Assembly (NCBI GenBank): GCA_019118245.1
Contig: DWZJ01000051.1
Coordinates: 1 to 37,439 of the forward strand
Source: Candidatus Oscillibacter excrementigallinarum
Lineage (GTDB): Bacteria > Bacillota > Clostridia > Oscillospirales > Oscillospiraceae
Direction: 5' to 3'
DNA length: 37,439 nucleotides
A program made the translations under genes and the position numbers. This document shows positions 1 to 37,439 of this stretch, in pieces; positions within the stretch are counted from its first letter, which is position 1, and each line of letters starts with the position of its first letter. The notes under the pieces are model-generated. The model made no database searches. It had not been told where the DNA came from and saw only the letters and a program-made list of their open reading frames with translations.

Positions 1-122
1 AAAGTCACTCGCCCCGGGGGGCGAAACTCCCCGTCCCCGGAGTGTGTGGCCCGCAGCCCCCACAAGGTCACGACAAGAAACAATTGGCCCGTTAGGGCCA
101 AAGATCCCCCCTCGAGGATGCC
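1..122. other. Region upstream of miaA, no gene recognised
   Basis: The first 122 bases contain no recognisable gene. The frame starting at base 1 stays open until it meets a stop at the miaA start, but its translation is rich in Pro, Arg and Ser and resembles no family I know, so I do not call it. A 7-bp perfect hairpin (TTGGCCC, loop GTTA, GGGCCAA) sits at 84-101. It has no T tract, so it is not a convincing terminator; it may be a leader structure or the end of an upstream repeat. Confidence 0.4.
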
Positions 123-1079
123 ATGAGTGAAAAGAAACGAGTTCTTTGTGTTGTAGGCCCCACCGCCTGCGGAAAAACGAAAATGGGCGTGCTGCTGGCC
201 AAGCAATACGGCGGCGAGGTGGTCAGCGTGGACTCCATGCAGATCTACCGGGGCATGACCGTTGGCTCCGCCGCCCCCACGGCGGAGGAGATGGAGGGTG
301 TGCCCCACCACATGGTGGCGGTGGCGGACCCCGCTGAGAGCTGGTCCGTGGCCCGGTTCACCCGGGAGGCGGACCGCCGCGTTCAGGACATCCTGGCCCG
401 GGGGAAGCTGCCGGTGCTGGTGGGGGGCACGGGGCTCTACCTGGACGCCCTCATCGACGGGCGGACCTTTGCCGCCGGCCAGTCCGGCGGGGCCGTCCGC
501 CGGGAGCTGGAGGAGCGGCTGGCCGCGGAGGGGGTTGAGCCCCTCCTCTCGGAGCTGCGGCAGGCGGACCCGGAGGCCGCCGCCCGGCTGCACCCCGGGG
601 ATGAGAAGCGGATCATCCGGGCCCTGGAGGTCTGGCGGGAGACCGGACGGACCATCACCGAGCACAACCGGGAGACCCAGAGCCTCCCGAAGCGGTACGA
701 CCCCCTGTACATCGGCCTGACCTTCCGGGACCGGGGGGACCTGCGGGCGCGGATCGACCGGCGGGTGGACGCCATGGCCGCCGGGGGGCTGCTGGAGGAG
801 GTCCGGGTCCTCCGGGACCGGGGGGTGCCCCGGGAGGCCACCGCCCTCCAGGCCATCGGGTACAAGGAGCTCCTCTCCTGGCTGGACGGGGAGACCTCTC
901 TGGAGGCGGCCCTGGACCAGGTGAAGCTCCGCTCCCGGCAGTACGCCAAGCGCCAGCTCACCTGGCTGCGGCGGAACCAGGCCATCCACTGGATCTGCTG
1001 GGAAAAGGAGCCGGATTTTGCCGCCGGGCTCCAGGATGCGACACGGTTCCTCTCCGCCCAGGGGCTACAATGTCCCTGA
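123..1079 (+). CDS. miaA: tRNA dimethylallyltransferase MiaA
   Basis: The product transfers a dimethylallyl group from DMAPP to N6 of A37 in tRNAs that read UNN codons, the first step towards ms2i6A; it is cytosolic. At 318 aa it has the usual family length. A P-loop, GPTACGKT, lies at residues 12-19, followed by the substrate-binding DSMQIYRGM segment near residue 37 and the VGGTGLYLDALI segment near residue 100. The ATG at 123 has a GAGG motif a few bases upstream and matches the normal N-terminus of the family (charged residues, then the hydrophobic strand leading into the P-loop). hfq follows 60 bp downstream on the same strand, the widely conserved miaA-hfq order, so the two are probably co-transcribed. 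Recognition of the family is firm. Confidence 0.97.
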   Translation: MSEKKRVLCVVGPTACGKTKMGVLLAKQYGGEVVSVDSMQIYRGMTVGSAAPTAEEMEGVPHHMVAVADPAESWSVARFTREADRRVQDILARGKLPVLVGGTGLYLDALIDGRTFAAGQSGGAVRRELEERLAAEGVEPLLSELRQADPEAAARLHPGDEKRIIRALEVWRETGRTITEHNRETQSLPKRYDPLYIGLTFRDRGDLRARIDRRVDAMAAGGLLEEVRVLRDRGVPREATALQAIGYKELLSWLDGETSLEAALDQVKLRSRQYAKRQLTWLRRNQAIHWICWEKEPDFAAGLQDATRFLSAQGLQCP

Positions 1080-1139
1080 GGCGGACAAGCCCAAGCAGCT
1101 CCTCCGCCTCCACTACATACAAAGAGAGGCAGACGAGCT

Positions 1140-1376
1140 ATGACAAAGAACCCCAATTTGCAGGACGTGTTCCTGTCCTCCGCCCGGCGGGGGGAGATCC
1201 CCGTCACCGTGTTTCTGGTCAACGGCTTCCAGATGCGGGGGACCATCACCGGCTTTGACCCCTTTACCGTGACCGTCTCCGCCGAGGGAAAGCAGAGCCT
1301 GATCTACAAGCACGCCATCTCCACCATCTCTCCCGCCCGGCCTGTGGACCTCACCGCCTGGGAGAACGGGGAGTAG
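1140..1376 (+). CDS. hfq: RNA chaperone Hfq
   Basis: Hfq forms a ring-shaped Sm-like hexamer that binds A- and U-rich RNA; in Firmicutes its role in small-RNA regulation varies between species. The 78-residue protein consists almost entirely of the Sm fold: the Sm1 part is [10 protein letters not shown] (residues 21-30) through the FDPF segment near 39-42, and the diagnostic Sm2 motif YKHAIST is at residues 56-62. There is no long C-terminal tail, as expected for a Gram-positive Hfq. The start is the ATG at 1140, preceded by an AGAGAGG ribosome binding site. It follows miaA by 60 bp and is followed by a 287-bp folded spacer that ends in a hairpin with a T run, so the miaA-hfq transcript probably ends there. 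Confidence 0.97.
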
Positions 1377-1663
1377 GCGCGGAAATTCGCACCGCCCGCA
1401 CTGCGAAGTGAAGCGGACCCTCTCAGTGTGTCAAAGAACTCCCTTCAGAAGGAAAAAGCCGCTCGGAGCTGGGGGAGCTCGAGGGGGCAAAGCCCGCCTC
1501 GAATCCAATCGAATGCCCCGCAAAGCCTTGCTGTGCAAGGCGTGCGGCCCACGAAGTGGGGACTTTCCCACTGCGGGGCAGTGGGAAAGTAACGGCATTT
1601 TTAGGCTGCAAAAAAGTCTGACAAGACTTTTTTGACAGCTGACAAAAGGAGTGATACATACCC
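1377..1663 (+). other. Highly structured spacer between hfq and the HlyD-like gene
   Basis: No gene is visible in these 287 bases, but the sequence is packed with inverted repeats. Seen directly: 1479-1502 (TCGAGGGGGC, loop AAA, GCCC-G-CCTCGA with one bulged G); 1525-1541 (GCCTTGC, loop TGT, GCAAGGC); 1548-1560 (CCCAC, loop GAA, GTGGG); and 1562-1590 (13-bp perfect stem ACTTTCCCACTGC/GCAGTGGGAAAGT). In addition TGCCCCGCA at 1514-1522 is perfectly complementary to TGCGGGGCA at 1572-1580. That longer pairing would enclose the second and third hairpins and destroy the 13-bp one, so two exclusive folds are possible. It could be a cis-acting RNA, an attenuator or an intergenic repeat; no known riboswitch class was recognised. 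Confidence 0.55.
1605..1639. terminator. Probable bidirectional terminator after hfq
   Basis: AAAAAAGTCT at 1610-1619 pairs with AGACTTTTTT at 1624-1633 around a GACA loop. The stem extends through C1609-G1634 and, past one bulge, GCTG 1605-1608 with CAGC 1636-1639. The T run lies within the stem's 3' arm, so it can work in either direction. The next gene's ribosome binding site begins only about 7 bp further on, so read-through or antitermination control is possible. Confidence 0.55.
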
Positions 1664-2938
1664 ATGAAGACCGGGACCCTGGCCACCAGGCTCACGCTGG
1701 CCGCCATACTGCTGACGGTGCTGATCTACTTCGGCGTCAACGTGGCGGCCTACTTCAACGACCCCTTCACCACCACCCTGGCCTACGGGTACACCAGCGA
1801 GAGCGCGGTGACCGTGGCGGGCTACGTGGTGCGGGAGGAGGAGGTCCTCACGGGACAGGGGGACCTGATCTATGTCTCCCGCCGGGAGGGGGAGAAGGTG
1901 AGCCAGGGGGGCACCGTGGCCCTGATCTACCCCAGCCAGGAGGCCCTGGACAACGCCAACACCCTGCGGGACCTGGAGGAGCAGCTTCAGCAGCTTCTCC
2001 AGGCCAGGAACCTGACCGGCGGGACCCTGGCCACGGCGCGGCTGGATGAGGCGGTGTCCGCCTCCCTGGTGGACTTCCGCTCGGAGCTGGCCCAGGGCAG
2101 CCTGGAGGGTGCCGCCTCCGCCGGGGAGGCCCTGCGCTCCGCTGTCCTCCAGCGGAGCTACGCCTACACCGGCACCGAGGCCCTGGAGGCGTCCATCGCC
2201 TCCCTCCAGGCCCAGGTCAGCGACCTCACCGCCGCCGGGAGCGGCGGCGCCACCCGGATCACCGCCCCCCAGGGGGGGATCTTCAGCAGCCTGGTGGACG
2301 GCTATGAGACGGTCCTCACGCCGGACATGCTGGAGGATATGACCTGCCAGGACTACCGGGATCTCCCCGCCGCCTCCGGCGGCGGCAGCGTGGGGAAGAT
2401 GATCTATGGTACCGAGTGGTACTATGTCACCCTCATGCGGACCGACGACATGGGCTCTCTGAAGGTGGGGGACTCGGTGACCCTCCGCTTTCAGACCGGC
2501 CTGGACCGGGATCTGACCATGACCGTGGAGCGGATCAGCGACGAGGACAGCGGGCAGCGGCTGGTGGTTTTCTCCTCCAGCCGGTACCTGAACCTGACCA
2601 CCCTGCTGCGCCACCAGAACGCCCAGATCATCTTTGACAGCTACACGGGCATCCGGGTCCCCCGCAGCGCCGTGCGCATCCTGTGGGAGGACGTGACCGA
2701 CGAGGACGGCGAGGTGGTCTACCGCACCGATGGCACCCCGGAGCAGGAGCAGGTGGTGGGGGTCTACTGCCTGTGGGGCACCACCGCCCGGTTCAAGCCG
2801 GTGGAGGTGGTCTGGCCGGTGGAGGACTATATATTGGTAACACCCGCGGAGGGGACGACAGGCACCCGGGTCCTCCGGGACGGCGACCAGGTCATTACCG
2901 CCGCGGAGGATCTATACGATGGGAAGGTGATCGAGTGA
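1664..2938 (+). CDS. HlyD-like membrane adaptor protein of the division-gene cluster
   Basis: A 424-residue protein with one N-terminal membrane segment (about residues 8-30) and a large extracytoplasmic part. A biotinyl/lipoyl-like half motif near residues 50-90 (GYVVREEEVL..., then EGEKVSQGGTVALIYPS) is followed by a coiled-coil-like stretch (LRDLEEQLQQLL) and a beta-rich C-terminal part. This is the layout of HlyD/RND-type periplasmic adaptor proteins, here in a cell expected to lack an outer membrane. No transporter gene is adjacent; instead its stop overlaps the start of the yggS homologue by one base and sepF-divIVA follow. A role in cell-envelope or division processes is inference from context. 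The only ATG in frame near the AAAGGAG site is at 1664, with a rather long spacing of about 12 bases. Confidence 0.75.
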   Translation: MKTGTLATRLTLAAILLTVLIYFGVNVAAYFNDPFTTTLAYGYTSESAVTVAGYVVREEEVLTGQGDLIYVSRREGEKVSQGGTVALIYPSQEALDNANTLRDLEEQLQQLLQARNLTGGTLATARLDEAVSASLVDFRSELAQGSLEGAASAGEALRSAVLQRSYAYTGTEALEASIASLQAQVSDLTAAGSGGATRITAPQGGIFSSLVDGYETVLTPDMLEDMTCQDYRDLPAASGGGSVGKMIYGTEWYYVTLMRTDDMGSLKVGDSVTLRFQTGLDRDLTMTVERISDEDSGQRLVVFSSSRYLNLTTLLRHQNAQIIFDSYTGIRVPRSAVRILWEDVTDEDGEVVYRTDGTPEQEQVVGVYCLWGTTARFKPVEVVWPVEDYILVTPAEGTTGTRVLRDGDQVITAAEDLYDGKVIE

Positions 2939-3639
2939 TGGAAAGCAACCAGATCGCGGAGAATATCCGCTCCATCCGGGGCCGCATGGCCGCGGCGGCG
3001 GAGCGGGCGGGCCGGGACCCGGGGGAGATCCTCCTGGTGGGGGCCAGCAAGATGAATGACGCGGCGGCCTGCCGGGCGGCCATTGCCGCCGGCATCGACG
3101 CCCTGGGGGAGAACCGGGTCCAGGAGATGACGGAGAAGCTGGCCCAGGGGGCCTACGAGGGGGCGCCGCTGCACTTCATCGGCCACCTCCAGCGCAACAA
3201 GGTCCGCCAGGTGGTGGGCCGGGTGGCCCTCATCGAGTCCGTGGGCTCCCTGGAGCTGGCGAAGGAGATCCAGCGCCAGGCGGAAAAGCTGGGCGTCACC
3301 CAGGACGTGCTGCTGGAGGTGAACATCGGCGGGGAGGAGAGCAAGAGCGGCTTCCTCCCGAAGGAGCTCCGCGACGGAGCCGCCGCCGTGAGGGAGCTGG
3401 ACCGGCTTCGGGTCCTGGGGCTCATGGCCATCCCCCCGGTGGAGCGGGAGCCCCACGGGAATCTGCCGTATTTTGTGGAAGTTTCCCGTCTCTATGTTGA
3501 CATAAGCCGCAGTTTGTATCATAATAGTTTTGTATACCTATCCATGGGTATGAGCGACGACTTTGAGGACGCCATTGCCGCCGGGGCCACAATGGTCCGG
3601 GTGGGCTCGGCCATCTTCGGCCGGCGGCATTACCAATGA
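2938..3639 (+). CDS. YggS/PROSC family pyridoxal phosphate homeostasis protein
   Basis: This 233-residue protein belongs to the YggS/YlmE/PROSC family, single-domain TIM-barrel proteins related to alanine racemase that bind pyridoxal 5'-phosphate and help balance free PLP and amino acid pools. The PLP-binding lysine is in LLVGASKMN (Lys38); GENRVQEM, the HFIGHLQRNK segment and the C-terminal MGMSDDFEDAI...VRVGSAIFG segment are all present. The ATG at 2938 overlaps the upstream TGA as TGATG, indicating translational coupling. The family is commonly encoded just before sepF in the ylm cluster of Firmicutes, and that order is kept here. The B. subtilis counterpart is ylmE. Confidence 0.95.
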   Translation: MESNQIAENIRSIRGRMAAAAERAGRDPGEILLVGASKMNDAAACRAAIAAGIDALGENRVQEMTEKLAQGAYEGAPLHFIGHLQRNKVRQVVGRVALIESVGSLELAKEIQRQAEKLGVTQDVLLEVNIGGEESKSGFLPKELRDGAAAVRELDRLRVLGLMAIPPVEREPHGNLPYFVEVSRLYVDISRSLYHNSFVYLSMGMSDDFEDAIAAGATMVRVGSAIFGRRHYQ

Positions 3640-3657
3640 TATTGAGGAGGTTCCCCT

Positions 3658-4110
3658 ATGAGCTTGCTTGACGATTTCAAACGCATGATCCGCCCCACCA
3701 GCGACGAGGACGACGATTACGACGTGGACTTTGACGAACAGGACTCCCCCTTCCTGGACGAACGGCCCCGAATGGAGCGGGACCGCCCGGTGGTGGGAGA
3801 CCGGCGGGGCAAGGTGGTGAACATCCACGCCACCACCCAGCTGAAGGTGGTCCTGGTCAAGCCCGAGCGCTTTGAGAACGCCAGCGAGATCGCCGACCAC
3901 CTCAAGGAGAAGCGCACCGTGGTGATGAACCTGGAGTCCACCCACAAGGACATCGCCCGCCGTCTGGTGGACTTCCTCTCCGGGGTGGCCTACGCCGGGG
4001 AGGGCAAGATCAAGAAGGTGGCGGCCAACACCTACATCATCACCCCCTACTCCGTGGACATCCAGGGGGATCTGATCGACGAATTAGAAAACAACGGCCT
4101 GTATTTCTGA
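3658..4110 (+). CDS. sepF: Cell division protein SepF
   Basis: SepF bundles FtsZ filaments and anchors the Z ring to the membrane through an N-terminal amphipathic helix. The 150-residue product has the expected three parts: an N-terminal helix (MSLLDDFKRMI), an acidic disordered linker (about residues 15-45, rich in Asp and Glu), and the C-terminal DUF552 domain from about residue 55 (VVNIHATTQLKVVLVKPERF, VVMNLESTHKDIARRLVDFL, and the final IITPYSVDI). The ATG at 3658 has a GAGGAGG-like site about 8 bases upstream. It lies 18 bp after the yggS homologue and 31 bp before divIVA, so it is clearly within one operon. Confidence 0.96.
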   Translation: MSLLDDFKRMIRPTSDEDDDYDVDFDEQDSPFLDERPRMERDRPVVGDRRGKVVNIHATTQLKVVLVKPERFENASEIADHLKEKRTVVMNLESTHKDIARRLVDFLSGVAYAGEGKIKKVAANTYIITPYSVDIQGDLIDELENNGLYF

Positions 4111-4141
4111 GAAAGAAAAGGGATAGGGAGGTAACCACGAG

Positions 4142-5008
4142 ATGATGACCCCGCAGGAAGTGGCCAACTGCACCTTCGCCAAGGCCGTGATGGGCGGCTA
4201 TAACATGGCATCGGTGGATGATTTTCTGGACAAGCTCACCGAGGACTACGCCGCCCTGTACAAGGAAAACGCCGCCCTGAAGTCTAAGCTGAAGGTGGTG
4301 GCGGACAAGCTGGAGGAGTACCGGGAGGTGGAGGACGCCATGCGCTCCACCCTCCTCACCGCCCAGAAGATGGCCAGCAGCATGGTCTCCGAGGCGGAGG
4401 CCAAGCGGGACGCGCTCATTGCCGACGCCGCCGGCGCCGCCAAGCGGCGGCTGGAGGAGATCCAGCAGGAGCTGGCGGACCAGGAGCAGCGCCTGGCGGA
4501 CAAGCGCCGGGAGGTGGACGAGGCCATTGCCGCCGAGGAGCGCCGCCTGGCCGCGGGCCAGCAGGGGCTGCGGGACTTTATCCAGTCCGTCCAGTCCGTG
4601 TGCCAGGGCCAGCTGGACCTGCTCCAGCGCCTGCCGGAGCTGCCCCCGGAGCCTCAGCCGGAGGCGGAGCCCCAGCCGGAGGAGGCCGAGGAGGTCCCTG
4701 TCCAGCCCGCGGACGAGCAGCCGGCGGAGGAGGCGGGCGAGGAAGAGGAGGCGGACATGATCGACGCCGCCACCGCTTTGGAGATCCAGGAGACCATCGA
4801 CGCCTTCGCCCAGGAGACCCGGAGCCGGGACCGCCGGAACCGGGAGAAGGGGCGGAAGGACCGCTCCCGGGAGGCCCGGGGCGTCCGCCGGGAGACGGAG
4901 CCGGAGGCCGGGCAGGAGGCGGACCCCTTTGACGACGACCCCGACGCCACCCGGGTGCTGAACCTGGACGACCTGCAGTTCGGCAGGAACTACACGAAGG
5001 AACAGTAA
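4142..5008 (+). CDS. divIVA: DivIVA domain protein
   Basis: A 288-residue DivIVA-family protein. Its N-terminal part (about residues 3-40, MTPQEVANCTF...GYNMASVDDFLDKL) matches the membrane-curvature-binding DivIVA domain, and a long heptad-rich coiled coil follows to about residue 160. The rest is unusual: a Pro/Glu-rich linker (about 165-205), a strongly basic RDRRNREKGRKDRSRE segment and a conserved-looking hydrophobic tail, DATRVLNLDDLQFGRNYTKE. The family localises to poles and septa and recruits division or sporulation factors; the tail could be a partner-binding peptide, which is inference. Two adjacent ATGs (4142, 4145) follow an AGGTAACC-type site; either may be used. It is the last division gene of the cluster. 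Confidence 0.93.
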   Translation: MMTPQEVANCTFAKAVMGGYNMASVDDFLDKLTEDYAALYKENAALKSKLKVVADKLEEYREVEDAMRSTLLTAQKMASSMVSEAEAKRDALIADAAGAAKRRLEEIQQELADQEQRLADKRREVDEAIAAEERRLAAGQQGLRDFIQSVQSVCQGQLDLLQRLPELPPEPQPEAEPQPEEAEEVPVQPADEQPAEEAGEEEEADMIDAATALEIQETIDAFAQETRSRDRRNREKGRKDRSREARGVRRETEPEAGQEADPFDDDPDATRVLNLDDLQFGRNYTKEQ

Positions 5009-5050
5009 GGACATTCGGAGAGATTACCGCCGTTTGACGGGAGGTTTGCC

Positions 5051-5902
5051 ATGGACGGGACCACCATCGTCGCCCTGCTCTACGACTTTGACAGGACGCT
5101 GTGTACCCAGGACATGCAGAACTACGCCTTTATCCCCAGCCTGGGCATGGACCCGGAGGACTTCTGGCGGGAGGCCAACGACTTCGGCCGCCGGGAGCAC
5201 ATGGACGGCATCCTGGCCTACATGTACACCATGATCCGCAAGTGCCGGGAGAAGGGGGTGCCCCTGACCCGGGAGAGCCTGCGCCGCTGCGGGGAGAGCA
5301 TCGTCTTTTTCCCCGGGGTGGACGGCTGGTTCGACCGCATTGACCGCTTCGGGACCCTCCTGGGGGTCCAGGTGGAGCACTACGTCATCTCCTCGGGCCT
5401 CCGGGAGATCATCGACGGCAGCGCCATCGCCAGACACTTCAAGGAGATCTACGCCAGCGAGTTCTACTACGACGGGGCGGGCTGGCCCGTGTGGCCCAAG
5501 CTGGCGGTGAATTTCACCGCCAAGACCCAGTTCGTCTACCGCATCAACAAGGGGGTGCTGGACGTCAGCGATGACCGCACCCTCAACGCCTCCATGCCCG
5601 ACGACAGTAAGCGGGTGCCCTTCACCAACATGATCTACCTGGGGGACGGCCTCAGCGACGTGCCCTGCATGAAGATGATGCGGGCCTACGGCGGCCAGGC
5701 CATCGCCGTCTACCAGGACGCCAACCGCCCCGGGGTGGAGCAGCTCCTCCGCCAGGGCCGGGTGGACTACATCTACCCCGCCGACTACTCGGAGGGGTCC
5801 GGGCTGGAGCTGACGGTGAAGGAGATCATCCGCCGCATGGCGGTGAACCACCGCCTGTCCGAGGAGAAGCACGCCCAGCTCCGGGCCGTCCAGGGGACGT
5901 AG
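5051..5902 (+). CDS. HAD superfamily hydrolase, phosphoserine phosphatase-like
   Basis: A 283-residue cytosolic HAD phosphatase. Motif I is YDFDRTL, with the nucleophile Asp12 and acid/base Asp14; motif II is VISSGL near residue 117; motif IV is YLGDGLSD, with metal ligands Asp199 and Asp203. The helical insertion between motifs I and II (residues about 20-100) places it in the C1-capped, phosphoserine phosphatase-like branch. The substrate cannot be read from the sequence. The start is an ATG with a GGGAGG site upstream. It follows divIVA by 42 bp and a strong terminator lies downstream, so it probably ends the operon; I see no functional link to division beyond position. Confidence 0.88.
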   Translation: MDGTTIVALLYDFDRTLCTQDMQNYAFIPSLGMDPEDFWREANDFGRREHMDGILAYMYTMIRKCREKGVPLTRESLRRCGESIVFFPGVDGWFDRIDRFGTLLGVQVEHYVISSGLREIIDGSAIARHFKEIYASEFYYDGAGWPVWPKLAVNFTAKTQFVYRINKGVLDVSDDRTLNASMPDDSKRVPFTNMIYLGDGLSDVPCMKMMRAYGGQAIAVYQDANRPGVEQLLRQGRVDYIYPADYSEGSGLELTVKEIIRRMAVNHRLSEEKHAQLRAVQGT

Positions 5903-5929
5903 GGCCCCGCTCGCCACGAAATAGCAAGA

Positions 5930-5965
5930 AAAAGGACCCCATGGCCTACGCCATGAGGTCCTTTT
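5930..5965. terminator. Bidirectional terminator between HAD gene and aldo/keto reductase
   Basis: AAAAGGACC at 5930-5938 pairs with GGTCCTTTT at 5957-5965, and inside it CATGGC pairs with GCCATG around a CTAC loop, with a single C-A mismatch between the two stems. A run on one side and T run on the other let it serve the two convergent genes. Confidence 0.85.
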
Positions 5966-5984
5966 GTCGGTTGTGTAGGCTGTC

Positions 5985-7112
5985 TCAGCCCTTCAGCTTC
6001 TGGGCGAAGTCCGCCAGGATCTCGGAGATCTTGATCTGCTGGGGGCACACCGCCTCGCAGCTGCGGCAGCCCAGGCAGGCGGAGGGCCGCTTGTCCTCCG
6101 GCAGGGTCTGGACCACCATGGGGGCGATGAAGCCGCCGCCGGTGAAGGAGTGCTCGTTGTAGAGCTTGAGAAGGGCGGGGATGTCCAGGCCCTGGGGGCA
6201 GTGGGCGGTGCAGTAGTGGCAGGCGGTGCAGGGCACGCCCCGGGTCATGTGGTCGGCGATGGCCAGCAGGGTCTCCATCTCCTTGTCGCTGAGGGGGGCC
6301 TCCGTCTCGAAGGTCTTGATGTTCTGCTCCATCTGCGTGAAGTCGGACATGCCGGAGAGGACCATGGTGACCTCGGGGATGGACTGGAGGAAGCGGAAGG
6401 CCCAGGCGGGCACCGTCTCCTCCGGCCGCAGGGCCTTCAGGGCCGCCGCGTCCTCCTCCGCCAGAGAGGCCAGCTTTCCACCCCGGAGGGGCTCCATGAC
6501 CCACACCGGCAGGTGGTGTGCCTTGAGCAGCTCCACCTTCCCCTTGGCGTCCTGGAAGGCCCAGTCCACGTAGTTGAGCTGAATCTGGCAGAACTCCATG
6601 TGCTCGCCGTAGGCGCCCAGGAATTGCTTCATGACCTCGTAGCTGCCGTGGGCGGAGAAGCCCAGGTGGCGGATGCGGCCCTGGGCCTTCTGCTCCAGCA
6701 GGTAGTCCATGATGCCGTACTGGGGGTCCAAGTAGGCGTCGATGTTCATCTCACAGACGTTGTGGATGAGGTAGAAGTCGAAGTAGTCCACGCCGCACTT
6801 CTCCAGCTGCCTGGGGAAGATCTCCTTCACCTTGGGCATGTTGGCAAGGTCGTAGCCCGGGAACTTGGTGGCCAGATAGAAGCTCTCCCGGGGGTACTTG
6901 GCCAGGACCCGGCCCATGACCGTCTCGGAGTTGCCCTCGTGGTAGCCCCAGGCGGTGTCGTAGTAGTTCACCCCGCGCTCCATGGCGCAGGCCACCATCC
7001 GGGCGGTCTCCGCCTCGTTGACGTCGGCGTCGGAGGCGCTGTTCCGGGGCAGGCGCATGCAGCCCATGCCCAGGGCCGACAGCTTCAGTCCCTGAAAATC
7101 CTTGTAGATCAT
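5985..7112 (-). CDS. Aldo/keto reductase with C-terminal 4Fe-4S dicluster
   Basis: A 375-residue protein: an aldo/keto reductase barrel (residues 1 to about 285) followed by a ferredoxin-like tail. AKR signatures include the DTAWGYHEGNSE segment with the catalytic-type Asp and Tyr, the Lys in LATKFPG, and the HLGFSAHG segment. The tail holds two cluster motifs, CTACHYCTAHCP and CLGCRSCEAVCP, each with four cysteines, so two [4Fe-4S] clusters are likely. Such fusions are common in anaerobic Firmicutes and their substrates are mostly unknown; electron supply through the clusters is inference. The reading frame stays open upstream, but the ATG at 7112 with an AAAGGAG site is the proper start. 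A hairpin-rich repeat region separates it from the upstream TatD gene. Confidence 0.92.
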   Translation of the reverse strand: MIYKDFQGLKLSALGMGCMRLPRNSASDADVNEAETARMVACAMERGVNYYDTAWGYHEGNSETVMGRVLAKYPRESFYLATKFPGYDLANMPKVKEIFPRQLEKCGVDYFDFYLIHNVCEMNIDAYLDPQYGIMDYLLEQKAQGRIRHLGFSAHGSYEVMKQFLGAYGEHMEFCQIQLNYVDWAFQDAKGKVELLKAHHLPVWVMEPLRGGKLASLAEEDAAALKALRPEETVPAWAFRFLQSIPEVTMVLSGMSDFTQMEQNIKTFETEAPLSDKEMETLLAIADHMTRGVPCTACHYCTAHCPQGLDIPALLKLYNEHSFTGGGFIAPMVVQTLPEDKRPSACLGCRSCEAVCPQQIKISEILADFAQKLKG

Positions 7113-7136
7113 GTCGTTTCTCCTTTTTGTAGTTCC

Positions 7137-7264
7137 GTTCCGGGGCCCCGCCAGGGCGCCACCCTGGACCCGCCGGGGCGCCGCCCCGGACCCCGCCCGC
7201 TTTTTTGTAAAAAAGCGGGGCAAAAAACTTTTGTTCGCGAAGCGTACGCTTCGCTCAGGGGATA
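7137..7264. repeat. Composite hairpin repeat, copy 1
   Basis: The spacer between TatD and the aldo/keto reductase is a string of inverted repeats: CCAGGG/CCCTGG at 7151-7167, CCGGGGC/GCCCCGG at 7173-7189, an 11-bp stem CCCGCTTTTTT/AAAAAAGCGGG at 7196-7219 with loop GT, a linker CAAAAAACTTTTG, and an 18-bp perfect palindrome GCGAAGCGTACGCTTCGC at 7237-7254. The last three parts (stem, CAAAAA-ACTTTT linker, CGCGAA-type palindrome) recur at 8882-8944 in the opposite orientation with altered stem bases. Confidence 0.7.
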
Positions 7265-8047
7265 TTAGATGTTTGCGGTCGAGGGAATGCCGAAGAAGCG
7301 CCGGCCGTTCTCCAGGGTGATCCGGGCGCACTCCTCCGGGGCGAGGCCCTTGATCTCCGCCAGCTTCCGGCAGGTGTGGACCAGGTACCGGGAGTCGCAC
7401 CGCTTCCCCCGGTGGGGTACCGGGGCCATGTAGGGGCTGTCGGTCTCCAGCATCAGCCGGTCCATGGGGACGGCGGCCGCCGCCTCCAGGGCCTTCCGGG
7501 CGTTCTTGTAGGTCAGGACCCCGGTGAAGGAGATCATCCAGCCCAGGCGCACCAGCTCTTTCGCCATCTCAGCGCTGCCGGAGAAGCAGTGGAACACTCC
7601 CCGGACCTGGGGGAAGTCCCGGACGACAGCCAGGCTGTCCCCGTGGGCCTCCCGGTCGTGGACGATGACGGGGAGGTCCAGCTCCCGGGCCAGGGCCATC
7701 TGGTCCCGGAACACCCGGCGCTGGAGCTCCCGGGGCGGGTTCTCCTCCCAGTAGTAGTCCAATCCGATCTCCCCGATGGCCACGCACTTGTCCCGGCGAG
7801 CCATGTCCCGGATGGTATCCAGGTCCTCCTCCCGGTAGGGGGCGCAGTTCTCCGGGTGGTAGCCCACGGCGGCGTAGAGGAAGGGCCACTTCGCCGCCAG
7901 GGACAGGGCCGCCTCGCTGGAGGGGAGGTCGCAGCCCGGGTTGACCACCAGGGCCACCCCGGCCCCCGGCAGGGCGGCGAGGACGCCGTCCCGGTCCGGG
8001 TCGAACTGCTCCGCGTCGTAGTGGGCGTGGGTGTCAAAAAGCTCCAT
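7265..8047 (-). CDS. TatD family hydrolase (metal-dependent DNase)
   Basis: A 260-residue TIM-barrel amidohydrolase of the TatD family, 3'-5' nucleases acting on DNA and RNA. Metal ligands are visible: the HxH pair in FDTHAHYD (His7, His9), the Glu in AIGEIGLDYYW, the His residues in PVIVHDREAHGD and GVFHCFSG, and the Asp in LETDSPY. The ATG at 8047 places DTHAHYD at the N-terminus as usual, with an AGAGGG site; an in-frame GTG at 8062 that overlaps the upstream stop is the alternative. tatD downstream of metG is a common Firmicute arrangement; here two small genes lie between. A second, clearly paralogous tatD gene is at 14440-15216. Confidence 0.93.
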   Translation of the reverse strand: MELFDTHAHYDAEQFDPDRDGVLAALPGAGVALVVNPGCDLPSSEAALSLAAKWPFLYAAVGYHPENCAPYREEDLDTIRDMARRDKCVAIGEIGLDYYWEENPPRELQRRVFRDQMALARELDLPVIVHDREAHGDSLAVVRDFPQVRGVFHCFSGSAEMAKELVRLGWMISFTGVLTYKNARKALEAAAAVPMDRLMLETDSPYMAPVPHRGKRCDSRYLVHTCRKLAEIKGLAPEECARITLENGRRFFGIPSTANI

Positions 8048-8058
8048 GGCGCGCCCTC

Positions 8059-8634
8059 TCACACCGCCGCGCCGCCGCTGGTGTCGGCGGTGAAGTAGAC
8101 GAAGTACACGTCCCCCTCGGTGTCGTCTTCAAAGTACTCGGCGAAGGACAGGGAGAAGTCCACGGTGTCGGCGGGGACCTCATAGACCAGCACGCCGGAG
8201 CGCTCCTCATGGATGCCCAGGGAGTACTCGTCGGGGAACTGGTCCTCGGTGGCGGCGGCGATGGGCCAGGCGTAGTCGTCCTCCCCCTCGCCGCCCCACT
8301 GGATCTGGAAGTCGTACCGGCTCATGGGCAGAGATTGCAGGAAGGTACTCTGGACCGCCATGGTCACCACCACCAGCTGCATATCCGCGGCGGCGGTGTA
8401 GCTGTCGTAGCTCTGGCAGATGTAGGCGTCCTCCACGGTAAAGTCGAACCAATAGGTGTGCATGGTGTCCCCCAGATAGCCCAGGCCGCCGCCGGGGACA
8501 TAGCCCTCCTCCTGGTCCTCGGCCTCTTCGCCGGTGGCGCCGTTCTCGTTCCCGCCGCCGCAGGCGGTCAGGGCCCCCAGGCCCACCAGGGCCGCCAGGA
8601 GGACTGCAAACAGTCTTTTACTCTTACGCTTCAT
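8059..8634 (-). CDS. Lipoprotein with DUF4352-like domain
   Basis: A 191-residue predicted lipoprotein: a basic start (MKRKSKR), a hydrophobic segment and a lipobox LTAC with the modified cysteine at residue 25, followed by a Gly/Glu-rich linker to about residue 48. The remaining ~140 residues look like the beta-sandwich DUF4352/MPT63-type domain (GDTMHTYWFDFTVEDA..., MQLVVVTMAVQS, then GVLVYEVPADTVDFSLSF). That assignment is from pattern only. It would face outward on the membrane; ligand and role are unknown. Its stop overlaps the alternative GTG start of tatD, and it begins about 20 bp after the DUF4177 gene, so all three probably form one transcript. Confidence 0.75.
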   Translation of the reverse strand: MKRKSKRLFAVLLAALVGLGALTACGGGNENGATGEEAEDQEEGYVPGGGLGYLGDTMHTYWFDFTVEDAYICQSYDSYTAAADMQLVVVTMAVQSTFLQSLPMSRYDFQIQWGGEGEDDYAWPIAAATEDQFPDEYSLGIHEERSGVLVYEVPADTVDFSLSFAEYFEDDTEGDVYFVYFTADTSGGAAV

Positions 8635-8655
8635 CGCGACTCTCTTTCTCTTCTA

Positions 8656-8856
8656 TCATGTGTTTCCAGCGGGCCGCTCGAAGATCAGGTCGATCTCCTT
8701 GCTGCCGCCCTCGCCGGAAAAGCGGGTGGGGATGTAGCCAACGTACCGCCAGCCCTGGGCGGCCCGCCGGTCGATGATCTCCCGGTGCTGGCAGTCGGCG
8801 TTATTCATCCAGAAGCCTCCGCCCACATACAGGGTCTCGTATTCATACTGGTACAT
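8656..8856 (-). CDS. Small DUF4177-like protein
   Basis: A 66-residue protein starting MYQYEYETLYVGGG and containing AAQGWRYVGYIP followed by IDLIFERP. This pattern (a YEYE strand, an aromatic GW near the middle, and a final F-x-R-P) fits the DUF4177 family, small proteins of unknown function. The ATG at 8856 has a clean AAGGAG site about 8 bases upstream; a longer frame from 8883 lacks one. It has no signal peptide. It lies between metG and the lipoprotein gene on the same strand. No function is proposed. Confidence 0.75.
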   Translation of the reverse strand: MYQYEYETLYVGGGFWMNNADCQHREIIDRRAAQGWRYVGYIPTRFSGEGGSKEIDLIFERPAGNT

Positions 8857-8881
8857 CGGCAGCACTCCTTTCAAATTCCCC

Positions 8882-8944
8882 ACGCGAAACGAATGTTTCG
8901 CGTAAAAAGTTCTTTTTGATTCTTTTTCTTACAAGAAAAAGAAT
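8882..8944. repeat. Composite hairpin repeat, copy 2 (inverted)
   Basis: A 9-bp stem ACGCGAAAC/GTTTCGCGT (8882-8903, loop GAAT), a linker AAAAAGTTCTTTTTG, and a 12-bp stem ATTCTTTTTCTT/AAGAAAAAGAAT (8919-8944, loop AC). Order and linker match the copy at 7196-7254 in reverse orientation: CGCGAA-type palindrome, AAAAGTT/AACTTTT linker, then an A/T-cored hairpin with an AC or GT loop. On the minus strand it lies between metG and the DUF4177 gene and may end part of the metG transcript. Confidence 0.65.
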
Positions 8945-8966
8945 GGATGCCGTATATTTTTGAATG

Positions 8967-10937
8967 TCAGCAGAGCTTGGCCCCGGCGGGGATGGCGTCG
9001 TCCACCATGATGAGGCGGAGCTTCTCCTCGCCGCGCTCGGTGTGGACGGCGGATATGAGCATGCCGTTGGACTCCAGGCCCATCATCTTCCTGGGGGGCA
9101 GGTTGACGATGGCCACCAGGGTCTTGCCCACCAGCTCCTCGGGCTTGTAGTACATGGCGATGCCGGAGAGGATCTGCCGGTCGGCGCCGGTGCCGTCGTC
9201 CAGGGTGAAGCGCAGGAGCTTGTTGGACTTCTTCACGTTCTCGCAGGCCTTCACCTTCACCGCCCGGAAGTCACACTTGCAGAAGGTGTCGAAGTCCACC
9301 GGCTCGGTGAGCTGGGGCTCCACCTCGATGGCGGGGAGGGCGGCCCGCTTGGCGGCCTCGGCGGCCTCCTCCAGCTCCTGGAGGGCCTTCTCCGCGTCCA
9401 CCCGGGGGAACAGGTTCTCGCCCTTGGTCACGGCGGCGGTCTCGCTGAGGCCGCCCCAGGCGGCCACGCTGTCCCAGGTCCGCAGGTCCGCCCCCGCGCC
9501 GATCTGGCCGAAGAGTTTCTCCATGCTCTCGGGCATGAAGGGGGTCAGGAGCACGCCGCAGATCCGGGTGGCCTCCAGCAGGTTGTAGAGCACCCGGGCC
9601 AGGCGGGGCCCGTTGGCCTCCATGTCCTTGGCCAGGGCCCAGGGGGCGTTCTCGTCAATATACTTGTTGGCCCGCTGGACCACCTTGAAGATCTCCTCCA
9701 GGGCGTTCTGGAACTGGTAGCGCTCCATCTGGGCCTCGTAGCGGTCCCGGAGGGAGGAGGCCATCTCCAGGAGGGGAGCGTCCTTCTCCGGGTCCTCCGC
9801 CTGGTCCCCGGGCAGGCTGCCGCCGAAGTACTTGCCCACCATGGCGGTGGTGCGGCTGACCAGGTTGCCCAGGTCGTTGGCCAGGTCCGTGTTGATGGTC
9901 TGGATCAGCAGCTCGTTGGAGAAGTTGCCGTCGGAGCCGAAGGGGAAGGTCCGCAGCAGGAAGAAGCGCAGGGCGTCCACCCCGAACTTCTCCGCCAGGA
10001 TATAGGGGTCCACCACGTTGCCCTTGGACTTGGACATCTTGCCGCCGTCCAGGAGCAGCCAGCCGTGGCCGTAGACCTTCTTGGGCAGGGGCAGGTCCAG
10101 GCTCATGAGCATGGCGGGCCAGATGATGGAGTGGAAGCGGACGATCTCCTTGCCCACGAAGTGGACGTCAGCGGGCCAGAACTTCTCCAGGTCGCCGTAC
10201 TTGTCGTTCTCAAAGCCCAGGGCGGTCATGTAGTTGAACAGGGCGTCGATCCACACGTACACCACATGGCCAGGGTCGAAGTCCACGGGGACGCCCCAGG
10301 TGAAGCTGGTCCGGGACACGCACAGGTCCTCCAGGCCGGGCTTGATGAAGTTGTTCACCATCTCGTTGACCCGGGAGCGGGGCTCCAGGAAGTCCGTGTT
10401 CTCCAGCAGGTCCTGGATGCGGCCGGCGTACTTGCTCAGGCGGAAGAAGTAGGCCTCCTCCTCCGCGTCCTGGACCTCCCGGCCGCAGTCGGGGCACTTG
10501 CCGTCCACCAGCTGGCTCTCGGTCCAGAAGGACTCGCAGGGGGTGCAGTACTTGCCCTTGTAGGTGCCCTTATAGATGTCGCCCTTGTCGTACATCTTCT
10601 TGAAGATCTTCTGGACGCTCTCCACATGGTGGTCATCCGTGGTGCGGATGAACCGGTCGTTGGAGATGTTCATCAGCTTCCACAGGTCCTTGACGCCCCG
10701 GTCCCCCTCCACGATGTTGTCCACAAACTCCTTGGGGGTGACGCCGGCCTCCTTGGCCTTGGTCTCGATCTTCTGGCCGTGCTCGTCGGTGCCGGTGAGG
10801 AACATGACGTCCTCCCCCTTCAGCCGGTGATAGCGGGCCAGAGTATCCGTGGCCACAGTGCAGTAGGTGTGGCCGATGTGGAGCTTGTCCGAGGGGTAGT
10901 AGATGGGGGTGGTGATATAGAACTTCTTCTTTTCCAT
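8967..10937 (-). CDS. metG: Methionine--tRNA ligase
   Basis: This 656-residue enzyme charges tRNA-Met with methionine using ATP. The class I signature HIGH is at residues 20-23 and KMSKS at 300-304. The zinc knuckle has four cysteines (131, 134, 148, 151) in the CP insertion, and the anticodon-binding helical domain follows. The C-terminal ~100 residues form an EMAP/Trbp111-type tRNA-binding domain (CDFRAVKVKACENVKKSNKLLRF, then the PPRKMMGLESNGM segment), as in the dimeric bacterial enzymes. The ATG at 10937 has a GGAGAAC site. A strong promoter lies upstream (10% of the way into the divergent spacer from the start); no T-box leader is apparent in the ~60-base leader, so tRNA-responsive control is unlikely. 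Confidence 0.97.
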   Translation of the reverse strand: MEKKKFYITTPIYYPSDKLHIGHTYCTVATDTLARYHRLKGEDVMFLTGTDEHGQKIETKAKEAGVTPKEFVDNIVEGDRGVKDLWKLMNISNDRFIRTTDDHHVESVQKIFKKMYDKGDIYKGTYKGKYCTPCESFWTESQLVDGKCPDCGREVQDAEEEAYFFRLSKYAGRIQDLLENTDFLEPRSRVNEMVNNFIKPGLEDLCVSRTSFTWGVPVDFDPGHVVYVWIDALFNYMTALGFENDKYGDLEKFWPADVHFVGKEIVRFHSIIWPAMLMSLDLPLPKKVYGHGWLLLDGGKMSKSKGNVVDPYILAEKFGVDALRFFLLRTFPFGSDGNFSNELLIQTINTDLANDLGNLVSRTTAMVGKYFGGSLPGDQAEDPEKDAPLLEMASSLRDRYEAQMERYQFQNALEEIFKVVQRANKYIDENAPWALAKDMEANGPRLARVLYNLLEATRICGVLLTPFMPESMEKLFGQIGAGADLRTWDSVAAWGGLSETAAVTKGENLFPRVDAEKALQELEEAAEAAKRAALPAIEVEPQLTEPVDFDTFCKCDFRAVKVKACENVKKSNKLLRFTLDDGTGADRQILSGIAMYYKPEELVGKTLVAIVNLPPRKMMGLESNGMLISAVHTERGEEKLRLIMVDDAIPAGAKLC

Positions 10938-11000
10938 GGGTGTTCTCCTTTACAAACGGCCGCTCCGAATGGAAGAGGGCCGGTATTTGCCTGAATCTTT

Positions 11001-11029
11001 ATTATAGTTGCAGCCACTGGAAAATACAA
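11001..11029 (-). promoter_or_regulatory. Promoter of metG
   Basis: On the minus strand, TTGTAT (11024-11029) and a perfect TATAAT (11001-11006) are separated by 17 bases, a sigma-A-type promoter. The leader to the metG ATG is roughly 55-60 bases. The spacer also carries the start signals of the divergent XRE gene. Confidence 0.75.
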
Positions 11030-11145
11030 GTGGAGAAACCAAAAAGAGGCCGTTTCCGGACCTAGCAGCACGGAAAGCCACAGCTTAACCACAGGTTGTT
11101 TTACAAAACCAGCCGCCGGTGGTATGCTGAGGCGGGGGTGATGAC

Positions 11146-11907
11146 ATGGAGCCCGGTAAATTTGGCCCATATCTGCGGGAGCTGCGCACCCGGCGGGGGC
11201 TGACCCAGGAGCAGGTGGCGGAGGCGCTCCGGGTCTCCGGCGCCGCCGTCAGCAAGTGGGAAAACGGAAAATGCCTGCCGGACCTGACAAAGCTGGAGGC
11301 GCTGGCTGAGGTTTTGGGTGTCGGCATATTGGACCTGATGCGATGCGGCGCAGCTCCCGCTCCGCGCCTGGCTCCAGAGAATGCCGGTCCAGACCCGGCA
11401 GCGCAGTCTTGGCGGCATCAAGCCCGGGGAGCGGCAGTTCTCCTGATCTTCACGGCGCTGGTGATCTTCTTGCAGTATTTCCCCCTCCACCGGGTGGTCC
11501 AAGTCTGGCAGCCCAGCTGGTATGAGACGGGAGAGATCTCCCAGCTGGCCTACGTGGGCTCCCGGGAGGAATGGCAGACCGCCCAGCCGGTACTGGAACT
11601 GGCGGAGCAGGCGTTTTCCGATCTCAGTCTGACAGAGGCGGAAGCCGCTGTCCGCTACGGCGAATTGCGCCGCTACTGCTTCCCACGGGACCGTTACCCC
11701 GAAGTCGTCCGGGAGGAACACGACCTGGACCTGTGGTCCGCCCACTTCTCCGGCAGTTCCGGCCAGATGTGGGTGTTCTATTCCCAGGAGGGATATGACG
11801 CGGCAGGGAACCGCAAGGCCGGAAGCTGGCGCGTCCCCTCCCTCTGGTACCTGGAACGGGCCCTGGACGGGACGTGGGAGGTCATTTATATTAAGGAACA
11901 CCCGTAG
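11146..11907 (+). CDS. Membrane-anchored XRE family regulator
   Basis: A 253-residue protein. Residues about 6-60 form a Cro/C1-type helix-turn-helix (LRELRTRRGLTQEQVAEALR, then VSGAAVSKWENGKCLP). After a Pro/Ala-rich linker comes one hydrophobic segment (about 97-113, AVLLIFTALVIFLQYF), and the last ~135 residues would be outside the cell. They include many Trp and Tyr but match no domain I recognise. A one-span protein with an inside DNA-binding domain suggests a sensor-regulator, which is inference. The ATG at 11146 has a weak GGGGGTGA site. It is divergent from metG and lies ahead of exoA, which has its own promoter. Confidence 0.8.
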   Translation: MEPGKFGPYLRELRTRRGLTQEQVAEALRVSGAAVSKWENGKCLPDLTKLEALAEVLGVGILDLMRCGAAPAPRLAPENAGPDPAAQSWRHQARGAAVLLIFTALVIFLQYFPLHRVVQVWQPSWYETGEISQLAYVGSREEWQTAQPVLELAEQAFSDLSLTEAEAAVRYGELRRYCFPRDRYPEVVREEHDLDLWSAHFSGSSGQMWVFYSQEGYDAAGNRKAGSWRVPSLWYLERALDGTWEVIYIKEHP

Positions 11908-11946
11908 CCTGGCGGCCTAACTATTCCAGGAAGAATGATCCATTCC

Positions 11947-11974
11947 GGGCCGATGAGGGCATCGGCCCCCACGG
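11947..11974 (+). repeat. GATG/CATC hairpin repeat, copy upstream of exoA
   Basis: A 9-bp perfect stem GGGCCGATG/CATCGGCCC (11947-11968, loop AGGG) followed by CCACGG. A sister copy at 12862-12889 on the other side of exoA has the same layout in the same orientation, with a C-G pair exchanged for G-C. Confidence 0.7.
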
Positions 11975-11995
11975 ATACGGCATTCCCTCTGGGGA

Positions 11996-12024
11996 TTGTA
12001 TTTTCCCAGGAAATCCGATACAAT
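11996..12024 (+). promoter_or_regulatory. Promoter of exoA
   Basis: TTGTAT (11996-12001) and TACAAT (12019-12024) with 17 bases between them. The ribosome binding site AAGGAGG (12051-12057) and the ATG at 12064 follow about 40 bases downstream. Confidence 0.7.
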
Positions 12025-12063
12025 ATGGACGCTGTATCATCCATATTACAAAGGAGGACCCCT

Positions 12064-12819
12064 ATGCGACTGGTATCCTGGAACGTCAACGGCCTGCGGG
12101 CCTGCCTGGGCAAGGGCTTTCTGGACTTCTGCGCCTTCGCCGACGCGGACATCATCTGCCTGCAGGAGACGAAGATGCGCCCGGAGCAGGCATCCTTCGA
12201 CCTGCCGGGCTATCACCGCTACTGGAACAGCGCCGACAAGGCCGGCTATTCCGGCACCGCGATCTTCACCCGGCAGGAGCCCATGAATGTCACCTATGAC
12301 TTCGGCATCGACGAGCACCGCCACGAGGGCCGGGTCATCACCGCCGAGTACCCGGACTTCTACCTGGTGTGCTGCTACACCCCCAACTCCAAGGACCAGC
12401 TGGCCCGGCTGGACTACCGCATGGCCTGGGAGGACGACATCCGGGACTATCTGCTGGAACTGGACGCCCAAAAGCCCGTGGTGTACTGCGGGGACCTGAA
12501 CGTGGCCCACCAGGAGATCGATATCAAAAATCCCGGCCCCAACCGCCGGAATCCCGGCTTCACCGACGAGGAGCGGGAAAAGATGACAAAGCTCCTCTCC
12601 AGCGGGTTTATTGACACCTTCCGGTATCTGTACCCGGACAAGACCGGGGCCTACTCCTGGTGGAGCTACCGCTTCAACGCCCGGAAGAACAACGCCGGGT
12701 GGCGGATCGACTATTTTCTCGTATCGGAGCGGCTGAAGGACAAGATCCAAAACGCTGACATCTGGAGCGAGGTGCTGGGCAGTGACCACTGCCCGGTGGT
12801 GCTGGAGTTGGATGTATAA
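12064..12819 (+). CDS. exoA: Exodeoxyribonuclease III / AP endonuclease
   Basis: A 251-residue member of the exonuclease III family (endonuclease/exonuclease/phosphatase fold), which cleaves 5' to abasic sites and removes 3' blocks in base excision repair. The start MRLVSWNVNGLRA carries the active-site Asn; LQETKM has the metal-binding Glu; GDLNVAHQEIDIKNP has the catalytic Asp and Asn; and SDHCPVVLELDV supplies the final Asp-His pair. The length is normal. A longer in-frame extension exists, but the ATG at 12064, exactly after AAGGAGG, starts at the conserved N-terminus. It has its own promoter and is flanked by a hairpin repeat on each side. Symbol by similarity to B. subtilis exoA (xth in E. 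coli). Confidence 0.95.
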   Translation: MRLVSWNVNGLRACLGKGFLDFCAFADADIICLQETKMRPEQASFDLPGYHRYWNSADKAGYSGTAIFTRQEPMNVTYDFGIDEHRHEGRVITAEYPDFYLVCCYTPNSKDQLARLDYRMAWEDDIRDYLLELDAQKPVVYCGDLNVAHQEIDIKNPGPNRRNPGFTDEEREKMTKLLSSGFIDTFRYLYPDKTGAYSWWSYRFNARKNNAGWRIDYFLVSERLKDKIQNADIWSEVLGSDHCPVVLELDV

Positions 12820-12939
12820 GGCCCCATTGGGGGCGCAGGGGAGCTGGCTTGAGGATCCGGCGGGCGGATGTGGGCATCCGCCCCTGCGGCCTCCCCAAGG
12901 AGAACAACCTCCGGGCCGGCGGGGCGCAGGGGGATGTCC
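12820..12939. repeat. GATG/CATC hairpin repeat, copy downstream of exoA
   Basis: The spacer between the convergent exoA and gpr genes holds a 9-bp perfect stem GGGCGGATG/CATCCGCCC (12862-12883, loop TGGG) followed by CTGCGG. It has no T tract, so although it may end transcription weakly it looks more like a dispersed repeat. It matches the copy at 11947-11974. Nothing else is evident in the spacer. Confidence 0.6.
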
Positions 12940-13836
12940 TCAGCTCAGCAGGGCGTTCATCTCCTCGATCTCCAGGTCCTGGAGGGCCCAGTTGATGCCA
13001 TAGCCCACCACCTTGGAGAGGTCCCGCACCTGCTGGTCGATGTCCCGGGTGGTGACCATGAAGGCCTCGTGCTCTCCCCGGAGCCGGTCCTCGTCGATTT
13101 TTTCCACACCGGACTCCTCCAGCACATCCGCCGCCAGGGTGGCGGAGTCCACCACCGTGGGCACGCCGATGGCGAACACCGGCACCCCCAGGGTCTCCTG
13201 GTTCAGGGCGGAGCGGTGGTTCCCCACGCCGGAGCCGGGGATGATGCCCGTGTCGCTGAGCTGCACGGTGGCGCACACCCGCCCGCACCGGCGGGATGCC
13301 AGGGCATCGATGGCCAAAACCATGGCGGGCTGCACCTCCGCCACCAGACCCCGCACCGCCTCGGCGGATTCCACGCCGGTGGTGCCCAGCACGCCGGTGC
13401 GGAAGGCCGAGACCTGCCGGAACCCGGCGAACTGCTTGGGCATGGCGGAGAGCAGGTGCCGGGTGATCAGCACGCTGTCCAGGGCCAGGGGGCCGATGGC
13501 GTCCGGCGTCATGGCGGCATTGCCCAGTCCCACGACTAAGACGGCGCCCTCCGGCGGCAGCAGGGCTTTCAGCTCCGTGCCCACGGCCCGGACCGCCCGC
13601 TCGAAAAAGTCCGCCTTCCGCTGCCAGAAGGTGGTGAGATCAATGGTGAAATAGCTGCCCTGGGGCTTGCCCAGGGCTTCCTCCCCCCGGTGGTCCAGAA
13701 TGTCCACCCGGGTGACGGGGTAGCCCTCCAGCTTTCGTTTGGTGGCCTTCACCCCCATGAGGCGGGTGGTCCGCTCCGCGGACTCCTGCCAGAGTTCCCG
13801 GGCCTCCAGGGCCAGGTCTGTACGTTTCGTGAACAT
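12940..13836 (-). CDS. gpr: Spore germination protease GPR
   Basis: GPR is the aspartic-type endopeptidase (MEROPS A25) that degrades small acid-soluble spore proteins at germination; it is made as a zymogen in the forespore. The 298-residue product has the family segments RTDLALEAREL at the N-terminus, VLVVGLGNAAMTPDAIGPLA in the middle, and SGVGNHRSALNQETLG plus FAIGVPTVVDSATL near residues 210-245. A GTG-initiated frame begins at 13857, but the ATG at 13836 sits about 8 bases after GGGAGGCGG and gives the usual N-terminus. A forespore (sigma-G) promoter would be expected; I could not identify one with confidence. It is direct evidence that this organism descends from spore formers. Confidence 0.95.
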   Translation of the reverse strand: MFTKRTDLALEARELWQESAERTTRLMGVKATKRKLEGYPVTRVDILDHRGEEALGKPQGSYFTIDLTTFWQRKADFFERAVRAVGTELKALLPPEGAVLVVGLGNAAMTPDAIGPLALDSVLITRHLLSAMPKQFAGFRQVSAFRTGVLGTTGVESAEAVRGLVAEVQPAMVLAIDALASRRCGRVCATVQLSDTGIIPGSGVGNHRSALNQETLGVPVFAIGVPTVVDSATLAADVLEESGVEKIDEDRLRGEHEAFMVTTRDIDQQVRDLSKVVGYGINWALQDLEIEEMNALLS

Positions 13837-13937
13837 CGCGAGCCGCCTCCCAAACACAAAATCTTGTGGTCTGGTCCCTAGGTTTTGCGTTCGGCGGCAC
13901 GATATACAATTTTGGGCCGAAAAATATAAAAAAAAGC

Positions 13938-13966
13938 TTGCTTTTTGTGCCGTTCCATGCTAAAAT
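13938..13966 (+). promoter_or_regulatory. Promoter of rpsT
   Basis: TTGCTT (13938-13943) and TAAAAT (13961-13966) with a 17-base spacer, in an AT-rich stretch. The -35 overlaps a small palindrome (AAAAAGC TT GCTTTTT). Transcription would begin near 13974, just before the leader hairpin. Confidence 0.65.
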
Positions 13967-13979
13967 ATCATTCTGCATG

Positions 13980-13997
13980 GTGGGAACTGGTTCCCAC
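13980..13997 (+). promoter_or_regulatory. Leader hairpin of rpsT
   Basis: GTGGGAAC and GTTCCCAC form a perfect 8-bp inverted repeat separated by TG. It lies in the expected 5' leader of rpsT, about 18 bases before the ribosome binding site. S20 is known to control its own synthesis in E. coli; whether this hairpin does so here is inference. Confidence 0.45.
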
Positions 13998-14029
13998 AGT
14001 CAAATTTTCTGCCTAAGGAGGTGTTTGGT

Positions 14030-14293
14030 TTGCCGAATATCAAGTCTGCCAAGAAGCGCGTTCTGATCGCCGAAGTGCGCAACGCCCGCAACAAGGCCGC
14101 GAAGTCCGAACTGAAGACCGCCATCAAGAAGTTCGAGGCTGCTGCCGCAGAAGGCAATCGCACCGAGGCCGATGGCGCATACAAGGTTGCTGTGAAGAAA
14201 GTCGATCAGGCTGTTGCCAAGGGCATCATGCACAAGAACACGGCCGCTCATCGCAAGAGCGCCATGACCCTGAAGCTCAATAAGATCGGCTGA
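14030..14293 (+). CDS. rpsT: 30S ribosomal protein S20
   Basis: A basic 87-residue protein that binds 16S rRNA early in 30S assembly. The N-terminus MPNIKSAKKRVLIAEVRNARNKA and the later MHKNTAAHRKSAMTLKLNK segment are diagnostic. The start is a TTG at 14030: AGGAGG (14016-14021) lies 8 bases before it, whereas the in-frame GTG at 14021 falls inside the ribosome binding site itself. TTG starts are known for rpsT in other bacteria and go with autogenous control. It is transcribed alone, with its own promoter and terminator, divergent from gpr. Codon use is less GC-biased than in its neighbours, as for a highly expressed gene. Confidence 0.97.
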   Translation: MPNIKSAKKRVLIAEVRNARNKAAKSELKTAIKKFEAAAAEGNRTEADGAYKVAVKKVDQAVAKGIMHKNTAAHRKSAMTLKLNKIG

Positions 14294-14306
14294 GCATATC
14301 GGACTG

Positions 14307-14335
14307 AAAGGACATCCGCAGGGATGTCCTTTTTT
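14307..14335 (+). terminator. Terminator of rpsT
   Basis: AAAGGACATCC (14307-14317) pairs with GGATGTCCTTT (14322-14332) around a GCAG loop and is followed by further T residues, an intrinsic terminator 14 bases after the rpsT stop. Confidence 0.92.
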
Positions 14336-14390
14336 GTTTTCTGGACCGGGGACTTTTCCCGCTCCTGGCCCTTTTCTTTTCCACAATGCG

Positions 14391-14399
14391 TGTTATAAT
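14391..14399 (+). promoter_or_regulatory. Extended -10 promoter of the tatD-radical SAM operon
   Basis: TGTTATAAT is an exact TGnTATAAT extended -10 element (TATAAT at 14394-14399). No good -35 is present, which such promoters tolerate. The tatD start is 41 bases further on. Confidence 0.6.
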
Positions 14400-14439
14400 C
14401 GACCATAGAAACAAATCACTTTCCCAAGAGGTGACTGCC

Positions 14440-15216
14440 ATGATGCTGTTTGACACCCATGCCCACTACAATGACAACGCCTTTGACCGGGACCGGGAGG
14501 ACCTGCTGGACGCCCTGCCCGATGCCGAGGTGGGGGCGGTGGTGATTCCCGGGGTGGATATCGAGAGCTCCCGCTCCGCCCTGGCGTTGGCGGAGGGCCG
14601 CTCCTGGCTGTTCGCCGCCGTGGGCTTCCACCCGGAGGACTGCGCCGGCTGCACGGACGGGGACTTTGACACCATCCGGGACCTGTGCCGTTCTGAGAAG
14701 GTGGTGGCCATCGGGGAGATCGGCCTGGACTACTACTGGGCGGAGAACCCACCGAAGGAGTTCCAGCAGATGGTGTTCCGCCGCCAGCTCCAGATGGCGC
14801 TGGAACTGGACCTGCCGGTGATCGTCCACGACCGGGAGGCCCACGGGGACTGCCTGGAGATCGTGAAGGAGTTCCCCGGCGTCCGGGGCGTGTTCCACTG
14901 CTTCTCCGGCAGCCCGGAGATGGCGGAGGAGCTCTTGAAGCGGGGCTGGTACCTGGGCTTCGACGGGCCTGTCACCTACAAGAACGCCCGCCGGGCGCCG
15001 GAGGTGGTGGCCGTGACGCCCCTGGATCGGATCGTGGTGGAGACAGACGCCCCCTACATGAGCCCGGTGCCCAACCGGGGCAGGCGGAACGACAGCCGGA
15101 ATCTGCCCTACATTGTGGAAAAACTGGCGGCGTGGAAGGGCATCTCGCCGGAGGAGATGACGGAGGCCACCTGGCACAACGGCCTGCGGCTGTTCAGGCT
15201 GGAGGGGAAGGTATGA
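14440..15216 (+). CDS. Second TatD family hydrolase (radical SAM-linked)
   Basis: A 258-residue TatD-type metal-dependent hydrolase. The ligands are all present: HxH in FDTHAHYND, Glu in AIGEIGLDYYW, His in PVIVHDREAHGD and GVFHCFSG, and Asp in VETDAPY. It is strongly similar to the TatD at 7265-8047 across its length, so the two are paralogues. The ATG at 14440 follows GAGGTG; the next ATG is adjacent. Its stop overlaps the lipoprotein start as ATGA, and a radical SAM gene of the TatD-associated type follows, so this copy probably belongs to that specialised pairing while the other sits in the metG locus. Nuclease activity is family knowledge; the substrate is unknown. Confidence 0.92.
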   Translation: MMLFDTHAHYNDNAFDRDREDLLDALPDAEVGAVVIPGVDIESSRSALALAEGRSWLFAAVGFHPEDCAGCTDGDFDTIRDLCRSEKVVAIGEIGLDYYWAENPPKEFQQMVFRRQLQMALELDLPVIVHDREAHGDCLEIVKEFPGVRGVFHCFSGSPEMAEELLKRGWYLGFDGPVTYKNARRAPEVVAVTPLDRIVVETDAPYMSPVPNRGRRNDSRNLPYIVEKLAAWKGISPEEMTEATWHNGLRLFRLEGKV

Positions 15217-16037
15217 GACACCTGCTGCCCGCGGTCCTGGCCTGCCTGCTGCTGGCAGGCTGCGGCGCGCCGGCGGACACCGCCGCAGGAGTGCCGGAGG
15301 CCACTTCGGCGGAGATCCTCTCCGCTCCCTCCATCGTGACGGAGGGACAGGCACCGGGGGAGGACCTCGACCTGCCCACAGCCGTCGTCTCCCTGTACGA
15401 CTGGCAAACTTCCGGAGAACCACTTGCCCTGCTGGCAGAGATCCCAGAGCAGGGGATGGCCCTCTACGGCGCGGCGAGCGGGGATGCGTCCCATGTGCTG
15501 TTTCGCTGGGACGATACGCTGGCGGAGTTTCCGGACTGGACGATCGACGCGCCCAAATCCGTGGCACTGGAGCTGCTGGCTCTGGACCTGGACGGCGACG
15601 GCTCCGTGGAGCCGGTGGTCTCCTGCTTCCAGGGCGGGACCCAGGTCAGCCTCTATGACCTGCACGTTTTGCAGCGATCCGACGGTGTTCTGACGGATCA
15701 CCAGCTGCCGGAGGCCCTGTATGAAGCGCAGCTCTCCGATCTGCTGACCCTGGGCGGCAGCGGCCAGACGCTGACCATTTCTCTGGGCAGCCGATCCATC
15801 GAGGCGGCTCTTCCGGAAGGGGTGCAGGCGGAGACGCTGGAGCGCCTGTGGACCGGGGCATCGGTCTCCTGGCAGGCGGAGGAGGGGGCCCTATGGCTTG
15901 TGGACAAGCCGGCGCTTCCGCCGGAAAGCAGCGCGGCAATCTCCACGGTGTATCTGGCCGTTCTCTCCGCCCGGGTCTCTTTCTCAGACGGCCGATTCAC
16001 CCTTTCGGATATGACTCTGCGATCTGAACTTTCCTGA
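15213..16037 (+). CDS. Uncharacterised lipoprotein between tatD and radical SAM genes
   Basis: A 274-residue predicted lipoprotein: a short hydrophobic signal with lipobox LAGC (Cys17) followed by a low-complexity Ala/Pro/Thr linker. The mature part contains an Asp-rich LDLDGDGSVEPVV segment (near residue 130), which resembles FG-GAP/VCBS-type calcium-binding repeats; only one clear copy is visible. I do not recognise the family. The ATG overlaps the tatD stop (ATGA), so translation is coupled. The radical SAM gene begins 25 bp after its stop. Its position between two genes that are normally linked makes it either a recent insertion or a partner; neither can be decided from this window. Confidence 0.75.
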   Translation: MRHLLPAVLACLLLAGCGAPADTAAGVPEATSAEILSAPSIVTEGQAPGEDLDLPTAVVSLYDWQTSGEPLALLAEIPEQGMALYGAASGDASHVLFRWDDTLAEFPDWTIDAPKSVALELLALDLDGDGSVEPVVSCFQGGTQVSLYDLHVLQRSDGVLTDHQLPEALYEAQLSDLLTLGGSGQTLTISLGSRSIEAALPEGVQAETLERLWTGASVSWQAEEGALWLVDKPALPPESSAAISTVYLAVLSARVSFSDGRFTLSDMTLRSELS

Positions 16038-16062
16038 GTTTTTCACACAAGGAGCGATTTTT

Positions 16063-16686
16063 ATGGAAAAAGGCTTTACCATCACCTATGAATACGGGGA
16101 CAACCTGTATGTGAACCCCACCAACCGGTGCAACTTCAACTGCGAGTTCTGCCTGCGGCACAACCAGAGCTCCGGCGGCAGCATCTACACCCACAACCTG
16201 TGGCTGGAGCGGGAGCCCACGAAGGAGGAGCTCCTGGCCTCCATCGAGAGCTGGGACCTCTCCAAGTACAAGCAGCTGGTGTTTGTGGGCTTCGGCGAGC
16301 CCACCTACCGGTTCGACGACATCTGCTGGGTCATCGACCAGATGAAGGCCCACGGCACCAAGATCTTCACCCGGATGGACACCAACGGCACCGGGAGCCT
16401 CATCAACGGCCGGGACATCGCCCCGGACTTCGCCGGCCGGTTCGACATGGTGTCCGTGTCCCTGAACACCGACACGGCGGAGAAGTACAACGCATTGTGC
16501 CATCCTCAGCAGGAGAATGCCTTCCAGGCCATGAAGGACTTCACGAAAGAGGTCCGCAAATACGTGCCCAGCGTGATGATGACGGTGGTGGACACCATCC
16601 CCCAGGAGGAGATCGAGGCCTGCCGGAAGATCTGCGAGGAGGAGATCGGCGCCACCTACCGGGTCCGGGAATACATCGCGGACTAA
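16063..16686 (+). CDS. TatD-associated radical SAM protein
   Basis: A short (207-residue) radical SAM enzyme. The cluster motif CxxxCxxC is at Cys23, Cys27 and Cys30 (CNFNCEFC), followed by a GFGEPTYR segment (SAM-binding GGE-like position) and barrel strands up to residue 200. There is no C-terminal auxiliary Fe-S domain. It fits the radical SAM family described as TatD-associated (TIGR04038, from memory) and lies in the same operon as a TatD gene, which supports the name. The reaction is unknown; linkage to TatD suggests action on nucleic acid or a nucleotide derivative, which is inference. The ATG at 16063 has an AAGGAG site. The rpsF promoter follows immediately. Confidence 0.88.
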   Translation: MEKGFTITYEYGDNLYVNPTNRCNFNCEFCLRHNQSSGGSIYTHNLWLEREPTKEELLASIESWDLSKYKQLVFVGFGEPTYRFDDICWVIDQMKAHGTKIFTRMDTNGTGSLINGRDIAPDFAGRFDMVSVSLNTDTAEKYNALCHPQQENAFQAMKDFTKEVRKYVPSVMMTVVDTIPQEEIEACRKICEEEIGATYRVREYIAD

Positions 16687-16702
16687 AAAATCACGATTTT
16701 CC

Positions 16703-16730
16703 TTGACATTTCCAAAATTTCCGATATAAT
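16703..16730 (+). promoter_or_regulatory. Promoter of rpsF-ssb-rpsR
   Basis: A perfect TTGACA (16703-16708) and perfect TATAAT (16725-16730) with a 16-base spacer in AT-rich DNA: the strongest promoter in the window, as expected for ribosomal protein genes. Confidence 0.92.
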
Positions 16731-16761
16731 AATAGGGCTTGCAGTCTGCAGGCGTATCCTT

Positions 16762-16782
16762 GCTCCCATCCCGAATGGGGGC
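16762..16782 (+). promoter_or_regulatory. S6:S18-binding leader hairpin of rpsF
   Basis: GCTCCCAT (16762-16769) pairs with ATGGGGGC (16775-16782), one T-G pair included, leaving the loop CCCGA. A CCG trinucleotide next to a GC stem in the rpsF leader is the described S6:S18 binding motif by which the S6-S18 complex represses its own operon. The position, about 30 bases after the -10 and 12 before the ribosome binding site, suits translational repression. Confidence 0.75.
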
Positions 16783-16807
16783 CATTTGTCCAGAAGGAGG
16801 TGCAAAT

Positions 16808-17104
16808 ATGGCAAAGGTTTCTGCCAATTATGAGGTCGTGTATATCATCGACCCTGCACAGGGTGAGGAGAACACCGCCGCACTGGTGGCCAAGTTCAAG
16901 ACCCTGGCTGAGCAGAATGGTTCCGCTGTGGAAGTGGAAGAGTGGGGCAGCCGCAAGCTGGCTTATCCCATCAACTACAAGACCGAAGGTTACTACGTCC
17001 TGATGAGCTTTACCAGCGAGCCTTCTTTCCCGAAGGAGCTGGACCGCATTCTGCGGATCACCGACGGCATCATGCGTTCCCTGATCGTCTGCAAGGGCGA
17101 GTGA
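16808..17104 (+). CDS. rpsF: 30S ribosomal protein S6
   Basis: A 98-residue S6 protein. The N-terminal strand YEVVYIIDP, the central WGSRKLAYPINYKTEGYYVLMSF segment and the C-terminal ELDRILRITDGIMRSLIV helix-strand are characteristic. S6 pairs with S18 on the 30S platform. The ATG at 16808 follows AAGGAGG with a normal spacing. ssb begins 13 bp after its stop and rpsR follows, the classic rpsF-ssb-rpsR operon, with a strong promoter and an S6:S18-type leader hairpin upstream for feedback control. Confidence 0.98.
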   Translation: MAKVSANYEVVYIIDPAQGEENTAALVAKFKTLAEQNGSAVEVEEWGSRKLAYPINYKTEGYYVLMSFTSEPSFPKELDRILRITDGIMRSLIVCKGE

Positions 17105-17117
17105 GGAGGCATCCGCC

Positions 17118-17570
17118 ATGCTCAACAAGATCATCATCATGGGTCGTCTGACCCGGGACCCTGAGCTGCGCCGTACCGGAAACGGCACCGCTGTCACGTC
17201 CTTCTCCCTGGCCGTGGACCGGGACTTCAAGTCCCAGAGCGGCGAGAAGGAGACCGATTTCATCGACGTGGTGGCGTGGCGCAGCACCGCGGAGTTCGTC
17301 AGCAAGTACTTCACCAAGGGCCGCATGGCCGTGGTGGAGGGCCGGCTGCAGATCCGCGACTGGACGGACAAGGACGGCGGCAAGCGCAGAAGCGCCGAGG
17401 TCGTCGCCGACAACGTCTATTTCGGGGACTCCAAACGGGACGGCGCCGGCGATTTCGGCGGCGCACCTGCTTCCTACAGCGCCCCCATGGGCGGCCGCAG
17501 CGCGGCGCCGATGGGCGGACAATCCGACTTCGCCGAGATCGGCGAGGAGGACGGCGAACTGCCGTTCTGA
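17118..17570 (+). CDS. ssb: Single-stranded DNA-binding protein
   Basis: A 150-residue SSB, active as a homotetramer in replication, repair and recombination. The OB fold occupies residues 1 to about 105 (MLNKIIIMGRLTRDPELRRT, FSLAVDR, ETDFIDVVAW, GRMAVVEGRLQIRDWTDKDG). A Gly/Ala-rich linker follows, and the acidic tip EEDGELPF at the C-terminus is the conserved peptide that recruits partner proteins (equivalent to DDDIPF). The ATG has GAGGAGGC upstream. It lies between rpsF and rpsR as usual. Confidence 0.98.
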   Translation: MLNKIIIMGRLTRDPELRRTGNGTAVTSFSLAVDRDFKSQSGEKETDFIDVVAWRSTAEFVSKYFTKGRMAVVEGRLQIRDWTDKDGGKRRSAEVVADNVYFGDSKRDGAGDFGGAPASYSAPMGGRSAAPMGGQSDFAEIGEEDGELPF

Positions 17571-17595
17571 CTTTTGATAAAGGAGGAACCATTTC

Positions 17596-17847
17596 ATGGC
17601 TTTTGATCGTGAAGCGAGACCCGCTCGCCCCAACCGCGGCAAGCGCCGCAAGGTCTGCCAGTTCTGCGCGGACAAGTGCGAGCATATCGATTACAAAGAC
17701 GCCGCCAAGCTGCGCCGCTTTGTCTCTGAGCGTTCCAAGATCCTGCCCCGCCGGACCACCGGCACCTGCGCCATGCATCAGCGTCAGCTGACTGAGGCCA
17801 TCAAGCGCGCCCGGCAGATCGCTCTGCTGCCCTACGTCACCGACTAA
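17596..17847 (+). CDS. rpsR: 30S ribosomal protein S18
   Basis: An 83-residue basic protein of the 30S platform that binds with S6. The segment [17 protein letters not shown] retains a CxxC pair plus a third cysteine, the zinc-binding (C+) form of S18, and the [26 protein letters not shown] core is diagnostic. The ATG at 17596 follows AAGGAGG. It is the last gene of the operon, with a strong terminator 21 bp after the stop. Confidence 0.98.
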
Positions 17848-17868
17848 GGCAGATCTGATGGATCCATG

Positions 17869-17900
17869 AACGCCCCCGTCCGTTGGACGGGGGCGTTTTT
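17869..17900 (+). terminator. Terminator of rpsF-ssb-rpsR
   Basis: AACGCCCCCGTCC (17869-17881) and GGACGGGGGCGTT (17885-17897) form a perfect 13-bp stem with a GTT loop and a run of five T residues. Confidence 0.95.
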
Positions 17901-17931
17901 CTGCTTTTTTAACAAAATCTGAATCTCCCGG

Positions 17932-17960
17932 TTGTTTTTCCCGGCAGACCATGGTAGGAT
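17932..17960 (+). promoter_or_regulatory. Possible promoter of the AEC transporter gene
   Basis: TTGTTT (17932-17937) and TAGGAT (17955-17960) spaced 17 bases apart. The match to consensus is moderate, but the position just after the rpsR terminator and 36 bases before the start is right. Confidence 0.45.
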
Positions 17961-17995
17961 AAAAGCCGTGCTTGTTTTAGGGAGGAAATCAACTC

Positions 17996-18916
17996 ATGGT
18001 CTTACTGCTGCTTGAACAGATCGTACAGCTCTTTCTGTGCCTCATCCTGGGCTGGCTGCTGGTCCGGCTGAAGCTGCTGAAGCCCACGGACAGCCGGGTG
18101 ATCTCCGTGGTGTGCCTGTACCTCATCATCCCCTGCGTCATCGTCACCGCCTTTCAGATCGACAGCACCCCGGAGCTGCTCCAGGGCCTGGCCCTCTCCC
18201 TGGGGACGGCCATCGGCATCCACATCCTGTTTTTCGTCTTCACCGCCCTGCTGCGGCGGCCGCTGCATCTGACGCCGGTGGAGCAAGCCTCCGTCATCTA
18301 TAGCAACTGCGGCAACCTGATCATCCCCCTGGTGACCGCCACCCTGGGGCCCCAGTGGGTGGTCTTTTCCAGTATGTACCAGCTGGTGCAGCAGTTCCCC
18401 CTCTGGAGCCACTGCCGCATCCTGCTCAGCGGGGACCGCTCCATCTCCTTGAAAAAGATCTTCCTGAACGTCAACATCCTCTCGGTGTTCGCGGGCGTGC
18501 TCCTGTTCGCGCTGGGCATCTCCCTGCCCACGGTGATCGAGGGCACCATGGACTCCCTGGCCTCCATGGTGGGCCCCCTCAGCATGATCGTGGCCGGGAT
18601 GCTCATGGGCGACCAGGACATCCTGGCGGTCCTGCGGATCCGCAGCATCTGGAAGGTGGCCTTCCTGCGGCTGATCGCCGCGCCGCTGATCGTGCTGTGC
18701 ATCCTGAAATTTTCCGGTCTTGCCTCCCTGGTCCCGGACGGAGCGTCCATCCTGCTGATCAGCCTGCTGGCCGCCAGCGCCCCCGCTGCCTCCAACGTCA
18801 CCCAGATCGCCCAGGTCTACGGGCACGAGGGAGACTACGCCAGCGCCATCAATGCCATCACCACCCTGCTGTGCATCGTGACCATGCCGCTGATGGTGCT
18901 GCTATATCAGCTGTGA
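17996..18916 (+). CDS. AEC family transporter
   Basis: A 306-residue integral membrane protein of the auxin efflux carrier (AEC) family. About ten hydrophobic segments are visible, arranged as two similar halves: FLCLILGWLLVRLKLL at the start, LIIPCVIVTAFQI near residue 40, YSNCGNLIIPLVTATLG near 100 (the conserved Asn-rich crossover helix) and AAPLIVLCILKFSGL, SILLISLLAASAPAASNVTQIAQVYG near the end. Bacterial members move carboxylates such as malate; the substrate here cannot be told. The ATG at 17996 has GGGAGGAAA upstream. It is a single-gene unit between two terminators. Confidence 0.9.
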   Translation: MVLLLLEQIVQLFLCLILGWLLVRLKLLKPTDSRVISVVCLYLIIPCVIVTAFQIDSTPELLQGLALSLGTAIGIHILFFVFTALLRRPLHLTPVEQASVIYSNCGNLIIPLVTATLGPQWVVFSSMYQLVQQFPLWSHCRILLSGDRSISLKKIFLNVNILSVFAGVLLFALGISLPTVIEGTMDSLASMVGPLSMIVAGMLMGDQDILAVLRIRSIWKVAFLRLIAAPLIVLCILKFSGLASLVPDGASILLISLLAASAPAASNVTQIAQVYGHEGDYASAINAITTLLCIVTMPLMVLLYQL

Positions 18917-18942
18917 GCCGCTGCGGACCCTGCTTCCGCGAA

Positions 18943-18969
18943 AAAGAGCCGCCCGGTGGGCGGCTCTTT
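18943..18969. terminator. Bidirectional terminator between AEC gene and hydrogenase
   Basis: AAAGAGCCGCCC (18943-18954) and GGGCGGCTCTTT (18958-18969) form a perfect 12-bp stem with loop GGT, flanked by A residues on one side and T on the other. It serves two convergent genes. Confidence 0.9.
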
Positions 18970-18990
18970 CCATTGATATGGCCTTGCGGT

Positions 18991-20511
18991 TTACCGCTCC
19001 TCCACTTCCTGCAGGCGGTCCACAAAGGGGCTGGCGGTGCTGCTGACCTCCACGGCCTCCTTCTTGAATTTCTCCACATTCATGGTGCTCTCCCGCACGG
19101 GGGTGATGGTGCCGGCGCCGGCCACACAGCCGCCGGGGCAGGCCATGCCCTCCAGCAGATAGCCATTGCGCTTGCCGGCCTTGGCCATCATCAGCATCTT
19201 CCGGCACTCCCGCAGGCCGTCGCCGTACTCGATCTGGACTTCCCGGTCGGGGGCCATGTGCTGGATGGCCTCCTTCACCGCGGCGGCCACACCGCCCACC
19301 ACGGCAAAGCCGCGGCCCATGGCGGTGCCCTCGTTCAGGCCCTCCGCGGGGTCGGCCTCCAGGGTGCTGAAGTCGATGCTCTTGGCGTCGAACATCCCCT
19401 GGAGCTCCTCAAACGTCAGCACGTAGTCCACATCGGAGCGGACAGACTTCCGGTTGGCCTCCAGCTTCTTGGCGGCGCAGGGGCCCACGAAGCAGATCTT
19501 GGCGTCGGGATGATCCTTCTTCACCATACGGGCAGTGATGACCATGGGCGTCAGGGCCATGGAGATGCAGTCCTTCAGCTCCGGGAACAGCTTCTTGGCC
19601 ATGACGGACCAGGCAGGGCAGCAGCTGGTGCCCATGAAGGGCAGCTTCTCCGGGACCTCCTCCAGGAAGTCCTTGGCCTCCTCCACCGTGCACAGGTCCG
19701 CGCCGATGGCAACCTCCACCACGTCGTCAAAGCCCAGGAGGTGCATGGCGGCCTTCAGCTTGGCGGGGGTGGCGTTCTTGCCGAACTGGCCCACAAAGGC
19801 GGGGGCCACGCAGGCGATGACCTTGGAGCCCCGGTTCATGGCGGTGATGACCTGGAAGATCTGGCTCTTGTCCGCGATGGCGGCGAAGGGGCAGTTCACC
19901 AGGCACATGCCGCAGGAGACGCACTTGTCGTAGTTGATCTTGGCCCGGCCCAGCTCATCGGACTCGATGGCGTCCATGCCGCAGGCGGCGGCGCAGGGGC
20001 GCTCGATCTTACTAATGGCGTGGTAGGGGCACTGGTTGAAGCAGCGGCCGCACTTGATGCACTTCTCCTGGTCGATGTGGCAGTGCTTGTCCTTGTCCAG
20101 ATAGATGGCATCCTTGGGGCACACGTTCATGCAGGGGTGGGACAGGCAGCCCTGGCAGCTGTCCGTGATGCGGATCTGCTTGGGAGGGCAGGCATTGCAG
20201 GCAAAGGGGATGATGTTGACCAGGGGCTCCTCAAAATACCGCTGGTCCGTGGCGGCCTCGTCAATGCTGGCGGAGACGGGCATCTGCTCCGAAGCCCGCT
20301 GCAGATTCATGCCGAGGGCCAGCCGGACACGCTCCTGGACGATCGCCCGCTCCAGGAACACGTCGTGGCGGTGATGGGCCACCTCGCCCTGGATCATCTT
20401 GTAGGGGATCTCGTCGACCCGTTTCAGGTCCCCGCCCTCATAGGCCAGGCGGGCCACCTCCGTGAATACGTTGCGGCGAATATCGTCTACCGCGCTGTGT
20501 ACGCCTCTCAT
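18991..20511 (-). CDS. Group B-type monomeric [FeFe] hydrogenase
   Basis: A 506-residue iron hydrogenase. The three H-cluster signatures are intact: TSCCPAW (about residues 295-301), GPCAAKKLE (about 343-351) and EGMACPGGC (about 454-462), giving the cysteines that hold the [4Fe-4S] part and the 2Fe subcluster. Before them are three ferredoxin-type cysteine motifs (CQGC...CMNVCP, CIKCGRCFNQCP, CVSCGMCLVNCP), so electrons probably come from ferredoxin. The TSCCP and GPC forms fit the group B class described from Firmicutes rather than group A. Reaction: reversible proton reduction to H2. The maturases HydE, HydF and HydG are not in this window. The ATG at 20511 is preferred over 20526 because GGAGG precedes it correctly and overlaps the other ATG. 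Confidence 0.92.
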   Translation of the reverse strand: MRGVHSAVDDIRRNVFTEVARLAYEGGDLKRVDEIPYKMIQGEVAHHRHDVFLERAIVQERVRLALGMNLQRASEQMPVSASIDEAATDQRYFEEPLVNIIPFACNACPPKQIRITDSCQGCLSHPCMNVCPKDAIYLDKDKHCHIDQEKCIKCGRCFNQCPYHAISKIERPCAAACGMDAIESDELGRAKINYDKCVSCGMCLVNCPFAAIADKSQIFQVITAMNRGSKVIACVAPAFVGQFGKNATPAKLKAAMHLLGFDDVVEVAIGADLCTVEEAKDFLEEVPEKLPFMGTSCCPAWSVMAKKLFPELKDCISMALTPMVITARMVKKDHPDAKICFVGPCAAKKLEANRKSVRSDVDYVLTFEELQGMFDAKSIDFSTLEADPAEGLNEGTAMGRGFAVVGGVAAAVKEAIQHMAPDREVQIEYGDGLRECRKMLMMAKAGKRNGYLLEGMACPGGCVAGAGTITPVRESTMNVEKFKKEAVEVSSTASPFVDRLQEVEER

Positions 20512-20577
20512 TCTTTTTTCCTCCATATTTCACCGGGCAGTCGCATTCTGAACCCGGCTACTTAGAATTGCGGAAAT

Positions 20578-20606
20578 ATTATACCGGAACTTGGCGGTTC
20601 TTGCAA
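20578..20606 (-). promoter_or_regulatory. Promoter of the hydrogenase gene
   Basis: On the minus strand TTGCAA (20601-20606) and a perfect TATAAT (20578-20583) are 17 bases apart, giving a leader of roughly 60 bases to the start codon. Confidence 0.75.
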
Positions 20607-20939
20607 GGAAAAGTTGCCGGAAAGTCCTGGAATCGTCAATTTTTTATAAGAATTTTACGGAAGACAGCATACGGCGGAGGACATCCTGGTCAGGGACGCC
20701 CTCCGCCGCACGCAGAGAGAAAGGAAATGAAAAATGAAAAAAGAGAGGGGGTATCAGCAATCCTTTTTTGGAGGATGTCTGTATCATACCCCGGAAATCT
20801 AAAAAGAACCTTGAAAAACTTTGAACAATTTGTAAAGTTCTGTTCATTCTTTCAGATAGGTTTCAGTTTCCCTTCTTATACTGTGAGGGCTGACAGAGGC
20901 GGGCCGCGCCTGCTTCTATCCCTGAAGGAGGTTGTTTGT
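20607..20939. other. AT-rich spacer between hydrogenase and ABC operon
   Basis: About 330 bases without a convincing gene. It is clearly lower in GC than its surroundings. The frame of the downstream ATPase stays open across it, but lacks family similarity and a proper start. It contains an inverted repeat TGAACA (20822-20827)/TGTTCA (20841-20846) around TTGTAAA, which recurs near 36360. A TATACT at 20877-20882 could be the -10 of the ABC operon, without a good -35. Confidence 0.45.
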
Positions 20940-21953
20940 GTGATCGAGGTCAAAAATCTGGTGAAGCGGTATGGGGACCACTACGCGGTGGACCACCTGA
21001 GCTTCACGGTGGAGGACGGCCAGATCTTCGGCTTTTTAGGGCCGAACGGCGCCGGAAAATCCACCACCATGAATATCATGACCGGATACCTGGCCGCCAC
21101 AGAGGGCCAGGTGCTGGTGGAGGGCCACGATATCCTGGAGGAGCCCGAGGCCGCCCGGGCCTGCATCGGCTACCTGCCGGAGATCCCGCCCCTGTATCCC
21201 GACATGACGGTGGATGAGTATCTACTCTTCTGCGCGGAGCTCAAAAAGATCCCCAAGGCCCAGCGGGAGGACCAGCTGGATCAGGTGCTGGCCCTGACCC
21301 ACCTGGAGGATATGCACGCCCGGCTGATCCGGAACCTGTCCAAGGGCTACCGGCAGCGGGTGGGGCTGGCCCAGGCCATCCTGGGCTTTCCCAAGATCAT
21401 CATCCTGGACGAGCCCACGGTGGGCCTGGACCCCAAGCAGGTGGTGGAGATCCGGGATCTGGTCCGGCATCTGGCCAAGGACCACACCGTCATCATCAGC
21501 TCCCACATCCTCTCGGAGATCCGGGCGGTGTGTGACCACGTGCTGATCATCCGCAAGGGCAGGTTCGTGGTGTGCGACACCCCGGAGGATCTGGAGGAGA
21601 AGCTCTCCTCCGGCAGCTCTCTGGAGATAACGATCAAGGCCGCGCCGGAGCGGGCGGAGGCCGTACTGCGTCAGGTGCCCGCCGTCAGCGGCTGCACGCT
21701 GCTGGGGCAGACCGACGACACAGCCCGCTTTGAGGTCCGCATGGACGGCGACGCCCGGGAGGCGCTGTTCTACGCCTTCGCGGAGGCCAAGTGCCCCCTG
21801 GTGGAGCTGCGGCCCCGGATGGCCTCTCTGGAGGAGGTCTTCCTGGATCTGACAGATGACGACGACACGGTGGCGGCCCAGGCGGCCGCGTTGTTCCAGG
21901 CGCCCGCCGCGCCTGCGGAAAAGGAGGGAAGCCGCGATGAAGGCGATCTATAA
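20940..21953 (+). CDS. ABC transporter ATP-binding protein, GldA-like
   Basis: A 337-residue ATPase subunit. Walker A is GPNGAGKST (residues 34-42), the signature is LSKGYRQRVGLAQA (about 137), and Walker B is IIILDEP followed by the H-loop ISSHILSE. The last ~100 residues are an accessory domain typical of exporters of the CcmA/NodI/GldA type. The start is a GTG at 20940, 8 bases after AAGGAGG; MIEVKNLVKRYG is the normal family N-terminus. The permease gene starts 17 bases before its stop, and GldG-like and DUF4340 genes follow. This gene order matches the Gld-type ABC system known from gliding bacteria and, with unknown roles, from many Firmicutes. Confidence 0.93.
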   Translation: MIEVKNLVKRYGDHYAVDHLSFTVEDGQIFGFLGPNGAGKSTTMNIMTGYLAATEGQVLVEGHDILEEPEAARACIGYLPEIPPLYPDMTVDEYLLFCAELKKIPKAQREDQLDQVLALTHLEDMHARLIRNLSKGYRQRVGLAQAILGFPKIIILDEPTVGLDPKQVVEIRDLVRHLAKDHTVIISSHILSEIRAVCDHVLIIRKGRFVVCDTPEDLEEKLSSGSSLEITIKAAPERAEAVLRQVPAVSGCTLLGQTDDTARFEVRMDGDAREALFYAFAEAKCPLVELRPRMASLEEVFLDLTDDDDTVAAQAAALFQAPAAPAEKEGSRDEGDL

Positions 21954-22803
21954 GCGGGAGGTCAGCTCCTATTTCAACTCCATGATCGGCTGGATCTTCG
22001 TGGCGGTCCTGACGGTCTTTATCGGCATCTATTTCTTTGCGTACAACCTGTTTCAGGGATACCCCTATTTCTCCCTGGCCCTGGGGTCCTCGCTGTTCAT
22101 CTTCATGGTGGTGATCCCCATCCTCACCATGCGCTCCATGGCGGATGAGCGCCACACCAAGACGGACCAGCTGCTGCTGACGGCGCCGGTATCCGTCACC
22201 GCCGTGGTGCTGGGGAAGTACTTCGCCATGCTGACGGTGTTCGCCGTTCCGGTGGCCATCGCCTGCCTGTGCCCCCTGATCATCGCCCTGAACGGCACGG
22301 CCTTCCTGCTGGCGGACTACGGCGCCATCCTGGCCTTCTTCCTGCTGGGGGCGGCGGAGATCGCCGTGGGCCTGCTGATCTCCTCTCTGACGGAGAGCCA
22401 GATCATCGCCGCGGTGGGGACCTTCGGGCTTCTGCTCCTGCTGTACCTGTGGGACGGCCTGGTGGGCTTCCTACCCTCCACCGCCGAGGGGTCTCTCATC
22501 GGCCTCTTTGTGGTGCTGATCCTGCTGTGCTTCCTCATCAACGCCCTGTCCGACAACTGGAAGGTCACCGCCGGGGTGCTGGTGGTGGGCGCCGCGGTAA
22601 TCGCCGCCTTCTACCTGCGGGATTCCAGCGCCTTTGCCAATCTCCTGCCGGACGTACTGGGGAAGTTCTCCCTGCTGTCGGCCTTTGACAGCTTTTCCAC
22701 CGACCACGTCTTTGACGTGCCGGGGATCCTGCTGTACGTGTCCATCAGCGCGCTGCTGGTATTCCTGACGGTCCAGGTCATCCAGAAGCGCCGCTGGAGC
22801 TGA
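21937..22803 (+). CDS. ABC-2 type permease, GldF-like
   Basis: A 288-residue membrane protein with six predicted spans. It begins MKAIYKREVSSYFNSMIGWIF, the usual start of ABC-2 permeases with a short amphipathic helix before span 1 (residues about 16-40). The loop carrying MRSMADERHTKTDQLLLTAPVS between spans 2 and 3 is the conserved coupling region that meets the ATPase. The ATG at 21937 follows AAGGAGGG and lies within the end of the ATPase gene (17-base overlap), so the two are translationally coupled. The transported substrate is unknown. Confidence 0.92.
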   Translation: MKAIYKREVSSYFNSMIGWIFVAVLTVFIGIYFFAYNLFQGYPYFSLALGSSLFIFMVVIPILTMRSMADERHTKTDQLLLTAPVSVTAVVLGKYFAMLTVFAVPVAIACLCPLIIALNGTAFLLADYGAILAFFLLGAAEIAVGLLISSLTESQIIAAVGTFGLLLLLYLWDGLVGFLPSTAEGSLIGLFVVLILLCFLINALSDNWKVTAGVLVVGAAVIAAFYLRDSSAFANLLPDVLGKFSLLSAFDSFSTDHVFDVPGILLYVSISALLVFLTVQVIQKRRWS

Positions 22804-22819
22804 GAGGAGGCGAAGGAAC

Positions 22820-24238
22820 ATGGAACATATGGATTGGAAACACAGTCTGCGGGAGGCCGCGGGACGCCATTCCTCCCGCCGGGGCGCCTTCTCCGCCGGA
22901 CTGACGGCCCTGGCCGTGGTGGCGGTGCTGGTGTTCAACCTGCTGCTGGCTCAGCTCCCGGAGCAGTGGGCCCAGATCGACCTGACGGGCAGCGGCATCT
23001 ACAACATCTCCGACACCTCCCGGGAGTACCTGGCGGGGCTGGAGGATGACGTGGTGATCCACGTGCTCACGAACAAGGACACCCTGGACACCCGGATCGT
23101 CCGTTTCCTGGACATCTACACGGACCTCAGCGGCCGCCTGTCCCTGGAGTACACGGATCCCACGGTCTATCCCTCCGTGCTGTCGGAGTACGGCGTGGAG
23201 GCGGACACCATCGTGGTCACCTGCGAGGCCACCGGCCGGCAGGAGTCCTTTGACATCAGCGATATCATCGGGTATGATATGATGTCGTATTACTATTACG
23301 GCACGTACACCGAGACAGACTTCGACGGCGAGAGCCTGCTGACCTCCGCTATCGACGGCGTGCTCACCGGCACCACCCGGACCATCTATGAGACCACCGG
23401 CCACAACGAGACCGCCGTTCCCATCAGCGTGGGCGAGCGGTTCACCCGGCTCCACATCTCCCTGGAGCGAATCAACCTGCTGACAGACGGCGGCATTCCG
23501 GACGACTGCTCCCTGCTGATCATCAACGAGCCGGATGAGGATCTGGCGGATGACGAGCTGGACATGATCCTGGAGTATCTGGCAGAGGGCGGCCAGGTGA
23601 TCTACAACATGGCCGGGGAACTGGTGGACCTGCCCAACTTCAACACCCTCTGTGAGACGTATGGGATGTCCGTGGTGGACGGCATAATCGGCGACTTTGT
23701 TCAGGGGTACCAGAAAAATCCCACATTGTTCTTCCCAGAAGTTAACACCTCTGTTGACTCTGCTAATAATCTCATGAGTAATTCTATGATTCTATTCAAT
23801 TATTCAAGAGGATTTACCTTAACGGAGCCATCCCGAAATACAATTAAAGTCCAGTCATTTTTAACAACCTCTTCAGACTGCTACGCGGTAGTGGATAAAG
23901 ACCATATGATCCAGGGCTCCTACGTGGTAGGCGCCGTGGCCACGGAGGAGATCGACGAGGACACCACCGCCCGGCTGACCGTGTACGGCGCCGACTCCCT
24001 CATCAACTCCGATATTTACAATGGTTTCTCAAATGTAGACAACGTGGACCTCTTCATCCACTCCGCCACCGTGGGCTTTGACGATGTGTCCGCCATCTCC
24101 ATCGAGCCGGTGAGCCTGCTGACGCCCACCAACACCATCACCTCCGGCGGCATCTGGGGCCTGCTGTTCATCCTGGTGATCCCCGCGGCCCTGCTGATCT
24201 ACGGCTTTGTCCGCTGGATGCACCGCCGGAAACTGTAA
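22820..24238 (+). CDS. GldG-like ABC transporter auxiliary protein
   Basis: A 472-residue protein with a membrane span near residues 27-46, a large extracytoplasmic region and a second span close to the C-terminus (about 445-465), followed by a basic tail. The mature part shows the GldG/ABC_transp_aux pattern: DLTGSGIYNISDTSREYLAGL, the thioredoxin-like region with DPTVYPSVLSEYGV, and ETTGHNE. In the Gld system this subunit sits with the ATPase and permease; its biochemical role is not known. Odd: bases about 23720-23880, and a short stretch near 24010-24040, are markedly AT-rich with different codon choice from the rest, suggesting mosaic origin. The ATG at 22820 follows GAGGAGG; a second ATG lies three codons later. 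Confidence 0.9.
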   Translation: MEHMDWKHSLREAAGRHSSRRGAFSAGLTALAVVAVLVFNLLLAQLPEQWAQIDLTGSGIYNISDTSREYLAGLEDDVVIHVLTNKDTLDTRIVRFLDIYTDLSGRLSLEYTDPTVYPSVLSEYGVEADTIVVTCEATGRQESFDISDIIGYDMMSYYYYGTYTETDFDGESLLTSAIDGVLTGTTRTIYETTGHNETAVPISVGERFTRLHISLERINLLTDGGIPDDCSLLIINEPDEDLADDELDMILEYLAEGGQVIYNMAGELVDLPNFNTLCETYGMSVVDGIIGDFVQGYQKNPTLFFPEVNTSVDSANNLMSNSMILFNYSRGFTLTEPSRNTIKVQSFLTTSSDCYAVVDKDHMIQGSYVVGAVATEEIDEDTTARLTVYGADSLINSDIYNGFSNVDNVDLFIHSATVGFDDVSAISIEPVSLLTPTNTITSGGIWGLLFILVIPAALLIYGFVRWMHRRKL

Positions 24239-24254
24239 GAAGGAGCACACAAGC

Positions 24255-25295
24255 ATGAATCGTTCGCAGAAAAAGACGCTGTTCCTCCTGGTGGGGATCA
24301 TCGTGGTGCTGGCCGTCATTCTGGCGGTGGTCACCGCCGTCCGCCGCTCCAATGAGGAGCGGGCCGCAGAGGAGGAGGCCGCCCAGGACGCCGCCAGCGT
24401 CATCACGGAGACCGAGGCCACCTACTCCGCCCTGTCCTATGACAACGGCACCGCCACCCTGTCCTTCCACCTGGACGAGTCCGGAAAGTGGGTCTGGTCC
24501 GATGACCCGGAGTTCCCCCTGGACGACTCCACGATCCAGTCCATCCTGTCGCTTCTTACCAACCTCAAGCCCCAGCAGACCATCACTGAGGGAGACACCC
24601 TGGAGGCCTATGGCCTGGACCAGCCCGCCGCCACCCTGACGGCCACGAAGCCGGACGGCGGCACGCTGACCATCGCCCTGGGCAACACCACCACCGACGG
24701 CAACAGCTACTATATGCTGATGGACGGCCAGGAGAGCCCGGTGTATATCATCTCCAACTCACTGTACACGGAGATGTCCAAAACCATCTATGAGATGTGC
24801 GACCTGCCGGAGCTCCCGGCCCTGACGGAGGAGAACATCCAGTCCGTCACCGTGGAGGGCGCCGCCAGCACCCTGCTGCGGCCCATTGACAAGGAGACCT
24901 CCACCGACGAGGAGACCGGGGAGGAGACGGTCACCGTCACCTGGGCCGCCGGCGGCGAGGATGTCACCGGCAACGCGGATACCGCCTCCCTGCTGGCTGA
25001 GCTGGGCGCCCTGGCAGTCACCAAGTGCGTGGACTACAAGCCCACGGACGAGGCGGCGTCCCTGTGCGGCTTCGATTCCCCCCAGGCCACGGTCACGGTC
25101 CTCTATTTGGACGAGACCGGCCAGGAGCAGACGCTGGTGCTGACCTTCGGCAGTGAGAACCTGGACCAGACCGGCTACTATGTCTGTGTCGGCGAGGACA
25201 CCACCATCTACCAGATGGACACCGCCGCCGTGGACACCATCCTCTCCGTGGCGGAGAGCGGACTGGTCCCGGCGGACAGCGCCGCGCAAGAATAA
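24255..25295 (+). CDS. DUF4340 domain protein
   Basis: A 346-residue protein with one N-terminal span (about residues 9-29, LFLLVGIIVVLAVILAVV) and a long outside part rich in Thr, Asp and Glu. Repeating beta units such as YSALSYDNGTATLSFHLDESGKWVW and the later YGLDQPAATLTATKPDGGTLTIALGN are characteristic of DUF4340, a family regularly encoded next to GldG-like proteins. The function is unknown; an association with the ABC complex on the outer face of the membrane is inferred from gene order and topology. The ATG at 24255 follows AAGGAG. It is the last transporter gene before a folded 270-base spacer. Confidence 0.88.
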   Translation: MNRSQKKTLFLLVGIIVVLAVILAVVTAVRRSNEERAAEEEAAQDAASVITETEATYSALSYDNGTATLSFHLDESGKWVWSDDPEFPLDDSTIQSILSLLTNLKPQQTITEGDTLEAYGLDQPAATLTATKPDGGTLTIALGNTTTDGNSYYMLMDGQESPVYIISNSLYTEMSKTIYEMCDLPELPALTEENIQSVTVEGAASTLLRPIDKETSTDEETGEETVTVTWAAGGEDVTGNADTASLLAELGALAVTKCVDYKPTDEAASLCGFDSPQATVTVLYLDETGQEQTLVLTFGSENLDQTGYYVCVGEDTTIYQMDTAAVDTILSVAESGLVPADSAAQE

Positions 25296-25567
25296 GCATT
25301 GTCCTTTTTCCTTCCCGTATGGTACAATGGCTGCAGAGCAGCCATTGTACCACTTGGCAGGACGTCCGGTCTCGCCGCAAAGCGGCGGGAGGACGTCTTC
25401 CATTGCCGAGATGACACCCGGCTCGTCCCTGCGGGACAACCGCCGGGATGTCAAAGTACCATGTCCGCTTGCGGACATGGTACAATCAGAGGGGGGAGCC
25501 CCCGGGGCTCCCCCCCTTCTGCATCCCCCGGACCTGCGGTGTCCGGGGTCCCAATGGAGGTGATCTC
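25296..25567 (+). repeat. Structured spacer between DUF4340 and response regulator genes
   Basis: No gene; a chain of strong hairpins: 25320-25352 (15-bp perfect stem TGGTACAATGGCTGC/GCAGCCATTGTACCA, loop AGA), CGCCGC/GCGGCG near 25375, 25456-25483 (13-bp perfect stem GTACCATGTCCGC/GCGGACATGGTAC), 25491-25515 (GGGGGGAGCC/GGCTCCCCCC) and 25526-25548 (CCCCGGAC/GTCCGGGG). ATGGTACAAT occurs as a direct repeat at 25319-25328 and 25477-25486. There is no T tract after any stem. It resembles a dispersed intergenic element more than a terminator. The response regulator's ribosome binding site is the last part. Confidence 0.6.
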
Positions 25568-26251
25568 ATGCGTGTACTGGTGGTGGAGGATGAGGTCCGC
25601 CTGGCGGCCACGCTCCAGGACCTGCTGGAGCTGAACGGCTACACGGTGGACGTCTGCCACGACGGGGAGTCCGGCCTGGACAACGCCCTGACGGCCATCT
25701 ATGATGTAATCCTGCTGGATGTGATGCTGCCCAAGCTGGACGGCTTCACGGTCCTGCGCCGGCTCCGGGCGGAGGGCAGCACCACGCCGGTGCTGATGCT
25801 CACTGCCCGCTCCGACCTGTCCGACCGGGTGAACGGCCTGGACTTCGGCGCGGACTACTATCTCACCAAACCCTTTGAGCCCAAGGAGCTGCTGGCCTGC
25901 GTCCGGGCCCTGACCCGCCGCCAGCCGGAGCTGCGGCAGACCGACGCCCTGGAATACGGGGACCTGCGGCTGGAGAAGAGCTCCTTCACCCTCTTCTGCG
26001 GAGACCGCTCCGTGCGGCTGAGCCGGAAGGAATTCGACATGATGGAGATGCTGATGCTGAACCAGAAGCTGGTCATCACCAAGGAAAAGCTGCTGCTGAA
26101 GGTCTGGGGCTACGAGTCCGACGCGGAGGACAACAACGTGGAGGTATATATCTCCTTCCTGCGGAAAAAGCTGGAGCATCTCCACTCCCAGGTGAAGATC
26201 CGGACCATCCGGATGGTGGGCTACTGTCTGGAGACGCCGGAGGAATCCTAG
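25568..26251 (+). CDS. OmpR-family response regulator
   Basis: A 227-residue two-domain regulator. The receiver has the acidic pair in VVEDE, the phosphorylated Asp51 in ILLDVMLP, Thr in LMLTAR and Lys in YLTKPFEP. The C-terminal winged helix (about 130-225) includes LSRKEFDMMEMLMLN and the recognition segment NNVEVYISFLRKKLE. The ATG at 25568 follows GGAGG. The partner kinase begins 67 bp downstream. Because it directly follows the Gld-type ABC genes it may control them or respond to the same cue; that link is inference. There is no sign of a promoter within the folded spacer upstream. Confidence 0.94.
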   Translation: MRVLVVEDEVRLAATLQDLLELNGYTVDVCHDGESGLDNALTAIYDVILLDVMLPKLDGFTVLRRLRAEGSTTPVLMLTARSDLSDRVNGLDFGADYYLTKPFEPKELLACVRALTRRQPELRQTDALEYGDLRLEKSSFTLFCGDRSVRLSRKEFDMMEMLMLNQKLVITKEKLLLKVWGYESDAEDNNVEVYISFLRKKLEHLHSQVKIRTIRMVGYCLETPEES

Positions 26252-26318
26252 TTTTCCACAAACTTCACATTTTTCCACTTTTCCACAGAGTTTTCGACAG
26301 AAGGGGAGGTGATCTCCC
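26252..26318 (+). other. Spacer with three TTTTCCAC motifs
   Basis: TTTTCCACA (26252-26260), TTTTCCAC (26271-26278) and TTTTCCACA (26279-26287) occur within 36 bases between the regulator and kinase genes. They resemble the DnaA box TTATCCACA with one change. The spacing is irregular and no other origin feature is present. Confidence 0.35.
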
Positions 26319-27545
26319 ATGATCCGAAAATTACAGATCAAATTCGTGGCCATGTGCATGGTGCTGGTGACGGCGGTGCTGGCCGTGGTGTTTGTTGCGG
26401 TGTTCTTTTCCGCCAAGCAGAACACGGAGGTCATCAGCCACCAGGTGCTGGAGCGGGTCATGCAGGAGGACACGCTCAGCGGCCGGCCGGACCTGGGGCC
26501 CAACCGGGACGGGGAAGATGTCCTGCTGCCCTATTTCACCGTGAATCTCTGGGACAGCAACGGCGTATACCGGGCCTTCGTCACCGGCGGGACGTATGCC
26601 AATCTGCAGGACACGGCGGAGCTGGAGGCCATCCTCTCCGACTGTCTCCGGCAGAACCAGCCGGAGGGGACCATCCGCAGCTATGGCCTGCGGTATATGC
26701 GCCAGGACTACGGGCTGTACCAGCGCATCGCCTTTGTGGATATGTCCATGGAGCAGGCCACTCTCCAGGAGCTCATGGGCTCCTATCTGCAGATCGGCCT
26801 GGCGGCGCTGGTCCTGCTGCTGGGGGTCTCCATCCTGCTGGCCCGGTGGGCCACCCGTCCGGTGGCCAAGGCCTGGCAGCAGCAGCGGCAGTTCCTGTCG
26901 GACGCCTCCCACGAGCTGAAAACGCCGCTGACCGTCATCCTCTCCAACGCGGAGCTGCTGGAGGCGGCGCCGCTGGATCCCCGCCCGGCCCGGTGGGCGG
27001 ACAACATCCGCTCCGAGGCCAAGCAGATGAAGTCCCTGGTGGAGGAGATGCTGACCCTGGCCCGGGCGGACAACGCGGCGCCCACGGCGGTGATGGCAGA
27101 GGTCTCCCTCTCGGATCTGGCCACGGACTGTGCCCTGGCCTTTGAGCCGGTGGCCTTTGAGGCGGGGAAGCCCCTGGAGAGCGACATAGCGCCGGACGTG
27201 ACGGTCACCGGCGACGGGGACAAGCTGCGCCAGCTGGTGGGCGTGCTGCTGGACAACGCCATCAAGTACGGCCGGGCGGGCGGCACCATCACCCTGACCC
27301 TGCGGCGGACGGACCGGCAGGCCCGGCTGACGGTCTCCAACCCCGGGGACCCCATCCCGCCGGAGCAGCTGGGCCGCCTGTTCGAGCGGTTCTACCGGGC
27401 GGACGCCTCCCGGGGGGAGCAGTCGGGCTTTGGCCTGGGGCTGCCCATCGCCGCCGCCATCACGTCGGAGCACAAGGGGACGCTGAAGGCGGAGAGCGAC
27501 CAGGTCTCCACCCGGTTCCTCTTCACCATGCCGCTGAAAAAATAG
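26319..27545 (+). CDS. Sensor histidine kinase
   Basis: A 408-residue membrane kinase paired with the preceding regulator. Two spans (about 8-30 and 156-176) enclose a ~125-residue outside sensor part. The HisKA helix has DASHELKTPLT with the phosphorylated His198; the ATP-binding domain has the N box LLDNAIKYG, the F box FERFYR and the G box SGFGLGLPIA. The ATG at 26319 follows GGGGAGGTGA. The signal is unknown. A terminator follows at once, so the regulator-kinase pair ends the transcript that may begin with the ABC genes. Confidence 0.93.
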   Translation: MIRKLQIKFVAMCMVLVTAVLAVVFVAVFFSAKQNTEVISHQVLERVMQEDTLSGRPDLGPNRDGEDVLLPYFTVNLWDSNGVYRAFVTGGTYANLQDTAELEAILSDCLRQNQPEGTIRSYGLRYMRQDYGLYQRIAFVDMSMEQATLQELMGSYLQIGLAALVLLLGVSILLARWATRPVAKAWQQQRQFLSDASHELKTPLTVILSNAELLEAAPLDPRPARWADNIRSEAKQMKSLVEEMLTLARADNAAPTAVMAEVSLSDLATDCALAFEPVAFEAGKPLESDIAPDVTVTGDGDKLRQLVGVLLDNAIKYGRAGGTITLTLRRTDRQARLTVSNPGDPIPPEQLGRLFERFYRADASRGEQSGFGLGLPIAAAITSEHKGTLKAESDQVSTRFLFTMPLKK

Positions 27546-27552
27546 CGCCATC

Positions 27553-27587
27553 AAGAAGGGCTTTCCTGCCTGGGAAGCCCTTCTTTT
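27553..27587 (+). terminator. Terminator after the first kinase
   Basis: AAGAAGGGCTT (27553-27563) pairs with AAGCCCTTCTT (27575-27585), with two further C-G pairs inside and T residues following. It separates the two two-component systems. Confidence 0.85.
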
Positions 27588-27600
27588 CTGCCGTTTCAAA

Positions 27601-27662
27601 TCGTAAGAAATCTGTAAGGAATTTGTCCGGGTCTTTGTAAGAAAGTCCCGGTATGCTATGAT
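27601..27662 (+). promoter_or_regulatory. Promoter region of the second two-component system with direct repeats
   Basis: Three similar boxes, GTAAGAAA (27603-27610), TGTAAGGA (27613-27620) and TGTAAGAAA (27636-27644), precede a TATGAT (27657-27662); TTTGTA (27634-27639) lies 17 bases ahead of it as a weak -35. Direct repeats next to a poor -35 are typical of sites activated by OmpR-type regulators, so autoregulation by the next gene is likely, by inference. Confidence 0.5.
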
Positions 27663-27682
27663 CAGCTCAAGGAGGGATCGAG

Positions 27683-28390
27683 ATGAATGACTGCGTCCTG
27701 GTGGTGGACGACGATCCGGAGATCGTGGGGGCCATCGCCATCACCCTGGAGCGGGAGGGATACCGGGTCCTGCGGGCCTACAACGGCATGGAGGCCCTGG
27801 ACCTGGCCATGGATCCGGCGGTGCGGCTGATCCTCATCGACGTGATGATGCCCAGGCTGGACGGCCTGTCCGCCCTGCTGCGCATCCGGGAGAAGCGGAA
27901 TCTGCCGGTGATCGTCCTCTCCGCCAAAAGCGAGGACACGGACAAGATCCTGGGCCTGTCCATGGGGGCGGACGACTATATCACCAAGCCCTTCAACCCC
28001 CAGGAGCTGGCGGCCCGGGTCCGGAGCCAGCTGCGGCGGTACACCCTGCTGGGGGACGTCCACGCGGAGGAGCGGCGGGGCCTCATCGTCAACGGCCGCC
28101 TCACCTACGACCCGGACCGCCGGGAGCTGCGGGCGGACGGAGAGGTGGTGAGGCTCACCGCCACGGAGACCAAGATCGTGGACCTGCTGATGCGCAACCC
28201 CGGCCGTGTCTTTCCGGCGGAGGAGATCTACCGCCGGGTGTGGGACGAGGAGGCGGCCTACGCCTGCGAGAACACGGTGATGGTCCACATCCGGCGCATC
28301 CGGGAGAAGATCGAACTCAATCCCAAGGAGCCAGATTATATCAAGGTGGTGTGGGGAATTGGATACAAAATGGAACAGCACGGGTCCTGA
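27683..28390 (+). CDS. OmpR-family response regulator, VanR-like
   Basis: A 235-residue regulator. The receiver carries the Asp cluster VVDDDPE, the phosphorylated Asp53 in LILIDVMMP, Ser in IVLSAKSED and Lys in YITKPFNP. The DNA-binding domain ends with NTVMVHIRRIREKIE and DYIKVVWGIGYKME, the pattern of the VanR/RegX3 type. The ATG at 27683 follows AAGGAGGG. The kinase gene overlaps its 3' end by 32 bases in another frame. No resistance or envelope gene that would identify its regulon lies next to it. Confidence 0.94.
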   Translation: MNDCVLVVDDDPEIVGAIAITLEREGYRVLRAYNGMEALDLAMDPAVRLILIDVMMPRLDGLSALLRIREKRNLPVIVLSAKSEDTDKILGLSMGADDYITKPFNPQELAARVRSQLRRYTLLGDVHAEERRGLIVNGRLTYDPDRRELRADGEVVRLTATETKIVDLLMRNPGRVFPAEEIYRRVWDEEAAYACENTVMVHIRRIREKIELNPKEPDYIKVVWGIGYKMEQHGS

Positions 28391-30704
28391 CGACGGCCTG
28401 GAACAGATGGTGGCCGGCCAGGTCCAGGAGGCCCTGGCCGGCGCGGAGGACGCCCCCGGCGTGGTGAAGGTCCGGGTCCCGGGAAAGACCGCCGGGAGAC
28501 TGCGGGCGGCGGCCGGGCTGCTGGCCCTGGTGCTGGGCGTCAGCCTGGTACTGGGGAGCCTGGGGCAGACGGCGGGCCGCCTGGCCAGCGGGGCGGACGG
28601 TGCCTCTTTTGGCACCGGGTGGTGGAGCGCCGACTGGCAGGAGACGCCCGCCTTCCGGCGGGAGATCTCCCAGCGGCTGCGGGCCTTTCTGGTCATGGCC
28701 ACCGGCGGTGAGCTGGACTGGTGGGACGCCGCTTCCGGGGATTCCTATGTGATCTCCGAATCCAGTGGCGTCTGGTACACCTGGGGCACCACGGATACTG
28801 CCACGGAGGATCTCACCGTCGAGGATAGCGCCGCGCCGGACGCGGACTATGCGGCGGACAAAAATCTCCTCTACCGGGTCCGGGGGACAGGGGAGGACGC
28901 CTCCTACAGCAACGCACCGGCGGATCTGATCCTCTCCTCCAGCTGGACCGCGCCGGAGGGCTACAACTTCCTGCTGACCTTCCAGGACGGCACCGTCACC
29001 ATCACCAAGGACGGGGAGCCGGTGGACGTATACGGCGGCGGGTTTTACACAGAGGATTCCCTGTGGGACGTCCCCGGGTATGAAAATTTCACCGCCGGGG
29101 AGGACGTGGCCGGCGTGACCGTCTATATGGCTGTCCGGCAGGAGCCGGTTCCCTATGTCCAGCTGACCGGCGACGGGGCATCCCGCTCCTATGACGACCT
29201 CTACGGCCTGTACCAGCGCATCCAAGAGATGCAGAGGTTTTACCTGCTGCGGGCTGTGCTGTGCGTGCTCGGCATTGCGTATTTGGTGAGCACCCGTCTC
29301 CTGCGGGCGGACCGGCGGCGGGCGGAGGCCCGGCTGGCCGCCCTGACCCGGCACGTGCCCGGGGAGATGTGGTGGCTGGCGGCAATTCTGGCCCTTCTCA
29401 CCATGGTCTTTTCCGGAGGATACAACGGCGACTCGCCCTTTGATCTCTGGTACTACGGCTGGATGGGCTCCTCTCTGACGGACGCCCTGCGCCTTCTGGC
29501 GCTGCTGACCGCCAATACCCCGGCTCTCCTGGTGCTGGTGTGGGCCCTGTGGCTCCGGCACATCACCCGGAAAAACACGGAGCCGGACCAGCGGTGGAGC
29601 CTGCTGGGGGCGCTGAAAAATGCTCTGCTGGCAAGAGATCTAAAGCTGCCGGTGCAGAAGCGGCTCCGGCGGTGCGCTGCGGCTGGAATTTTCTCTCTTA
29701 TCCTGATTCCAATCGGTGCGTCTCCTGCGATCCTCTCTATTTTGGATCGTGTATTTTATGCTTCCTATGCGCCAGTCTGGTATGTTTTGCTGCTTTTCTT
29801 TCTTCTGCTCTATATTCTCCTCTTTTGCTGGACCATTTTTTCCTATCGACACATCACAAGGACTGCCCGGGACATCGGCCTGCTGGCGGACCAGGTGACG
29901 GCCATCCGGGACGGAGACCTGGAGACGCCCCTGGACCTGCCGGCGGACGCGGACCTCCGCCAGACGGCGGAGCAGCTGAACGACATCCAGGCGGGCCTCC
30001 ATCGGGCCCTGGCGGAGCAGACCCGCAGTGAGCGGATGAAGGTGGAGCTGATCTCCAACGTGTCCCACGACCTGAAAACGCCCCTGACCTCCGTGCTCTC
30101 CTACGCGGAGCTGCTGCGCCAGGAGCCCCTGGAGGGGGCGGCGGCGGACTACGCCCGGATCATCGACGAGAAGGCCCACCGGCTCTCCGCCATGGTCCAG
30201 GACGTGTTCGAGGTCAGCAAGGCCGCCTCCGGCCAGCTGCCGGTGCAGCTGGAGCGGCTGGACTTTGCAAAGCTCCTGCGGCAGACCCTGGCGGACCTGG
30301 AAGGGCCCATCTCCCAAAGCGGCCTGACCTTCAAGGTGGACCTGCCGGAGCAGGCGGTGATGATCACAGCGGACGGCCGGCGGCTGTACCGGGTGTTCCA
30401 GAACCTCATCGACAACGCCCTGAAATACGCCCTGGAGGGCAGCCGGATCTATTTGACGCTGAAAACGGCGGAGGGCCGGGCGGTGGCCAGCCTCCGGAAC
30501 ACCTCCCGGGAGGAGCTGCCCGACGGTGTGGACCTGACGGCCCGGTTCGTCCGGGGCGACGCCAGCCGCACCGACGGCGGCAGCGGTCTGGGCCTCTCCA
30601 TCGCCAGCTCCTTCACCGAGGCCTGCGGCGGCGCATTCCGGGTGGAGACTTTGGCGGACCTGTTCACCGCCGTGGTGTCCTTCCCCCTGGCGGACGGAGA
30701 ATAG
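28359..30704 (+). CDS. Large multi-span sensor histidine kinase
   Basis: A 781-residue kinase, much longer than typical VanS-type partners. Residues 1-48 are cytosolic, then a span (about 50-67), a ~225-residue outside region, and about five more spans between residues 296 and 495. A HAMP-like linker is followed by HisKA (SNVSHDLKTPLT, His570) and an ATPase domain (LIDNALKYA, GSGLGLSIASSF). The best start is TTG at 28359, inside the regulator gene; the first ATG (28407) lacks a ribosome binding site. Bases about 29684-29870, coding the last two spans, are AT-rich with codon use unlike the flanks. The signal is unknown; the multi-span arrangement suggests sensing within or at the membrane. Confidence 0.88.
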   Translation: MDTKWNSTGPDDGLEQMVAGQVQEALAGAEDAPGVVKVRVPGKTAGRLRAAAGLLALVLGVSLVLGSLGQTAGRLASGADGASFGTGWWSADWQETPAFRREISQRLRAFLVMATGGELDWWDAASGDSYVISESSGVWYTWGTTDTATEDLTVEDSAAPDADYAADKNLLYRVRGTGEDASYSNAPADLILSSSWTAPEGYNFLLTFQDGTVTITKDGEPVDVYGGGFYTEDSLWDVPGYENFTAGEDVAGVTVYMAVRQEPVPYVQLTGDGASRSYDDLYGLYQRIQEMQRFYLLRAVLCVLGIAYLVSTRLLRADRRRAEARLAALTRHVPGEMWWLAAILALLTMVFSGGYNGDSPFDLWYYGWMGSSLTDALRLLALLTANTPALLVLVWALWLRHITRKNTEPDQRWSLLGALKNALLARDLKLPVQKRLRRCAAAGIFSLILIPIGASPAILSILDRVFYASYAPVWYVLLLFFLLLYILLFCWTIFSYRHITRTARDIGLLADQVTAIRDGDLETPLDLPADADLRQTAEQLNDIQAGLHRALAEQTRSERMKVELISNVSHDLKTPLTSVLSYAELLRQEPLEGAAADYARIIDEKAHRLSAMVQDVFEVSKAASGQLPVQLERLDFAKLLRQTLADLEGPISQSGLTFKVDLPEQAVMITADGRRLYRVFQNLIDNALKYALEGSRIYLTLKTAEGRAVASLRNTSREELPDGVDLTARFVRGDASRTDGGSGLGLSIASSFTEACGGAFRVETLADLFTAVVSFPLADGE

Positions 30705-30717
30705 ACGCCGATCGCAA

Positions 30718-30748
30718 AAAATCCCCCGTCCGATGGACGGGGGATTTT
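30718..30748. terminator. Terminator after the large kinase
   Basis: AAAATCCCCCGTCC (30718-30731) and GGACGGGGGATTTT (30735-30748) form a perfect 14-bp stem around GAT. It is usable in both directions. Confidence 0.9.
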
Positions 30749-30989
30749 GATTCACGATCAGGAGGCAACGCCCGGTCGTCTCCCCAGACACCAGGCCGAA
30801 GGGACGCGCCGGCAGCCGGGGAACAAGAGGATCGGCTCCGGTCCTCCGCAGGGGATCGTGATAGAGTCGTCTTCTCGTGATTAAGCATAGCAAATCTTTT
30901 CCACAGTGACAAGGAGGATGGTGTATAAGATTTTTTTCGTTTTTCCAAAGCTCCTTGGAATAGTTGTCAAATCATTAACGATTTGTGAA
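30749..30989. other. Spacer between convergent kinase and lipoprotein genes
   Basis: About 240 bases with no gene that I can support. GATCACGA-like and GATCGTGA sequences recur, but no strong stem is formed. Near the lipoprotein end, CAAATC and GATTTG enclose ATTAAC at about 30969-30986, a weak hairpin that might end transcription of the minus-strand lipoprotein gene. Confidence 0.4.
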
Positions 30990-31820
30990 TCACTCCATGC
31001 TTCCCGCGTCGGTAGGCTCCACTTCTTCCGATGTGACGGGGGCGGCGAGAAAGCGGCCGGGGTCTGTCTCCAACGCCTGCTGAAGATCCAGCATATGCTC
31101 GCAGGTCACGACGGTGTGATCCACCGCCCGCTCCACATACGCGGGACTGGCGATCTGGGCCAGGTGGGCGTAGCCAACGCCCCGGGGGCAGGCGATCCGG
31201 TATTCCGCTTCGCCGGGCCCCTCCAGGATCACGCCCCATAAAACGCCGGTGAAGATCCGATGGGTCGCCACGGTGGCTCCATCGGGGAGCGTGGTTCTAT
31301 CCGCCGGGCCGTCGGCCTGATCCAGAGGAATCTCCACCGACACAGGGTCGGAGATCTCCAGATCCTGCACCAGCTCCCCCCGGGTGATCTCCACCGTGCC
31401 GGTGAGGTCGCCCGCCATGGAGCACCCGACAGGCACCTCCCAGAAGCAGACGCCCTTGAGGGGGCCGAAGGGTTTTGCGACCGTATAAGCGTGGGATTTG
31501 CCGCGCGCCCCCTCTTCGGTCTGGTTCCAGGCCGCCGCAGTCAGATTCGCCACCAGCTGGGAAATGCGGTCAAACTGCGCCGTTCCGTATTGCGCGACCG
31601 CCGCCTCCATCAGGAGCTCATAGGCCTCTGCCGTGTGATCCGAGAGGTCCGCCCCGAACATTTTTTCCACCATACGGACTTCCGCTTCGTATGTATCCAG
31701 GATCTCCCTGGCGGTCTCCGCGTCCAATGTGGGTTCGGTCTCGTAAAAACCGGGTGCGCAGCCCAGACAGCTGCTGACCAGGAGCAGCCATGCCGAAAAG
31801 ACCGTCCATTTCTTTTTCAC
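30990..31820 (-). CDS. Uncharacterised lipoprotein
   Basis: A 276-residue predicted lipoprotein. MKKKW is followed by a hydrophobic stretch and a lipobox VSSC (Cys18), with a second, weaker candidate LGC three residues later. The mature protein begins with an acidic helix-rich part (AREILDTYEAEVRMVEKMF, AYELLMEAAVAQYG), then changes to beta-rich sequence. I do not recognise the family. The ATG has an AGGAGGTG site. It has no same-strand partner close by: spoIIP, upstream, ends with its own terminator. Confidence 0.72.
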   Translation of the reverse strand: MKKKWTVFSAWLLLVSSCLGCAPGFYETEPTLDAETAREILDTYEAEVRMVEKMFGADLSDHTAEAYELLMEAAVAQYGTAQFDRISQLVANLTAAAWNQTEEGARGKSHAYTVAKPFGPLKGVCFWEVPVGCSMAGDLTGTVEITRGELVQDLEISDPVSVEIPLDQADGPADRTTLPDGATVATHRIFTGVLWGVILEGPGEAEYRIACPRGVGYAHLAQIASPAYVERAVDHTVVTCEHMLDLQQALETDPGRFLAAPVTSEEVEPTDAGSME

Positions 31821-32056
31821 GGGACACCTCCTGTCTCCGGATCTCCTCCCATGGGCATTTTCTGTACTTTATTTTATCCGGTCTTTTGATCAAAGTAAAT
31901 CACCCGTATGTGACAAATGGGCAATCACAGGTTGCGCGGGGACGGTTCTGGAAGAGCCCATTGCCCCTGCGCAGTTTTCCACAGCCATATCGAAAAACTC
32001 CCTGTCCCAGCGGACAGGGAGCGTTTCCACACAGGGTCATCCATCCCCAGCGGAGG
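31821..32056. other. Spacer with lipoprotein promoter region and spoIIP terminator
   Basis: Holds no gene. On the minus strand a TAAAAT (about 31873-31878) with TTTACT 17 bases before it is a plausible promoter for the lipoprotein. The spoIIP terminator lies in the other half. Confidence 0.4.
31993..32021 (-). terminator. Terminator of spoIIP
   Basis: CTCCCTGTCC (31998-32007) and GGACAGGGAG (32012-32021) form a 10-bp stem with a four-base loop; on the minus strand it is followed by TTTTT (31993-31997). Confidence 0.9.
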
Positions 32057-33220
32057 TCATTTCCCCATATCGATGAGATACTCCGCCATATTCTGGGCGA
32101 ACAGCCGCCCCGCCAGGGCCGCCTCCTCCGGGGAGTTGCCTGCCGCGCCCACCTCCACCAGCAGGGAGCCGGTGGTGGCGTGCTGGTTGTACCGGGAGTT
32201 CCGCAGCAGCAGGGGCCGCATCAGGGTTGGGTAGCTCTGGAGGAGGTCGTCCTGGAGCGCCACTGCCAGCTTCAGGTTCTCCATCCAGCGGTCATGGGGC
32301 AGGCCGCTGCCGTCGCTGCCCATCACCAGGGTCATCTGGGCGGCGGTGCCCACGCCCTCGATCTGGGAGACCACCTTGTACTGGTTGCCCTCTGCGTCCG
32401 CGATGGCGTCCCGGTGGACGTCCAGAATGAACCGGATGGAGGGATACTCCGCCAGATACGTCTCGATGGCCGCCAGGGCGTTGTTGTAGGCGTCGTTATA
32501 GGAGGCGTAGTCATACAGCGTCCGGTCGTGGAGGACGGAGATGCCTGCCTCCGTGAACACCTCCGCCATCTCGTCGCCCACCCCCACCACGTTGTAGCGG
32601 GAGTCCGTAGTGCGGTAGTTGCCGGACCAGACCACATCCGTGCCGGCAGGCGGGGTGTAGGCCTCGCTGCCATGGGTGTGGAGGATCAGGATCTGGGGCT
32701 CTCCGTCCGTCAGTCTTGCGTCAAAGGAGGCCGTCAGGTCCGACACGGACAGGGCGTGGTCCGTGGAGTTGGAGATATACACCCGCCCGCAGACCGTGTA
32801 GCCGCTGGGGTCCGTGGGCACCAGGGTCCGGGCCGGGACGCCGTTGTCCGTCTCCTCCGTGGTCTCCAGAGGCGTCTCCTCCACCGGCTCCGTGACGGTC
32901 TCCTCCCGGCCGTCCGCACCGGACTCCTCCGTCCGCTCGGTGGACCACAGCTCCGCCACCGCCGCCCGGGCGGACAGCAGAAGGGGCGATTCCCCCAGCG
33001 TCATCACCGCGGCAGGGGAGAGGCCGTCCTCCGCCCACAGGTCTCCCAGCTCCCACTTGAGAGCGGCCAGGGGAGAGGCCTCCCGCAGGGCGGCCCAGGC
33101 GGCGGCCGCGCTGTCGCTGCCGGCGGTGACCACGGCGGCCCAAAGGGTCCCCGCCGCCAGTCCGGCCGCCCCCAGACGCCGGACCAACCGCCCCAGGCGC
33201 CCGGATGATGGTTTCCTCAT
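32057..33220 (-). CDS. spoIIP: Stage II sporulation protein P
   Basis: SpoIIP is a peptidoglycan amidase/endopeptidase that, with SpoIID and SpoIIM, drives engulfment of the forespore. The 387-residue product starts with a basic segment and one membrane anchor (about residues 15-35), followed by an acidic Glu/Thr-rich linker (about 90-125). The catalytic domain carries ILHTHGSEAYTP with the metal-binding His and Glu, NVVGVGDEMAEVF, ILDVHRDA, and near the end NQHATTGSLLVEVGAAGNSPEE. The ATG at 33220 is chosen because an in-frame GTG at 33229 lies inside the AGAGGTGA ribosome binding site. A sporulation (sigma-E) promoter is expected but not identified. Confidence 0.94.
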   Translation of the reverse strand: MRKPSSGRLGRLVRRLGAAGLAAGTLWAAVVTAGSDSAAAAWAALREASPLAALKWELGDLWAEDGLSPAAVMTLGESPLLLSARAAVAELWSTERTEESGADGREETVTEPVEETPLETTEETDNGVPARTLVPTDPSGYTVCGRVYISNSTDHALSVSDLTASFDARLTDGEPQILILHTHGSEAYTPPAGTDVVWSGNYRTTDSRYNVVGVGDEMAEVFTEAGISVLHDRTLYDYASYNDAYNNALAAIETYLAEYPSIRFILDVHRDAIADAEGNQYKVVSQIEGVGTAAQMTLVMGSDGSGLPHDRWMENLKLAVALQDDLLQSYPTLMRPLLLRNSRYNQHATTGSLLVEVGAAGNSPEEAALAGRLFAQNMAEYLIDMGK

Positions 33221-33281
33221 ATTGCTCACCTCTGGGACAACCTTATGCGGCCAGGGGGAGAGATATGCCCGGACACGGCAA

Positions 33282-33305
33282 AGCGCGGGCGTAACCGCCC
33301 GCGCT
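33282..33305. terminator. GC hairpin between thioesterase and spoIIP
   Basis: AGCGCGGGCG (33282-33291) and CGCCCGCGCT (33296-33305) form a perfect 10-bp stem with loop TAAC. On the minus strand only TTT follows, so it is at best a weak terminator for the thioesterase gene. Confidence 0.5.
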
Positions 33306-33318
33306 GGAATGCATTCCC

Positions 33319-33765
33319 TTATTTCTCCGGGTTTGCCACCTTCTGGTCCATCAGCGCTTTGTCCACGCAGAAGAAGGTGAACTCTCCCGTGGCCAGCAGC
33401 TTGCCGTCCTCGCCCGTGATGTCCACGGCAGTCAGGACCGTAGATTTCCCCCGGTGGCGGACCCAGGCAGTGGCCCGGACCGTGCCACGGGACTGGTTCC
33501 GCAAAAAGTGGAGGGCGCTGGTCTGGGTGACATAATACCGTCCATCGCTGTGGGCCGCCGTGCCGGTGGCGTTGTCCGCCAGGGTGTAGATGGCGCCGCC
33601 GTGGATCATGCCGTAGGGGTTGCAGCTCTCCGGCCGGATGTCCAGCTTGAACACCGCCCGGTCCTTATCCACAGATTCCAGCTCGATGTGGTTGTGGAGC
33701 ATAAAGGCGTTTTTCCGCATCCTCTGCTCCGTATTCTGCCGAATCTGCTCCGTTGATTCTTCCAT
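33319..33765 (-). CDS. PaaI-type hotdog thioesterase
   Basis: A 148-residue single-domain hotdog protein. NPYGMIHGGAIYTLADNATGTAA is the conserved PaaI segment with the catalytic Asn-Gly-His-Gly environment and the Asp on the long helix; FLRNQSRGTVRATAWVRHRGKSTVL forms the later strands. Such enzymes hydrolyse acyl- or phenylacetyl-CoA thioesters, as tetramers in the cytosol. The substrate is unknown. The ATG at 33765 lies 8 bases after AAAGGA; another in-frame ATG at 33783 has no good site. No operon partner is obvious; spoIIP downstream is probably transcribed separately. Confidence 0.9.
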   Translation of the reverse strand: MEESTEQIRQNTEQRMRKNAFMLHNHIELESVDKDRAVFKLDIRPESCNPYGMIHGGAIYTLADNATGTAAHSDGRYYVTQTSALHFLRNQSRGTVRATAWVRHRGKSTVLTAVDITGEDGKLLATGEFTFFCVDKALMDQKVANPEK

Positions 33766-33783
33766 TGTCCAGTTCCTTTCCAT

Positions 33784-33961
33784 TTTTCACAAGTTGTCTC
33801 TATTTTATCGGATGGCGGAAATTTGTCAAGAGAGCGAAAGATGTGTTCCGCCGGAGGCGGAACGATTTGAATTCGTCCGGCTTCGCCGGACACCACAACT
33901 CCTAATTCTTAATTCCTAACTCCTAACTGCTCTTCACTCTCCACTCTCAACTCTTCACTCT
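33784..33961. repeat. Hairpin pair and heptad-like repeat tract
   Basis: Two triloop hairpins, GTTCCGCC/GGCGGAAC (33845-33863, loop GGA) and GTCCGGC/GCCGGAC (33875-33891, loop TTC), are followed at 33897-33961 by a degenerate pyrimidine-rich tract in two blocks: variants of CCTAACT/CCTAATT, then variants of CTCTTCA/CTCTCCA/CTCTCAA. The period is about seven bases. On the minus strand this is a purine-rich heptad tract of the type seen as intergenic short repeats in other genomes. No gene is present. Confidence 0.6.
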
Positions 33962-33991
33962 AAAAAAGAGGCGCTTGCGCGCCTCTTTTTT
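33962..33991. terminator. Terminator beyond the displaced nadE tail
   Basis: AAAAAAGAGGCGC (33962-33974) and GCGCCTCTTTTTT (33979-33991) form a perfect 13-bp stem. The stop codon of the displaced nadE tail (33990-33992) overlaps it, so this was probably the native nadE terminator. Confidence 0.9.
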
Positions 33992-34061
33992 ATTCCAGCG
34001 TCTCCAGTTCTGCCATCCACAATGCGGCGCTTGCGTCCGACGGCATCCGCCGCGTCGTCGC
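33990..34061 (-). pseudogene. Displaced second copy of the nadE 3' end
   Basis: Read on the minus strand, this encodes [20 protein letters not shown] and TAA. The working nadE gene ends [19 protein letters not shown] and TGA, 197 bp away. The DNA differs at several places, mostly at third codon positions, with one Ile-to-Met change. The upstream part of the gene is absent, so it is a remnant of about 70 bp rather than a gene. Confidence 0.85.
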
Positions 34062-34186
34062 AAAGTCCGCTTTCCTCCGCTTCCGCCTTCGGCAAAAGCT
34101 CCGGACGCTCCCTTGCTCCTCCTTTCCCCACAAAATCTTCGATTTTGCGGGGACCCCATTGAGGCGACTGGCTCATTCGTTTCAAA
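34062..34186. repeat. Hairpin-rich spacer between the two nadE tails
   Basis: About 125 bases with GCC/GGC around TTC, and a 12-bp stem CCCCACAAAATC/GATTTTGCGGGG (one A-C mismatch, loop TTC) at about 34127-34153, then ACCCCATTGAGG. The analogous spacer at rnhA has GCCCCGC/GCGGGGC followed by CCCTCAAGGG, a loosely similar module. No coding content. Confidence 0.55.
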
Positions 34187-36112
34187 TCACTCCAGCGTCT
34201 CCAATTCCGCTATCCACAATGCGGCGCTTGCGTCCGACGGCATCCGCCAGTCGCCGCGGGGGGAGAGGGCCACGGTGCCCACCTTGGGGCCGTCCGGCAG
34301 GCAGCTGCGCTTGAACTGCTGGGAGAAGAACCGCCGGTAGAAGGTCTTGAGCCACTTCAAAATCACGTCCCGGCTGTAGGTCTTGCCCAGGGCGTACACC
34401 GCCAGGCGGTAGATCTTCCGTGGCGGGAAGCCCCAGCGGAGCAGGTAGTACAGGAAGAAGTCGTGGAGCTCATAGGGCCCCACCAGGTCCTCCGTCCGCT
34501 GGCTGATCTCCCCCTGGACGGCGGGCAGCAGCTCCGGGGATACGGGGGTGTCCAGAATGTCCTCCAGCACGTCGTGGAGGGCCTGGTCCTTCTTTGCGTT
34601 GTCCCGGGCCAGATAGGCCACCAGATGCCGCACCAAGGTCTTGGGAATAGAGGCGTTGACGGCGTAGTTGCTCATGTGGTCACCGTTGTAGGTGCACCAG
34701 CCCAGGGCCAGCTCGCTGAGGTCGCCGGTGCCGATCACCAGGCCGCCGGTCTGGTTGGCGATGTCCATCAGCACCTGGGTCCGCTCCCGGGCCTGACCGT
34801 TTTCAAAGGTGACGTCGTGGTTCTCCATGCTCTGGCCGATGTCGGCGAAGTGGCGGCGCACCGCCTGGGAGATGTCCACCACCTTCAGCGTGGCGCCCAT
34901 CCGCTCCGCCAGCAGCTCCGCGTTGGAGCGGGTCCGGGCGGTGGTGCCGAAGCAGGGCATGGTGACGGCGATGATGTCGCTGGCGGGCCGGTTCAGCATC
35001 CCCATGGCCAGGGCCGTGATCAGCAGGGCCAGGGTGGAGTCCAGACCGCCGGAGAGGCCCACCACAGCCGTCTTGGCACCGGTGTGCTCCAGGCGCTTTT
35101 TCAGGCCCAGGGAGGCGATCCGCAGGATCTCCTCACACCGCTCCGCCCGGCCGGCATCATCCTCCGGCACGAAGGGGGAGGGGGAGACGTACCGGGTCAG
35201 CCGGGTCTCCTCCACCGGCAGGGAGAAGGAGACCCGCCAGATCTCCGGCGGCTCCTTGCCGAAGGTGAAGGTATTGGTCCTGCGGCGGTCGTAGGCCAGC
35301 CGGTCCACGTCGATCTCACTGACCGTGAGGCCAGTGGCGAACCGGCGCTCCGCCAGCAGGGTGCCGTTTTCCGCAATCAGGTTGTGCCCGGTAAAGACCA
35401 CATCTGTGGTGGACTCTCCTTCGCCGGCGTCTGCGTACACATAGCCGCACATCAGCCGGGCAGACTGGCCTGTCACCAGGGCACGGCGGTAGTCCGCCTT
35501 GCCCACCAGCTCGTTGGAGGCGGAGAGGTTCAAGATCACGGTGGCACCCTTCCGGGCCAGTTCCACGGAGGGCGGCGCCGGGGCCCACAGATCCTCGCAG
35601 ATCTCCACGCCGACGACGAGGTTGGGCATGGTGTCGCAGGCAAAAGTCTGGTTCGTACAGAGGCTCACATGCTGTCCGCACAGCTCGATCCCATGCTCCA
35701 CGCCGCTGCCGGAGGCGAACCACCGCTGCTCATAGAACTCCCCGTAATTGGGCAGATAGGTCTTGGGGACCAGCCCCAAGATTTCTCCTTTTTGTATAAC
35801 AGCTGCGCAGTTATACAATTTGTTGTCCCATTTGTCCCACACGGGCAGTCCCAGGGCCGTCACGATGTCCAAATTCCGAGTGGCCTCCAGGACCGTTTGA
35901 AGGCCCTCCTCGGCTCCCCGCAGCAGGGTGTCCTGCAAAAAGAGATCGCCGCAGGTATAGCCGGTGAGGCACAGCTCAGGGAGCGCCAGGATCTTGACGC
36001 CCTGCTTGTCTGCCTCCCGCATCAGCGTAAAGATCTGCTCCGCATTGTAGCGGCAGTCCGCCACCCGGATCTTGGGGGTGCCGGCGGCCACGGAGATAAA
36101 ACCGTCTCTCAT
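34187..36112 (-). CDS. nadE: Glutamine-dependent NAD+ synthetase
   Basis: A 641-residue two-domain enzyme that makes NAD+ from deamido-NAD+ using glutamine nitrogen. The N-terminal nitrilase-type glutaminase domain has the Glu47 ([11 protein letters not shown]), Lys117 ([15 protein letters not shown]) and Cys172 ([10 protein letters not shown]) triad. The synthetase domain has the ATP pyrophosphatase loop SGGLDS at 354-359 and the C-terminal [13 protein letters not shown] segment. The length is normal for the long form. The ATG at 36112 follows AAGGAGGCG. Its last ~70 bp occur a second time 197 bp downstream next to what looks like the native terminator, so the present 3' end may have been acquired. 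Confidence 0.96.
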
Positions 36113-36460
36113 CTTGAAACGCCTCCTTGATGGAAAAACCTGTATGCCTTATTCTACACCCCGCCGCCCGGATTTACAAGAAAGGCGCTTGCTTTTTTAC
36201 AGGCGGTTGGCATCCTTGCCGAAAACACACAAAGGACCGCCGATGGCGGTCCTTTGTGCTGTGTGTGTTTTTAGGAGGGAGAAAACGCATCGGGTTTGGG
36301 AGGACCCTTTGCTTGATTATAAGATACCCGATATTTTTTTCTAAATTATGTTTTTCTTATGAACAGATTGTAAATGATTCCTTCTGTTCAGGTAAATTTT
36401 TAGAAAAAGTTGTCTCATTCTGGAAATTTACCAAGCTCCCTCCGTTTTCAGGGCTTAAAC
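36113..36460. other. Spacer between nadE and the displaced rnhA tail
   Basis: No gene. Besides the terminator at 36223-36269 it is AT-rich from about 36310. It holds a TATAAT on the minus strand (about 36316-36321) without a clear -35, the palindromic motif TGAACAG (36360-36366)/CTGTTCA (36384-36390), and a distant inverted repeat GGTAAATTT (36391-36399)/AAATTTACC (36424-36432). Confidence 0.45.
36223..36269. terminator. Terminator downstream of rnhA
   Basis: AAAGGACCGCC (36231-36241) and GGCGGTCCTTT (36245-36255) form a perfect 11-bp stem with loop GAT; outside it AACACAC and GTGTGTT can extend the stem past a bulge. It separates the rnhA region from nadE on the minus strand. Confidence 0.85.
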
Positions 36461-36523
36461 TTCTGGCTCTCTGCCACCGAAAGCTCGTCGCAGCGGTTGT
36501 TATACGCATTCTCCGCATGGTTC
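36448..36523 (-). pseudogene. Displaced second copy of the rnhA 3' end
   Basis: On the minus strand this reads [20 protein letters not shown], then FKP and a TGA stop. The working rnhA ends [20 protein letters not shown], then YK and TAA, 223 bp away. About 58 bases are nearly identical, with changes that still give a plausible C-terminus. The rest of the gene is missing. Confidence 0.85.
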
Positions 36524-36673
36524 CCCATCCGGTTTTGCCGGACGGGGGCCCCTCATTTGATTTTGCTCGGCGGAACTGAATTCCACCTCCCCAAGGTTTT
36601 GCCTGTGGCAAAACGCTTGTACGGCGCAGGCGCCGCCCCGCTTTGCGGGGCCCCTCAAGGGCCACGCTTCCGC
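36524..36673. repeat. Hairpin-rich spacer between the two rnhA tails
   Basis: About 150 bases containing TCCGG/CCGGA around TTTTG, GTTTTGCC/GGCAAAAC (loop TGT), GGCGC/GCGCC and GCCCCGC/GCGGGGC (loop TTT) followed by CCCTCAAGGG. No coding content. The pattern of short triloop hairpins resembles the spacer between the nadE tails. Confidence 0.55.
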
Positions 36674-37111
36674 TTATTTGTATTTCTGGCTCTCTGCCAC
36701 CGCCAGCTCGTCGCAGCGGTTGTTATACGCATTCTCTGCATGGCCCTTGACCCAGTGGTAGCGGAGGGAGTGGACCTCCGTCAGGGCCAGCAGGCGGTCC
36801 CACAGGTCCGGGTTCAGAGCGGGCTTCTTGTCGGCCTTTTTCCATCCCCGGGCCTTCCAGCCCTTGGCCCAGCCTTTTTCCAGGCCGTCGATGACGTATT
36901 TGGAATCGGACCACAGGTCCACGATGCAGGGCTCCTTCAAAAGGGACAGGGCCTCGATCACGGCGGTGAGTTCCATCCGGTTGTTGGTGGTGTTGGCCTC
37001 GCCGCCGGAGAGCTCCCGCTTGTGGGGGCCGTACATCAAAATGGCGCCCCAGCCGCCGGGTCCGGGGTTGCCGGAGCAGGCGCCGTCGGTGTATATGGTG
37101 ACTGTTTTCAT
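36674..37111 (-). CDS. rnhA: Ribonuclease HI
   Basis: A 145-residue RNase HI, which cuts the RNA strand of RNA-DNA hybrids. The four acidic residues are present: Asp9 ([12 protein letters not shown]), Glu47 ([12 protein letters not shown]), Asp69 (LWSDSKYV) and Asp134 (NNRCDELA), with His124 in WVKGHAEN. The basic handle region [17 protein letters not shown] is also there. The ATG at 37111 has an AAAGGAG site. The same frame stays open upstream to a GTG at 37318 with its own ribosome binding site and a hydrophobic N-terminus, so a longer membrane-bound form is possible. A diverged copy of the last ~58 bp lies downstream. Confidence 0.95.
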
Positions 37112-37318
37112 GGTTCTCCTTTTCAACAGGCGTCTGCCTGACAATGCTTGTTTTCCCAGAGCGATGATGTTCTCCTGGTTGTCGTATATGTCTTCCCAGG
37201 CGCGATTTTTCCACATCCACCTTCGCCCATATCGTACTGTCATGATACAACAAACAACTGTGAAATACAACAGAAAGACGCCCACCGGGAAAAGCACGAC
37301 AATTCGGAGAATTTTCAC
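37112..37318 (-). CDS. Possible small membrane protein or N-terminal extension of RNase HI
   Basis: From a GTG at 37318, preceded by GAGGTGG at a suitable distance, 69 codons run in frame into rnhA without a stop. Residues about 4-28 ([22 protein letters not shown]) form a clear membrane span followed by a basic segment and an acidic stretch [10 protein letters not shown]. It may be the N-terminus of a 214-residue membrane-anchored RNase HI, or the remains of a separate small gene that has lost its stop. Both possibilities are inference; the open frame could also be chance. Confidence 0.4.
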
Positions 37319-37338
37319 AATACCACCTCATAGGTAGC

Positions 37339-37380
37339 ATTGTAACACAATTTATTTTATTTTACACACTATTAGTGTGT
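37339..37380 (-). promoter_or_regulatory. Promoter with palindromic operator
   Basis: On the minus strand a TACAAT (37339-37344) is preceded by a near-perfect 17-base palindrome, ACACACTA T TAGTGTGT (37364-37380), which covers the -35 position. This placement and the GTGT...ACAC form resemble GntR-family (YtrA-like) operators. The start of the small membrane reading frame is about 20 bases downstream of the -10. Confidence 0.5.
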
Positions 37381-37439
37381 ATTTGCACTTTTTCAGTTTG
37401 CTAACTTTTTATTGGCACCTGGTTAAAATATCTATAGAG

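Follow-up and report, generated by a model that had tools for sequence, protein, structure and literature searches.

Short guide-bearing, structured units with duplicated ends of conserved genes in Oscillospiraceae: candidate guide-directed homing cassettes

In Oscillospiraceae, bacteria often met with in the gut, the ends of conserved genes are found duplicated around small structured elements. The duplicated end, in many cases a short guide, and the element together form a unit of about 210 bp (median 208 bp for element family E1 and 213 bp for family E2), which leaves no room for a homing endonuclease or an integrase gene of its own. These units are probably guide-directed, site-specific homing cassettes composed of tail, guide and E1 or E2, with no protein encoded. 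This reading builds on their anatomy, recurrence, precise junction, junction-centred guide, covariation, conserved targets, synonymous tails and arrays; beyond these, the guide would act by pairing, the units would move between genomes, and a protein supplied in trans would do the cutting and joining. For the broader proposal, that small structured RNAs (or single-stranded DNAs) of two unrelated kinds are programmable, gene-specific homing cassettes with a guide of about 12 nt, recoded essential-gene ends and a putative further enzyme, the chances appear about even.

The window is the whole stretch analysed, 37,439 nucleotides of contig DWZJ01000051.1 from Candidatus Oscillibacter excrementigallinarum. 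A sequence-only reading had described, in two adjacent genes of the window, a working tail, a spacer of 125-150 bp rich in hairpins and a relict tail. The genes are nadE and rnhA, and both duplications are indeed present (Table 1). The nadE copies (33994-34051 and 34191-34248) match over 58 nt at 95% identity across a spacer of 139 nt. The rnhA copies span 36461-36545 and 36684-36768 by ungapped extension; their homology truly ends at ~36520 and ~36743, short of those limits. Both duplications exceed chance.

Table 1. Features of the nadE and rnhA units in the window (J1, junction at which the slash is placed in the nadE target).
Feature	Position	Strand	Basis or remark
Host gene nadE (NAD+ synthase)	34187..36112	-	ORF and relatives of the protein
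Working tail T' of nadE in unit 1, to stop codon	34187..34248	-	J1 between 34248 and 34249
Target site in nadE across J1, GGCGACT/GGC, guide-complementary	34246..34255	-	
Unit 1 guide GCCAGTCGCC, within the leader that separates stop codon from element	34163..34172	-	Position read from sequence
Unit 1 structured element, family E1	34052..34156	-	Model R1; model R3, 104.8 bits
Downstream second copy of nadE tail, with its own stop codon	33990..34051	-	Repeat comparison
Hairpin resembling a terminator, with A and T runs, beyond the downstream nadE tail	33962..33991	.	Read from sequence
Host gene rnhA (ribonuclease HI)	36674..37111	-	NCBIfam NF001236, 212.7 bits (cut-off 160)
Unit 2 working tail T' of rnhA	36674..36743	-	J1 at ~36743/36744
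Target site in rnhA across J1, TCAAGGGCCA, guide-complementary	36741..36750	-	
Unit 2 guide TGGCCCTTGA	36655..36664	-	Position read from sequence
Unit 2 structured element, family E2	36522..36636	-	Model R2, 99.8 bits; one of the nine sequences used to build R2
Downstream second copy of rnhA tail	36461..36521	-	Repeat comparison

The two spacers had been thought to share a loose module. A GGGGNCCCC hairpin does occur in both, but structurally they fall into separate families, E1 at nadE and E2 at rnhA. The letters read as a common TTGAGG or TCAAGGG motif are no such motif: they run into the target-specific guides of the two units, a feature absent from the earlier description of the spacers. 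Elements of both families are structured and strand-specific. Changes on both sides were found at 24/26 pairs of E1 and 22/25 pairs of E2, and the observed covariation was reached by none of 500 shuffles for E1 and for E2. At the element pairs, G.U greatly outnumbered A.C (177 vs 10; 80 vs 3). No gathering-level match to either family was found in Rfam, where a relaxed threshold gave weak, chance-level matches alone, in two E1 regions.

The units recur. The sequence-only reading had proposed a class of tiny, non-coding elements that supply tails at gene 3' ends, with cargo matched to each target gene; both proposals hold, and the class is neither confined to two cases nor devoid of common structure, with 18 units in this genome and more in relatives. 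Across this genome and its relatives, the gene end was duplicated, with the downstream copy beginning at the element 3' end, in 98 of 205 element copies (E1 33/127, E2 65/78), the 205 being those fetched among the matches listed rather than every match. Five of 101 model matches were left out (four repeats of included places and one short contig end), and the 127 do not include some two dozen other E1 copies in this genome that lack a duplication. Most E1 copies analysed (94/127) have no duplication or guide, and only 4 of the 38 R1 matches in this genome bear them. When element copies were compared, the 3' junction was precise and the 5' side variable. Tandem arrays of units were also found, with a spacing of 196-224 nt. 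A search for direct repeats (at least 28 nt, at least 78% identity, spacer 40-600 nt) covered 437 kb of this genome, namely the window and 20 further 20-kb stretches, which were picked from larger contigs inspected beforehand and so are not a random sample. It returned 13 repeats, ten of them units of this class at gene ends and the remaining three within repetitive proteins. Among 40 related genomes, E1 was found in at least 26 and E2 in at least 15; E1 was present in at least 22 of 25 genomes of the same genus, those without it among the matches listed being G003, G009 and G018. As for larger, possibly autonomous units, the undoubled copies included a single far copy (L134, 517 nt upstream).

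Just upstream of many elements lies the guide, a run of 9-19 nt whose complement is found in the gene, at the insertion junction. A complement of at least 9 nt was found in 59/98 units vs 145 of 9,400 mismatched pairings, with 2/98 units in a same-sense control; the other 39/98 carry no exact 9-nt guide. A wider scan found a guide match in 55/97 units, 54 of these centred within 5 nt of the junction, and a reversed-leader control gave 5/97. Among E1 copies, a guide of at least 10 nt was present in 18/33 with a duplication vs 0/92 without; E2 copies without a duplication had a guide in 2/11. The guides also track their target across species: at 39 target differences within paired windows, guide and target of the same genome agreed in both genomes compared in 19 cases and in one of them in 20. 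It is highly improbable that the elements are ordinary 3'-UTR regulatory hairpins or REP-like repeats beside which gene ends were duplicated by chance of spread. Structured repeats are common downstream of genes, and CGTC-tagged REPs lacking a dedicated transposase are described in one report, which however gives REPs as palindromes of 20-40 bp (PMC3733652). In the units, size, junction, tail and guide correlate, and the junction-centred guides already disfavour this explanation.

Insertion usually lies 34-88 nt ahead of the stop codon, and the stop codon is where the ends of the duplications cluster. Targets are conserved housekeeping genes, their NCBIfam names being best matches of partial proteins, many under the curated whole-protein cut-off; the name hfq (L282:9905) is presumed, as is that of the downstream neighbour of nadE in relatives. 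An automatic rule assigned 88/98 units to gene 3' ends, but at least six of them (L061, L282 lepA, L311, L318, L360, L366) are in truth opposite-strand units at the 5' end of a gene. Tail differences counted by codon were 207 synonymous and 91 non-synonymous, or 203 and 58 without the rows of these six misclassed units, with 23% synonymous expected at random. Gene 3' ends, as proposed earlier, are not the sole sites: at lepA, prfC, mutL, fabK and a racemase gene, units stand at the 5' end and on the strand opposite the gene. Four such tails, read in the gene's frame, had 18 synonymous and 3 non-synonymous differences. Both tail copies look constrained, as judged from these codon counts, and the downstream tail is not the decaying relict it had been taken for in most units, since the differences are mainly synonymous. 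A terminator-like signal, which the element hairpins may trigger, was found after T' in 46/80 cases and after the downstream tail T in 29/80, and it did not mark the downstream tail as the native one.

Constraint apparent on both tails could also point to a self-splicing RNA, in which guide and element would excise together with the carried tail so that both tails are used and kept under selection; a guide paired across both exon edges recalls a splice-site guide. This explanation is very unlikely. Splicing would be useless to the gene for the opposite-strand units at 5' ends, four of whose tails nevertheless differ mainly by synonymous changes in the gene frame; no ribozyme match was found in Rfam; and efficient splicing would make the carried tail needless.

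The origin of the tails bears on another alternative. A mosaic pattern, identical by the junction and different by the stop codon, had been suggested by four cases and was rejected: mismatch is slightly lower in the first 6 nt and otherwise even along the tail. One tail was nearer another genome's tail than its partner in 6/46 clustered units. In the other 40/46 the tails were mutual nearest relatives or tied with a same-array copy, which shows no distant donor. Intergenic repeats might instead be hot spots at which diverged gene ends recombine, or at which DNA that has been taken up is inserted by illegitimate recombination; such events could account for those six units and for mainly synonymous differences, as in alleles of other lineages. 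The sequence-only reading had itself offered recombination through intergenic repeats, which leaves the junction-centred guide unexplained. Recombination predicts neither a guide centred on the junction nor its absence from undoubled E1 copies, nor a fixed element end at the junction. Recombination is already disfavoured, and we consider it quite unlikely.

As homing cassettes, the units would work as follows. A cassette would carry, in order, a copy of the gene end with its stop codon, the guide of 9-19 nt and E1 or E2, with the element read on one strand as RNA or single-stranded DNA. The guide would pair with the conserved gene target across the future junction. On entry, the element 3' end would be joined to the downstream part of the gene, the carried tail would complete the gene, and the displaced tail would remain downstream, with cutting and joining carried out by the putative trans-supplied protein. 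An intact target would then again be present upstream of the carried tail, so further copies could enter and form arrays.

Profile searches for reverse transcriptase, RAYT, TnpB, IS110 and IscB gave no general partner enzyme in the genomes searched. Target-primed reverse transcription, by which the RNA of gene end, guide and element would be copied in and the second tail would be a long target-site duplication, agrees with the precise 3' junction, the variable 5' side and the structured, strand-specific element. Pairing of the guide with sequence flanking the site also resembles target choice by group II introns. The reverse transcriptase profile PF00078 is nevertheless absent from this genome and from 12/16 same-genus genomes, most of those searched carrying E1, and was found in 4/16. 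The clustering of duplication ends at the stop codon is also unexpected from a plain staggered nick, although selection could give it, and this route seems unlikely. The RAYT profile occurs in 6/40 genomes (5/25 of the same genus) and not beside E1: weak Y1 matches are REP_Tyr_transpos proteins, and four RAYT loci had no confident E1 nearby (best 12.8 bits). IscB is not general, with PF14239 in 1/40 relatives. For TnpB, PF07282 was over the cut-off in 5/24 genomes; it is absent here and present in G003, a genome without E1 or E2 among the matches listed. For IS110, PF02371 was found in 6/24 genomes, with one copy in this genome, and is missing from most E-bearing genomes searched.

Phages and integrative elements that insert at the 3' end of a tRNA or protein gene restore it with a copy of their own, and the end they displace comes to lie at their far border, much as proposed for the units. 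Such elements measure kilobases, bring an integrase gene and depend on a single fixed attachment core for each integrase, whereas each E family enters many unrelated genes with a guide that differs by gene. Group I and II introns and IStrons carry an internal guide that pairs on both sides of the insertion point, and they prefer conserved genes. The units resemble them in both respects but have no Rfam intron match and no reverse transcriptase here, and the gene is restored by the carried tail rather than by splicing. OMEGA RNAs of IscB and TnpB and IS110 bridge RNAs are structured, linked to mobile elements and equipped with a programmable guide, which in IscB RNAs lies 5' of the scaffold, as the unit guide lies 5' of its element. 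We know of no tail replacement by OMEGA or IS110 systems, and, as the profile searches showed, PF14239 is rare and the TnpB and IS110 domains are missing from most E-bearing genomes searched.

In IS200/IS605 elements the cleavage site is paired with a four-base guide that stands 5' of the hairpin (PMC8266576). The units share with these and with REP/RAYT a strand-specific hairpin element and a guide 5' of it (59/98), but their guides are 9-19 nt, not 4, and neither IS200/IS605 nor REP/RAYT carries a tail; RAYT genes, moreover, occur in far fewer relatives than E1 or E2. The closest order of parts is that of the tail-replacing mobile ORFs (mORFs) of fungal mitochondria (Glomus, Allomyces), given in one paper as gene, inserted C-terminal end, mobile element and native C-terminal end; one tail is foreign to the gene, differences are largely synonymous, several conserved genes are hit, and a homing endonuclease is encoded in ~0.5-1 kb (PMC3630166). 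The units show the same order, with the displaced end last, in 98/205 copies, together with largely synonymous tail differences and several conserved genes as targets. Unlike mORFs they are ~210 bp, non-coding, guide-carrying and bacterial, and a foreign tail is shown at most for 6/46 clustered units. No previous description of units like these in bacteria came up in a word search of open-access PubMed Central.

If the broader proposal is true, the units are a new guide-directed DNA-insertion system in bacteria. Should the guide direct insertion, they would be a further natural case of nucleic-acid-guided writing of short DNA at a chosen site, pared to a minimum and harmless to the function of the host gene, and they would be nature's parallel to the 'recoded rescue' homing drives built by engineering. 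Whatever the mechanism, the units explain many oddities of annotation and many doubled gene ends in this family.

In the two complete genomes, unit orientation judged by eye, with no replication origin assigned, showed no clear bias with respect to replication. Viral contigs scanned with rnhA gave no match. Three short, unannotated faecal records named 'Bacteriophage sp.' match parts of the elements.

Two genes of the window, nadE and rnhA, had been read from sequence alone as ending in a working tail, then a spacer rich in hairpins, then a second tail, and both arrangements are present exactly as stated. In the direction of the gene, the layout runs from the gene body (G) through a working tail with its stop codon (T'), a short leader and a structured element to a second, downstream tail copy (T), which in nadE has its own stop codon. 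The nadE spacer represents one structured family (E1) and the rnhA spacer another (E2). The same layout recurs beyond these two cases. When 437 kb of this genome were scanned, taken from large contigs already examined rather than at random, 13 spaced direct repeats were found, of which three lie within proteins and ten are units at gene ends (nadE, rnhA, smc, pheT, uppP, prfB, trmL, mutS, the 5' end of lepA and a gene that, from its peptide, is presumably hfq). The genome holds 18 units in total (4 E1, 14 E2). Median length from the insertion junction G|T' (J1) to the end of the unit (J2) is 208 nt for E1 (n = 29) and 213 nt for E2 (n = 51). The class of tail-carrying units is real.

The leader between stop codon and element holds a stretch, here called the guide, that is complementary to the host gene on both sides of the junction. 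Exact complementarity over 9 nt or more is present in 59 of 98 units, as against 145 of 9,400 leaders paired with the junctions of other genes and 2 of 98 same-sense matches. Extending the comparison to the whole region from 160 nt before the junction onwards gave matches of 9 nt or more for 55 of 97 units, and in 54 of these the centre of the match lay no more than 5 nt from the junction; reversed leaders gave 5 of 97, three of these at least 58 nt away. In the scan, the guide reaches at least 10 nt in eight of ten units (exceptions: pheT, 8; hfq, 7). Furthermore, guide and target co-vary between genomes where one gene is targeted in several. The nadE targets GGCGACT|GGC, GGCGATT|GG and GGCGACT|TGC (the last with its aligned junction one base further on) each have their own matching guide, and mutS, a response regulator and rpoD provide further examples. 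Of 39 target differences in paired windows, 19 are matched by the guide in both genomes and 20 in one, a count in which genome pairs are non-independent and at least one fit is inherent. A footprint of recombination had been the other proposal for nadE and rnhA; the guide makes the units more than that.

Duplication of the gene end accompanies many elements. Among the 205 distinct copies fetched, the stretch after the element's 3' end recurs upstream of it in 98 (33 of 127 E1, 65 of 78 E2). Mismatched E1 flanks never exceeded 15.5 in 288 pairings, and true cases reach 108. An E1 guide of at least 10 nt occurs in 18 of 33 copies with duplication vs 0 of 92 without; for E2 the figures are 27 of 64 vs 2 of 11. 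The duplication usually ends at the stop codon. In the 55 units whose guide reaches 9 nt or more, 34-88 nt separate the junction from the end of the stop codon; one outlier, at 127 nt, is really a 5' end case.

The two tails differ at 207 synonymous and 91 non-synonymous codons, with 23% synonymous expected at random; without six misassigned 5' units the counts are 203 and 58. Reading four of the 5' units in the frame of their gene gave 18 and 3. Mismatch is evenly spread along the tail, at about 7% overall and 16% at third positions (near-identical units left out). Thus, both tails have a coding history. The second tail had been called a relict; a few do show decay (e.g., eno, L116), but the mostly synonymous differences speak against this as a general description. 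Either one tail may derive from another lineage, or units may come and go, with each tail used at times. Within same-gene clusters, a tail is nearer to another genome's tail than to its own partner in 6 of 46 units (smc, L031; rpoD, L085; leuS, L315; mutS, L319; regulator, L347; prfB, L365). The two tails of the remainder are mostly each other's nearest, and any donor is therefore close.

By best NCBIfam match, the host genes are smc, spoVAC, yifB, ilvC, pgk, alaS, eno, fusA, uvrA, rpoD, mutS, leuS, uppP, guaB, trmL, prfB, pheT, era, aspS, rsmH, a PhoB-like regulator, lepA and rnhA, with nadE in addition. nadE is targeted in several genomes by both families (E2 in An858, L195), and directly joins the next gene in six relatives (L184, L185, L186, L189, L194, L196). 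Other units sit on the opposite strand at the 5' end of the gene, in lepA and prfC (twice each), mutL, fabK and a racemase; lepA of this genome has one unit per end (L282, L350). That the units are spliced RNA is unlikely, since those at 5' ends lie on the wrong strand.

E1 has 38 model matches in this genome (E up to 1). Of 40 genomes, 26 carry it, among them 22 of the 25 from the same genus (E up to 0.01). Two complete genomes of isolates, CCNA10 (AP018533) and CE91-St43 (AP025582), have it too, as does the isolate Pseudoflavonifractor phocaeensis An858; E1 is thus not a metagenome-assembly artefact. E2 has 17 matches in this genome and occurs in 15 of 40 genomes (E up to 1e-6); under stricter filters, a class-wide draw found it in 2 of 245, this genome and another genus of the family. 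A search of Rfam gave no gathering-level match for either. In alignments of real copies, which were fitted to the models and so favour structure, both sides change in 24 of the 26 pairs in E1 and in 22 of the 25 in E2; none of 500 shuffles reached the observed covariation in either family. G.U pairs far exceed A.C pairs (177 vs 10 and 80 vs 3), which indicates that the structure forms on the modelled strand, as RNA or single-stranded DNA. G030, from another family of the order, has 42 E2 and 10 E1 matches; tail duplication was not found in its fetched copies (L325, L338, L380-L383).

The reverse transcriptase, Y1/RAYT, TnpB, IS110 and IscB families are each absent from most carriers searched; conversely, TnpB and IS110 are present in G003, which lacks both E1 and E2. 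The working molecule may thus be either RNA or single-stranded DNA. IscB RNAs have their guide 5' of the structured part, just as the guide lies 5' of the hairpin here. IS200/IS605 elements share this order (PMC8266576). In fungal mitochondrial mORFs (PMC3630166), an endonuclease gene sits between inserted and native C-terminal ends; tail replacement is common to both, whereas the units here have no protein. The units fit no family tested and, judged from sequence, appear to act like a tail-replacing homing element without a protein of its own. If the junction upstream of a carried tail remains a valid target, tandem arrays at one site would be expected; those seen are tabulated with other occurrences.

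Arrays and further features at fetched loci (G, genomes; C, contigs; G000, this genome)
Feature	Locus	Position	Detail
Tandem E2, three copies	L354		205 nt apart
Tandem E2, two copies	L355		205 nt apart
Tandem E2 pairs	L370, L369		spacing 212 or 224 nt
Tandem E1	L060		spacing 196 nt
E1 inverted pair	L003	G000 C93:16804-17634	
E1 inverted pair	L012	G000 C82:8415-9301	
E1 inverted pair	L007	G000 C42:18-817	
E1 inverted pair	L017	G000 C26:700-1448	
tmRNA gene (RF00023)	L030:1300-2120	G000 C17:30248-30950	flanked by three E1 copies, one ending beside its 5' end
Single-copy RAYT gene	L171	G000 C100:2578-3069	immediately follows topoisomerase-like ATPase gene
Single-copy RAYT gene	L173	G015	same ATPase gene before it (664 and 663 aa in the two genomes)
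T-box leader (RF00230)	L273:15629-15870		ordinary riboswitch
E1 copy	L134	G005 C35	downstream flank found again 517 nt upstream; may represent a longer unit

The E1 inverted pairs enclose non-coding DNA about 0.75-0.9 kb long, have CAATGGGGGG as their outer flank and show no tail duplication; several lie at contig ends, so the repeat breaks the assembly. A reverse-oriented E1, also without duplication, adjoins the stop codon of a gene we take to be rpsO at the same place in this genome (L046), G008 (L062) and G010 (L070). Short, unannotated faecal 'Bacteriophage sp.' records (MT838705, MT839034, MT839899) match parts of E1/E2 at 74-86%.
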